From Mucor racemosus (lineage: Eukaryota > Mucoromycota > Mucoromycetes > Mucorales > Mucoraceae), in assembly GCA_027405735.1 (NCBI GenBank), contig JAPEHQ010000013.1:62001-126000 (forward strand): a stretch of DNA of 64,000 bases. The letters are read 5' to 3'. The position numbers were made by a program, and so were the translations under genes. This document shows, one piece after another, positions 1 to 64,000 of the stretch (position 1 is its first letter; each line of letters starts with the position of its first letter). The notes below the pieces were generated by a model that saw only the letters and a program-made list of their open reading frames with translations, was not told where the DNA came from and did not search any database.

Positions 1-235
1 CAAAACTGGAAGATTACTAAATATACATCCATTCAAGTCTGATGGTATCCAAGTTCTCCAAATCACTATAAATACCCTCATACTTTTCAATTATTTTAAC
101 TCTTCAGAAATCTTTCGTAATAAAAACTTTAGCTGATTATAATTGTATTTCTACTGCTTTTATTTTTTTATTTTTTTATTTTAGTAAATAACTTCGTCAT
201 TTACTGCAAATGTAAAACATTTGTTTGAATTTTAT
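1..235 (+). repeat. Dispersed repeat block D, end fragment
   Basis: This stretch closely matches 33339-33560 on the same strand and the reverse complement of about 62270-62410 (shared landmarks: the words AAAACTGGAAGATTACTAAATA and AATCTTTTGTAATAAAAACT in variant form). No coding potential is seen. It is the left edge of a repeat that continues outside the window. Confidence 0.7.
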
Positions 236-240
236 TTAAA

Positions 241-2450
241 TAGATGCAGAACTATAGATTATGTCCGTGTGCATAAAAATAGAATTGCCCATAAGCATTG
301 ACTGTATATCAGTATTATCCCTATTTGTGCATAATAAGAAATCTGACCATGAGCATAATGAGCTGACCGTATGGACACAAATTGGTTTGTACATGACCAT
401 CGTGTCGTTCTCAAAATTCCATTGCATATTTTACTGGAATAATGGGTTTTTAAATTACATTTGCTTTCATTAATATAGATTATAGACAATAATACAATTC
501 AATGAGTTGTTGATGTAGAGTAATACATGCAAGAGTTAATACATTTACGATTATTAACATTTGTAAATATGTTTATAGTTTTAATGTTTACAGCAACAAT
601 GGTTTCTGCTCGAGCATAAGCTTAAATAACACTTACTGCTTAAATTTATATGTAAGAAGCCTAATCTAAGATTATAAATGTTACTTTACCACTCATAGAA
701 TTTAAACAAATCAACTTTCTTTGACTTACTATTTTAGTTTACGGTTGTCAGCTGTAAAAAGATTTGCTTTCAAATATAGCTACGATCATAACTATGGTTA
801 TTAGGCAAGACATCAGATTATTCTTTTTTTGTGTTTTTATATCATTTGAAATTTTATCACTTTTCTGGAACATTTCGTGAGTCTGTAGTCAGCTCTAAAT
901 TTTTATTGAGTAGATATAAATGTTATTGACTTCGATTTGATCTGGTATTTAAGAAATACGTCCAACAATACAGTAGTAAATAATGATGTTTGATCTTAGA
1001 ATGCGCTTAAATAAAAATATCAGTCTCTAATATAGACTGCTACTGTACCTATTATATTAAAAACATTAGTCTCTTATGTTAGCATGCGTATTCAGATAAA
1101 AGAAAAGAATATCGGCTTGATAGTCAAATATGCCTTATCAAACAGTGAATATATCTTGAAATATGAAAACAAAAAAAAGAGAGAAACAACACACGTAGAA
1201 AAGGATTTTCAAGGCTTTACATTATTTAGTGCAATTAAAGCCCTGCTAAATTGCACATTTCAGCTAATGTAAAAGCAGTATTACAGCGCATTAACCATGA
1301 ATTAAACAAAATAAGCAGTATCTGTTATTATAGAAACATACATTTTCTAACAGAAAAACCGTCTGTCATATCATAGATTCGTTAAAAAATTGCAAACGCG
1401 AGCCCGCAGAGCGATGCCGTAATTGAGCATAGCACGATTGAACGGCTAAGTCTCTTATACTATGGTATACAGTATATCTAAGTTTTAAATAAAAAATGTA
1501 TTTTTTTTCAACTTTTTCTTATGTTTAACCATTTGCGGTCTGAAAATTCAGAATTTGTAGCGGACATTTTCGGGGCTCATTTTACCCTTACCAACACTCA
1601 TGATTTTGATCAAAAAATAGAAAAATCAATGTTTGATACCAAAATCAACGTTTAAATATACTACATTGTGAGAGAAAATTGTAGCTATAGCTAATACACA
1701 TTTTATAAAAGCTTAATATTAAATGTTAAGTAATGAAACTTTGTACTTTTGGCCCAAAAACAGATTTTTGGGTAAAGGATTTTCATGTAATATTTTGCAA
1801 TAAAAATATTTGTTATTTTTTATTGGGCAAATAGAGCTCTAAATGTTGTATATGTGTATATTTTTTGTTTTTATAATTGGTAGTATAATTAACTCTAGAT
1901 TTGCAAAACCAGAAAAAAAAATTAAAAAATGTCAAAATTGATGATCTGGACAAAAATAATTTTCTAAATTAATATTCCGTTTATAAGCTTTGTAAGTCTT
2001 AAAAATAAGATATTTTATAATACTTGAGAACTTTTTCAAGAATTTATGATGCTGTATCCACTTGATTCAAGCTTATTACTGTAAATATTTATACATGTTA
2101 ATATTGTGTGGTAGTTTATTTGATTATAATATAGTCTTACTTGATAATTATTAATGCGCTAGAGGTAATTTACATTAAGTTTTAGTTTTACCCCTCCAAC
2201 ATTATCATAAACATAAACATGGCCATTACTGGAACCTATTGCTGCCTTTTTACCCTCTTTGTCCCCAGCCGATTTATTCAATGCTTTACCACAACCAAAT
2301 TAAGTACTACCTACAAATGGTTCCCCGGTATTTGCATTCAAATTTCATAAATCAAATTGACTGGTTTCATCTACAGTAGTACTAAAAAACGTATCATCAG
2401 CCCGCCTTATGATAAATGTCAATCTAAAATTAGAAACATCCCATTCTCAT
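241..2450 (+). repeat. Dispersed element A, copy 1 (carries a dynein-exon relic)
   Basis: Long dispersed element with related copies at about 10960-11965 (+, right part only), about 31185-32300 (reverse) and 56240-61080 (+, interrupted by later insertions). The most conserved landmark is the segment around 1559-1640, which reappears at 11037, 31660-31735 (reverse) and 58100. No transposase or reverse transcriptase frame is visible, so the copies look non-autonomous. The short reading frames inside it are not conserved between copies, so I do not treat them as genes. Confidence 0.75.
2190..2400 (-). pseudogene. Dynein intermediate-chain exon relic, copy 1
   Basis: On the minus strand this is a degraded version of the WD40 exon better preserved at 11668-11949. 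The words corresponding to AIGSSNGHVYVYD and GEPFV are still readable around stops and small indels. It sits at the same place inside element A as the copies at 11668-11949 and 60825-61030, so it moved with the repeat. It is non-functional. Upstream of the GTIDG position the sequence differs from copy 2 but agrees with copy 3, so copies 1 and 3 are closer to each other. Confidence 0.6.
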
Positions 2451-3389
2451 TGTTATAAGCTATGAAAATTTTGATTTTTAATAATACAGCAATTAAATAA
2501 AAAACAAGATGATATTAATAGCACATGGTGAGTATTTAATATCTAAGTAAGCTTTGCTTTATACATTTACATTCGCCCATTCAATAAATGATATTGCATT
2601 TATTACCAGTTATATCGATCAACCAACTTCATCTTGATTTGATGCATTTGATAATTAATTGCATACTACATTACATTTGAGCTACCAGATATCACTAAAA
2701 AAAAAATTCGTACATGTCGACAAAGCATCACAATTTGAACCTTTTGCGTTAATATAGATCTGAGCTCTCTCTCACATTCATAGATCTCTGCATAAACCAT
2801 ATCTCCATCTGTTCAATTTAACTGGAATACGCTGAACGCCAACATCGTACTCGATAAAACGCCTTATTATTTTTATTACGAGTCAACGCAACTAATTTAA
2901 TGCTAATTTAGCTTCAGCAGTTGAATCAGATAAATTTAAGATTAGACGACCCCTTTTAATATTTTTGCATACCATGAGCTAATAATTGACCGTTATTATG
3001 TTATTATAGATAAGAAGCTATTCAAGGGTGGTGAGTTAACTCTAATGGGCAAACGAGTCGTCGATTAGCAGTATAAACCAAATATTAAAATCAAATATAT
3101 CAGTTTAATGAGCAAGAAATGATAAACCATGTAAATTAGCATAATTGAATTGTTTCAAGCGTTTTGAACTGAATACGCCTTCAATTTTGACCTATAAAAA
3201 TTGATTTATTAGTAACATTAATTAACAAGTAATGAGTATGGTGTACCTTTGATAGTTGGTAGTGATATACAAGACAACATCTTGTTTTCCTCTTCGTATT
3301 AGCTGTTGGCCACAAATAAATAGAAATAAATGCTTTTTAAAAACTAAATAGACTAACATGAGTTTATTCATTCATTTAAATCAAGTCAA
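2451..3389. other. Intergenic, no gene seen
   Basis: AT-rich sequence with stops in all frames. I recognise no gene, RNA or clear repeat boundary here. Confidence 0.5.
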
Positions 3390-3960
3390 TACTATACATA
3401 ATTTTATAATCACCAGTTTTTCTCCAGGTAGATATCGATTTTAAACCAAAAAAGCAATGATTATAACGTAGATGATGGAACAAAATGACTAAGTCTCGGA
3501 TACTTTTTTTGTTCGAGAAAAATATTACAACGCGCCCTAACATTAACAGTTAATAATTCATTTCCAAATAAACAATAGAAAAAGCATGTGCTTGTACCTG
3601 CCACTTGATTTCAGTTTATAAAAAATCTTGGTCTTTTTGTTGTAGTTTTAAACGTAAATAAAAGAGCTGAGGAAAGAGTAGGGAAGAAAAAAGATTTTGT
3701 GTGTTACAAACAGGAATTTACAAAGGCATAAATACTTTTAGTGTCACCAAAAAGGTTGTTGTCCTTGTTCCCATTTGGTCCCCGAAAGAAGAACATGGAC
3801 CGAACTCTTTCAAACCCAAAGTTCAAATTGATACATCTTGTCAATAAGGCAATTCTGTTGAATCAGAGTAACTCACATCTGCCTTAAACCATTCAGATTA
3901 TCTTTGTTATTAATTATATTATAATTGATATACTTTAATAAATTGACTAAGGAACTTTGA
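3390..3960 (+). repeat. Dispersed repeat H, copy 1
   Basis: Matches the reverse complement of about 30565-31185. Shared landmarks include the TAGATATCGATTTTAAACC region near 3427 and a segment ending near the words TTGACTAAGGAACTTTGATC (3944-3963). Open frames in the reverse copy (30862-31119) are not kept here, so it is treated as non-coding. Confidence 0.65.
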
Positions 3961-4705
3961 TCCCATTGCTCTGCTCATCTGGGCTGCCTGATCTGCACAA
4001 AGTTTTTTATTCTGCCCATCTGTGCAGATCATTATGCCCATGGGAATCATGGTTTGGCCGTAGTGTTTCTATAAATCAAAGTTTATTAAACTATGCATTT
4101 TTTTCGAACAATATCTATTCGAAATCTTGTGCATTTCAGTTTTGTTGTCGATTTTTTATGGCTGTAAAAAAATAGGTTTAAGATAGTTTTCAGATGGTTT
4201 TCGAATTTTTCGCGCAATACTGAGTCGATTTCCGCCAGATATAGAAGGACTGTGCTGAACTAGGTAGTATTTCTCCACATAATAAGTTAAAAGTCATTTC
4301 ATTTGAAACCATGCCATGCAATTCAAATAAGATATTATGAATATAAACCATAAATAACCAATTATATTCTAATGTATCAAAGATACCAAGGGTGATTTAT
4401 CGAGACTTTGTAAATTAAAATCAACGTAAAAAGTACCGTTTATTAGAATGAATTAGATATGGGTTTATATAGTTATTGGAATTGTGTGATAAGATCTAGT
4501 GGACAGGAATCCATTAGATGTGACAATAGATATTATTATTAATGTGTATGGATATAACATGTTATGTTTCAGTTGTAATGTTGCTATAAGTTATGTTTCA
4601 TTAGTAGTTCCTGGGTGACAGGAACCAGTTACTGGATAAATAAGATCTGCTAGATTTGTCGGAGATCTTCTATATATCGAATGTTGTAATTCTGATAGAT
4701 CAAAG

Positions 4706-5040
4706 GGTATTCATAATGTGTTGTATTATAAATAAAAAAAACCTAAAAATTTCATGCAAATCAAATAGAACAAGTAAGGGCTGCCCTGAACGCATGATTG
4801 ACAGCCGAGATTGTCAAAAACCAATTTAAGAGCCGCCCTTGATCAAGTAAATCAGGGACTTAACAACCCAACAATATATTCAAAATTACGGAATAACTAA
4901 AAGTCGACAGAACAACCGCCAGACAAATATCAATAACCAAATAATATAAATAGAGAAGTAAAAATAGCATTTTATTGTAGATTATCCATAATTAAATAAA
5001 GAAGGATTTAAACAGTGTCTCTTGTAAAGCTTTTTTTATT
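4706..5040 (+). mobile_element. LTR-like insertion in repeat F
   Basis: This segment interrupts repeat F: the matching place in the reverse copy near 55565-55590 is continuous. It resembles the reverse complement of 61325-61580 and the start of a fragment at 28893-29000. It has an LTR-like promoter/terminator order: a TATA-like ATAATATAAATAG near 4941 followed by an AATTAAATAAAG polyadenylation-like word near 4990. Exact ends and target duplication were not resolved. Confidence 0.45.
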
Positions 5041-5214
5041 AAATTTTACTCCTTTTTACTGCAAGAACCATTTACCTTCTCTCTAAATGGACCATTGATA
5101 TCTGTCTAAAAGTGAAAGATCCAATACCAGAATATATATACAAGTACACTATTCTAACGTTGACCAAAATCGACCTAAAATCGATTGTAAAAATTGAATA
5201 TATATATATATATA

Positions 5215-5697
5215 TAGTCATGATTCAATTTAGTGAACTCGTAAATAACGGATTTTCGATTTAATGGACAGTTTGAAATCACCCGTTTTTTTTTTCATAA
5301 TTTTACTGCCTAAATCCACTGAATCGATATAGTGGATAATGGACAATTTCGTTTCTACCAGTCCACTATATTAGTAAAATATAAAATACTATTGGATAAA
5401 ATTGTATTTAGCCGGTAATAGCTTGATCTGGTAGCCATGAAATTAGAAGAAATATGGAGAATAACCAAATCGCGTGCCTAATTTACCTCAGTTTTTTAAT
5501 AAATTTCTTATTATCCACTGTTTAATTCAGTTGCTCGAATATGAAAAGCCTTTATTATTAACAATATTATTTAATACTATAAACTAGTAACGCCTTTTTA
5601 TTCTCATTTTTTGATCCAATATTACGGAAAATGATTTATTCGATTTAGTGGACACTTTTCTCCCTCCCAACAATTCCACTAAATCGAATCATGACTG
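5215..5697. mobile_element. Tc1/mariner-type MITE, 483 bp
   Basis: Terminal inverted repeats are visible: the left end reads TAGTCATGATTCAATTTAGT and the reverse complement of the right end reads CAGTCATGATTCGATTTAGT. TA dinucleotides flank it at 5213-5214 and 5698-5699. The uninterrupted sequence exists in reverse around 55400-55420, which supports a clean insertion. There is no transposase frame. The interior repeats variants of the ATTTAGTGGAC end motif on both strands (for example near 5258, 5318, 5512 and 5640), as in MITEs with multiple subterminal transposase sites. Confidence 0.7.
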
Positions 5698-6960
5698 TAC
5701 TTAAATGACGTGTTAATTTCTTGTATCCACAAGATAGATCTAATTAAAAAAAGCTACTCTGCATTTTTTATTTCAGCAAAGAATATTGATTTTTCGTCGA
5801 GATAATCAAAATAATCGCTCATATTACAGCTTAGTTCTATGGTAACTGGGATTCAAAAACCATCTGACAAATCGACCAGAAAATGATCAAAAAAACAAAA
5901 TTGTTTAATGGGATAGTGGCTCATGAATTGCAAAATAAGTTGAACTAGAGTTTTAAATTCTGCATCCATCTAAACAAAATTCTGACAAATTTTTCATATA
6001 AAATTTTGCGTAAAATGCGATTGAAACTTTGGAGGTTTTTTGAAGATACACAACACTTTTTATAAACATATTTTAAAAATAAGTAATGAAAATAATGCGC
6101 AAAAAACCTATCGATCGATCGAGCTATTACTGAACCTTTATTTGCATTTCTCGTAGAGAAAATGTGATTTTTATAAAAAAAACTTCAAATTCAGAATTTT
6201 GGGATGAGGGTATACAGGGGAAAATCGAGGTTAGAAATGAAAGTGTCTCTTTGTACACATTTTTGAGGATATCTCCACGAAAAATCAATATTTTGAAAAA
6301 AACTAAATTAGGTTCGAGAAAGCTTAACAAGGTTAACTACATGAATGTAAAAAAACGGCTGCTCAATTTAACTAATATTTTGAAATCTATTACAAAAATC
6401 TTAAAAAAATGAAAAATATAAAAGTGTCAAGAATTTTTCATACCTACATATGTTATAGAGCACATCAAAACAAGTAAGTTTTATTATTAAAAAGTGTTGG
6501 TACAGCTTAAATTTTTGTAAAGATATGAAGCTTCAAAGATTTTAATTTTTAGCAGTGAAATACGCGTAAAAATCTGAAACATTAGCACTGAAAAATTAAT
6601 ATCAATTGCAGAAAATAGGATATTTCTGGATACTCATTTTTGGATTAAACTTGAACATCTCAGGTACATTAGCATATAATGTTTTCTTGGTGTTATTTAG
6701 TGAAAAAAAAAGTAGAGCAGGGATGAAAAGTGAGACCCAGTTTTCAAGGAAAAAGCAGTGAATTTTACGTGTTTTTGGGTCTTAGGAATAAGTAGAATAA
6801 TACGACCAATTTATATCTGTTTAGCAGTATCTAAGGCATATCCTAAAAAATGTTTGGTATGAGATTAGTTATAGAAAAGAGGGTATGCTCCAATTTTGAA
6901 GATTGAAAACTATAAAAATTCAATTTTTTGAAAATCCAAATTCATTCACATTGACACTGT

Positions 6961-7681
6961 ACAGCTCCCTGCAGCTATTTGAATATTTACAATCATCTTG
7001 AAGAAACACTTGAAATGTTGACAAGTTTCAAAGTAAAGTACTCATTAATACGAGATACTAAACATTGATTATAACTTTACATTATTTATTCTCATGTCAA
7101 TTTTAGAACATGATGATGGAAAGCTTATCTGCTGAGAAAGATATCACAATGCCTTTCATTCATCACAAGTACGTTCATTATCATTTATCCAAACCTACGA
7201 TTTCTTTTATGAACGACGATTGATTTGCTACTACACATGTCTGTTGAGCTACTTTAATATATCAATAAATAGTTTACAACTTTTCTATCTCATGATTGTC
7301 GTTTTTATTGATTATAAAAACAAAGGCAGATAGTATATACACTTAAAAATTAAGCATAAATGGTCCCTTGTTCCCAGTAGAAGTAATCTGTCTTTTGTAA
7401 TTGAATACTCCAAGAGACAAACAATTTGATATAATTACTATCAAAGCTTAGCTTGCGTTTTTAGCGTAACGTAGATTCAAAAATAATTCTCAATTCTCAT
7501 TCAATAATTGTTTATACACGCAAAAGCCTAAAATTCTCACACATGTCTATAAACAATTGACTTTAAAATCAAAAGTAATAATATATCTCAGGCTCACGCT
7601 TCTTTACAAAAATTCGTTCCCACCCAAAATCCTATTATACATCTTTTTTTCTCTTATACTTTATTCAAATCTATATATACC
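6961..7681. other. Intergenic; upstream region of the isochorismatase gene
   Basis: No reading frame or repeat recognised. The 60 bp before the ATG at 7682 is pyrimidine-rich with a short TATATATA run, typical for promoters in this window. Confidence 0.4.
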
Positions 7682-8545
7682 ATGTCAATCAAAAAGATTA
7701 CCAAGTTGGTTCCTCAAACTACGGCTTTGTTTGTTTGTGATGTTCAAGAGCGTTTTAAGGGTGCCATTTGGCAATTCCCTTCCGTCATCTCCGTTGCTGG
7801 TAAAATGGCAAGTTTTCACTCAAAGAAATAAAGCTTCGTGTAATTAACCATCGATTCTTTCAGCTCAAAGCCAGTAAGCTTTTGGACATACCTGTGGTCG
7901 TAACTGAACAATATCCTAAAGGTAATTTGTGTAAAACTCATAAACTTTTCAAGCTAATTTTTCTCACACATTCAAACGCATTATTTTTTTTTTTTTTCCA
8001 TTTAGCCTTTGGACACACTGTTGCCGAGTTGGATATTTCAGATGCAGCTGTATGCTGTGAAAAGACAAAATTCAGTATGTATATACCTGAAGTAATTGAT
8101 GTTTTAAAGAAAAACAACACCAAATCCATCCTTTTATTGGGTATTGAGGTATGAAAATAAGGTATATGAGTAATATAATTTCTTATAATTATTCTTTACA
8201 GAGCCATGTCTGTGTTCTTCAAACTGCTCTCGAATTCCTTGAGAATGATTATGACGTTCATGTCATTGCTGATGGTGTTTCATCTCAAAACTATCCCGAG
8301 ATTGATATTGCAATTGCCGTGAGTTTTGATGCAAAAGTTCAACTCGAATGAATTACTAACATTATTTTTAAAAGCGCATGAGATCTGCTGGGGCTGTTAT
8401 CACTACATCTGAATCTGTTCTTTTCCAATTAGTTCAAGATGCAAAGCATGAAAAATTCAAGGGGGTTAGTGCTATTGTGAAAGAATACTTGGAGGCTAGT
8501 AAAGTCAACAAGATTTTGCAAAGAGCATCTGGTGCAAATTTGTAA
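7682..8545 (+). CDS. Isochorismatase-family cysteine hydrolase (ISOC1/ISOC2-like)
   Basis: Five exons give a 204-residue protein: 7682-7807, 7864-7921, 8006-8148, 8202-8318 and 8375-8545. The family fold is recognised from [10 protein letters not shown] (catalytic Asp20), the TKFSM lysine region (Lys83) and the nucleophile motif SHVCVLQTA (Cys113), which spans the start of exon 4. Family members hydrolyse amide or ester substrates; the eukaryotic ISOC proteins are small cytosolic or mitochondrial enzymes of uncertain substrate. The length is normal. The first intron starts GCAAGT, not GT, which is needed to keep frame. The gene is convergent with the COA8-like gene, with only 22 bp between the stop codons. 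The family call is firm; the substrate is unknown. Confidence 0.9.
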
Positions 8546-8567
8546 TTCAAAATAAATATTTATTCTT

Positions 8568-9245
8568 TTATGATTCAAAACTTTTTTCCCAAAAGCCATT
8601 TCCCTTGTTGAATTGAGCGGCTACAGTGTCATTTTTTGATTTATTAAACGAGCGAATTGCAGCTCTAAATCCCGGGTATAATTGAGCTACATTCATCTTC
8701 CACCATGTACGATTGTACTCCATTTGACGATCATAAGCCTTATTTAAAAAATCTTTATAAAACACTGACATTGCTTCTGCTGTAACTTCTTCTCCTCTTG
8801 CTTTAACTAAACAAAAATTGTCAATACAGATTGCCATGTTTTTCATGAGATTCTCCAACTCACATTGATCTTCAAATTCTGCTTTCGCATTCATAAATAA
8901 AGTATTATTTTTTTGCCAGAAATCTTCATTGAATGCATCTACTCTTTGGCATGATTCTCTCCATTCTCTCTCTTCTGCTGTCTCATTAGATGGTATATAA
9001 TACTTTACGGGTCTAAGATTTGAAATTGGATCTGGCGTACCGATCATATCCGCTGCAACAGGTGTTGCTAAATTTTCTGTCCAATTTTGCTGTTTAACAG
9101 ATTTATCTATAAATGAATATGAGAATCTGACAAAAGAATCTGATATTTTACTCCTTAATGGACATACTTGAAACGGTAGTGGTAACCATTGTTCGTTTGT
9201 ATCCATGAAGACATGTTGATTTAATAGTTTGCTAATGAAATTCAT
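8568..9245 (-). CDS. COA8: COA8/APOPT1-like cytochrome c oxidase assembly factor
   Basis: This is an intronless 225-residue protein. The central segment contains the signature order IGTPDPISNLRPVKYYIP, then a helical stretch ending WQKNN, then the C-terminal FYKDFLNKAYDRQMEYNRTW. All of these match the COA8 (formerly APOPT1) family of mitochondrial matrix proteins that protect or promote cytochrome c oxidase assembly. The first ~60 residues are not conserved and could hold a targeting sequence, although the very N-terminus is not strongly basic. The start at 9245 is the only upstream ATG in frame. The gene sits tail-to-tail with the isochorismatase gene. Identification rests on recognised motifs, not an alignment. 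Confidence 0.85.
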   Translation of the reverse strand: MNFISKLLNQHVFMDTNEQWLPLPFQVCPLRSKISDSFVRFSYSFIDKSVKQQNWTENLATPVAADMIGTPDPISNLRPVKYYIPSNETAEEREWRESCQRVDAFNEDFWQKNNTLFMNAKAEFEDQCELENLMKNMAICIDNFCLVKARGEEVTAEAMSVFYKDFLNKAYDRQMEYNRTWWKMNVAQLYPGFRAAIRSFNKSKNDTVAAQFNKGNGFWEKSFES

Positions 9246-9716
9246 TTAAATTCCTTTTCAAATGATGAATTCCTTTCAGCTTTACTTACTCGTAAAATTA
9301 AGGCCATTCTTTTTTTTTTTTTGGTTATATATAAAGCTTAATGTAACAAGTAATTGTACGTTGTAGATTTCAAGGAAAGGATGACTAGAAAATAAATTAA
9401 CGATACAGCAGGGATACTTGCCTAGATTGATGGAAAAGTCACTTTTCGGTTAATGTCGGATGATGTATTTCGCCGGTAAGGTGCATTTCATTGTGCCTGA
9501 AATTTGAAAAACGAACTCAAATACTGTATATTCTAGATCATAACGAGCTGGTCGACATCACTAAGTGGTGTGCAGGTCGTGCTGCCGCAAACCTGCCTTA
9601 ATTATTAAAAACTTTTCATCGTACTGTACCAATAGTTAGAATATATATATAACTGTTATTTTCAAAGATATATCAACAGTAACTGCATATGCTGTCTCTT
9701 GCTTTTCCTAATCATC

Positions 9717-9754
<38 letters not shown>

Positions 9755-10440
9755 ATATAATAAAAGAATAATAAATTATTCCTACTAAAACCGCATCCAA
9801 CTTTTTTTATTGCAAAAAAATGGCAGTTTCTTTGAGAAGAACGATACATCAAGCAAGGGACAATATCATCTCAAATGCCTCATTTTACGTTTATACTTGG
9901 ATACAGAAAAATTTCAACTGACGCATTTTACAGTGCCCAATTTGCGCTTTTGGACAAACTATGATGTTCAGCATGCAAATCAAACAAGGTTACATTTCAT
10001 GCGTCTATCATCATGCTATTATTGAATCATAGAAGCATGATTCCAATATATCCATACAATATCCGTATGTTCATTCTAATTACATGAATAATCAGGCTAA
10101 CGTAAAACTCAAGTTTTCAGTGCCTTGTATATCAGCTTGACTTGGATTGCTCATTGTTTAAATTATTTGCTGCCAAAAGTATTATTCGGATGCCTTCTTT
10201 ATTTCATTGTTAATCCTTGAGAAGAATTGATGAGAAAAATCTCTGAAATTATTGTGTGGTGGACAATAAATATGTTGCTCACCTCATCTGTGTAATGCTT
10301 TATTCTAAAATGACACTTTGATAATGATGTCGTAGCAAAAACACTCCCATTGTCCTTAAAGTACATTAAGTAAACACCATAAAAACATACATTTCTCAAC
10401 TAGAGAAGCAGTAATCGAGAGTAACGGGATAGAGCTGCCA
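9246..10440. other. Intergenic with T30-class homopolymer and old repeat pieces
   Basis: A run of about 30 T lies near 9720-9749. About 9940-10140 resembles the reverse complement of 33640-33800 and 56150-56240 (the GGAATCATGCTTCTATGATT segment). No gene is supported; the short frame at 9810-10025 overlaps this repeat. Confidence 0.5.
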
Positions 10441-10960
10441 GTAATATAATACATTCATTAAAATTTTTTTGCAAAAGCGAGCCCACAGGACAACGCCTTC
10501 ATCAAGTGGAGCGAGATTATACGCCTATCATATATAAAATATTAATTATTCAAGAAAAAGCTCAAAAAAGAGCTCACAGGGCAATGTCTTTGCTGTAATC
10601 GAGCATAGCAAGACTAAACGACTATCTGTAATACTTAATCACAGTACACATTGCAAAAACGAGCGCAGCGAAATCAAAAGATTATAATATAAAGCATTTA
10701 TCATAAAACAAATTAAAGAAACGAGCATAGCGAGACAAAATAACCACTGTATAAAACACATCAATTAAAGTGCAAGAATATACAGTAGCCGCGCTATAAA
10801 AGCTGAACTTTTGGTGAGATTTTTCAGCCTTATATAGCGCGGCTACTGCAGCGACATCAAATGATTATATATATATATAATACTTCTATTATAAAAAGCT
10901 TTCAAAAAACAAGCGTAGCGAGATTGAACTGCTAACTCTTTTATATACTATGATATTTCC
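10440..10960 (+). repeat. Degenerate tandem array of CGAGC..AGCGAGA motif units
   Basis: Irregular repeats of a unit with the core AACGAGCATAGCGAGA followed by a variable A/T spacer. They are recognisable at about 10471, 10565-10620, 10650-10690, 10718-10742, 10849-10860 and 10905-10930. Single copies occur in element A at 1395-1450, in the reverse copy at 31820-31880, at 57940-57990, and again at 12121-12180. Unit spacing is about 60-100 bp and divergence is high. Confidence 0.55.
10783..10848. repeat. 66-bp palindromic mini-element
   Basis: CAGTAGCCGCGCTATA at 10783-10798 is matched exactly by its reverse complement at 10833-10848. The pairing continues imperfectly through the AGCTGAA/TTCAGC words into a short loop. 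A TA dinucleotide lies on the left (10781-10782) but not on the right. It lies inside the 10440-10960 array and is much richer in G+C than its surroundings. It may be a tiny MITE remnant or a hairpin-forming site. Confidence 0.65.
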
Positions 10961-11965
10961 AAGTTTTAAATAAAAGGTATTTTTCTTCAACTTTCCTTAT
11001 ATTTAACTATGTATAATCTGAAAATTCAGACTTTTTAGCGGACATTTTCGGGGCTCATTTTACCCTTACCAACACTCATGATTTTGATCAAAAAATAGAA
11101 AAATCAATGTTTGATACCAAAATGAACGTTTAAATATACTACATTGTGAGAAAAAATTGTAGGCGTAGCTAATATGCATTTTATAAAAGCTTAATATTAA
11201 ATGTTAAGTAATGAAACTTTGTACTTTTGGCCCAAAAACGGAATTTTGGTTAAATGATTTTCATGTACTACTTTGCAATAAAAATATTATATATTTTTTT
11301 TTCAGCAAATAAAGCGCTGAATTCTGTATATGTGTATACCTTTTTTTTTTTATAATTGGCAGTATAATTAACTCTAGATTTGCAAAATCAGAAAAAAAAA
11401 TCAAAAAATGTCATAATTGATGATCTGGACAAGGATAATTTTCGAAATTAATATTCCGCTTATAGGCCTTGTAAGTCTTAAAAATAAGAGATTTTATAAT
11501 ACTTGAGAACTTTTTCGAGAATTGACAGTGCTGTATCCATTTGATTCAAGCTTATTACTGTAAATCTTTATACACGATAATATTGTGTGGTATTTCATTT
11601 GATGATAGTATAATCTTACTTTACAATTATTGCATTAGAGGTGATTTACATTGAGTTTTATTCTTACCTCTCCAATATCATAAACATAAACATAAACATG
11701 GCCATCGCTGAAGCCTATTACTGCCTTTTTATCCTCTTTTTCCCAAGCCAATTTATTCAATGCTTTACCAGAACCAACTGGAGCGCTTACAAATGGTTCC
11801 CCAGTCTCTGCGTTCAAATCCCATAAATAAAATTGGCCGGTTCCGTCTATGGTACCAAACAAGGGGGGATGTGCAGGAGATCATTTTACATCATACACAG
11901 AATTGTCTGTGTGTTCAAGTGAGTAAAGAGGAGGAATAGCAAACGCTTTCTAATAATATACTACA
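10960..11965 (+). repeat. Dispersed element A, copy 2 (right part)
   Basis: Starts within the array and runs parallel to 1480-2400 and 58020-58390 plus 60040-61030, with only scattered substitutions. It gives the empty site for the mariner element: AATTCTGTATATGTGTATA at about 11320-11338, where copy 4 carries the 1.6-kb insertion. It contains the best-preserved dynein exon relic. Confidence 0.75.
11668..11949 (-). pseudogene. Captured dynein intermediate-chain WD40 exon
   Basis: This minus-strand segment reads as one complete exon of a cytoplasmic dynein intermediate chain (DYNC1I / fungal IC family): PPLYSLEHTDNSVYDVK, a stop where Trp is expected, SPAHPPLFGTIDGTG, QFYLWDLNAETGEPFV, ALNKLAWEKEDKKAVIG and HVYVYVYDIGE. 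It is bounded by a splice acceptor (TTATTAG at 11950-11956) and a donor (GTAAGA at 11662-11667). An exon with both intronic borders indicates capture of genomic DNA, not cDNA. It is embedded in element A, and related copies occur at 2190-2400 and 60825-61030. No other dynein exon is found in the window, so it is not a functional gene. Confidence 0.8.
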
Positions 11966-12240
11966 AAAGGTGGGGGTTCTTAAAAAGGAGTGTTTATAAA
12001 CCTCATTAATATTTGTTATAAAAACATTCATTTTTCGACTAAAGAAACAGTAATCGAGAGTAACGAGGTAGAAATACCCGTCGTATGATACATTCATTAA
12101 TTATTTTTTTTTTTTTTTTTTGCAAAAGTGAGCCTCCAGAGCGATGCCGTAATTGAGCGTAGTGAGATTGAATGGCTAGCTTTATAATACAATAAATAGA
12201 AATATTGTAGCATCGAACAATAACTTTGTCTACAGGAACA
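11966..12240 (+). repeat. Local duplication related to 10370-10500
   Basis: About 12005-12180 repeats 10365-10510: the words CAGTAATCGAGAGTAACG, ATACATTCATTAA and GCAAAAG.GAGCC occur in the same order. A poly-T stretch lies at about 12104-12121. No coding sequence. Confidence 0.6.
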
Positions 12241-12270
12241 GGTACACCGCCAACACTGTCAGTTCGTTAA

Positions 12271-12367
12271 CAGTATCTTCACCCTGAGACTCAACCAGAC
12301 TCAAGGTATTTTCGAAGTCAGATCGAAAATACCTTGAGTCTGGTTGAGTCTCAGGGTGAAGATACTG
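12271..12367. repeat. Perfect 45-bp-arm inverted repeat (hairpin)
   Basis: Arm 12271-12315 and arm 12323-12367 are exact reverse complements (first bases CAGTATCTTCACCCTGAGAC), separated by the 7-base loop AGTCAGA. The bases just outside do not pair (A on the left, G on the right), so the arms are sharply bounded. It lies about 280 bp upstream of the Fanzor-family start codon. Either strand's transcript would form a 45-bp duplex. Its purpose is unknown; it could be an element terminus, a foldback MITE or a small-RNA precursor. Confidence 0.9.
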
Positions 12368-12513
12368 GGTTTGAGTTGCTTATACTGAAAAATATGCAAG
12401 GACAGTAGTAGTATTCACAAGTTTTGACTTGTGAAAAGCCTTTGACATGTTGGCAATAAGAGTCGCACAGTAGTTTGCTTCGGTTCATTTGTATTAATAG
12501 CCTTTAAAAACAC

Positions 12514-12520
12514 TATAAAT
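12514..12520 (+). promoter_or_regulatory. TATA-like box of the Fanzor-family gene
   Basis: TATAAAT about 130 bp upstream of the ATG at 12649, followed by AT-rich leader sequence. Suggestive only. Confidence 0.35.
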
Positions 12521-12648
12521 AAAGAAAACTATCTTTTGATTCTCCTGTAGATTTACCTAATATATTAGCTACTAAATAATAAATAATCAAAATCTACATA
12601 CTCGTCATCAATATTTTACTTAAAGCATTATTTTTATACAAAAAAAAC

Positions 12649-15600
12649 ATGAGCTCCCCACCTCCTACCGAGAATAATATTTGTAAAAGACGTCTTATTG
12701 TTGAAGATGAAAAAGAAATCGAAGCAGAAATCGAAAGCCAACATGTTCTCATGGATGCTGTAGATCAAAATCACCCAACGTTTGTACCTGATACTGAAAT
12801 TTTCACTAGGGCACGTACGGTATAATATCAAAACAACAAAGAAGCTCATATATTTGCAATTAACTTTTTTTAACAACTTGCGAACTTGACATTCTGCAAA
12901 ACCAAATAAATTATTTGGATTGATTTGGCCCCACAGCGTGAGCGAGGAAACCCCGCTGTTGGCCAACATTGAATGTATTAGCATCGACAACATTTGATCT
13001 TTCTTTTCTTCTTTGTCTATTGTAATAACATCTCAATGCACATAAAAAGAAAACAATTAAATATATACGTTCCTGGCACTACAAGGAGAAATTTACCAGC
13101 AACTTTGGAAACACAAACAACTAGTCGTAGAAGAGCAATAACTGATGATGATGAAGCTTATATGAACTCGTTGAAAACTCAATTTAGACATAGAATCATA
13201 AAGCATATCAAAACATGCCATGATAAAAACGAGTCTTTCGATGATTTATACAAAACATTGATGCAGTTAAAACAACTTCCAAGAGGTGTGGTCTCGAGCG
13301 CTGAACAGAGCATCAATGCACCAGTAAATTCAATTGTAGTGTATCTAAATCGTGTAACAAGAACAACCAAAAAGAAAAGCATTGAACATTGGAAAGACTA
13401 TGTAAAAGAAAATTTTGAATCCCTCAAAGATTCAGTAACGATACAAGAAGAATCCACTGCAGCTCAAGAAGGCGTTGAAGAGCAAGAAGAAGTAGATGAA
13501 GAAGAACCGGAAGAAATAGATGATAATGAAGTAGAAGACGACGTAACACATAGAACTTGCTCTGCATCCTTCTCATCAGTTATTCGAAAGGATTTCCCAC
13601 AAAATTGTCGATCAACATTCATTGGTACTATCAATAAAACCATTGAACAAGCTTCAGATTACTTGGCTGATTTCAGCAAGCAAGTAATGAAAATGTTGCT
13701 GCTTTTCAAAGACAATCAATTTATCACAAATAGCGGCAATATTCAATTAGTGCACCAAGAGGGACAAAGTATCAATCCAGTGTTACCAGTAGGATATCTA
13801 CACGAGGATGTGATTGTGCCTAAGCCCTTAAATAGTCAATTCCTGCAGACTGATAGCCTGAAAGAAGAGTACAATGCATTATTCCAAGAGGCTCACTTTG
13901 ATCAAATCCATTCAACTTACTTTGGATCAAAAGGAATTAGCAAATCCACCCTGAATACGGCACGACTTCATAAAGCAATAGTAAATTTACTTGAGCGTGA
14001 TGAGGAGAATGTTTACAATGATTTGTCGTCTCACGTTATGAAAATGGCAAGAAATGTTTATATCGCCAATTTCATGAATATGTGGGCAGATAATACAACC
14101 GTAAACAAAGCATTGAACAGGCTCTTGAATATTCTATTGATTGTCCATTTATCTCCTGCTCGTGATCAAGAATTCAAGAAAAAACGCGAGGAGCTCAAAG
14201 GAAAGAATAAAGGAAAGAATAGACAGCCTCCTAACAACAATTGTGCCATTCCAGTAAACTCGATGTCACTCATCAACAAAACTTATAATGGACGCAGAAG
14301 GCTTTTCGCTGACGAGATTAAAAGAAGAAATCGTTGTATCGAGAAAGGAGGAGATTGGGTTGTTAAGCAATGGAAAGCTAGCTTGTGTCAGCAAAGGCTG
14401 AACTCATATGCAGATGTTTTGCAAAGAGAGGTAAGATTGATGAACAATCGAATTGAACAAGTATATTAAACAACCTTCTAGAAACAAAAGCGGCAAGTGA
14501 GACGAGAGCAGCAACATCAACAACAAGAAGAGCAAGGTATCAAAATGCAAGAAGCGTTGGTAGAAGAAGAGATTCAAGATGTTGACATGGAAGATATTTT
14601 GGTAGAAGAGGACACCTCGCGAAAAAGAATAAACCAGTTAAAGCAGATAACAAGAGCAGCTCTTTTTGAGGAAAAAACAATTTGCAAAGCATATTTTGTT
14701 GGTAAATTGAGCAACATTAGCGACAAAGAAGTGGAGGTCATCTTGAAGATTATTAAATTTGTAAAGCCATACATGGCATCTAGAGCCACATACCATGTCT
14801 TTTCACATCAAATTCCCTTTCTCTTGATGGTTAATCAAGTATTGCGTTCTGTTGGTTACCATGAGCAAGTGGTGAAATTGACCCCCATCATCAGGCCTAC
14901 AAATCTGCACGCGTTATGGATTGATGCTACTACATTACACTCTTTGTTTTGTGCTCGAAAGCTGGAACATAAGATGGTACTCCATGATTTCGAAGGGAAC
15001 GTCATTCGTGCGGCTTCAGTTACGTCTCAAAAGGATGCTGTGTTTAGTAGTTTTTTCGACATAGATCGTCTAAAAACAATATGTGCTGGCTACGGGTTGC
15101 AATTCGCCTACCGTATGCATGTACTACCTGGACTTCAGTGTGTGAGAATCCTTGGTACTAGAAATTACCAAAAGCATAAACAGAAGAATAAACAGCAACC
15201 TCCTGTGACTCAGACATCCACAAGAAGCAATGAGATCAACAGCAGAATTGCAGCATTGATTGACCAGAAGACCACAATAGAGAAAAGGTTGAAGAACGCT
15301 CAAATTACACTTAATAAATATCTACTTGGTTCAGAAAGTGCTTCTCAACTGAAAAAAAAATGGAATGATGAAAATATAGATAGAGACTCGCTGCATAAAG
15401 AGATACAAGTGGCCAAGAAAAAGAAGAGACAATTGATTCAAGAAGTAGTGAAAGCAAAGCAAGAACTATCCAGTGCCAATAATAACATCTACAAGCAGAG
15501 ATATGACGCTACCTCCTCTACCGAAAGAAGACAGATAATACCAGTCGAGCCCAACAAACCTTGCCATCACAAGGTGGAGGAGTGTATTATTGATCAAAAA

Positions 15601-16645
15601 GTAGATAAAGACCAACTTGTATTTTCAGGGACAGACAACGGTATTATTAATGTCACGGAGACAGTTGCTTTTGGTGTCGATAGGTTGAAATATCATCTTC
15701 GTTTGTATAATCGCTTTCAAGTATTACAAGATCAAGGTAATTTAATGCTCGTTAATATCTTGCTTGTGGCTAATTTTCAATGCACAAATTTTAGAAGACG
15801 CTTATATGGAAGAGAAAGAAGACGCTCAGTTGAAGAAATTGCCCACATCATTCAAGGTAAGGAGTGCCGCCCTCCGCCAACATAGTGGTCTTGCTTCTTT
15901 TTCGTCTTCGCTCAATAGAAGAAAGCGCCTCACAGTCTTAGGTCAAAATGTTGCTGATCTTGAAAGCGATCTTTCTGAGTCCAGTATACAGCAATGTGGT
16001 ACAATTGATGAACTGAATGCAACATTCACTCGCCATTCCCAAGCAAAGTCATGTATTCGTCAATTTTACTTTTCAAGATCGAGTGCTAATAAAAAAAGAC
16101 GATTAGAATTAACGAAAAATCGATTTTATGATAGACTTGCATCAAAGGAACGAAAATTTACGAAAGTATCGTCCCCTATTATGTTTATTGGAGATCGTGG
16201 GCATGCAATCAGGTCTCCTATTAAAGGACATTTGCGATTTGGTGGATATTGGAAAGAACTGATACATTCTCGATATACGCCTACATTGATCACTAATGAA
16301 CACAACAGTTCTCAGACCTGCCTTTGGTGTTTCAGCAAATTATCACATCCGTATACTGCAAAAAATGGTACAGTCAAGAAGACTAATGGGTCATTCATTT
16401 GTTTGAACGATGTCTGCCCAAATAAGTCTGTCGTCATGAGCAGGGATTGTCTTTCTGCATTAGCGATTGGTCTCGCTGGTGCTGCTCAGCTTATGCTTGG
16501 TTACACCTTTCCTTGCTTTGATCCAAAAAACACAACAGCGAAACAAGCAATGTTCTCTCAATTAGCTCTGGTATTTTCGGATAGAAAACAGCAGACAAGC
16601 TGGCCCTCCGTTGGGGGTAGTACGACGAGAGCTTCAGCTCTTTGA
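12649..16645 (+). CDS. Fanzor-family (TnpB-like) RNA-guided-nuclease-type protein, apparently intact
   Basis: Predicted exons are 12649-12819 (tentative), 12982-14430, 14482-15736 and 15795-16645, giving 1,241 residues. If exon 1 is wrong, Met at 13036 is the fallback start. The C-terminal RuvC-like region carries GTDNG (Asp925, candidate RuvC-I), NEHNSSQTC (Glu1127, at the place of the Fanzor DEyrTSk.C motif) and SRDCLSALA (Asp1176, RuvC-III). A zinc ribbon CxxC (1134/1137) and CX4C (1161/1166) lies between the last two. The N-terminal half is acidic/Gln-rich plus a coiled region and is not recognised. Fanzors are eukaryotic relatives of IS200/IS605 TnpB, and some are proven RNA-guided DNA nucleases. 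Introns 2 and 3 (51 and 58 bp) have clean GT-AG borders and keep frame. Exon 1 splicing (GTATAA donor, ATTAG acceptor) is the least certain part. No second transposon gene is adjacent. Confidence 0.8.
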
Positions 16646-17196
16646 GGTAAGTTTATATTCATTAGATATAACTCAATACTAAATCAATTCATTCTTTAAT
16701 CTTCTAAATTCAAATTCACCTTTGGTAAGTAAAATCCTTCCACATTTGTTACCCAGTCAACTAATCAAATCTCTCTTTCCTTTTTGAACTACTTAGCTTG
16801 CTATACCCTCTCAGTATTTAAACTCAATACCATATATCATCACCCCTCAAAGTTTTACAACAACAAATGCCACTATAGTAGGATTAATACTGTATAGAGA
16901 GAAATATATAAACATATTTTACATGCTAAAAAACGTATATAAACAATTAAATACGCCAAGATATGTGTTTAAAGATTGAAAACAATACTTTGAAGTCTCA
17001 ACATACTTACAAGCGAGGGTCAAATCTCGAAATGGTACAACAATAGTTTCATGAAACTTCCACTCAAATTGTAAAAATTTGAAGGATTCCAACTCTGGAT
17101 CTACAAAAAGATTACACCAACACATCATGGGCTTTATTGTTGACATTCCATAGACCTAAGCAGTCGATTAAAACCATTGATTTAGGTCTTTAAAGT
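16646..17196. other. 3' flank of the Fanzor-family gene
   Basis: The stop TGA is followed at once by GGTAAGT, a donor-like word, then AT-rich DNA. A weak stem pairs AGACCTAA (17152-17159) with TTAGGTCT (17182-17189) across a 22-base loop. A minus-strand frame at 17010-17146 (start MSTIKPMMCWCNLFVDPELE) ends at a GTAAGTATG donor near 17005-17015 and may be an exon relic; I do not recognise it. Fanzor guide RNAs are often encoded next to the gene, so this flank and the 5' flank are the places to look. I cannot identify one by eye. Confidence 0.35.
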
Positions 17197-17480
17197 TTGA
17201 CACTTATTGAACATCCACCACTTTTTTTTTTTGGAATATTGAGTCTGATTCGGTCATTGTTATCAAAAGAGCGTTTCTACGAAACTATGATTCATCTGTA
17301 CTACGGGGTTCGGCGACATAAACGAAATGTATACCCGTTATTTAATATCAAATTGTATAAAATCCAAGTACGTTTGCATTATTTTCGAGCGAGGAATTCT
17401 TTTTTCAATGATTGATCCGAATTGACGTTACATAATACCACTTTTCCGAATGATTCTTGAGTAACCATGTCGAGAAATAG

Positions 17481-17489
17481 TATATAAAG
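17481..17489 (+). promoter_or_regulatory. TATA-like box of MDV1
   Basis: TATATAAAG lies about 180 bp before the ATG at 17666, followed by a pyrimidine-rich leader. The position and sequence fit a fungal core promoter. Confidence 0.4.
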
Positions 17490-17665
17490 CCTTCAGCTGA
17501 CGTCACTTGAGCAAGACAACAGAAAAGGAACTCTAAAAAGACGGTTGTATAAGAGAGAGATATTTTCACTGTAATTAATTATAAATTTCATTTTCATTAC
17601 CACATTTCTTCCCACTCTTTTTTCCTTAAAATATCTCTTTCGAATAAAGAGGAGATAATTTCATT

Positions 17666-19862
17666 ATGCCAACCGATAGTAAACCACCACCTATTGTACG
17701 AAAAAGACCAGAGCGTACCATCTCTGTAAATACTAATAATAATACAAGCACATCTTCAAATTATACAGCTGTGGTAGCTGCAGCTAAAAGTAAAGCCAAT
17801 AATGTGGTGCATTCAGCTAGAGCATGGTTAACACCTTCTACAGAATGGACATCATCTTTAACTCAACTTGAATCGCTTTCTACGGTTATGTTTAGCCCAC
17901 TAGCAGCACATCCAGTTTACAGATCTGAGTCAATGGTGAAAGCATTGCAACTTATGCAACAGCAACAACAACGCCAACAAACGCCTAATTCTAGTACAGC
18001 ATTGGCAGCGCCTCGTGATCTTGTATTGCATGGTAAAATGTATGCCTGGCCATCAAGTGCCGTTCTTTTACAAGCTGATATACCCGAAACAAATAACCCA
18101 GTATCTTTATTTCAAGGATTTGCATCTGCTTATCCTTCATTAGCCAAGACTAGTAGATCTCCTAGAAGGACTCGTGCAAAAAAGAAGAAGCAACCAACAG
18201 ATGTCAAATCAAATGGACAAATCAAAGGTAGATTTTTATTGTAGTCTGTTGCCTAGCAATTGTTTAACCTATTTCATTAGATATGCCTAAATCACTTACT
18301 CAAATCATTAGTGAAAGAGAAAAAAGAGTGAGAGATTGTGATAAAATCAGTATGCAAAAGGTACATGAAATCATGTTTTATTCAAACAAACGTTGAGTAC
18401 TAACTTGATCCATACAGTCTTCAACAGCTAATGAAATCGATCAAATCAATCTACAAATCAATGAATTGCTGAATAAACGGAAAACGTTGGAACAGAAATG
18501 GGAGAAATTAGAGGAAAAAGACATTCAATTGCAGCTTATAAGTAAGTTTAGGATAGGAATGATTTATTGATTTATTTACAGATGATAACATGTATGATAG
18601 TTGATGATTTAAACGATGCCATTATCGATATTGAAGAAGGTGGTAGCATCAGTGGTAGAACATCAAAATTAGACAGAGGAGGAAATGAATCAGATTCCGA
18701 TGACGAGGATTTCGAATCAGGTACATGTTTCAAGACATTGGAAGGACATACTGACGATGTTTTATGCTTGGATTTCAATCATCCCAAAGGAATGTTAGTA
18801 TCATCATCAATGGACGGTACAGTAAAAGCATGGGATTTGTATCGTAATCGTTGTCTTGGAAATTTGGAAGGCCATACAGGTGTTGTGAGGTGTCTTCACT
18901 TGAATGAAGCTCGACTTCTTACAGGCTCAGATGACAATACTATAAAACAATGGGATTTAAGTCTTATTCCTCCTCCACCACAATCCTTTTCTGGTAGTTC
19001 TGTATTTTCATCTACACCTAGTTCACCCAGTTTAACAGCAATTGATGGTGGAATTGTAAATGAATCATTTACATTGGAAGGACATCAAGGTGAAGTGACA
19101 GCAATAGATGCAAATCAATCCAGCGTTGTATCTGGATCGAATGATAAAACAATTCGACAATGGGATTTAGAAACGCAGCAATGTGTGTTAACATTAGATG
19201 TCATGTGGGCAAGTAAAAATGGAGGAGGAGGTGGTGGAGGTGGAGGTGGAGGAAGAGGCATAGTTGATTCATGGTTAGATACAGCCATGAATTATGGTTA
19301 TGCTTCGCACGATTTTGTTGGAGCATTACAGTTTTGGGATTTTGCTCTAGCCAGTGGTACTTCTGATGGTAAAATTCGAATGTGGGATTGTAAGTATAAA
19401 TGGTTTTTGTATATTTGTTTTACCTGTTTACATTTTCAAAATAGTAAGAACTGGTCAGGCACATCGAACTTTACCTGGACATAATGCACCAATTACATGT
19501 TTACAATTTGATCAAGTACATCTTGTCAGTGGCAGTTTAGATAAAACAATTAGAATATGGGATTTACGTACAGGCTCAGTATTTGATACATTGACATATA
19601 CAACGCCTGTTTCTAGTCTTCAATTTAATGCAAGCAAAATAATTAGTTCAGGGACTAGTAATACAATTGATGTAAGGATAATTTGAATTTCTCTGATTTT
19701 GCATGAATTTTTGATTATTTGCTATTATAGGTTTATAATCGAACATCCTTTCAACATAGTTCACTTGTTGGTCATAAAAACCATGTTAATTCAATTAGAT
19801 TTCGCAATGATATATTGGTGAGTGGTGGCAGTGATAATATAATCAAATTATGGTCAATATAA
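17666..19862 (+). CDS. MDV1: Mitochondrial division protein 1 (WD40 fission adaptor)
   Basis: Six exons encode 637 residues: 17666-18227, 18281-18360, 18418-18541, 18601-19389, 19445-19671 and 19731-19862. The N-terminal part holds NNPVSLFQGFASAYPSLA, resembling the Mdv1/Caf4 region. A coiled coil runs through exons 2-3 (the NEIDQINLQINELL heptads). A seven-bladed WD40 propeller follows, for example LEGHTDDVLCLDF...DGTVKAWDL and a final SDNIIKLWSI. Mdv1/Caf4 proteins bridge Fis1 on the outer mitochondrial membrane to the dynamin Dnm1. A glycine run of about 11 residues (nt 19220-19255) sits in a loop between blades. The exon 4 acceptor GATAG at 18596-18600 was chosen because the nearer CAG gives an immediate stop. 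GRR1 follows 134 bp downstream on the same strand. Confidence 0.85.
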
Positions 19863-19996
19863 TTTGTTAGATGGTGGTCACATGAAAAATATCACCACTT
19901 GCTTGCTGATGTTATTTAGCTTTGCTTATTAAATTATTACATAAATTATTATTCTTTTTTGTATTATCTTTTTTTTTTTTTTTCTAAAAAAAAAAT

Positions 19997-21602
19997 ATGA
20001 ACAACATACCTTCAGAAATAATACAAGATATATTTCGTAAAATTGAATCAACAAATGACCTGATAACATGTTCCCATGTATGTAAACGTTGGAGTTATCT
20101 ATCACTAGAGTTATTATGGTATAAGCCAACTTTTAATATACGCTATAATAACAATTCACTGCCTTCTTCTTCTTGGTTAACTTTCTTCACTATAATTCAA
20201 GCAACTCAACAAACAACATTTCCATATGCTTCTTTTATACGTCGTATTAATTTATCGCCATTATCGATTCTAATTGAAGATTTACACGTCATGACATTAC
20301 GATCCTGCAAACGATTAGAAAGATTAACTTTAGCTGGTTGTTCTAAACTTACTGATATTGGTTTATGTACGTTAATAAATGCTATTGGACCCAAATTGTC
20401 ATCAATTGATCTTAGTGATGTATATCAAATAACTGATGCAACAATCATTGAAGCTGCTAAATCATGCCCTCAGCTACAAGGCTTTAATTTGAGCATGAAT
20501 CGATCTCACCATGGAATAACAGATAGTAGCATTATAAGATTAGCTGCACAATGTACACAGCTAAAGAGGGTATAAATTTGAAAAGATTATATCTCTATAT
20601 CAAGTATATTCATATCTTATTATCTAGATAAAACTCAATAATTGCTCTCGTGTATCAGATCAATCAGCAATTGCATTATCACTAAATTGTCCAAGGCTTG
20701 TTGAAGTTGATTTTATGAATTGTAATATTAACAATCAAGCATTAATATCAATATTCAACCACAATCAAGAGTTAAGAGAACTTCGACTTAGTCATGCAGA
20801 TATTACAAATGTACAAATTGACGATAGAGCCTTTATAAATTCATCATTACATCAACAACAGCAACAGAGACAATTATACCAGCAATTACGATTAGTAGAT
20901 TTTACTGGTATTTCTATTATTACTGATGTATCCATAGAAATACTAGTACAAGCAGCACCGAAAATTCGTAGTCTAGTCCTCAACAAATGCTCTCGGATTA
21001 CCGACCAAGGTGTATTATCCATTTGTCAATTAGGTCGATATTTACACTTTTTACATTTGGGTCATTGTTCAAAAATAACTGATCAATCAATTCAACGTTT
21101 AGCACTTGTTTGTCCTCGTATCCGTTATTTAGACATGGCATGTTGTACGAATATCACAGACCTTTCTGTTATTGAATTATCCAAACATTTACCAAAATTG
21201 AAAAGAATTGGACTTGTCAAATGTGCTTTAATAACAGATGCAGCAATTCGGTCATTAACAGCCCACTCTCGAGTTACAAATAGCATAGAACGTATTCACT
21301 TGAGTTATTGCACTCGATTAAATGTAAATGCAATTGCAGGGTTGTTGAGTAGATGCCACAAATTGAATCATTTGAGCTTAACCCACGTGCCATCTTTTTT
21401 GAGAGATGATTTACAGCAATTCTGTAGACCTCCACCTAAAGATTTCACCGAGGTTCAACGACATGCATTCTGTGTTTATAGTGGTGTAGGTGTACAAAAA
21501 TTGAAAGACTATCTAGGTACAATGTACTGTGATCAACAATATTATGAACATATTAGCAGCGAAGAAGAGAATTCACAACAACAACAACAACAACAACACT
21601 AA
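19997..21602 (+). CDS. GRR1: Grr1-like F-box/LRR protein, SCF ubiquitin ligase subunit
   Basis: Two exons (19997-20569, 20628-21602) give 515 residues. The N-terminus is an F-box (IPSEIIQDIFRKIES...CSHVCKRWSYLS). It is followed by about a dozen cysteine-containing leucine-rich repeats with the LTLAGCSKLTD / LVLNKCSRITD pattern. The tail FCRPPPKDFTEVQRHAFCVY matches the characteristic Grr1 C-terminus. Grr1 recruits phosphorylated targets such as G1 cyclins and nutrient-sensing factors to the SCF E3 ligase. It is shorter than yeast Grr1 because the long extensions are absent. It ends in a Gln/His tract. A T-rich run directly precedes the ATG, as at other genes here. Confidence 0.9.
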
Positions 21603-21728
21603 TAGCATCATTTACAATTACCAAAATTAAATAGTATATACCTTTTTTCTCTTTTTTTAATATTTATACACCATAATAAACTATATACAAGTATTCAGAT
21701 GATTTTATTACATATATACAATATTGAT

Positions 21729-21935
21729 TTATGTTGCATGTTTTTCATTTTCATTTTGCGTATTTGATATAGTATCAACTGGTTTTTTATCTTTAATTCT
21801 CAAAGAATGACATGTAGTTTTTTGTATTTTATTGTACTGATTCAACGTAATATCGAGTGGTTTGTTATTTTTATCTGGTTGAACTGGCCAGTTGGAAACT
21901 GCGGGTACTTTTTTATGAGTTGATTGATTAAACAT
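21729..21935 (-). CDS. Possible 68-residue protein, unrecognised
   Basis: The minus-strand frame MFNQSTHKKVPAVSNWPVQP... ends with a basic/acidic low-complexity tail. The start lies just downstream (in its own orientation) of a ~30-base T tract at 21963-21992, the same arrangement seen before several real genes here. No domain is recognised, and it could be chance. It lies in the 3' region between convergently placed GRR1 and an otherwise empty stretch. Confidence 0.3.
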   Translation of the reverse strand: MFNQSTHKKVPAVSNWPVQPDKNNKPLDITLNQYNKIQKTTCHSLRIKDKKPVDTISNTQNENEKHAT

Positions 21936-21961
21936 GTGTAGTTTTACAATGGAAACAAACG

Positions 21962-21962
<1 letters not shown>

Positions 21963-21992
<30 letters not shown>
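21963..21992. repeat. Long A/T homopolymer tract
   Basis: Run of about 30 A. Similar runs of 20 or more occur near 9720, 37360, 37820, 38685, 44730, 52065 and 52395. Most lie in promoters or 3' flanks of genes. Confidence 0.8.
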
Positions 21993-21996
<4 letters not shown>

Positions 21997-22477
21997 TTCC
22001 ATTTTATAAATTTTTTTTTTGGGAGCTCAAAACAATTAAAAGTCCAGGATTGTTTTTTTAGAATTTTCAAAGGATTTTCCAGGCCAAAAAAATGTAGTTA
22101 TTTTCAAGAAATAAATTTTATATTAAAACGTAACATCCGAAATATACTTTATTATTTCTTTTTTTAATAAAGCGTAATTAAATTGTCTTATGAGATATGC
22201 ATCTTTAAGAGACATGCCATCCAAAATATCTACATAAAGTGTCACACGATCCTACAAATTATATGCAGTTGACAAAAAAACAAAAATTACAGAACAATGC
22301 TTTATATGACAATACTTGCTCGGGCAAGTTGAATTATTTAATTATTTGATGTAAAGCACATGTAAAAACTCTTTAAAATCGAGGTAAACTTTAACGGATT
22401 TTCAAATGAGATTTGTTTAATAAGAATTATATTTCTTTTGACCATCGTTTTCTCTTTTTCTCTCCTTTCACCTCACC

Positions 22478-23182
22478 ATGGCAAGTCACCAACAAGTTGC
22501 AGCTGATATAATATCAACCATCTCGACGTTAGAAAATGATTTAGAGGGAATAAGGTAAGTTTATTCGGTATTGTGAGCTAGAAATTCAATACATTAAGAG
22601 TTTATAACAACGGTAGTCAAGCTCAGAATAACCTTTTGGAGGTTATACTAAAGGCACAAGCTAGTATCATACCAGAAGAGGAGTTGAGTAGTATTAAATC
22701 TAATGCAAGTATATTGCTGTTTGTATGTAGAGTACGGTTATTAACATGTCTACTTTCTATAGATGGGTAAAGTAGCAATATATAATACGAAATTATTATC
22801 TTTGAAAGCAACAATGTCTATGCTAGCAGGAAGATCAAAACAACTCAAAGATAGAGCTGCTAAACTACAAGAATTAAAAATGAAATATTTATCTGAAATT
22901 GATGGCATTCGTAAAATGGAAAGAGAAAAAGATCAAATAATCGCAGCAAAAACCAGTATATCAACGCCAACATTTGTACCATCTCCAGATATACCATCAT
23001 CCCCAATTATTCCATCTCCAGTTATCCCATCTGCAACATCATCATCTACTACCACAATACCAAAGCTTGTTAAAAAGAAAAAGAAAACTAAAGCAAGACA
23101 AGCTTTAATTGATGATGGCGACGATGGCAGTTCATGGAAACCAAAGAAATCTCTCAGTCAACAAGATCTTTTAAAAAAATAA
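22478..23182 (+). CDS. Small coiled-coil protein with Lys-rich tail, function unknown
   Basis: Likely exons are 22478-22554, 22622-22705 and 22763-23182. The protein starts MASHQQVAADIISTISTLEN, continues through a helical LLEVILKAQASIIPEEEL segment and a coiled coil (SLKATMSMLAGRSKQLKDRA), then a Pro/Ser-rich linker and a basic end. The second intron must begin GCAAGT for the frame to join ATGGGTAAAG. The size and coiled-coil organisation recall BLOC-1/BORC-type subunits, but I could not assign it to one. Exon boundaries are approximate to a few bases. Confidence 0.6.
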
Positions 23183-23255
23183 TAAATGTCTTTTCATTTT
23201 TTTTATCTTTTTATTATTTAACAAAATATAAAACAAATTAAATCCTCTTCTTTTT

Positions 23256-24460
23256 TTAAGCTCTGAGTGCACGTCTATCTTCTTTAGTTTGTGCCTTGAA
23301 ACCAGTCTTAATGGCAGATACAGAACGAGTAGAACCACAGTGTTCACAAGTAACAAAGTACAATCTGTTATCCTTGGTCATAATAGTGTTGGGAGATTTA
23401 CAAGTCTTACATGTAACGTATTCGACAATATAACGACGCAAAACATTTTCAATTTGTTTTTGTTGGAAACGACCCTTAATGATCAAACGTTGACCACCAT
23501 CAATAGAACCAGTTGTACCCAATTCAGCAAATAAGAATTGAATGACATGTTCGGCGGGACGATGAAGACGCTTACTAATTTCGGTAACGTTGGCGAAAAT
23601 AGTCTTTTTGTTACCTTCACGATGAATAGAAGGAGGAACAATAGTATATTTCTTCTTTTCACCAGCTAATTCGGGATTGTTTTGCTTCAAAATGTTGAAT
23701 ACACGATCAAGAAGCTAGAATAATTGGAAAAAAATTAAACTTATATTGTAAGGAAAAAAAAAAAAAAAAATCTAGCTTACTTCATCGTAAGAGTAATCTC
23801 TATCACTCTTTAACCATGCTTCTTCACCACCTTCCTTTCCGCCAGATTTCTCTTCAGTGGCATCATCTTCATCAGCATTTTCGTCGGCCAAATCAGCTTC
23901 GAATTGAGCCATAGACTTCTTCTTCTTCTTCTTTTTCTTCATACCTCCAAAGTCCATATCTTCATCGTTAGCGGCAGGAGAAGCTTCACCTTCGGGAGTA
24001 TCCTAATACAAAAAAAGTCGATCGTTTTAATGATACTTTCTTGAATGTGAATCAATTTATTTTACCTCTTCGATGGGCTTTGACTTCTTCTTCTTTTTCT
24101 TTTTCAAGTCAGCAAACATGGCCTCTGGATCTTCTTCGGCTTGTTCTAATTAATTATATATGTTAAGACTTCTCCACGCGTGTATTATATATTCTCAAAT
24201 AAAGGCTAACCATTTTGTTCAGAATCAACAGGTGCTTGTTCTTCTTCTTGGGCAGGTGCTTCGGCAGTTTCAACATCTGCTTCAAAGTCGACCTTCTTCT
24301 TGGATTTCTTCTTCTTTTTTAACTTTGAAAAGTCGACCTTTTTTAAGTTTTGACAATATTTTATTTAGCTTCTATAGTTGAATTTATTCAAGCAAATGCT
24401 GTAAATTACCTCTTCATCGTCAAATTGATCCTTGACAGGTTCTTTCTCGTTATCCGACAT
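23256..24460 (-). CDS. SUI3: Translation initiation factor eIF2 subunit beta
   Basis: Five exons on the minus strand (24410-24460, 24211-24337, 24066-24145, 23781-24002, 23256-23714) give 312 residues. Three lysine blocks in the N-terminal half are the known eIF5/eIF2B-epsilon binding boxes. The core [20 protein letters not shown], the [11 protein letters not shown] segment and a C-terminal C2-C2 zinc finger (CKTC...CEHC) are diagnostic. It is part of the eIF2 ternary complex that delivers initiator Met-tRNA to the 40S subunit. The length fits the family. It is convergent with the coiled-coil gene, 73 bp apart. Confidence 0.97.
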
Positions 24461-25153
24461 GATTGTGTATATGAAAAAAGAGAGAGGAAATAGGATTTGT
24501 ACCAAAAAAAAATTGTATTTCAAAACAAAAAAAATTGCTGTTGCGCGTGTGAAAGGTTTCGTCTACGTCATTTCAAACTTGTTTGTAATAAATGTCTTTT
24601 TGACATGAGATAAAAGGTCATTAAGAGTTACAATAATAATAGGTACTATTTAGGGAGACATATAATCGAGCCAGAAACTCTTTGTTTGCTTGATTGAAGG
24701 GTTAAATGTTGTGAAATTCCATGGTAAATGGGATGTATAGTAATGTCAAGATTTGCCATATAAGCCACCGACATTGGGCTATTAACGCTTTTAAATATAA
24801 TGTACCCGCAGTAGTTGCGCTTAATTTACGATTGAACCGACCGCAGCGTATTTATTCATTGATCATGTGCAGAAATGACTCATGTTGTATATGGTAAATG
24901 TTGATTTTACCTTGACATTTTAATGATCAAAAGCACTGAGGTTGCTAGATAATTCAATTTCTCAGTCAGAGTTTCTCTCATTCAATCCATACTGTAATGG
25001 TAAAAAGCCTTTGTTTCCAAAAAAGTACAGTTAGTGAAACTTGTTGTAATAAAAAAGAATGAAAATACATACCAAAGAGAGAAGGTAAAATAAAAAAGAA
25101 AAGGGCTAAGGCAGCAGAGTTAGTATATGCTACATCAAAAATAATTGATAAGC
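24461..25153. other. Intergenic; eIF2-beta promoter region
   Basis: No gene or clear repeat seen. The ~100 bp upstream of eIF2-beta is A/T homopolymer-rich. Confidence 0.45.
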
Positions 25154-26232
25154 CTATATACCTTCAGTATTAAGCTCATCGAGCTCCAGTCGCGCTACGC
25201 TTGTAAGAAAGGTAGTGGCGATATTGGCAAAGTCGGTGTGATGATGACCGACGCTAGGATTGAATGAAGAGCAGGGAACACCAAGTGCAAGGTGCGATAA
25301 GCCTAATAACCCAATTGCAAAAGAAGATATGGCATCTTTCCCTTTGTGATAAGACCCTGATTTGAGCAATACATGCTGGATTTGTGCAAACAAATGTTCC
25401 AATATTGGTGTTCAATGTATTATCAACTATATGTACAAGATGAATAGCTTTATGAGAACAATAAACACAGACTTCTGATGTATTAAACTCATTAATGACA
25501 ATTGTTGAGATATATCTTGAGTAGTTATGAGGTTTCCATTTGCCACCGTACTTTTTGAATCCTTTGACTTGCGATCCAACTGAGTATTCTCTATCACCAA
25601 CAAATGCAATAACATTACCTCTTTGACCTTGATTTATGAATCTCTGTTCATCGAAACAAACCTGATCGAAGAATTTTTGTCTTTTTAATTCTTTTCTCTT
25701 TCTTTTATTGGTAATAGTTTTGCTGTAGTGAAACTTTCTCATCAATCCACGATGCTGAAAGTATGGCTAAGTCAGTTAATTTAATGTAGTAGAAGACGTT
25801 GCTTCTGAACGACGACTACCAGACAACTCTTTTTCTGCATACAAATCTTTCTGCCCTTTCATTGTTTGCTTTTTCTTTCTTTCAAGACTCTTTAAAAACG
25901 ATTTATCACCAGATCGATGGTAAATATCATTAGAGTTAATGATCAGTGTAGAATCTGGTGGCATAAAGATATCGTTAAGCCTTTCAACAGAAGCATCTAT
26001 AAGTGTATGCTCAATATATAAGTGTTTTTGCATCATTCTTATAATACATAACATCGTTTTCTGAAACTGAACAATAATTGTAAAGTTCAATGTGGGGTTT
26101 GAACCTGTTTACATCAAATGATGCTGCTTCAGTCATATTAACAAGAGCAACATCGGTACCACCAAAGAATGTATTTCTTGTATTATGCTACCAGCTCCCA
26201 AAGTCATTTTATATTTCACGAAAAGCTTGAAA
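25154..26232 (-). pseudogene. Second Fanzor-family gene, 5'-truncated and frameshifted
   Basis: On the minus strand, fragments align in order with the C-terminal third of the 12649-16645 protein. FFGGTDVALVNMTEAASFDV (Asp codon at 26152-26154) matches the GTDNG region. SGDKSFLKSLERKKK matches SGLASFSSSLNRRKR. FVGDREYSVGSQVKGFKKYG matches the GDRGHAIRSPIKG segment. NEFNTSEVCVYC (Glu codon 25488-25490) and KDAISSFAIGLLG (Asp codon 25334-25336) supply the other two catalytic positions. A frameshift near 25360-25400 breaks the zinc ribbon from RuvC-III, and stops separate the upstream pieces (a relic intron near 25750-25775 is possible). Repeat F truncates the 5' side at about 26232. It is too diverged to be a recent duplicate of the intact gene. 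Confidence 0.75.
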
Positions 26233-27740
26233 ACACGTGCATTTCGCTGCTTTCCCCTTGAAAACTGGGCCCAACTTTTCATCTCTATTAAACTTTTTTT
26301 TTTCACTAAATAATAATAATATAAAAATATATGTTCATATAATTTAGATGTTCAAGTTTAATTTAAAAACGCGTTTCAGGAAATATCCTATCTCTAGCAG
26401 TGGGTGCAACTTTTTTAGTGCTAATGTTTCAGGTTTCTACCACTAATTCAGTGCTCAAAATGAAAAACTTTGAGCCTTCATATCTCTGCAAAACGTTAAG
26501 CTATACGAACAATTTTTAATAATGAAACTTACTTGTTTTGAAGTGCCCTATAATATATTCAAGTATAAAAGAAATCTACGCACTTTCTTTTAAAAGTTAT
26601 TTTCTTTTCTAGTAGATTACAAAATATTTGCTAAACTGAGCAGCATTTTTTTCACATTCATGTCATAGACCTGGTTTAGCTGTATCGGGTCCAATTTAGA
26701 CCTTTTTAAAATACTAATTTTTTGCGGAGATATTCTCAAAAATATGTACAAAGAGATACTTTCATTTCTAGCTTCAAATTTTCCCCAGTATACCCTCATC
26801 CCAAATTCTGAACTTGAAAAAAAATTGACAAAAACCTTGTTTTCTCTACGAAAAATGCAACTAGAAGGTGTAACAATGGCTAGATCGATAGATAATTTTA
26901 CGGCGGATCATATCCATTACTAATATTTAGATTATGCTTATAAAAAGTGATGTTTATCTTCAAAAAATCACCAAAATTTCAATTGAATTTTATGCAAAAT
27001 TTAATGTAAAACATTTGTTTGAATTTTATTTAAATAGATGCAAAATTTAAAACTGCACAAAAAACATTTAGTACGCTAGTTCGGCTTATTTTGTAGTTTA
27101 TCAGTCATTAAACGAATTTACTTTTTTAATCATTTTTTGATCGATTTATACAAATCGGTTTTGGAACTCAGCTTTCATAGGCGTTAATCTGTTATATAAA
27201 TTACTATTTTAATTATCTCGACTGTTGCATCCACCGGTTAATCGTAAGATAATGAACCTTTTGATTTGTAATCCTTAATTTCAAGAAGTCAGCTAACTGA
27301 TCTATGATAACATTCTCGATTGTTCTTATTTTCTAAAGCAAGATCCGGGAAGCTGGATATGTGAGACATATTCACTTGTTGGATTTAGTTATATAAAATA
27401 AGCTGAACTTAAATGTGCTGTGTTACTAATGTAGTACATAAAATGACCTGACAATGGAATGTCGTCAGAAAGATATAATCGATCCAAAGCTGATCTTACA
27501 AATAATTGTAATATAGAATTTGTATATAAATAGGACAAATTATTGATATTAAATAAAGATTCTCTTCAGTTTTTGTGTGTGATTTAATTTAACAAGTTCC
27601 TTTATTAAATTATACATTTTTTCTTGCCATAATATTTATTCTAAATCTTTGGCATTTCATCGACAAAAAATCGATATTTTTCATTAAAACAAAAAATTCA
27701 GAATAGCATTTAGTTGGGTCTATCTTGTGAATACAAATAA
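26232..27740 (-). repeat. Dispersed repeat F, copy 2 (reverse), interrupted
   Basis: Reverse-orientation relative of 5720-6780, more diverged than the other copies. It abuts and truncates the Fanzor relic. A solo LTR is inserted at 27223-27659, and the repeat resumes at 27665 (AAAAAATCGATATTTTT). Confidence 0.7.
27223..27659 (+). mobile_element. Solo LTR, family B (437 bp)
   Basis: Starts TGTTGCATCCACC and ends GGCATTTCA (TG...CA). The 5-bp duplication TCGAC flanks it at 27218-27222 and 27660-27664. It is inserted in repeat F. An internal TATA-like TATATAAATAGG near 27522 and ATTAAATAAAG near 27552 fit an LTR promoter/polyA order on the plus strand. Its 3' ~100 bp is also found in reverse at 30137-30235, and related ends lie near 4150 and 55976. 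Confidence 0.75.
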
Positions 27741-30130
27741 TTAATACCTCAATTTTGGATGTTAAATTTTACAGTCAATTTTAGGTCAATGTATTTATAT
27801 TCTGTTATTAAACCTTTTATTTTAGAATGGATATCAATGATCTATAGAGGAAGGTACATGTTTTTAAAAATTTGACTGAAACCGATGCAATATTGGGCGA
27901 GAAAATTGGAAAAAGATCCAAAAGCTGCCTTCTACAACAACAGTAAAAAACCGACAACAAAAACATTATATATTTCGGCGAATTTTGAACCTAATAACAA
28001 CGTTTAACTTTACATGGGTGAGAGTTTATGGATACATACAATCTTATTTATAGAAAGAATAACAATAAAGACTAGTAACATTTATCATGGAGAACGTAGG
28101 CTTTATTACTAGAAAAACTAATGGTAAAAGAAAGAACCAAGAGCTTCTAGGTCTTGGTTTAAAAGACTATTTATAAGAATTACATTTCAATGTGAGTTAC
28201 AAATGGAATTCGCTTCAAAATTGGCTGTTTAATATCCTCGAAAACCGACAATGGGAGTAGGTATGTTGCATGCCACCAAATACTATACTCTATCACCTAT
28301 TACCTTCTATAGTATCACTACATCTTACAATTTATTGACTACGACATGTATTGAAGTGCGAAGTCGTGATATCGGATATAAGGGACTCCTAGTTTATTAA
28401 GATTATTCAGCAATTACCAAGAACGTTTGGACCTCAAATATGACACCATATTTTTCCATCCCAGCAGTTAATCAATCAAGTAGCTATCAAATCAACATCC
28501 AAGCACATTTAGCGCAGCATTGAAACAAGGCAACTCACAAGTCACAAGCTCTACAAGAACGGTTAAATTATGGTTGATCCATTTCAATCCATAGATTACT
28601 ATCAAACAGATCTGATGGTTCAATAGTGCCTTAAATTACATCTCAGGATCTCAATGTCAAATCAATATAAAAGGTCATACTTTTATATCTAAATAAACAA
28701 TATCTTGTTTTTATTATACAGCTGTGAAGAACTGATTCATTACTCATTCTCTTTTAATTGTATCTTTTTAAATATTATTTGTCAAACCTGAAAATATACG
28801 GCAAAGACAATTTATAAAAGTTACATTTTAATACGAGTTACAAATAAAATTGGCTCCAAAATGGCTGTTTAATATCCTCGAAAACCAACGGAGTTCTTGA
28901 TTTACCTGATCAAAAACGGCTCATAATTTGGTTTTTCACAATTTCCTTTGTCAGTCATGCGTTCAAAACAGCCATTTTTGTTCTATCTGTCTTCTTTATC
29001 CGTTTTTCTTTGCAACGTAACAACATGGAAAACTCCATCCATCATTACCAAAATTTTTGATATAATACAGTAGGAATGGGGAATCAAGATGCCATTTTCA
29101 ATTATTGTTTTGAAGTTCAATCCTCAATAAAGCGAACTCATCATAAGAAAAACGAGAAATGGGTTTTTGATAAATAGGTCTAGCATCCCATGTATCAACA
29201 ACAACAAATTTCGAAATATCTGTTTGCTTCATGTGCTTGTAACATACACTAAAGTCATCGGAATAATTGAGCAATAATCTTCGAACATTAGATCTTTGTT
29301 CATTATAATATCAGATAACAACTTGTTTTCTTCATCAAGTCTAGATAAATATGTTATGTCAATACTCATCATAAGTCTCACATCCAAGGTCTCAGTTTAC
29401 AATTAGTGTTACAGTAAATCAATGCAGTTTATTATTGATTTACGTCATATCCTTAGATAGTAAAACCTGATATATCAGAAGTTTACCCAGATGTAGAAAT
29501 CCACCAGGAACAGCTATTGAAATCCAACATGGCATGACATTTAGTAACTCATACTAAATGTCATACATAACCTCTAGCATTAACAGCGACTATCAGGAAC
29601 CTTCAGGAACACTTGGCAACAATGAAACATAAGCAACCCTACATCTTACCCAAATGATACAATCACAGATTCCCAATTCCACAAATTCCATTGTATATGA
29701 TTTGTTCCCAAATCATATCAAGTACCTCAATACCCGGCAATTCATTAATAATATTAATAATCATATAACTATTTAGAAAACATATAAATACGAAGCATCA
29801 TCAATGAATTAATAAAATGTATCTTTTAGCAGAGTATTTTTATTATATTAGTATCTTTTGATATAACAAAATCATAGTAGTAGTTATAATTAATGTGTAT
29901 AAACAAATCCTTTATTTTTTGGATGTATTGTTAATAAAAAAAGTGTGATATTCTGACAAGATTATTTATATAGACTCTTTTGACATTTCAAAATAATTTC
30001 CTAGACGCTCTTCAGAATTTTTATAAGCAATTTTTTTAATAGCTTTAGAAGGAGAAACAACAATATAATAACAATCTTCAGAAATTTTAGGAACAGTAAA
30101 TAGATCTAATTTCTTCTTCATGACCATAAT
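27741..30130. repeat. Degenerate nested repeats
   Basis: About 28250-28700 matches the reverse complement of 62925-63340. An ~85-bp segment at 28175-28262 is repeated directly at 28805-28893 (common word TGGCTGTTTAATATCCTCGA), flanking that block. About 28893-29000 resembles the end of the LTR-like elements at 4771 and 61560 (GAACGCATGA.TGACA, reverse). I could not resolve 29010-30130 further, and no gene is seen. Confidence 0.5.
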
Positions 30131-30136
30131 TGATTA

Positions 30137-30330
30137 TTGAAATGCACAAGATTTAGAATAAATATTGTAGTAAGAAAAATGTATAATTTATTAATAAAGG
30201 AACTTGTTAAATTAAATCCCACACAAAAACTGAAGATCATTACTACGACCAAACTATGCTTCCCATTGGCAGAATAAAAAATTTTGTGCAAATTAGGCAG
30301 CCCAGATGAGTATAATGGTTCACATTACAT
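30137..30330 (-). mobile_element. LTR fragment, family B related (reverse)
   Basis: 30137-30235 is the reverse complement of the 3' end of the solo LTR at 27223-27659 (TGAAATGCACAAGATTTAGA at its outer edge). 30240-30330 matches the reverse of 3965-4075, so the same LTR family is also represented near 3965-4150. Confidence 0.5.
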
Positions 30331-30564
30331 GATGTTTTAACAATAATTGCATGAACTAGTTTCAGTTGCATAATTCATATAAATATGTAAACGTTAAATC
30401 AGATATTGAAAATTAGTGAAAATATCTGTTTCCTTCCTTCATTAATAATTTTAATCAAATGAACTTATTAACACAACCATAACCGATCTATTACTTAATA
30501 CTACTACTTGTCACATATTAATCACACTTAATACATAGTAAGTATTGACCAAAGTAATACTTAT

Positions 30565-31185
30565 TACAATGAGCAGAGCAATGAGATCAAGGGTTTTTTA
30601 GTCAATTTACTAAAGTATATCAATCATAATATAATTAATAACGTAGATAATTTGAACTGTTTAAAGCAGATGTGTATTACCATGACCCAACAAAATTGTC
30701 TTATTGACGAGATATATCAATTATTTGAAATTTGAGGTTTGAAAGAGTTGTGCCCATGTTCTTCTTTTGGAAAACAAATGGGAACAACGACAACAACCTG
30801 TTTGGTAACACTAAAATTATTTATGCCTTTGTAAATTTCTGTTTGTAACACACAAAATCGATTGATTTGCGATTATTTTTTTTTCTTCTTCCCCACTCTT
30901 TCATGGGCTCTTTTATTTACGTTTAAAACTACAACAAAAAGACCAATATTTTTTATAAACAGAAATCAAGTAGCAGGTTACAAGTGTATATGTTTTTCCA
31001 ATTATTTATTTGGAAATGAATTATTAACTGCTAATGTTAGGGCGTGTTATAATATTTTTCTTAAACAAAAAAAGCACCCGAGACTTCTTAGTCATTTTGT
31101 TCCATCATCTACGTTATAATCAATGCTTTTTTGGTCTACAGTCGATATCCACCTGGAGAGCAATTGGTGATTATAAAAGTATGTA
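30565..31185 (-). repeat. Dispersed repeat H, copy 2 (reverse)
   Basis: Reverse complement of about 3390-3960. The open frame at 30862-31119 is not conserved in the other copy. Confidence 0.65.
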
Positions 31186-32300
31186 TAAATATTTACAGTA
31201 ATAGGCTTGAATCAAGTGGGTACAGCATCATAAATTCTTGAAAAAGTTCTCAAGTATTATAAAATATCTTATTTTTAAGACTTACAAAGCTTATAAACGG
31301 AATATTAATTTAGAAAATTATTTTTGTCCAGATCATCAATTTTGACATTTTTTAATTTTTTTTTTTCTGATTTTGCAAATCTAGAGTTAATTATACTACC
31401 AATGATAAAAACAAAAAATATACACATATACAACATTTAGCGCTCTATTTGCCCAATAAAAAATAACAAACATTTTTATTGCAAAATATTACATGAAAAT
31501 CCTTTAACCAAAAATCTGTTTTTGGGCCAAAAGTACAAAGTTTCATTACTTAACATTTAATATTAAGCTTTTATAAAATGTGTATTAACTATAGCTACAA
31601 TTTTCTCTCACAATGTAGTATATTTAAACGTTGATTTTGGTATCAAAATTTGATTTTTCTATTTTTTGATCAAAATCATGAGTGTTGGTAAGGGTAAAAT
31701 GAGCCCCGAAAATGTCCGCTACAAATTCTGAATTTTCAGACCGTACGTGGTTAAATATAAGAAAAGTAAAAAAGAAAAAAGCTTTTTATTTAAAACATAG
31801 ATATATTATAGTATAAGAGACTTAGCCGTTCAATCTTGCTATGCTCAATTACGGTGTCGCTCTACAGGCTCGCTTTTTGCAATTTTTTAATAAATGTATG
31901 ATATGACAGACGGTTTTTCTGGTAGAAAATGCATGTTTCTATGATAACAGATATTGCCTATTTTGTTTAGTTTATGGTTTATGCGCAATAACACTGCCTT
32001 TACATTGACGGAAATGTAAAATTTAGCAGGGTTTTAATTGCGCTAAATAATGTAAAGCCTTGAAAATTCTTTTCTACGTGTGTTGTTTTCATATCCCAAG
32101 GCTTATATTTACTGTTTGATAAGGCATCATATCAGACTATCAAGATGGTATTCTTTTCTTGTATCTGAATACACATGCTAACATAAGGAACTAATATTTT
32201 TAATATAGGTAGCAGTCGTTATATTAGAGACTGATATTTTCATTTAACCGTATTCAAAAATCAAATACCATTATTTACTACTGTATTGTTGGACGTTGTT
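31185..32300 (-). repeat. Dispersed element A, copy 3 (reverse, lacks dynein exon)
   Basis: Reverse complement of about 955-2095. It stops before the dynein-exon part of the element, so this copy is truncated on that side and directly abuts repeat H. Confidence 0.7.
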
Positions 32301-33560
32301 ACATCAAAAGATACTTGATTGCAGTGGAATTACATACTAAAAACGCTTGAAATTAATAAAACAACCTAAATTCCAAGTGTCGCTCATAAAATATGATGCC
32401 ACTTGAAATGTGAACAACAATAATAAACAAACGCTTCAATTGAACACAATAACAAAAAACGCATGCTAAAAATATGAAATACCTTTTTGAACCATACATG
32501 TTGTTGTATAGATGATGGCACCCTTGATCAAGGTGCAATCAATTACACAAACAACATATAATATCAAAATAGAATTTTATCCAAATTAATGATAATAATA
32601 AACAAAGATATCAATTTATGCAACTACTCATCTATATTGAAGAAGTTTCAGTATCAATATAATTAAGATTCAAGTATACAAAAATTACCCCTTAATTTAC
32701 GGTTATTACATAAAATAGATATAACAATAATAAACAAAACAACCATTTCCCAAAAGGTCAATATTGTCACACCTAAGTATAAAAGACGAGCCGAGCCTAG
32801 GACGAGCTTGACCAAAGCTCGCCACAACGAGCCGAGCTTTGTATCACTCGAGCTCGAGCCGAGCTTTAATAAAAGCTCGTTTGACAAAGACGAGTTTTTG
32901 ACTTTTTTTTAAAAAGCTCGTTTGAGAAAGACGAGCTTTTGACTTCTTTTCAAAAAGTTCAAATTTAAATAATAATTAGTAAATGCTATGACATTATTAC
33001 TTTAGATAATTGTCAATTGACATTCATAAGTTTGCTTTACTTTAGATATTTGTCACTGGAAAGGTAAAATAAAGCTCGCATTGAGATGATGAGTTTTAGT
33101 CGCTGCATAAAAAAGCTCGTTTGGGGTAAACGAGCTCTAGTCACGCGCAAAAAAAAGCTCGTCGAGGTTGAACGAGCTTTTTTGTAAGCTCGTCTAACTT
33201 TAACGAGCCTTGAGAAAAGCTCGGCTGCATAAAAAAGGCTCGGCTCGTTTAATATCACTAGTCACACCTGACATCAATCCCTTATGGTCAATGCTCTACA
33301 TGATTTACCTCTTGAAATACTAAATTAATAACAATGTACTCAAAACTAGAAGATTACTAAATATAAATACATTCAAGTCTGATGATGGTACTGTATCCAA
33401 GTTCTCCAAATCACTATAAATACCATCATACTTTTTCAATTATTTTAAATCTTCAGAAATCTTTTGTAATAAAAACTTTAGCTGATTATAATTGTATTTC
33501 TACCGCTTTTTATTTTTATATTTTTTTTATTTTTAGTAAACAACATCATTGATTTATCGA
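32300..33560 (+). repeat. Dispersed repeat block D, copy with hAT-like insertion
   Basis: Corresponds to the reverse complement of about 62270-62910, apart from the 487-bp insertion at 32774-33260. A frame on the minus strand (32353-32538) and its counterpart at 62700-62936 share the peptide pattern MH.DQGC.HLYN.MYGSKRY. This could reflect a decayed coding segment of the element, or simple nucleotide identity. Confidence 0.65.
32774..33260. mobile_element. hAT-like MITE, 487 bp, with 8-bp target duplication
   Basis: GTCACACC flanks it at 32766-32773 and 33261-33268. The uninterrupted site is present in reverse at about 62470-62490. The ends are imperfect inverted repeats: the left reads TAAGTATAAAAGACGAGCCG and the reverse of the right reads TAGTGATATTAAACGAGCCG. 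The two subterminal zones are packed with AAGCTCG/CGAGCTT words (more than a dozen) in both orientations, and the middle ~120 bp is AT-rich. Eight-base duplications and clustered subterminal motifs are typical of hAT elements. There is no transposase frame. Confidence 0.8.
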
Positions 33561-33860
33561 AAGGTAAATCGTATAAAATTAATCAAATGAAAAAGTATCG
33601 TTTTATTATGAGCTTCTAGAGGGGGCTTATATACTAATTAAATGAGTGTATTAAATGTGAGTGATAATATAATTAGAATGAGCATTTGGATATTGTGTGG
33701 ATATATTGGAATCATGCTTCTATGATTTAATAGTAGCATGATGATAGACGCATGGAATATGACCTTGCTTGACTTGCATGTTGAACATCATGGTTTGACA
33801 GATGTTCTAAATTGGTAATTCGGTAATTCCTAATTCTGATAGATCAATCATTATTTACTG
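33561..33860 (+). repeat. Dispersed block shared with 56030-56240
   Basis: TTTATCGAAAGGTAAATCGT and the GGAATCATGCTTCTATGATT segment occur in the same order at 56038-56225, and in reverse near 9940-10140. Non-coding. Confidence 0.55.
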
Positions 33861-34870
33861 CAAGTAGGTCCAACTAAAAAATGCTACTCTGCATTTTTTA
33901 TTTCAGCAAAAAATATTGATTTTTTGTCGAGATAATCAAAATAATTGCTCATATTACAGCTTAATTCTATGGTAACTGGGATTCAAAATCCATCTGACAA
34001 ATCGACCAGAAAATGGTCAAAAAAATAAAATTGTTTAATGGCTCATGAACTGCAAAGTAAGTTGAACTAGCGTATTAAATGGTTTTTGTACAGTTTTAAA
34101 TTTTGCATCTATCTAAACAAAATTCTGACAAATTTTTCTTATTAAATTTTGCGTAAAATGCGATTGAAATCTTTGAGGTATTTTGAAGATACACAACACT
34201 TTTTATAAACATATTTTAAAAATAAGTAATGAAAATAATGCGCAAAAAACCTATTTATCAATCGAGCTATTACTGAACCTTCTATCTGCATTTCTCGTAG
34301 AGAAAATGAGATTTTTGTCAATTTTTTTTTCAAATTCAGAATTTGGGATAAGGGTATATAGGGAAAATTTGAAGCTAGAAATGAAAGTATCTCTTTGTAC
34401 ACATTTTTGAGGATATCTCCACGAAAAATCAATATTTTGAAAAAACCTAAATCAGGTTCGAGAGAGCTTAACGAGGTTAACGACATGAATGTAAAAAAAA
34501 CGGCTGCTCAATTTAACTAATATTTTGAAATCTATTACAAAAATCTTAAAAAAAATGAAAAAAATAAAAGTGCCTAGAATTTTTTCATACCTACATATAT
34601 TATAGAGCACATCAAAATAAGTAAGTTTTATTATTAAAAAGTGTTGGTATAACTTAATTTTTTGTAAAGATATGAAGCCTCAAAGTTTTAAGTCTTCAAC
34701 AATGGGATACGCGTAAAAATCTGAAACATTAGCACTGAAAAATTAATATCAATTGCAGAAAATGGGATATTTATGGATACTCATTTTTGGATTAAACTTG
34801 AACATCTCAGGTACATTAGCATATAATGTTTTCTTGGTGTTATTTATTAAGAAAAATGTTGAGCAGGGAT
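33860..34870 (+). repeat. Dispersed repeat F, copy 3
   Basis: Parallel to about 5740-6720 with high identity. It ends near 34870, where unique sequence begins. Confidence 0.7.
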
Positions 34871-35400
34871 CGTAAATCCCCTATTTGGATTTAGCGTACA
34901 GTGAAACTTCAAGCCCAATCAAAGTAAAAACAAGTAATGGTGCTATTTTGTAATTGCACTTTGTATCAACGAAAACCCAACCTCCTGAAAACCTAATAAA
35001 ATTGTGTAAAGCTCCATTTCCATTACAAAAATTGCCCGACTTTCCAGTGAGAAATATCTGCTTTCAGATTGAAGATTTTAATAATATGGCAGCGAACGTT
35101 ATGGTACATCGTACATCTACTATCATGCAACTGTAAAGAGAAATTGCTACTTTCCAAGCTAATCATCTCAATCACTACTGAATCATACAAACCAATAATG
35201 TGCACCATGTACTCTATCAAACGATAAATTTTACTAAAGCTCCCTTTTTTTCTCGCCTCCTCCTCCTTGTTCCACTGTTTCTTCTATTCGTCCTTCTCCT
35301 TTCTGATTCCGTATATTATAAGAGTTTGCTACTATGGAAATAAATACGAAATTAAAAAAGATATACTCTAGAGGGGGGGTCCATAATAAAAAAGTTTAAT
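34871..35400. other. Intergenic, nothing recognised
   Basis: No gene or repeat is identified. A G7 run lies near 35374-35380. Confidence 0.4.
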
Positions 35401-35607
35401 TCACTTTTTCTCTCCTTTAAGAAAGTCTAGATCACTGTAATCTGTCACTATGACGAATGTTTTAGGAGAAAGCAACCGAACAGACGTTACTTTAAACAGA
35501 ACGATGATTCCATCACGTGAGGGCGTCACGAATAGGATCTTGCCGCCCGCCTTATTGTGTGCGAGTGTAATATGTGTTTGTGTGGCAATGGAAGAGGGGA
35601 ACACGCA
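35401..35607 (-). pseudogene. Orphan exon-like reading frame, unrecognised
   Basis: The minus-strand frame CVFPSSIATQTHITLAHNKA...SDLDFLKGEKK (about 69 residues, stop at 35401) has the look of real protein. It begins at an acceptor-like ATTAG|GT near 35608 and has no in-frame ATG. The next gene starts only 114 bp away in the opposite direction, leaving no room for an upstream exon. It is most likely the last exon of a decayed or relocated gene. I do not recognise the family. Confidence 0.35.
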
Positions 35608-35721
35608 TACCTAATCCTTCTTTTTTCCTTTTTTTCTTTTATATACACATATACTTTTTGTAAGGTTCCCAATCTAATGAATATTAATTGTCTTTACTAA
35701 ACGTCAAGATGATTTTAGATA

Positions 35722-37226
35722 ATGGGACAAACTCTATCTGAACCTATCACTGAGAAAACTACAACCTATGAAGCTGATAGCAAATATTTCTACGGTTGTT
35801 CTCATATGCAAGGCTGGAGATTAAGTAAGCTTCTTCAAACAGTAAATGTGATGGATTAAAGAAGTCGACTAACAAATATTCTTTAGCTATGGAAGATGCT
35901 CATACCACTCTTTTAAAGTTGGGAGATACGAATGCTAGTTTCTTTGGTGTTTTTGACGGTCATGGAGGTTTGTATTAAAAAACGTGAGATATCATATGAA
36001 TATATGCTTATTGTAAAGAGTTTCATGTTGATAAGGTTCTACTATTGCACAATACACTGGTCAAACTTTATATAAAAAAGTGCTTGAAAGTGAATATTTT
36101 AAAAAGAAGCAATATCATGAAGCTTTAAAAGATGCGTTTTTGGAATTGGATTCGAGCTTGATTAATGGTAATTAAAGTTTTTGGTTATGATTATACACTT
36201 TTTTATTAAATAAGGGATTTTTTTTTATAGATAACAATTTTGCTTATGACCCTTCTGGATGTACAGCTGTAGTTGCTCTTCTTACTGAGGACAATCATAT
36301 CTTTGTCGTAAATACCGTTTTATTACGATATAAATTCACAATGAATAACGATTTTATTTAGGCTAATGCTGGTGATTCTCGAGGTGTTATTAGTATTGAT
36401 GGAAAGGTAAAGCCACTTTCATATGATCATAAACCTACTGATAAGGCAGAGATGGAAAGAATCATCTTGGCAGGTGGTTTTGTTGAATTTGGTCGCGTTA
36501 ACGGTGCGTAAATTGCAATTATTTTTCTTTACATGTAAATTGACCTTTTATTATAAAGGCAACTTGGCCCTTTCTCGTGCAATTGGTGATTTTGAATTCA
36601 AACAGAATGAAGCACTTTCTCCTAAAGAACAAGTAGTTACATGTAAGTTGATTCACTGTCTTGTAAGAAAAGAGAAAGGAGATTAATAATGAAATTTTAA
36701 TAGGTGATCCTGATATTATTGATCATGAAATTACAAAGAATGATGAATTTTTCGTTTTGGCTTGCGATGGTAAAATTTGAATATATTGTAAATGCGTATT
36801 TACATCTAAATGGTTCTTTTTCTAGGTATTTGGGATTGCATGTCTAATCAAGAAGTTGTTGATTTCGTTCGTTCAGGCATTGCGCAAGACAAAACACTTG
36901 ATATTATTTGTGAAAATATGATGGATAACTGTTTAGCTAATGATCAAACATCAAGTGGACTTGGTTATGACAACATGTCAGTTATGGTTATTGCAATTCT
37001 TAATGGTAAAACAGAAAAGGAATGGTATCAATGGATCAAAGAAAAGGGTAGCAGCAGTAACAAGATTACAACTGCTAGTGTTGACACCACTAGCAATAAT
37101 AATATTCCTGATTCAACACCATCAAAATTAACAACGACAACAACAACACCAGCACCACCAACAACAACACCAACAACAGAAACAACAACAGAAACAAAAA
37201 CACCAACTCCACCTCCCAAGGAATAG
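35722..37226 (+). CDS. PP2C-type Ser/Thr phosphatase (Ptc2/Ptc3-like)
   Basis: Eight exons (35722-35824, 35887-35967, 36036-36167, 36231-36307, 36362-36503, 36559-36642, 36704-36769, 36826-37226) give 361 residues. It starts MGQTLSEP, suggesting N-myristoylation as in Ptc2/Ptc3 relatives. The metal-binding motifs are all present: [42 protein letters not shown] and GYDNMSV. The C-terminal ~60 residues are a Thr/Pro-rich low-complexity tail. These Mg/Mn-dependent enzymes act on stress MAP kinases and checkpoint kinases; the specific targets here are unknown. Introns are all 50-70 bp with clean GT-AG borders. Confidence 0.92.
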
Positions 37227-37813
37227 AAATTCCTTTGCTTGTATATTCAAATTTTTATATAATATTTTATTTAGTATAAATTTGTTTAAATTAAATTGTA
37301 AATCTTTTTAAGCTTTTTTGGATCTAATTTGTGTTACTTTTCAGAATGCATTCCAATGTTTTTTTTTTTTTTTTTTTTTTTTTAAACAACATTCTTTTTG
37401 TATAATAAATACAACCGCCTTGATTTGAACATTAGTGAATTTCTTTTTCCTCATGGAATGCGTATTCAGAAACCAAAACTTTTCGGCAATTAACAAATCA
37501 ATACGCTTATTGCAATTAGCCTTTTCTCAAGATCTCTTGATGGATGTTTATTCTAAAAGGTTCCATCGTCTTTGTTGATTTGAGATTCGGTAATTCGTAG
37601 ATCCGGCTTTCTTTTGCTTTTTTCAATATAAGGTTCATTAAAGCTGTATGTCTTGTTAGTGGATGCCTTTATGTTTTATACGTAATAATGCTCAGCATGA
37701 TATTCTTTGACCTGACTTTTTAGGGGAAAATGCCCATATTGTAATGTGATTGTTGCGAATTTAAGGTTATTTTCAGGTACAGAATATTTTAAATAAATCA
37801 TGTGGTTTTTATA

Positions 37814-37844
<31 letters not shown>

Positions 37845-38685
37845 ATTTAATTTGAACATTGAAAGATAACCGTATAAAAATTACACAAAAACTATTTATG
37901 TATTTTCATCAGTTTGGGAAGAAAAGGAAAAAGCTTAAATCAGTTATACTTTCTAGTACACAACATTAGCTGAACAGGGTTATTTTGGGGCCCTGTCACA
38001 AACACATTAGATATATTGGTATGTAAATGATCTCATACTGATGCCACATTATAAAACTAAATCTTGTAATTCTTGTTTATTCATCCTTAACTTGTATCAG
38101 TTGGGTTCTAATTGAACTCTAAATGGCATTCTGAATTCGGTTGAATGGGAATTTTAGTAAAAAATTTAGTCTGTATATTTATATATATATACATGTGGGG
38201 GGTTAAAAGCGAGAAAGGGGGGCGGTCTAGTATCTTTCTATGGGTTTTGTTTGAAATAATCATTTATACGTATTTTCCAATGTAATACAGATATGAAAAT
38301 ACAGTATAGCAACTAAGAAGAAAAAAAAAAAAGATTCCGATTTGTAGAATATTAATAATAATAATAATAAAAACATCGTATTATGCATTGCTTTGATCAA
38401 CACATTTAAAGGTGCAATTAAATGTATTTCATTATAAAGATGGATGACTAAATTTTCTATACAAGGTTTGGTCTGGTTTAGCTTTGTTTTTTTTTTTTTT
38501 CTCTGTTTTTCTTGTGCAAGGGTGCCATAAGGCCGATAAAGAAAATTTAAGCATTTGGCGTAGTGTAATTAATAATTACTGCTGTGTACGATGATATCAA
38601 TGTATCTTTTTTTGTATATAATCAATTATACAAATATTCAGATAAACATGCATTAAATTGAGACATTCCTTTATTGAAAATTCTG

Positions 38686-38721
<36 letters not shown>

Positions 38722-39573
38722 TAAAAAAATAGTTTCTGACTTTAGTAATATTTAAACTTGATCATTTTAACATTTTACAAGAAAATAGACATTCCGTTCT
38801 GTTGTTATATACTTTATGCACAAGGAGAATGATCAAATTCAAAAGAGAAAAAAACATTCTTTATCATAATTTAGGTTTTTTATCAGCATTATTACGATTA
38901 GTCTAATTGAGAAAACAAAATAGAAATAGGGAGTCAGTCATACAATAATAATAATAATAAAAAGGGCTTATTTCAAGGAGTAACCTACATTTGTATATAA
39001 TTCCCGCCAAAAATATGGGGGGAGGATGAGGGAGAGCGCTATTCTTTTTCTTACAAAAAAAGAACACACATTGTAATGGTTTTAAATTCATTCTTTATTA
39101 GCAATGTTTCATTTGAAATTGCTAGTGATTCATACCAATTCTATATTAGAAAAACAATGTGATCAAGAAAGAAACAGCATTTTAAAAGGTTTTAGATCTA
39201 GTTTGGTTTATAGTGTACAGGTCTAGACTTGGTGCTTTTTTTCTTCTTTCAGTTTCTAATACACGAATGGTAATACAAACCACACACTGATGACTGTGTG
39301 CCATGACATCAAGTAAAAGCAATCGAGATATTTCCCGATCCAGGTTTAAAAAAGTCCATTAAATAAACTCCCTTCTTTTTTATTGTGGTTTCTCCCTGTT
39401 TATAATTTAGTCTACTCCCCCCAAAGAATGCAGATTTTTTTTTATTTTTGTTTTGCCCCTTCTCTCTGTTTTGCATGAAACATCACAATTATCTGATAAT
39501 TCTTTTTCGCGCTTTTACATGACATAATATGCTGATCATAAAAAAACAAAAAAAAAGTTTAAAAAATCGTAGA
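37227..39573. other. Long upstream region of the WOPR gene
   Basis: This 2.3-kb stretch has no supported gene. It holds several homopolymers (T about 37361-37383, A about 37819-37844, A about 38685-38718), two AAT microsatellites (about 38350 and 38947) and many G/C-rich short runs. Its size is unusual among the compact neighbouring genes and may be regulatory. Confidence 0.5.
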
Positions 39574-39581
39574 TATAAATA
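39574..39581 (+). promoter_or_regulatory. TATA box of the WOPR gene
   Basis: TATAAATA lies about 115 bp upstream of the ATG, followed by a CTT-rich pyrimidine leader (39610-39660). Confidence 0.5.
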
Positions 39582-39693
39582 GGGCTCCATTTTATCGATA
39601 ATTTTCATCACTTTTTTTCTTCTTCTTCTTCTTCTTCTTTCCTTCTCGAATTACCTTGATTTCTTTTATCAATCTTTTCCCCTATTAAATATC

Positions 39694-40554
39694 ATGGAAA
39701 CTTACATTGGCTATATTAAAACACCTCAAGATGCTTTAATGGTATTCGAAGCATGCAGAAGAAATCAACTTGTTAGAGTTCAGCGTAGATTATCCTCAAA
39801 AGAAAGAATGCAAATTCGATCAGGCTCCGTCTTTGCCTGGGATGAAAGAGAAGCTGGTATGCGTCGTTGGACTGATGGTCGCACTTGGTCCCCTAGTCGT
39901 GTATTAGGTAGCTTCTTAACTTATCGTGAATTGGACACAAAACGTAGACCTCGTCGTCCTTCAAGCATAAATACAACAAAATCTTCTGCTGCTTGTTCAT
40001 ATAAACCGGATGGTCTCATCAAACAAAGTTTCTCTATTTGTACTGCTACAAATCAAAAACTTCATTTGATTTCTTATTATTCAAAATCTGATGTGTTAGC
40101 TGGTCGTTTAAATCAACCTACTACTGATCCTTCTATGAGTACGATCAGTGTACCTAAAGGACTATATCCTGAATTAAATCCTCTAGATACAAGTGGTGGT
40201 CATTCTGCTACACTTCATAATATGAGAGACTCTGCTTTACCTTCAAGTCCTTGTTTATCTACAGTCTCTTCTATCAATGATAGTCTAGATTCTCCTTCTC
40301 CTTCTCCTTCTTTACCACCTTCTTTATCTTCCTCTTCCCCGAGCACATGCGACGATGATGCCATGATGACAGATGTATTACCTTCTCCACATTCCATGTA
40401 TTCCTCTGTTTCATCCTATCCAAATAATTTGTCTCCAATGATTGCCACTAGCTGTACTACAGGTTTACCAGCTCAAGATATTGCTTGGGAAAAGATTCCT
40501 TCTACAGAAGATCAAAGACAATTAGGTGCTCTTCAAAGCTTATTACGTTTATAA
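39694..40554 (+). CDS. WOPR-domain (Gti1/Pac2 family) transcription regulator
   Basis: A single exon of 286 residues. The N-terminus YIGYIKTPQDALMVFEACR, the SGSVFAWDEREAGMRRWTDG segment and TWSPSRVLGSFLTYREL form WOPR box A. The later LIKQSFSICTATNQKLHLISYYS is box B. WOPR proteins (Wor1, Ryp1, Sge1, Pac2, Gti1) are fungal DNA-binding regulators of morphology, development and nutrient response. The C-terminal half is Ser/Pro-rich and unstructured. The short linker between boxes is normal for Gti1/Pac2. Which subfamily member this is cannot be decided by eye. Confidence 0.93.
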   Translation: METYIGYIKTPQDALMVFEACRRNQLVRVQRRLSSKERMQIRSGSVFAWDEREAGMRRWTDGRTWSPSRVLGSFLTYRELDTKRRPRRPSSINTTKSSAACSYKPDGLIKQSFSICTATNQKLHLISYYSKSDVLAGRLNQPTTDPSMSTISVPKGLYPELNPLDTSGGHSATLHNMRDSALPSSPCLSTVSSINDSLDSPSPSPSLPPSLSSSSPSTCDDDAMMTDVLPSPHSMYSSVSSYPNNLSPMIATSCTTGLPAQDIAWEKIPSTEDQRQLGALQSLLRL

Positions 40555-41169
40555 CTTTCATTTAATTTTGTACTGTATACAAAAAAAAATACACACACAC
40601 ACACTGACATTATAGAATCCTTTATCTATTAACGCATTTCCTTTTCTTTTTTCTTTTTTTCTCTATGATAATTATGACATATACCACTTAATACATGTAA
40701 AATTTACAATAATTACATTTTTTTTTTTAATAAATTTTTTTTTCAAAGAATTTTTTCTTGCTATTTTTCATAATAAAAATGTTGGATAAAAATTACTATA
40801 AAAAACAGAAAAGGTTGAATTTATTAATGGTATTTTTGTTTTTAGTGTACCCTCCCCCCTCCCCCCCAAATAAATTAATATAAACATAAATATTCAAGGA
40901 GAGGCGGCATGTGAGGGAGTTTAGATTATTATTTTACCCAGCATGCAAAAGCATGTGTTTTATTCTTCTACTACTAGTAAGAAAGACAAGAATAAAATTA
41001 TAGACTTTTAGAAATTACAAACAGATTTTAGGCAATTTTATGCATAATTTAATTCTTCTTAAACACATGGTTTACTCAACAAACCAATAAATATTCTGTT
41101 TGATTCTATGGAAATTTATATTAAATTACACAAAAGAGTTTATTTTTTTATTTATAATACAATTTTTTT

Positions 41170-42959
41170 TTAGAGCTTAGGACCAGCGGCTAAAGTTTCT
41201 GGTGCAGCTTCATCTTCATAAGTCTTGAAGTTTTCAACAAACATTTGTCCCACATTACGAAGAGAGGTATCGAATTCTTCAGGCGTACCATTCCATGCAG
41301 TCTTGGGATTCAAAAGTTCAGATGGAACATTAGATACAGATTTAGGAATACTTAAATTAAAGATATCAAGACCTTCATATTCAGCATTAGCTAATTCACC
41401 ATTATGAATAGCATCTAAAATTGCACGAGTGTATTTAAGAGGACAACGCTTGGAAGTAGCAGCAGATCCACCAATCCAACCAGTATTAATTAACCAAGCA
41501 TCAGCCTTATGTTCAGACATCTTTTGTGCCAACATGGAAGCATAACGTTGAGGATGAAGGACCAAGAAAGGTGCACCGAAACAAGCACTAAAAGTAGCTT
41601 GAGGTTCAACAATGCCATCTTCAGTACCAGGAACCTTGGTAGTATATCCACTGATAAAGTGATACATGGCTTGTTCAGCTGTCAATTTAGAAACAGGAGG
41701 CAAGACACCAAAGGCATCACACGTCAACAAAATAATGTTCTTGGGATGACCACCCATACAAGGTAATTTAGCATTGGGAATATGATAAATGGGATAAGCA
41801 CAACGAGTATTCTCAGTCAAGAAATCGTCAGAATAATCAACTTCACGAGTCTCTTCATCCAATACAACATTTTCTAAAATAGCACCAAATTTAATAGCAT
41901 TGAAAATATCGGGTTCCTTTTCACCAGATAAATCAATACATTTAGCATAACAACCACCTTCAATGTTAAAGACACCATTATCGGACCAACAATGTTCATC
42001 ATCACCAATCAGCATACGCTTGGGATCAGCAGAAAGTGTAGTTTTACCAGTACCTGATAAACCAAAGAAAAGAGAAACATCTCCAGCAGGACCTTCATTA
42101 GCAGAAGAGTGAAGAGAAAGAACACCAGCTTTGGGCATTAAATAATGCATGACAGTAAAGATCTATAAATATACAACAATTAGATCTCGGTCATTTAAAA
42201 AGATTACCCCACAAAATAAAAAACAACTTACACCCTTCTTCATTTCACCAGCATATTCAGAACCGAGAATAACCATTTCAGCACGCTTAAAGTTGACAGA
42301 AACAGATGTAGTAGAGGTCATACCAGTAGTATAACGATTAGCAGGGAATTCACCAGCATTGAAAATAGTGAAATCAGGTGTACCAAAATCCTCGAGTTCT
42401 TCTTCAGTAGGACGAATCAACATGTTGCGCATGAACAATAAATGATATGCACGAGAAGCAACAACACGGACCTTGATACGATACTTGGGATCCCAACCAG
42501 CAAAACCATCAAAGACATACAAACGAGGACGAGTATTAAGATAATCAATAGCACGTTCACGATTAATCAAAAAGACTTTTTCACTAATGGGAGTATTGAC
42601 AGGACCCCACCAGATATCTTTTTTGGATGTCTCTTCTTCAACAATACGCTTATCTTTAGGTGAACGACCAGTCTTCTTACCGGAATAAGCACAAAGAGCA
42701 CCAGCAGATGAGATGACGGTACCTTGTTCATAAGTTAAAGCTTGTTCATAGAGAACAGCGACAGAAGGATTACGCATAATGGTAACCTAGCAACAAACAA
42801 TCAATATCTAAAAAATATCATGAAAGCCAATTGAGATTTTACCTTGTCATAATCAATACCAGCGAATTCATGGAGATCTTCTTCAACCTTGGTATGAACT
42901 GAATTAGCACTGGAAGGTCTACCACCAGTATAAGGAGATCCGGGTCTTGAAACAACCAT
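41170..42959 (-). CDS. PCK1: Phosphoenolpyruvate carboxykinase (ATP)
   Basis: Three exons on the minus strand (42843-42959, 42232-42786, 41170-42162) encode 554 residues, the usual length. Motifs include the P-loop [11 protein letters not shown], the metal-binding [25 protein letters not shown], and the [15 protein letters not shown] segment that spans the second intron exactly. The enzyme converts oxaloacetate plus ATP to phosphoenolpyruvate in the cytosol and commits carbon to gluconeogenesis. In fungi it is typically glucose-repressed. The N-terminus [20 protein letters not shown] is Ser/Pro-rich, a possible phospho- or degradation-control region. Confidence 0.98.
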
Positions 42960-43035
42960 TTTTTATAAATATAATTTAAAAAAGTGAAAATAAATAATAA
43001 AGCTATTAGAAGAAAAAGTACTTTAATTCCTCCCC

Positions 43036-43043
43036 TATTTATA
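43036..43043 (-). promoter_or_regulatory. TATA box of PCK1
   Basis: TATAAATA on the minus strand, about 77 bp upstream of the ATG at 42959. Confidence 0.5.
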
Positions 43044-43510
43044 CCATATTGCTGGCTTGTGAAAGTATGAATGGATCTACACTTCTTTAACATCAATTGC
43101 GGAAGTGCAACACTGTCAACTAGTCGGAAAATGCCGGAAACTGGCTCACTTGAGTTGTCCGAAATACTCCCCTTTCCCCTTTTTCATCCGTGAAAACACA
43201 CTGCATGTGAAAATATCATAATATATTTTGTAAATCATACTCCTGAGGTATATTGAGATATAGACGCAATATACATGTGTAAACAAATTTATCAAACAAT
43301 ATATGCATTAAAGAGCATCATATCTATACATTGAACCTCTTATTTTATTGTAGTAAATTAGATCAAATCAAGGACATTATAAGAGTCTCAGTCAGCATAC
43401 CACATATGATGGTACTACTGTTTAATGGAATTGTTCTACAATTATAAGGCATTTTAAAATCATTTTTTTATTACTGTTATTATATAAAGAGAAAAAGAAA
43501 AGGTTCAAGA

Positions 43511-44671
43511 TTACTTTTGCCATAATCCATAGGATTTTGTTGGGTCTGTTTGCCACAAACGAATGGTACCATCCTCTAATGAAACCAAATCAGTAAACAA
43601 AAATAGTAAATGTTTATGTGTATTTATCGATTGTCCTACCTGAGCCAGTTGCATAGATTTCACCGTCAGGACTATATCTAACTGTATGAATTGGTCCATG
43701 ATGACCCTTATAAACTTCTATTATATTTTATAAAATAGGGTATTAATATACAAATGAAATAAAAGAAAGAATCAAACCATCACTTGCCTGATACTTCACC
43801 AGATTCAAAGTCGTAAATACGAACCCATAAATCTTCATCACTACCAGCAACAAACTTTTTATGATCTGGATGAAGAGATACAGAAGATGTCTTTTCCTTG
43901 GTTACAATTGTCTTGACATCTTCAGAACTAGATCCAGGTTTCCAGAAATTTGCAGTTTTTCCAGCAGCCCAAGAAATATATTCACCACTACCATCGACTG
44001 ACATTGTAGAAATAGAAGCTTCGCATTGAATAGTGCCACTTTGACGCATGGTACGCAAATCCCAAATACGAACTGTAGCATCATCTCCAGCGCTCAATAC
44101 AGAATGATGTGCTTCATCCCAAACGACTGCCTTGATCATACCTTCATGACCTTGCAATTCCATGGCAGGTGCTTCAGGTCGATAAAGATCAAAGATTCTC
44201 AATTTTTGTTCTTTACCACCAGTTAAAATCTTGGTATTGTCCAAGTTAAAATCAGCAGCACGTACGATATGATTGTGTACAAATGAATGCAACTCTTGTC
44301 CGTTGTGTGTGTCCCACACTTTGGCACTGAAGTCGGCTGATCCAGTTACCGCTTTTTCAGAATCTCGAGAAAGACGTGCACTCCAAACGGCTCCTTTATG
44401 CCCTTGAAATGTACCTATCCAATCTCCCGTAACGCCTTCACGTAACATAGGATTGCCATCTATATATTTTATTTTAATATATTTATATATTCATTATACG
44501 TTCTTTTATTTTACCTTTGCAAGCTGATATCAAATAGTATTTTCCTTGTGGTGTGATGGATGAAAATTGAATATCAACAACAGGACGTGTATGTCCAGAA
44601 CAAGTTAAAGGAATGATACGATTGCCGTTAGAGTTGCTGTTGTTATTATTATTGTTATTTGATGTGTTCAT
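43511..44671 (-). CDS. STRAP-like WD40 protein
   Basis: Four exons (44515-44671, 43788-44459, 43640-43717, 43511-43575) give 323 residues. After an Asn/Ser-rich start, the protein reads [62 protein letters not shown] and ends [19 protein letters not shown]. This is the pattern of serine-threonine kinase receptor-associated protein (STRAP/unrip), a seven-bladed scaffold in the SMN/splicing and translation context in animals. Exon 2 to exon 3 joins in frame only through a GC-AG intron (GCAAGT, 43782-43787). A T/A-rich promoter with an A36-class run lies upstream at 44730-44765. Confidence 0.9.
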
Positions 44672-44736
44672 TATGTAAAATATGTACAGATTTCTTTGGT
44701 GTTCGTTAAAATAAAAGGTATATTATATGTATAGGG

Positions 44737-44769
<33 letters not shown>

Positions 44770-44974
44770 CTACTTTTTTTCTCTAATAAAATAAAGAAAC
44801 AAAAGCTTCTCGCTCCTCTGCCGTAATTGAAAAAAGCAAGAGAAAAAGAAAAATTGATAAATGAAGTCTGTGAGCCTTTTGATGTTCAAGCTCCTCCCCC
44901 CCCCCTTCCCTCCCTACCTGTGTAAACCAAAGCTATTGTGAAACGCGTCATAAACACCTGTTCCTTTTCTCAAA

Positions 44975-45543
44975 ATGTCAAATTTATCTCTTCCACATCC
45001 GAGTCTTATAGATGAACTACAGCTTGAAATAAACAACATCTTAAAGCAAGATGAGATTCTTTCAGATATACCTACATATGCAACTATCGAAGAATTAGAA
45101 GCACTACTTGCTATCGAAAAGGGACAAGCTTATCATATCACAGTTGAACGATTGCCCTTACCTCCTATTGGTAATTAAAGCGCTTGATTTAAAATTGTTG
45201 CTATTCAATGTCTGATCTTTTTCATAGATATTATTGTACGTCAATCATCAACAGTACAAGAGATTAAGCATTTGATTAAATTGCATGTTAATCGTCAGTC
45301 GAGTAGTAGTAAAAAAATTAGCTGGTAAGTTAGATACCCACTCAATCATAATGAAATGTTTAACATTACTCTCTCAGGAAATACATTTGGAGATCGCATT
45401 GTTTAGAATTTCAAAATGAAAAGCTATTAAACGATGCTGCTGTAGTCAGCCAATTGGGTATCAAACAAAATAGTATTCTCAAATTTGCAAGGTTATCTCA
45501 TGAAAAAGGTCAACACCGGAAGGCTTGGCGCCGTCGCCCCTGA
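44975..45543 (+). CDS. SNRNP25: U11/U12 snRNP 25 kDa protein homologue (SNRNP25), ubiquitin-like fold
   Basis: Three exons (44975-45170, 45228-45324, 45378-45543) give 152 residues. The order ILSDIPTYATIEELEALLAI, EKGQAYHITVERL, a ubiquitin-like core (DIIVRQSSTVQEIKHLIKLH) and SWKYIWRSHCLEF...SQLGIKQNSILKF follows the U11/U12-25K family. That protein is a component of the minor (U12-type) spliceosome and contacts U11-59K. Divergent from the STRAP-like gene, with about 300 bp between starts. The three introns here are ordinary GT-AG. Confidence 0.85.
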
Positions 45544-45780
45544 TAAAGTAGCTAAAAACTGCATAAAAATATAAATAAGCCTGTAAATAAAAAATTGTAA
45601 ATATAATCAACACCTGGAACAGTGCAATTATTTAAACAATTTGTACTGTCAAAGACAATATAGCAATGCATTTAGATATTCTTCAGTGTTTATCAAAATA
45701 GTACAGTCAAAATTAAATGATTATCATGTATATTTTACTTTTATAAATCCTTTAAAATTTTTGATTTTGTAGACTTTTTT
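45544..45780. other. 3' flank of SNRNP25
   Basis: Short AT-rich flank with candidate AATAAA-like words; nothing else seen. Confidence 0.4.
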
Positions 45781-46110
45781 TCGAAACTGGTTGTACCATC
45801 TTATACTTTCCAAATTAAACCCGTTATTAGACTAATGTTGTACGTTGTATGTTGTATTTTATACTGTACATAAAATAAGTTTTTGAATAATTAATGATAT
45901 AGTCGAACCTTAATTTTTGTATGAAATTTCGATACCTGCATCTCACAGCTGCTTGAGATATTTAAACAGCCGCGTCCGGTCTATCCGGTGATTTTTTTCT
46001 AGAAATTTACAGCTTGGAAATATTATTAGATGGTCGCATCCGAAGTTCGTTCGGCATTTTTTTTTTGGAAGAGCGACCATTGGCAAAAATGTGGATCACA
46101 TTATTCAATT
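45780..46110 (+). repeat. Dispersed repeat C, copy 1
   Basis: Reverse complement of about 63335-63660, diverged. Shared landmarks are CTGGTTGTA.CATCTTATAC at one end and GAGCGACCATTGGCAAAAATG at the other. It includes a G+C-rich core with CGGTCTATCCGGTGATT. No coding sequence. Confidence 0.65.
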
Positions 46111-49100
46111 TATAATAAAAAAAAAATACCCCTTTTTAAATGAACCAAAGTATTCTGTGGATCTAGGTTATCTACAGGTTCACATTGAGTTTTTTCCGTA
46201 ATCATCAATGCAATTTGCTTTGTAGACTAGGCACTTTTTTTCGTGGATAACATCTTGCTTTTTGGAGAAGGTTTAGGATAGTTGTAATTTGAAAAGAGCT
46301 GTATGTTGTGTTAAAGGGCACCTTATTACAATCAATCAATAGGTTGAATATTCAAACGATATTGTATCTAGGGCTACCGTATCAGTGCAGGATTACAGGG
46401 CAATTTGGTTTCACGGAATTGTGAATTTTTGCTTTCTAAGAGTTCAATAAATGTACCCTAAGTTAATTAAAGACTACCATTATATTAATGCAGTTTCTCT
46501 TCGTTATATACAGCTTGAAATGCTTGCCATTCGCTTTTGATAACTATGGAAGAAAATTTGATACCATACAAATAGAATATGCAAGTGATACAGGGATATT
46601 AGAAATGAAAAGGTAGGGTATGATAATTGATTGCTAGATTCGAAAACGTTCATGTCGATCAGTAATGTGGGTATGTAAATTTGTGCCTTGTCGTATTTAC
46701 ATCATGATATACTAAGATATATATATATATAGTAGCTGTTCATGAGGAGAGAGGGAAAGCAGTGATTTCAATGCTTTCAAACTCTTTGCATGCCATCAAG
46801 TGCTGTTGTCGTCTTGTTTGCATCGCAGTTTTCTTTTTTCTTCTTATTGTGGCGTTCGCTACATCTACATATTTTAGCTTTGAGATTGATATAATCTCTT
46901 GGCATAACATTCGGTAAGTTTGGACAACAAGCGGGTTCCCTTTTATTTACTACACCTATTATAATCAATAATCTCGCCAGTTCTATCTGAATATAAATTC
47001 AAATGAGCTCCCACACAATTACAAAGTTTTCGCCTCCCCGAGTTGCTGTGGAGATAGGGAAATAATAACGTGCACTTTTTTCAACCACTTTGTATGAGTC
47101 GTTTCAGATATTTTTCGAAATTATTTATAAAATCAATATATGATTCGAAATTAAATCTTGAAGTTCCATTTAATGTGCAATAAATATACAAATAACGTAT
47201 CTTGATTTCATTAGCTACGATGATTAACAGAAAAAGCTTAGCATTGGAGGCATGATATGTAGAGTAAAATATCTGTTTAATTTTATAATTAGGAATGCTT
47301 TACTCTTCACATTTTACTTTGCGATGAATAAACACATAATTTATATTAGGTATGTCTGAACATTTATTATATGCAAGTTATCAAAAATGCCACATTTCTA
47401 GCTACATTTTGGTGAACAGATATCTTTGGAATGTAAGTGTACGTTTATTTTATTTTGTTATTTGATCAAAAGGTCTTTTTAGTAGATGCTTTAGAGCCGT
47501 TCTATTTTTCACACGTCATATGGCGTTTATATTTTAAGATGATTCAGGTCGTGTTTCCCTCATCTCTCCCAACATTAACAGACACACATACAGCTACATG
47601 GCATACAACTTGAACTTATTAGTTGATAAAATACACAAATATTCTATGGAACCAAAAAAAAAAGTTGCTCATTATAAGCCTGGATATTTGAGCCATTTGT
47701 CGGTTATAAAAATAAGGCTACTTGAATTACTAGATTTTGGATTTTTGGTGAAACAATGACAATTGATACTGCATTTAGGGATACTTTACCGTAGTTTATT
47801 TACAAAACAAACATGCAACTATTGCTAAGCTCTCAAAATGATCCCATTTTTCTTTATTATTTGATATTGTGCTTCAAAGCTATTGAATATCAGCTTGTAA
47901 TATTTGCTTCCCTTTTGATTGGAATCTGTAATATCTCAAAATGTACAATGTATTTGACTTGAACCAACAATGCACAAAAATAAATGATGTAATTTTCTGC
48001 ACTCTTAACATTACAAATATTAATGTAAGCAAACGAAGAGAAAAGGGGGGGGAGGGGAGGAAGAAAGTTCCTGGCCAAATCGTCAATATTTATAAATATA
48101 CAAATAGTATGATTTTGCATTATCCCTTTAGTATTTGAAAATTGAGATTAGAGACAAGCGAATAATATACATTTTTTTAAATATTGGACCTTAAAAAAAC
48201 GCATTCCATACGTAAGAGGTTTATAGATATAATACAATAAAGTGCGTTTACTCAAACATACACATGGGGTACATTAAGTGTACCTTGATATTTTCTGCCA
48301 CGCAAGTTTAATTTTTTTATTTTATCCCAATTGATCAAATTACAAAAATGACTGCAATAAGCAGATCATTTAATCTTGATGATAATACAAAGTAAAGACT
48401 ATCGTCGTTTGTTTACTAGACTGCAGCAGAGATGTCACATTTCACTATTTGTTTTTAAGGAGATATCGCAAAGAGAATTATATATACTATTCATTGGTGA
48501 TTATAGAGGTAAAATGATTTAATTTGTTCGTATCAAGAATAAAACACAAACAGCAAGGAGAAATTATACTGTCAACGTTTTGGTCTAAAGATTTATTTAC
48601 TTTTTCACCCATGACTTTATTATTTTCAACAAACAGTGTTGTCTAATGCAGGAGCCAATCTTTACCATAAATGAATTAGCATATTGGAATCATTTTGTTT
48701 GGTGTTATTTCTGTTGGCTGATACTTGCTGCTGCTGCTGCTGCTACTGCTGGCAATACATGGTTACTTTTGAAATAAGCCAATCGGAAAAGAATTATAAT
48801 TGACAACAAGGTAAGATGTACCTCATTTCATTAACAACTTGTTTACATGCTATGTGTTATAAGTTTGAATAACGTGGTAAATATATATTGTAAGTGTATA
48901 TATAGATAAATGATCCCCTTGATAAGCTATATTTATATGTATAATTTTTATTATAATCACTCACGGAACCGCTTCCCCCTTAAGTTTTTCATTGAAAATT
49001 TATTGTGGGTTTTTTTCGTTCGTTTTAAACATTTATTTTTTCCTCCTCCCTTTAATATAATCCTCCTTAATATTAATATTAACAGCATGTAAGTTGATTA

Positions 49101-49848
49101 TTATATTTGAAGTCTGGTTTCATCCGCGTTGTTTTTATTTATTTTTATTATTTTGACAGATGTATTATTTATTATTTATCAAACTATAGAGAAAGAGAGA
49201 GAGAAAGAAAGAGAGAGAGAGAGAGAGAGAGAAACAAACATAAATGCACATGTAAAGCAATTGTGTCTGTGATACAAGGATGTATTCGAAATAATCAATT
49301 ATTATAACTGATTCCTTCATGTCTAAACTGAATTGCAATATTTTTATATCATTCCATCACGTGGAATTGCCCTGAAAAATCTCCCCTTACTATCCCTTCT
49401 TTCAAACAACAAAATGGTCGACTCCTGCTTGCAATAAGCAGCGGATGGCGGAATTACTTATAATGTCATTAACGATATAATTAACCCAATTATTTAGATA
49501 GGAAAGAGAAATTGACTTGATTATTTATTGATATAATAATGAAAAACAAAAAAAGATATAGAGAAAAACTAAAGAATACATGTACTCTAATGTTTTTTTG
49601 CATGACATGCTGTTGAATGTATATGATAATGTTAATGTAGTAGTGGTGGTGGTAATGGTAGTGATGGAATGAGTGGCAATTTTTAATGTTAAATATTACA
49701 AGAAAAGGGGGGAAAGTATAAATGTGGATATATTATAAGGGAACTTTGTGTATTAATTACAATCGGTTTCCGTACTTTACCAAATTACCAGAATTACCGA
49801 AAAAATAAAGGGATAAGAGAGAGAGAGAGAAAGATATAAGGGCTTCTT
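46111..49848. other. Long intergenic region without a supported gene
   Basis: This region separates the 3' ends of SNRNP25 and the C2H2 gene. A 43-bp stretch at 46866-46908 matches the 3' end of the solo LTR at 56697-57042 (ending GGCATAACA), so an LTR remnant is present. Microsatellites: GCT repeats at 48728-48745 and AGAG at 49184-49232. No frame shows protein-like composition or splice structure. Confidence 0.5.
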
Positions 49849-50749
49849 TTACGGAGTACTTGTGTGAATTTTGGCATGACGACGTAGATTGCTAACCACA
49901 GAGAATCGACGGCCACAGCCATCAACAACACATTTATAAGGTTTCTAATATGAAACAGTGTTGATTTAATATAATGAATATTGCTATTGAAAAATAAATT
50001 ATTACCTCTCCAGTATGACTATGCATGTGAGTAGCTAAAGAGCTTGGACGAGTGAATCTTTTGATGCACAAGGTACATTTATATCTTCTGGGAGTATTAG
50101 CTGATTTCTCATGACTAACAGAAGAATCGATGCTGTTTCTAGATTTGTATTGTCTTTTATTATTTGTGCTAACATTGCTACGAGAATAAGGTGATGGATC
50201 ATAAAATCCGGATGACATGCCAAAAAAGGGTTGTTGAGGTGGTGATTCAGTTGCTGGAGGTGTTGATAATTGACATTGACATCCCGGAGTGTAACATGGC
50301 TGCATTGGCATTGGGGAAGATGCATTAGAATCAAGATAATAATCAATAGGATATTCGACTGGTGCTCTGATATAATCTTGCTGTTGTTGTGTTGAAGGAT
50401 AGAAAGGGTCGGCTGGTGGCGTTAATAGGGCTATTCCTCCTTGATAGGAGTCATAAAACGAGTCAGGTAATGGTGATAATATCTCTTGTTTCTCTAGATT
50501 ATTATACATGGGAGGAGGATATACTGTTGAATACTTGTCATCTTGGATTCTAGAAGCACTACTACTGCTTGAAAAGCTATAGGTAGGAGACTCGACATGA
50601 TTAAACTCGGGTGAAAATGAGCGAGTAGGAGCCATCAAAGTTGAATAATTGTTGTTATTATTCAATGAAGTAGGAAACGGTAAATATGATTGAGAAGGAA
50701 GTGTATTATTTGAAGTGTATGACATTGATTCCATCTTGATAAAAGACAT
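49849..50749 (-). CDS. Two-finger C2H2 zinc-finger transcription factor
   Basis: Two exons (50006-50749, 49849-49944) give 279 residues. A long Ser/Asn/Pro/Tyr-rich N-terminal region precedes two adjacent C-terminal C2H2 fingers: [23 protein letters not shown], then (across the intron, after the TGEKP linker) [21 protein letters not shown]. The protein ends nine residues after the last His. The TGEKP linker joins exactly at the splice site. It is presumably a nuclear DNA-binding regulator; the target is unknown. The promoter side carries a GA microsatellite at 50770-50794. Confidence 0.9.
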
Positions 50750-50769
50750 TTATAAAAGAAATGATCTAA

Positions 50770-50794
<25 letters not shown>

Positions 50795-50800
<6 letters not shown>

Positions 50801-51496
50801 ATTTGATTCAAAACTGTGAATAGCTTTTTATAATTAGTTTTTTTAAGGGGAAGTTTCTATTTTCTTTATTACCGCTACAAAAACTACTAAATACAGTTGT
50901 TCTTAAGGGACAAAAAAAATCAACAAGATCCATCAAATGGAACACAAAAGATTTCAATTTTAGAAACATCGTTTTACTATCAACAAGATTTTTTTAAATT
51001 TATATAATAATGCTTGAAATAGCTAATTGTAAAATAAAATAAAATAAATTATATTACATTACATTACATTATTAAGACAATTTTTTTTTTTCGTTATAAT
51101 TCTTTGTAGGCATTTATACAAATCCATCTATACTCCGGGAATAATGGAACATTAAGCTTTTCTCCTAAGATGTGTTCCCTGGAAATAGATATAAAAAGAT
51201 GTCAACAAAAAGTATATCCAAAATGGATCAGAAAAAAAAAAATAGGAGAGACTGATTACGATCAAAAATTCAATTTTTATTTATATTAGGAGAAACATAA
51301 TGAGCGGGTACCTCGATAATTTCTGCAATCATTTCGATAATATCAGGGTCAAAAATAAAACAAATATCACTGTAAGAAAAAGAGAGAGCAACAAGAAATG
51401 ACTCAAGAAGAACCCCTTGATTTGAGGTTTATAAAGTCACCTTTTTGGCGTAGCAAATCTGCAATTATATGCAGCATTTGTTATTGTTGTTATTTA

Positions 51497-51533
<37 letters not shown>

Positions 51534-52200
51534 GACTGTTGATAATCATGTTCTGGATGCTGCTGCTGTTTATTATGTAAAAAAAAAAAAAAAAAGTGAT
51601 TGGGAGCCCAAACACTTCTGATTTACATCAAATCAAGAAAAGCAGTAAAGAAATCCTATTATATAATGTAATTTAATATATTTTATATATAAAATAATGG
51701 AAAAAAGGAGGGAATATATATATATATATATATATATGCAAGACTGTATAATTTCGATAGGGGTAGCTTTATTTCGTCATGGTCTTCCATCAAGTATACT
51801 ATTTTGCCACTTTTTCCGCCCGCTTTTTGTTTCTTTCTCTTTCTTTCTTCTTTCAGTAAAGAAAAAAAAGAACGATAATATTGAACCCCTATTTTTTAAT
51901 GCTGGCTGTCAACAGAAACTCCCTGCTTCTTGTATAACGACATTAAGCTTTTTGCATATCAAATCATCTTATTTATTCCTGAAATTGTATTTCGTGATTT
52001 TTTTCTGAATAACAAATACAATCAAACAAACGGCAATTCTTTTAAAAAGGAATTATACATGGAATTTTGTTTTTTTTTTTTTTTTTTTTAAGGAGTTTTT
52101 TTTTGTTTTGTTTTGTTTTTTTATATTAGAAAGAAAAAAAAGAAAGAAGAATATGATAGATTTATAATAGTATAACAAGGGCTAAATTTGAAAAGGCAAT
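50795..52200. other. Upstream region of the C2H2 gene, microsatellite-rich
   Basis: TTG repeats at 51495-51533, (TA)n near 51716-51737 and several A/T homopolymers. The short frame at 51697-52008 starts inside the TA repeat and is not credible. No gene is supported. Confidence 0.5.
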
Positions 52201-52201
52201 T

Positions 52202-52937
52202 TTATCTTAATAATTGATTGGCAAATTTATCTTTGGCTGTTTGATAAGCTTGCATCAAAGTTTGTTCAGAGAAAGGAATATCAACCATATCCATACGAGG
52301 TTTGGATACTCGACTGACAATTGCATTTGAATCGGTCTCTAATATAATGCTAAAATAGATTATCAGATTACATTTTCACTCTCTCTCTTTTTTTTTAAAA
52401 AAAAAAAAAAAAAAAAAAATCCCTCCTCACTTACCCTCCATCAACTGTTTCATCAAGACAAAGAATAACCAAATCTAAATTATCCATAATGGAACGTTTC
52501 TCAACTTGGTATCTAAGACAATATCATCAATATTCTATCCTCACACACCAAAATTCCAATAAAATGTTACCTAAGTAAAGTAGAAACAGCGTCATAGAAA
52601 GCATTCAACATGCTCAATAAAATCAATTCATTTTCTTCCATAGAACCAACAACATAAAAGAAAATATCAATGTTCGAACGATATAATACAACTTGATTAT
52701 CATATAAAATAACTTCGCCTATAGAACACGTTTCATTGTATTTTAGTTTGTGTTCACTCTCACTATCCAGTTTAATTTACCTTGAGCACGCTTGGTTTTA
52801 TCAAACAAACCCTTTTCAAATTGTTTCTGTTGTTTTAATGTAGCATTTTCTCCACCATAATATTTAGCCAATACGCGATTTCCCTCTGCGTCGAGCAAAA
52901 TTACAGCCTTGATAGAATATAAAGAAAGGTTGACCAT
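52202..52937 (-). CDS. RET3: Coatomer subunit zeta
   Basis: Four exons (52781-52937, 52571-52718, 52435-52512, 52202-52349) give 176 residues, the normal length. It begins [20 protein letters not shown] and continues RVLAKYYGG...[12 protein letters not shown], then [38 protein letters not shown] and [14 protein letters not shown]. All are hallmarks of the COPI zeta longin-type subunit, which pairs with gamma-COP in Golgi-to-ER vesicle coats. Intron 3 contains an A-run of about 23. Confidence 0.96.
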
Positions 52938-54160
52938 TATAAATTTATATATTTCGTGGAAAGAGAGAAGGTGAGTTACCCAAAAAAAAGATTGTTGTGT
53001 GTCTTGATATGAAAGGTCACTATATTTAGGGCTCCGGTTCAAGCTTTAATGAATGCAAATTCCAGTTACCAGCATTATAAAGGGTGTTGCATTCATTAAG
53101 TGCATATGATATTATTTATAAAGGTTTATGCTTTGATATATTTGCATTATTTGCAAATAATATTAACTTTTAATTGTGCGCAATTTGATAGGCAATATAT
53201 ATATATATATCTTAAATTGGAATATTATTTCTGATCGCAAATATGCAAATGTGTTTATGTTATGTTGCGCAAAATTAGATATTAACATCTACAGCGGATA
53301 TTGGACTTTATGCTTTTTAATACAGCTCATATACAAATATGAAGTATGCATAAATAGAATTCTTTTACCGGTGTAATTTGCGTTATTTAGTTCAAGTAGT
53401 GTTGAAACTTTAAATGCTAAATGTGAGCAGACCCTTGTTTCTCTTGGAAATATTGGTGAATCTAATTTAAATACAATATTCAAGGTGCTACAAAGATATA
53501 AATACGCAATACTTTGTCTGACACTCTAACCTTCATTAGCAGTACTCTCTTGTTTAATAAATTATTTTAGGGGCTATATAATCTGCTATGATATTTCTTG
53601 CAAGCTTCTGGGGAAATTAACACGACAGGTAAATATCTGATCAAGCAGACATCCCACATAAAAGATGCCAGTTTGAAATTTAATGCTGTTGAGCTACTGT
53701 GTCTGGCTTGCTCATTATTAAAACATTTATGTCATTTTAATTAACCGAAAATCGCTAAGAGTGCTGCAGGACCTTCAATTTTAGCATGAATGAACCTTGA
53801 AAATCATATTTTAGTGACAAATCATATAAACAATACTAAATCTATCGTTACTTTTTACTTCTTTTTCTCTCACTAATCATCGTTTCTTCTTGTCTCATGT
53901 TTGTGCTTTCGAGGTTTTATGGTATACATACAAGGCGAGATATAAAAACAATATTGGTAAATTAAATTAATCAGTTGTGTATCCCTGCTTAACAGTGAAA
54001 AATATGGTGCGATATATTGTAATATACAAATCATTTAATGAGTGTACATGCAGCATGAAACGTATTGCTATTTAATTTTTGACATTTCAGAGTAGGATCT
54101 CTAGGTTATATATACTCAGAATAAACCACATAGAATGTAGCATAACAGACTAATTGATTT
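52938..54160. other. Intergenic, no gene seen
   Basis: AT-rich. A possible LTR-like TATA/terminator pair lies near 53498-53570 (TATAAATACGC then TTTAATAAATTA), but no ends were found. Confidence 0.4.
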
Positions 54161-55985
54161 ATACAATCTTCAAAATCGGAATGCGTCTTCTTTTCTATAA
54201 CTAGCCTCTACTAAACATTTTTTAGGATACACTTTAGATACTAATTAATAGATATGAATTGGTCACATTATGCTACCTGTTCTTAATTTTTTGTTTATAC
54301 CTCGTAAAAGACTCAGAAGCACGTAAAATTAACTACTTTTTCCTTGAGAACTAGGTCCTACTTTTCATTCCTACTCTACTTTTTTTTTCACTAAATAACA
54401 CCAAGAAAATATTATATGCTAATGTACCTGAGATGTTCAAATTTAATTCAAAAATAAGTGTCCATAAATATCCTATTTTCTGCAATTGATATTAATTTTT
54501 CAGTGCTAATGTTTCAGATTTTTTACGCGTATTTCACTGCTAAAAACTAAAATCTTTGAGGCTTCATATCTTTACAAAAAATTAAGTGATACCAACACTT
54601 TTTAATAATAAAACTTACTTGTTTTGACGTGCTCTATAACATATGTAGGTATAAAGGAATTCTGGGCACTTTTATTTTTTTCATTTTTTTTAAGGTTTCT
54701 GTAATAGATTTCAAAATATTCGTTAAATTGAGCAGCCGTTTTTTTACATTCATGTTATTAATCTCGTTGAGCTCCCTCGAACGTAGTTTATTTTTTTTCA
54801 AAATATTGATTTTGCGTCGAGATACCCTCAAAAATGTGTACAAAGAGATACTTTCATTTCTAGCTTCAAATTTTCCCTATATACCCTCATCCCAAATTCT
54901 GAATTTGAAAAAAAAAATTGACAAAAATCCCATTTTCTCTACGAGAAATGCAGATAGAAGGTTCAGTAATAACTCGATCAATAGATAAATTTTTTGCGCA
55001 TTATTTTCATTACTTATTTTTAAAATATGTTTATAAAAAGTGTTGTGTATCTTCAAAAAACCTCAAAAATTTCAATCGCATTTTACGCAAAATGTAATAA
55101 GAAAAATTTGTCAGAATTTTGTTTAGATGGATGCAAAATTTAAAACTGTACAAAAACCATTTAATACGCTAGTTCAACTTACTTTGCAGTTCATGAACCA
55201 TTAAACAATTTTATTTTTTTTATCATTTTCTGGTCGATTTGTCAGATGGATTTTGAATCCCAGTTACCATAGAACTAAGCTGTAATATGAGCAACTATCT
55301 TGATTATCTTGACAAAAAATCAATATTTTTTGCTGAAATAAAAAATGCAGAGTAGCTTTTTTTAATTGGATCTATCTTGTGGATACAAGAAATTAACACT
55401 TCATTTAAGTATATACATATATTCAATTTTTACAATCGATTTTAGGTCAATTTTGATCAACGTTAGACTATTGCACTTGTATATATATTCTGGTGTTGAA
55501 TCTTTTATTTTTGGACAGATATCAATGGTCCATTTAGATGGGAGGTACATTGTCCTTCAATATTTGGCGGAAATCTGATCTATCAGAATTACAGCATTCG
55601 ATATATAGAAGATCTCCGACAGATCTAGCAGATCTTATCTATCCAGTAACTGGTTCCTGTCATCTAGGAACTAATAATAAAACATAACTTATAGCAATAT
55701 TACCACTGAAACATAACGTATTATATCCATACACATTAATAATAATATCTGTTGGCACATCTAATGGATCCCTGTCCATTAGATCTTATCACACAATCCC
55801 AATAACTATATAAACCCATATTTAATTCATTCTAATAAACGGTATTTTTTACGTTGATTTTAATTTACAAAGTCTCGCTAAATCAAAATCGACTCAGTAT
55901 TGCGTGAAAAATTCGAAAATCACCTGAAAACTATCCTAAACCTATTTTTTTACAACCATAAAAAATCGACAAAAAAGTGAAATGC
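54160..55985 (-). repeat. Dispersed repeat F, copy 4 (reverse, uninterrupted)
   Basis: Reverse complement of about 4148-6960 without the two insertions found there. It is the reference for calling those insertions. Confidence 0.75.
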
Positions 55986-56029
55986 ATAAGATTTAGAATA
56001 GATGTTGTTAAAAAAATGCATAATTTAAT

Positions 56030-56240
56030 AAACTTTGATTTATCGAAAGATAAATCGTATGAAATTAATCAAATGAAAAAGTACCGTCTTATTATGAGTT
56101 TATAATAGAGAGGGTTTATATAATACTAATTGGATGAGTGTATTAAATGTGAATGATAATATAATTAGAAGGGGGGGTATTTGAATATTGTGTGAATATA
56201 TTGGAATCATGCTTCTATGATTCAATAGTAGCATGATGAT
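56030..56240 (+). repeat. Dispersed block shared with 33561-33740
   Basis: Same order of landmarks as at 33561-33740, joined here directly to element A copy 4. Confidence 0.55.
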
Positions 56241-56696
56241 ACACTATGGCCGACCTGTGCTGCACAAGATAATTTTGTTGTGCCCAGGTGGGCTGCACAC
56301 TATAGCCTTAACTGCTGTGCTCATTGAATATGGCTAAAAAGATAACAAGATGGACATGAGCACAACAAAAAAAACTGCACACAAGCACAACGCTAATCCT
56401 GTATGTGCAGAATTATAGATTTTCTCCATGTGCATGACATTAATCTCATGTGTGCATAATAGTAGAATTGCCCACCATAAGCATATCATTGTCCCTATTT
56501 GTGCATAATAATAAAATCTGACCATGAGCATAATGAGCTGATTGTATTATTATGGGCACAAATTGGTTTGTACATGAGCATCGTGCCGTTCTCAAAATTT
56601 CGTTGCATTTTTTTACTGCAATTCTGCAATAAGTTTTAAGTTACTTTTGTTTTTATTAATATAAATTATAGACAATATGATTCAATGCGTTGTTGA

Positions 56697-57042
56697 TGTT
56701 GCATCCACAGATCTGGGTGCATTCCTTGGTTAAGATTACGACACAGTTTGATATGTTAAGTTCTACATTGCTGTGTATTATGTTATGAAGCTCCGTTTAT
56801 ACAAGAATGCGGAACTAGTGTGTGTCACCTAGACTTGATTGGATATATGTATATATATAAATAGACTCCTTTAAACAGGTCATATAATTAGAGAATGTGA
56901 ATATAAAAGATGGTTCGATTTTATAATAAAGTTCTTTAGTTTTAGTGTGCTCTTTCATTTTTATAACAGTTTTCCTTTATTTTTATTAAATGATTTAGTA
57001 CATATTTTAGCTTTGAGATTGATATAATCTCCTGGCGTAACA
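56697..57042 (+). mobile_element. Solo LTR, 346 bp
   Basis: Begins TGTTGCATCCAC and ends GGCGTAACA (TGTT...AACA). The 5-bp duplication GTTGA flanks it at 56692-56696 and 57043-57047. The empty site is copy 1 at about 507-520 (GTTGTTGATGTAGAG). TATATAAATAG near 56855 and AATAAAG near 56927 fit a plus-strand LTR. The first 12 bases equal those of the family B LTR at 27223. No internal retrotransposon genes occur in the window. Confidence 0.85.
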
Positions 57043-58393
57043 GTTGATGTAGAGCAATACAGGCAAGGGCCAATATATTTACGGTTATCATCTTTTGTGA
57101 AGGAGTTTATAATAGCTATAATGCTTACAACAACAATGGTTTTTGCTCGAGCATAAATTTAAATGACACGTACTGCTTAAATTTATATGCAAGCCAAATT
57201 TAAGATTATATATGTTACTTTATCACACATAAAATTTAAACAAAGTAACCTTCTTTAAGCTTACTATTTTAGTTTACGATTGTCAACTGTAAAAATATTT
57301 GTTTTTTTTTTAAGAACCATACAATAGCTATGGTCAAAAAACTATGATTATTAGACAAAACATTAGGTTATTCTTTTTTTTTGTTTCTATATCATTTGAA
57401 ATTTTATCACTTTTCTGGAACATTTCGTGGGTCTGTAGTAGCCAGTTCTAGCTTTTCATCAATTAGATATAAATATCATTGCCTTCGATTTTATCTGGTA
57501 ATCAAAAAATACGTCCAACAACACAGTATCAAATAATGATACTTGATCCTAAAATGTGGTTAAATAAAAATATCAATCTCTAATATAACGACTGCTACCT
57601 ATATTAAAAACATTAGTTTTTTATGTTAGCATACTATGTATTCAGATAAAAGAAAAGAATACCAGCTTGATAGTCTGATATGCTTTATCAAACGGTGAAT
57701 ATATCCTTGCAATATGAAACAAAAAGAGAGAAACACACATAGAAAAGGATTTTCAAGGCTTTACATTATTTTAAGCACAATTAAAACCCTGCTAAATTGC
57801 TCATTTCAGACAATGTAAAAGCAGCATTACAGCGCATAAACCATAAACTGAACGAGATAGGCAATATCTGTTATCATAGAAACATACATTTTTCTACCAG
57901 AAAAACCGTCTATCATATCATATATTCATAAAACAATTGCAAGAGCGAGCCCATAGAGCGACACCGTAATTGAGCATAGCAAGATCGAACGGTTAATTCT
58001 CTTATACTATAGTATATATCAAAGTTTTAAATAAAAATGCGTTTTTTCTTAACTTTTCTTATATTTAACCATGTACAGTCTGAAATTTCAGTTTTTTTAG
58101 CGGACATTTTTGGGGACTCATTTTATCCTTACCAACACTCATGATTTTGATCAAAAAACAGAGAAATCAAATTTTGATACCAAAATCAACGTTTAAATAT
58201 ACTACATTGTGAGACAAAATTGTAGCCATGACTAATACACATTTTATAAAAGCTTAATATTAAATGTTAAGTAATAAAAATTTGCATTTTTGCCCAAAAA
58301 ACGGATTTTTGGTTAAAGGATTTTCATGTGATAATTTGTAATAAAAGTGTTTGTTATTTTTTATTGAGCAAATAGAGCACTAAATTCTGCATA

Positions 58394-60038
58394 CAGTGAC
58401 CCCCAAATCTGTCCCAATGTTTCTTAGTTTTAAGTTTAGTATGATTTTCAGGTACAACGAATATATTTAAAGTACGACATATTTTATATATTTCGGAAGA
58501 TCAATTAATTTCCTTTTATATTAAATTAAAAAAATCTCGAATTTTATTGGTCAATTGAATTTATACCCAATTTGGGACAGTATATGCATTGGGACAGTTT
58601 TGAGAGCCATTTTTGATTTTTAGATAATCGATGATTGTAGAACCATAATTTGCACTAGTATCTTGAACGCTTGGAAATCAGTAAATAAACACCTAATTGG
58701 GTAAAGAAAATAAAAAAGATGCATATTTCATATACAGATTCTGGTGCTTTGGCCTATTGAAAATTAATATGAAAAAACTTCAGGAGAATAAGGAAAATGA
58801 TGCCATTAGTCTTTTAAACACCGGTAAATCAGTGCGCCAAGTTGCGGAAATATTGCATGTAGGTAAGCCTGTTGTGGAAAAAATTAAAAAACGGTGTTGC
58901 ACAAGTTTGGGTGTGTCTAAAAGGGGTCGACTTAAATTGCTGTTTGAATCTGATGAAAGGTTTTGTGTTCGCCAAGCAACAAAAAAAGCAGTCAAAAATT
59001 CAAGTAACATTTTAAACTACTTGAGAGTAATGTCGGAGTTAATAAAAGCCCAGAAACTGTCCGAAATCGCTCCGTAGGGGGAGCATAGGAGCAATTATCA
59101 AGCCTAAAAAACCTATGCTGTCTCCGGCTAATATTAAAAGGCGTTTAGAATGGTGTCATCTTCGCAAGGATTGGACTTCCGACGAACGGAAAAGGGTGAT
59201 TTGATCAGATGAGACCAACATTAATAGATTTAACTTAAATGGAAGAAGCTGGCTTTGGATTTGAGACGGTGAGAGCTTGAAATCTAATTATGTGAAGATG
59301 ACCGTTATAGATGGCGGTGGGAGTGTCATGTTTTGGAGGGCCATTACGTATGCCGGAGTTCGATAGATATGCAGAATTGAGGGTGCTGTGGATCGACATC
59401 TGTATAAACAAATCTTTGAAGACGATTTGGAGCGGACTTTCGATTTTACTTTGGATAAATTAGGCCTTCGTCGTGATCAGGTCATTTTCCAGCATGACAA
59501 TGCTCCAAAGCATACGTCAAATTTAGTCAAGGAATATCTATTGGATCAAGACTATGAAGTAATAAATTGGTCTCCGCTATCTCCTGACTTGAATCCGATC
59601 GAAAATATGTGGATCTTATTAAAGAGGAGGCTTAATGAGTACAAAACAGCGCCCGAATGAATCCTTGATCTTTCGGAGCGTGTAACTGAGGTTTGGTACA
59701 ACACCATTAAACAGGAGGAGTGCCAAAAAGTTTTTGATAGCATGCCCAATTGTGTGAAAGTATATTTGGAAAGAAACGGCCTTTGGACGGACTATTAAAT
59801 AGGATTATATTTTTTCCCGCGTAAGCTCTCAAAACTGTCCCAATGCATATGCTGTCCCAGACAGGGTATAAATATAACGGACCAATGAAATTCGAGATTT
59901 TTTTAATTTAATATAAAAGGAAATTAATTGATCTTCCGAAATATATAAAATATGTTGTACTTTAAATATATTCGTTGTACCTGAAAATCATACTAAACTC
60001 AAAACTAGGAAACATTGGGACAGTTTTGGGGGTCACTG
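58394..60038. mobile_element. Tc1/mariner element, 1,645 bp, 214-bp inverted repeats
   Basis: Flanked by TA at 58392-58393 and 60039-60040. The ends are CAGTGACCCCCAAA and its reverse, and the inverted repeats extend over 58394-58607 and 59825-60038 with only a handful of differences. Copy 2 of element A at about 11320-11338 is the empty site. It contains one broken transposase gene. Confidence 0.93.
58770..59798 (+). pseudogene. Tc1/mariner transposase, broken
   Basis: The N-terminal helix-turn-helix reads KENDAISLLNTGKSVRQVAE. A frameshift near 59025-59095 moves to the frame of SPETVRNR and PMLSPANIKRRLEWC. VI*SDET follows (the first catalytic Asp, with TGA where Trp is expected). Then come a second TGA (WI*DGES), a TAG near 59365, the second Asp in FQHDNAPKHTS, SPDLNPIENMW with the third acidic residue, and another TGA after TAPE (59658-59660). 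The coding trace ends at the TAA at 59796-59798. All three catalytic residues are still readable, but at least four nonsense changes and a frameshift make it inactive. Confidence 0.9.
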
Positions 60039-60259
60039 TATGTGTATACTTTTTGTTTTGATAATTGGTAGTATAATTAACTCTAGATTTGCAAAATCAG
60101 AAAAAAAATATTAAAAAATGTCAAAATTGATGATCTGGTCAAAAATAATTTTCTAAATTAATATTCCGCTTATAAGCTTTGTAAGTCTTAAAAATAAGAG
60201 ATTTTATAATACTTGAGAACTTTTTCTTGAATTTACGATGCTGTATCCTCTTGATTCAA

Positions 60260-60706
60260 TGTTGTAAATGTATGTAATAAAGAAAGATAAGTACGTGAGA
60301 ATTGGTCAATCTTTATTCAATATAAAAAACGAGATCGGGAAATCAAAATGAAGGGTGAATGTCTACTGCTATTTATTATATTTGATTTAAGGATTGCTTA
60401 CACGCCTGTCTAGAACAGTGTTCTCATACTAAAATTTAGTGTCAATCCTCACTTATGCTAATGTAATTATATTCAGATATAGATGATCAGTCTAAAGTCT
60501 TTAGTTGCTCTTGGCAACACTAATTATTAATATTCTTTACTTTCTATCTTTTATTGTAAGTCTAGATTATCAGAACTTAGCTTATGTGATTACCAGGGTA
60601 ATCATTTACAGTGTTTATATGACACATATGCTAAATATGTTAAGGCATAGTTTATTTTCATATTTAAAATACGATTTAAGGTACATTTATATATGCAAAT
60701 ACAACA
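60260..60706 (-). mobile_element. Solo LTR, 447 bp
   Basis: Outer ends TGTTGTAAATG and ATACAACA form a short inverted repeat. Flanks are TTCAA (60255-60259) and TTCCA (60707-60711), a 5-bp duplication with one change. The uninterrupted sequence GATTCAAGCTTATTACTG is present in copies 1 and 2 (about 2063 and 11542). TATATAAATG and AATAAAG read in order on the minus strand, which sets the orientation. Confidence 0.75.
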
Positions 60707-60824
60707 TTCCAGCTTATTACTGTAAATCTTTATACATGTTAATATTGTGTGGTAGTTTATTTTATGACAATATAGTCTTACTTAATAATTAATGCGCCAG
60801 AGGTGATTTACATTGAGTTTTATT

Positions 60825-61030
60825 CTTACCTCCCCAATATCATAATCATAATTATAAACATGGCCATCACTGGAACCTATTGCCGCCTTTTACCCTCTTT
60901 GTCCCAAGACAATTTATTTAATACTTTACCATCCAGAACTATCTTAAGTACTTACAAATGGTTCCTCGGTATTTGCATTCAAACCAGATAAATCAAATTG
61001 ACTGGTTCTTTCTACAGTTAGTATCAAACG
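60825..61030 (-). pseudogene. Dynein intermediate-chain exon relic, copy 3
   Basis: Same position in element A as the other two relics. The minus-strand words AVIG(S)SDGHVYNYDYDIGE and the N-terminal part of the exon are degraded by stops and indels. The upstream side agrees with copy 1, not copy 2. Confidence 0.6.
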
Positions 61031-61079
61031 TATCATCAGCCCGTTTTACGATAAATGTCAATATCGTATATTTTCAGGT

Positions 61080-62270
61080 TTGATAAATAATACTTAAAAA
61101 AGAGTACAATTAAAAGAGAATGAGTAATAAATCAGGTCCTCAATTGCATAATGAAAAAAAGATATCGTTTATCTAGATATAAACGTATGGCCTGCAGTAA
61201 ATAGAAAATGTAAAAATAAAAGCAGTAGAAATACAATTATAATCAGCCAAAGTTTTTATTGTTTAGATATACGAAATAAAGACTGCAGTAAAATATGGGT
61301 GTAAAAAGCGATAAAGAATACTGTTAAAATCCTTCTTTATTAAAATATAGATATTGTGCAATTAAATGGTTATTCTACGTCTCTATTTACAGTAGATTAT
61401 TTGGTGATTATTTACTATCTTGCAATTACATTGCAATTGTCAACGATTCCATTAATTTTGAGTATAAATGTTGGGTTGTTTGGTTATTGATTTGGTGGAT
61501 CAAGAACGGTGTTTTAAATATAGTTTGTCAATCATGCTTTCAGAACAGCCCTTACTTGTTCTACTTGATAAGCATGTACTTTTTGTATCTATCTTTTATT
61601 TGGGATATCCCACATTACTTTAGTATTTTGGCATCTCTTATTTGAGTATTATACCCTTGCTATCTTTATGCAATTGTCTATTTACTATATAGTCTTTATC
61701 TTTGATAGCATGGTTTCAAATGAGATAACATTTAATTTAGGTATTTTATGATGGGAATCTAGCTTAGTTCACTTCAAAACCAAGAATTAAAATCGGAATT
61801 CAATATATTTATTGCGTATATTTTTTAAAGAAAAAATAAGATAAGCTCTAATCAAACGTATAATGGGTCATGTATTTATATGTTTTAGGAGCGCGGATAT
61901 TGGATGGATATCCAATTTGACCAGAGCCAGTAAAAGCAAGAGATCCAAAGTTAAGTATATACAAAATATTCTTGATCGAGCAATAGACTTAAAAATTCTT
62001 CTGCATCATGAATAATCAGCTCATTTAGAGTGTCCCATACCTATTTCTAGTTGGCTGATTCTTAAAGAATATACCAACCCTTGGATTAATTGTCACAAAA
62101 CCCCTCATACCTATTCCCAATGTTGAAATGAAGTTTACAGCATCATTCATCGTATTTCCCCCATCTACGACCAAGTCTGGATAATCCATTTATAACTCTA
62201 AAAGTAAATGATACCATCAATCCTATTTCCATTATGCAATCCCTAATGCTCGTTAATCTAGTCTATCCTA
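61080..62270. repeat. Mixed repeat region
   Basis: About 61325-61580 is the reverse complement of the LTR-like segment at 4750-5010 (AGGGCTGTTCTGAAAGCATG on the minus strand). The rest has no gene and no clear family assignment. Confidence 0.45.
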
Positions 62271-62910
62271 AACATTTATTATGACAGATTTCTGAAGATT
62301 TAAAATAATTGAAAAAGTATGAGGGTATTTATAGTGATTTGGAAAACTTGGATACTGTACCATCAGACTTAAATGGGTTTATATTTAGCAATCTTCTAGT
62401 TTTGAGCACATTGTTATTGATTTAATACTTTAATAGGTAAATCATGCAGAGAATTGATCATAAGGGATTGATGTCAAGTGTGACAATATCGACCTTTTGA
62501 AAAATGGTTGTTTATTATTGTTATATCTATCTTTTGTAATCTTGAATTAAGATGCAATTTTTATATGCTTGAACCTTATTTATATTGATAGTGCAACTTC
62601 AATATAGATGAGTAGTTGCATAGATTGATATCTTTGTTTATTATTATCATTAATTTGGATAGAATTCTATTTTGATATATATGTTGTTTGTGTAATTGAT
62701 TGCACCGTGATCAAGGGTGCTATCATCTATACAACGACATGTATGGTTCAAAAAGGTATTTCATATTTTTAGCATGCGTTTTTTATTGTGTTCAATTAAA
62801 GCGTTTGTTTATTATTGTTGTTCACATTTCAAGTGGCGTCATATTTTATGAGCGACACTTGGAAATTAGGTTATTTTATTATTATCAAGCGTTTTTAGTA
62901 TGTAAATCCA
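62270..62910 (-). repeat. Dispersed repeat block D, reverse copy without the hAT insertion
   Basis: Reverse complement of 32340-33560 minus 32774-33260; supplies the empty site for the hAT-like MITE near 62470-62490. Confidence 0.7.
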
Positions 62911-62924
62911 CTGCATGGCCTTTT

Positions 62925-63340
62925 ATATTGATTTGACATTGAGATCCTCCTGAGATGTAATTTAAGGCACTATTGAACCATTAGATCCGTGATCTGTTTG
63001 GTAGTAATCTATGGATTTAAATGGATCAATCATAATTTAACCCTTCTTGCAGAGCTTGTGAGTTGCCTTGTTTCAATGTTGCGCTAAATGTGCTTGGATG
63101 TTGATTTGATAGCTACTTGATTGATTAACCGTTGGGATAAAATACTATGGTGTCATAATTGAGGCCCAAGCGTTCTCGGTAGTTACTAGATTAAACTTAA
63201 TACGCTAGGAGTTTCTTATACAGTATCCGATATCAAGGCTTTGAACTTCAATGCATGTCGTAGTCAATAGATTGTAAGATGTATTGATACTGTAGAAGGT
63301 GATAACATATGGCACTTGGCGGCATACAACATAGTTTATG
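62925..63340 (-). repeat. Dispersed block shared with 28250-28700
   Basis: Reverse complement of 28250-28700. Landmarks include the words GGATGTTGATTTGATAGCTA and CATGTCGTAGTCAATA. No gene. Confidence 0.6.
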
Positions 63341-63660
63341 AGTCATATTTTTGCCAATGGCCACTCTTCCAAAAAAGGCCGAACAACCTCCGGAAGCGGC
63401 CATCTAATGATATTTCCAAGCTTTAAAGCTCTAGAAGAAATCACCGGACGGCCCGGACACGGTTGTTTAAATATTCCAAGCAGCTATAAGATGCAGGTAT
63501 CGAAATTTTATACAGAAATCAAGGGTCGGCTGTATTGCTATTAATTATTCAAAGGCTTATTTTAAGTAAAGCATAAATACAACCTACAACTTTATTAGCT
63601 TAATAACGGATTTAACTTGAAAAGTATAAGATGATACAACCAGATTCAAAAAAATTCCAT
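63335..63660 (-). repeat. Dispersed repeat C, copy 2 (reverse)
   Basis: Reverse complement of 45780-46110. The frame at 63338-63544 lies entirely inside it and is not kept in the other copy. Confidence 0.65.
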
Positions 63661-63697
63661 AAAATCACAAATTTAAAGGATTTATATATAAAAGCAC

Positions 63698-64000
63698 TAC
63701 GGCTGACCTGTGCTGCACAAGATAATTTTGTTGTGCTTAGGTGGGCTGCATCACTATAGCCTGAACTGTTGTGCCCACTAAATATGGCTAAAAAGATAAC
63801 AAGATGGACATGGGCGGCACAACAAAAGAAACTGCACACAAGCACAACGCTAAGCCTGTATGTGCAGAATTATAAATTCTCTCCATGTGCATGACATTAA
63901 TCCCATGTGTGCATAATAGTAGAATTGCCCATAAGCATATACCATTATCCCTATTTGTGCAGCATAATAACAAAATCTGACCATGAGCATAATGAGCTAA
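63698..64000 (+). repeat. Dispersed element A, copy 5 (start only)
   Basis: Repeats 56243-56545 closely (TGACCTGTGCTGCACAAGAT, then the TGTGCATAATAGTAGAATTG segment). It continues past the window end. Confidence 0.75.

Follow-up and report, generated by a model that had tools for sequence, protein, structure and literature searches.

A likely non-autonomous CryptonF-type element with a predicted Fanzor1 gene in Mucor racemosus

Described Fanzor and Crypton elements and the M. racemosus locus

The role that Fanzors play for their transposons is still open. In the excerpts of PMC3627910 that bear on it, MCi-2 of Mucor circinelloides is a multi-copy Fanzor1 element without terminal inverted repeats (TIR), in which a constant 3' end with the Fanzor is joined to a variable 5' end; one subfamily contains part of a Crypton transposase, and the element, which has 11-12-bp target site duplications (TSD), was left unclassified there. 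CryptonF elements, as outlined in part of PMC3212892, lack TIR, are bounded at their termini by short direct repeats, mostly of 6 bp, and encode a tyrosine recombinase (YR) along with a GCR1_C domain, Ndc10 being a relative. The Spu-1 elements of SpuFz1 are bounded by 30-nt inverted repeats, and the portion of the report that describes them places no transposase between their ends (Saito 2023, PMC10432273). The combination of Fanzor1 with Crypton transposases is already in print, as excerpts of two papers attest (PMC10711439; PMC3627910), and known Fanzors obtain a guide RNA from the 3' end of the element, reading into the flank (excerpts of PMC10432273 and PMC10711439).

The window, a stretch of 64,000 nucleotides of M. 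racemosus DNA, contains a gene that the original prediction presented as a Fanzor. What it missed is that the gene lies in a mobile element with Crypton-type ends (12269..16817, forward strand, ~4.55 kb; other copies mostly ~4.61 kb), which the genome contains at least 23 times and the limits of which are given by borders common to the copies and by unrelated flanks. We consider it likely that this is a non-autonomous, probably CryptonF-type element with a predicted Fanzor1 of active type, moved in trans by the tyrosine recombinase of related elements. Like MCi-2, with which it was compared by description only, the window element is a multi-copy Fanzor1 carrier with a constant 3' end, variable 5' ends and no detected TIR, but it differs in its CAGTAT direct repeats, its lack of a detected TSD and its possession of ends common to recombinase-bearing elements. 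It resembles CryptonF in its short direct repeats and in the YR-type and GCR1_C domains of its partner elements, but itself lacks a recombinase and has a terminal palindrome and a Fanzor cargo. With Spu-1 it has in common the absence of a transposase between its ends, though not the inverted repeats. A limited search of the literature, with sources represented by excerpts, returned no description of a transposase-less Crypton-Fanzor element with common ends and selection. The Fanzor has been under purifying selection while the element, which has no transposase gene, multiplied to 23 copies or more, and the related elements with a recombinase and a second Fanzor are rarer (three found). The role of the Fanzor thereby becomes testable, as one set of ends could be compared with or without a Fanzor and with or without a recombinase.

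The Fanzor gene and its predicted protein

Three coding exons on the forward strand, namely exon A (13036..14430, residues 1-465), exon B (14482..15736, with the RuvC-I Asp850 at 15634-15636) and exon C (15795..16645, with Glu1052 at 16298-16300, the zinc ribbon at 16319-16417 and Asp1101 at 16445-16447), join into one open frame of 1,166 amino acids that ends at the TGA at 16643-16645, bearing out the spliced frame originally proposed. The exons are supported by the open frame, the homologues and the comparison of copies. Both introns (14431..14481, 51 bp, and 15737..15794, 58 bp, forward strand) also stand, since their lengths vary among copies (54 bp for the first in most copies, 57 bp for the second in one intact copy) while the exons of intact copies remain in frame. 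The proposed start and length of 1,241 residues, which counted 12649..12819 (forward strand) as a coding first exon, were not borne out. The equivalent of the ATG at 13036 is the start in six of the ten homologues aligned with the window protein, the other four being shorter, and none of the ten extends upstream past it or spans 12649-12819. Among 20 copies, the substitutions in this upstream segment (8 synonymous, 19 replacement and 0 stops) are close to the neutral expectation (6.4, 19.8 and 0.8), in contrast with the strong selection evident from 13036 on. Despite a reading frame that is open in 23 of 23 copies, the segment is thus most likely an untranslated leader, judging from its substitution pattern.

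In the spliced translation, GTDNG (D850), NEHNSSQTC (E1052), a CX2C...CX4C zinc ribbon and SRD (D1101) occur in the expected order, as foreseen under the earlier numbering of the three acidic residues (925, 1127 and 1176). Among 11 aligned proteins (the window protein and ten homologues, some of them incomplete), TDNG and the Glu of NE never vary, an agreement beyond chance, and neither does the second Ser of NSSQTC. The Fanzor1 pattern given in part of PMC3627910, D-X(125,275)-[TS]-[TS]-X-X-[C4 zinc finger]-X(5,50)-RD, is matched by D850, 204 residues, S1055-S1056, C1059/1062/1086/1091, 8 residues and R1100-D1101. By sequence, the Glu just before the zinc ribbon and the Asp in RD correspond to E541 and D606 of SpuFz1 (residue numbers from an excerpt of PMC10432273). 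The third catalytic residue, Asp in the window protein, is Asn in GtFz1 (excerpt of PMC11423790). In the motif survey, which covered the homologues other than P0024-P0027, P0009 lacks RD, P0005 ends before it, and P0011-P0017 and P0019-P0023, partial or other gene models that were alignment rows for the first structure model, have neither GTDNG nor E...TC.

A structure predicted for the orthologue P0001 (mean pLDDT 66.3) matches, at E<=0.001, only Fanzors in the PDB (PpFz, SpuFz and GtFz), the N-terminal half included, and presents a predicted WED/REC/RuvC/TNB fold in which the RuvC/TNB part is of low confidence. The model of the C-terminal part (mean pLDDT 47.7) is likewise of low confidence for RuvC. 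The convergence of the three acidic residues, on which the original prediction was to stand or fall, would lie in this low-confidence part of both models. Identity in the structural alignments is 9-14% with PpFz1 (Parasitella parasitica, 9cf0), SpuFz1 (8gkh) and GtFz1 (9cer), from all of which the window protein differs in its larger size, its transposon and the lack of a sequence-profile match. The aligned range begins at residue 166-168 of P0001, opposite residue 18 of SpuFz, 103 of PpFz and 2 of GtFz, and residues from ~167 on are therefore read as most likely the Fanzor WED/REC part, the domain names being taken from an excerpt of PMC11423790. Only residues 1-165, which have no matching part in the three chains, retain the earlier description of an unrecognised N-terminal half. 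The same alignment bears on the notion that this half is a transposase domain with which the protein moves its own element. In favour of this notion, the element has no other long gene, and the Fanzor, with 1,166 amino acids, exceeds the SpuFz and GtFz chains in length; the match to Fanzor chains from residue 167 on, and the lack of any Pfam match above the cut-off, make it highly improbable.

Assignment to the Fanzor family is thus upheld by motif, fold and homologues. The proposed check by profile and structure was answered in part, with the fold matching Fanzors and the sequence profiles of phmmer and hmmsearch failing to reach the PDB Fanzors. The TNB profile PF07282 reached 3 of 26 family members at E<=1 (best 0.085, 13.5 bits, against a cut-off of 26.3). 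Matches in protein searches, where named, are uncharacterised Mucorales proteins, and the locus adds a large clade of Mucorales Fanzors not reached by the sequence profiles used. L041 (C11:1616000-1621500), a further diverged Fanzor of the same clade, has NEHNSSQTC and SRD, and its 3' end is conserved in part. Five matching loci in the same genome (L001-L005; G000 C11, C1, C19 and C20), of which L001 was read, represent a second Fanzor family, which is PF07282-positive.

Copies, ends and recombinase-bearing relatives

A search of the 53.2-Mb genome with the spliced protein returned at least 23 loci, the window included (40 of 174 candidates scored). When each end was searched as DNA on its own, with every candidate scored, left and right gave 23 places apiece and a few one-end extras. 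The copies have sharp borders at about 12269 and 16817 and flanks unlike one another. Apart from the Fanzor, only a 132-aa antisense frame reaches 100 amino acids in the window element. Neither its listed frames nor Pfam revealed a YR or GCR1_C transposase or recombinase gene, and the element is therefore classed only as a likely non-autonomous derivative.

Both termini have CAGTAT as a direct repeat (12271..12276 and 16812..16817, forward strand), the presumed Crypton crossover core. The left repeat is exact in 18 of 23 copies, the right one in 19 of 23 and both in 16. No TIR was found in the window element, nor any convincing TSD at any shift in the 19 copies that can be read at both ends (a 2-bp duplication gave the best excess, 0.21), so that short terminal direct repeats without TIR or TSD, the features of a non-autonomous CryptonF, are found together. 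Joined flank pairs of 19 copies recovered no empty site (40 of 99 candidates scored); apart from 38 self matches, the search returned two places, each with the left flank of L019. A full empty site would be expected to outrank half-length self matches, though one could be missed. As no empty site was found, the target and core are presumptive. One left flank lies within a repeat carrying AAACTGTA near the junction.

The left end opens with a palindrome (12271..12367) of perfect 45-bp arms and a 7-nt loop. A hairpin-type left end is readable in 20 copies, in most of which the palindrome is longer. All 16 Rfam matches fall below the gathering score, the best of them reading the perfect hairpin as miRNA-like. 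From its sequence, the palindrome looks like the left end of the recombinase-bearing elements joined to its own inverted copy, as by inverted duplication. The left end of L014 consists of CAGTAT followed by the inverted copy alone, while L009 and L012 have a wholly different left end and a right-end variant, GTTACAGTA, that also occurs in the partner element on C12. These variants indicate that left ends were swapped, with the Fanzor and the right end staying in place.

The three recombinase-bearing partners were recovered as further places in the left-end search, on C26, C13 and C12. They are elements of 7.5-7.6 kb that open with the common left-end sequence, encode a CryptonF-type tyrosine recombinase and then a second Fanzor, and close with the right terminus TATACC-N4-CAGTAT, as in the window element. 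NDC10_II and GCR1_C domains were found in the C26 copy, which was the one scanned and to which the C13 and C12 copies are ~98% identical; the left core of the C13 copy is CGGTAT. The recombinase frame is broken in all three. At one aligned position, which we take to be the first catalytic Arg of the recombinase, the C13 copy has a residue other than the Arg of an intact Crypton of the same genome, and the C26 and C12 copies read the same as C13 there; the C26 copy also lacks the Arg of HxxR. Given the broken frames and the apparently missing Arg, the mobiliser of the window element may be an enzyme other than the partner recombinase. The 4 bp between TATACC and CAGTA at the right ends of the three partners, L009 and L012 vary (CTCT, GTTA and ATTA), and two of these variants are common to the two families, much as coupling sequences traded during transposition would be.

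A hairpin at one terminus, together with the lack of a detected TSD or TIR, is also what rolling-circle movement (Helitron2-like or IS200/IS605-like) would produce, an HUH enzyme acting in trans to recognise the terminal hairpin and move a single strand without TSD. Fanzor1s do occur in Helitron2 elements of Chlamydomonas (excerpt of PMC3627910). Such movement is nevertheless unlikely here, since L009 and L012 have no hairpin left end and L018 has only a remnant of one, the hairpin is accounted for by the inverted duplication, and it is a Crypton recombinase that the three elements with common ends carry; no Rep/helicase was noticed in the frames listed for the window element and the relatives read.

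A separate, 2.9-kb Crypton family served as a same-genome control for the appearance of Crypton ends. It has an open recombinase frame of 412 amino acids in ~40 of 61 NDC10_II matches and an 11-bp direct repeat at each junction (one locus read), and its ends differ from those of the window element. At L047 (C8:800800-807600), two identical 2.9-kb units stand in a head-to-tail tandem with CAAAATAATAG at each junction. The 2.9-kb spacing of the pairs C13:317079/319983 and C2:1558859/1561763, among others, suggests more tandems.

Selection on the Fanzor frame and a candidate guide RNA

The spliced frame is intact in 18 of the 23 copies. Of the remainder, L010 and L023 have one stop each, L012 and L037 a frame shift and L036 a first exon that is 399 bp longer. 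Mean coding identity is 98.5% among 20 copies (L012, L036 and L037 excluded). Against a neutral expectation that takes its spectrum from 81 substitutions in the non-coding parts of the element itself, the coding region of 20 copies shows 128 synonymous, 154 replacement and 2 stop substitutions, where 76.2, 189.4 and 18.4 are expected; neither the depletion of replacements nor that of stops was matched in any of 20,000 simulations, and N/S is 0.50 of neutral for all 23 copies. Exons A and C are clearly constrained (0.42 and 0.33 of neutral) and exon B more weakly (0.71), its depletion of replacements alone not being significant (P 0.29) alongside a depletion of stops at P 0.002. The substitution pattern indicates that the Fanzor frame is kept intact by purifying selection among copies, and these depletions imply that the family most likely required the protein as it spread. 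Together with the intact catalytic motifs, this selection lends indirect support to the original suggestion that the predicted Fanzor could be active.

The last-codon hairpin and the conserved 3' non-coding end that follows it (16598..16817, forward strand) form a candidate omega RNA scaffold, for which the host DNA after 16817 would be the guide. Identity between the window family and its C26 partner, the one pair of families compared, is 71.7% (119/166 aligned) in the 172-bp 3' non-coding end, against 65.0% (521/802) in coding exon C, while the 400 bp upstream of the start have no similarity. The 3' similarity score lies 13.7 s.d. above shuffles and 9.0 s.d. above dinucleotide shuffles, and a third relative, on C11, retains the first half of this end. 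The last-codon hairpin recurs in three families with differing letters, at a suggestive 1.4-2.0 s.d. stronger than shuffles; in foldings of the 3' end it is the only common structure, the part after the stop differing between two families. The right flanks of the 19 copies compared all differ, so that each copy would have a guide of its own.

Against this background the Fanzor could be seen as a passive passenger, the family spreading via its recognised ends alone while the gene decays, as five already broken copies of 23 and the weak constraint on exon B might suggest. We judge this quite improbable. Measured against the non-coding spectrum of the element itself, the coding region as a whole is short of stops and replacements. 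The two families also agree in their conserved 3' non-coding end, and GTDNG, NE[HY]NSSQTC and SRD are all present in 21 of 23 copies, the exceptions being the frame-shifted L012 and L037. For the favoured non-autonomous element, we envisage that a recombinase acting in trans would excise it and insert it at CAGTAT-like cores, that a 3'-end transcript would run out of the element to yield an omega RNA with the right flank as guide, and that the Fanzor would cut chromosomes without an insertion at that site, repair then copying the element back. Such RNA-guided cutting and copying back would explain selection on a Fanzor without an adjacent transposase. It is conceivable, though somewhat doubtful, that the Crypton core is also the Fanzor TAM, in which case the CAGTA left by recombinase insertion would lie next to the target in the presumed empty site and, at the other end, would close the scaffold. 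On this reading each of the 23 copies would write a guide against exactly its own empty site, and RNA-guided cutting with copy-back repair would both drive and keep the transposase-less element, making it a fungal gene drive of natural origin built from Crypton and Fanzor.

Directly after the stop, at 16644-16652, lies a splice-donor-like GAG|GTAAGT, and a second such motif, GGTAAGTAA, follows ~80 bp on (about 16725-16735). Similar motifs, with GTAGGT and GGTGAGTAA variants, occupy the same places in the relatives on C26 and C11 (L038/L042 and L041). These donor-like motifs are possibly U1 sites that let the transcript pass the end of the element, or else belong to an intron-born guide RNA.
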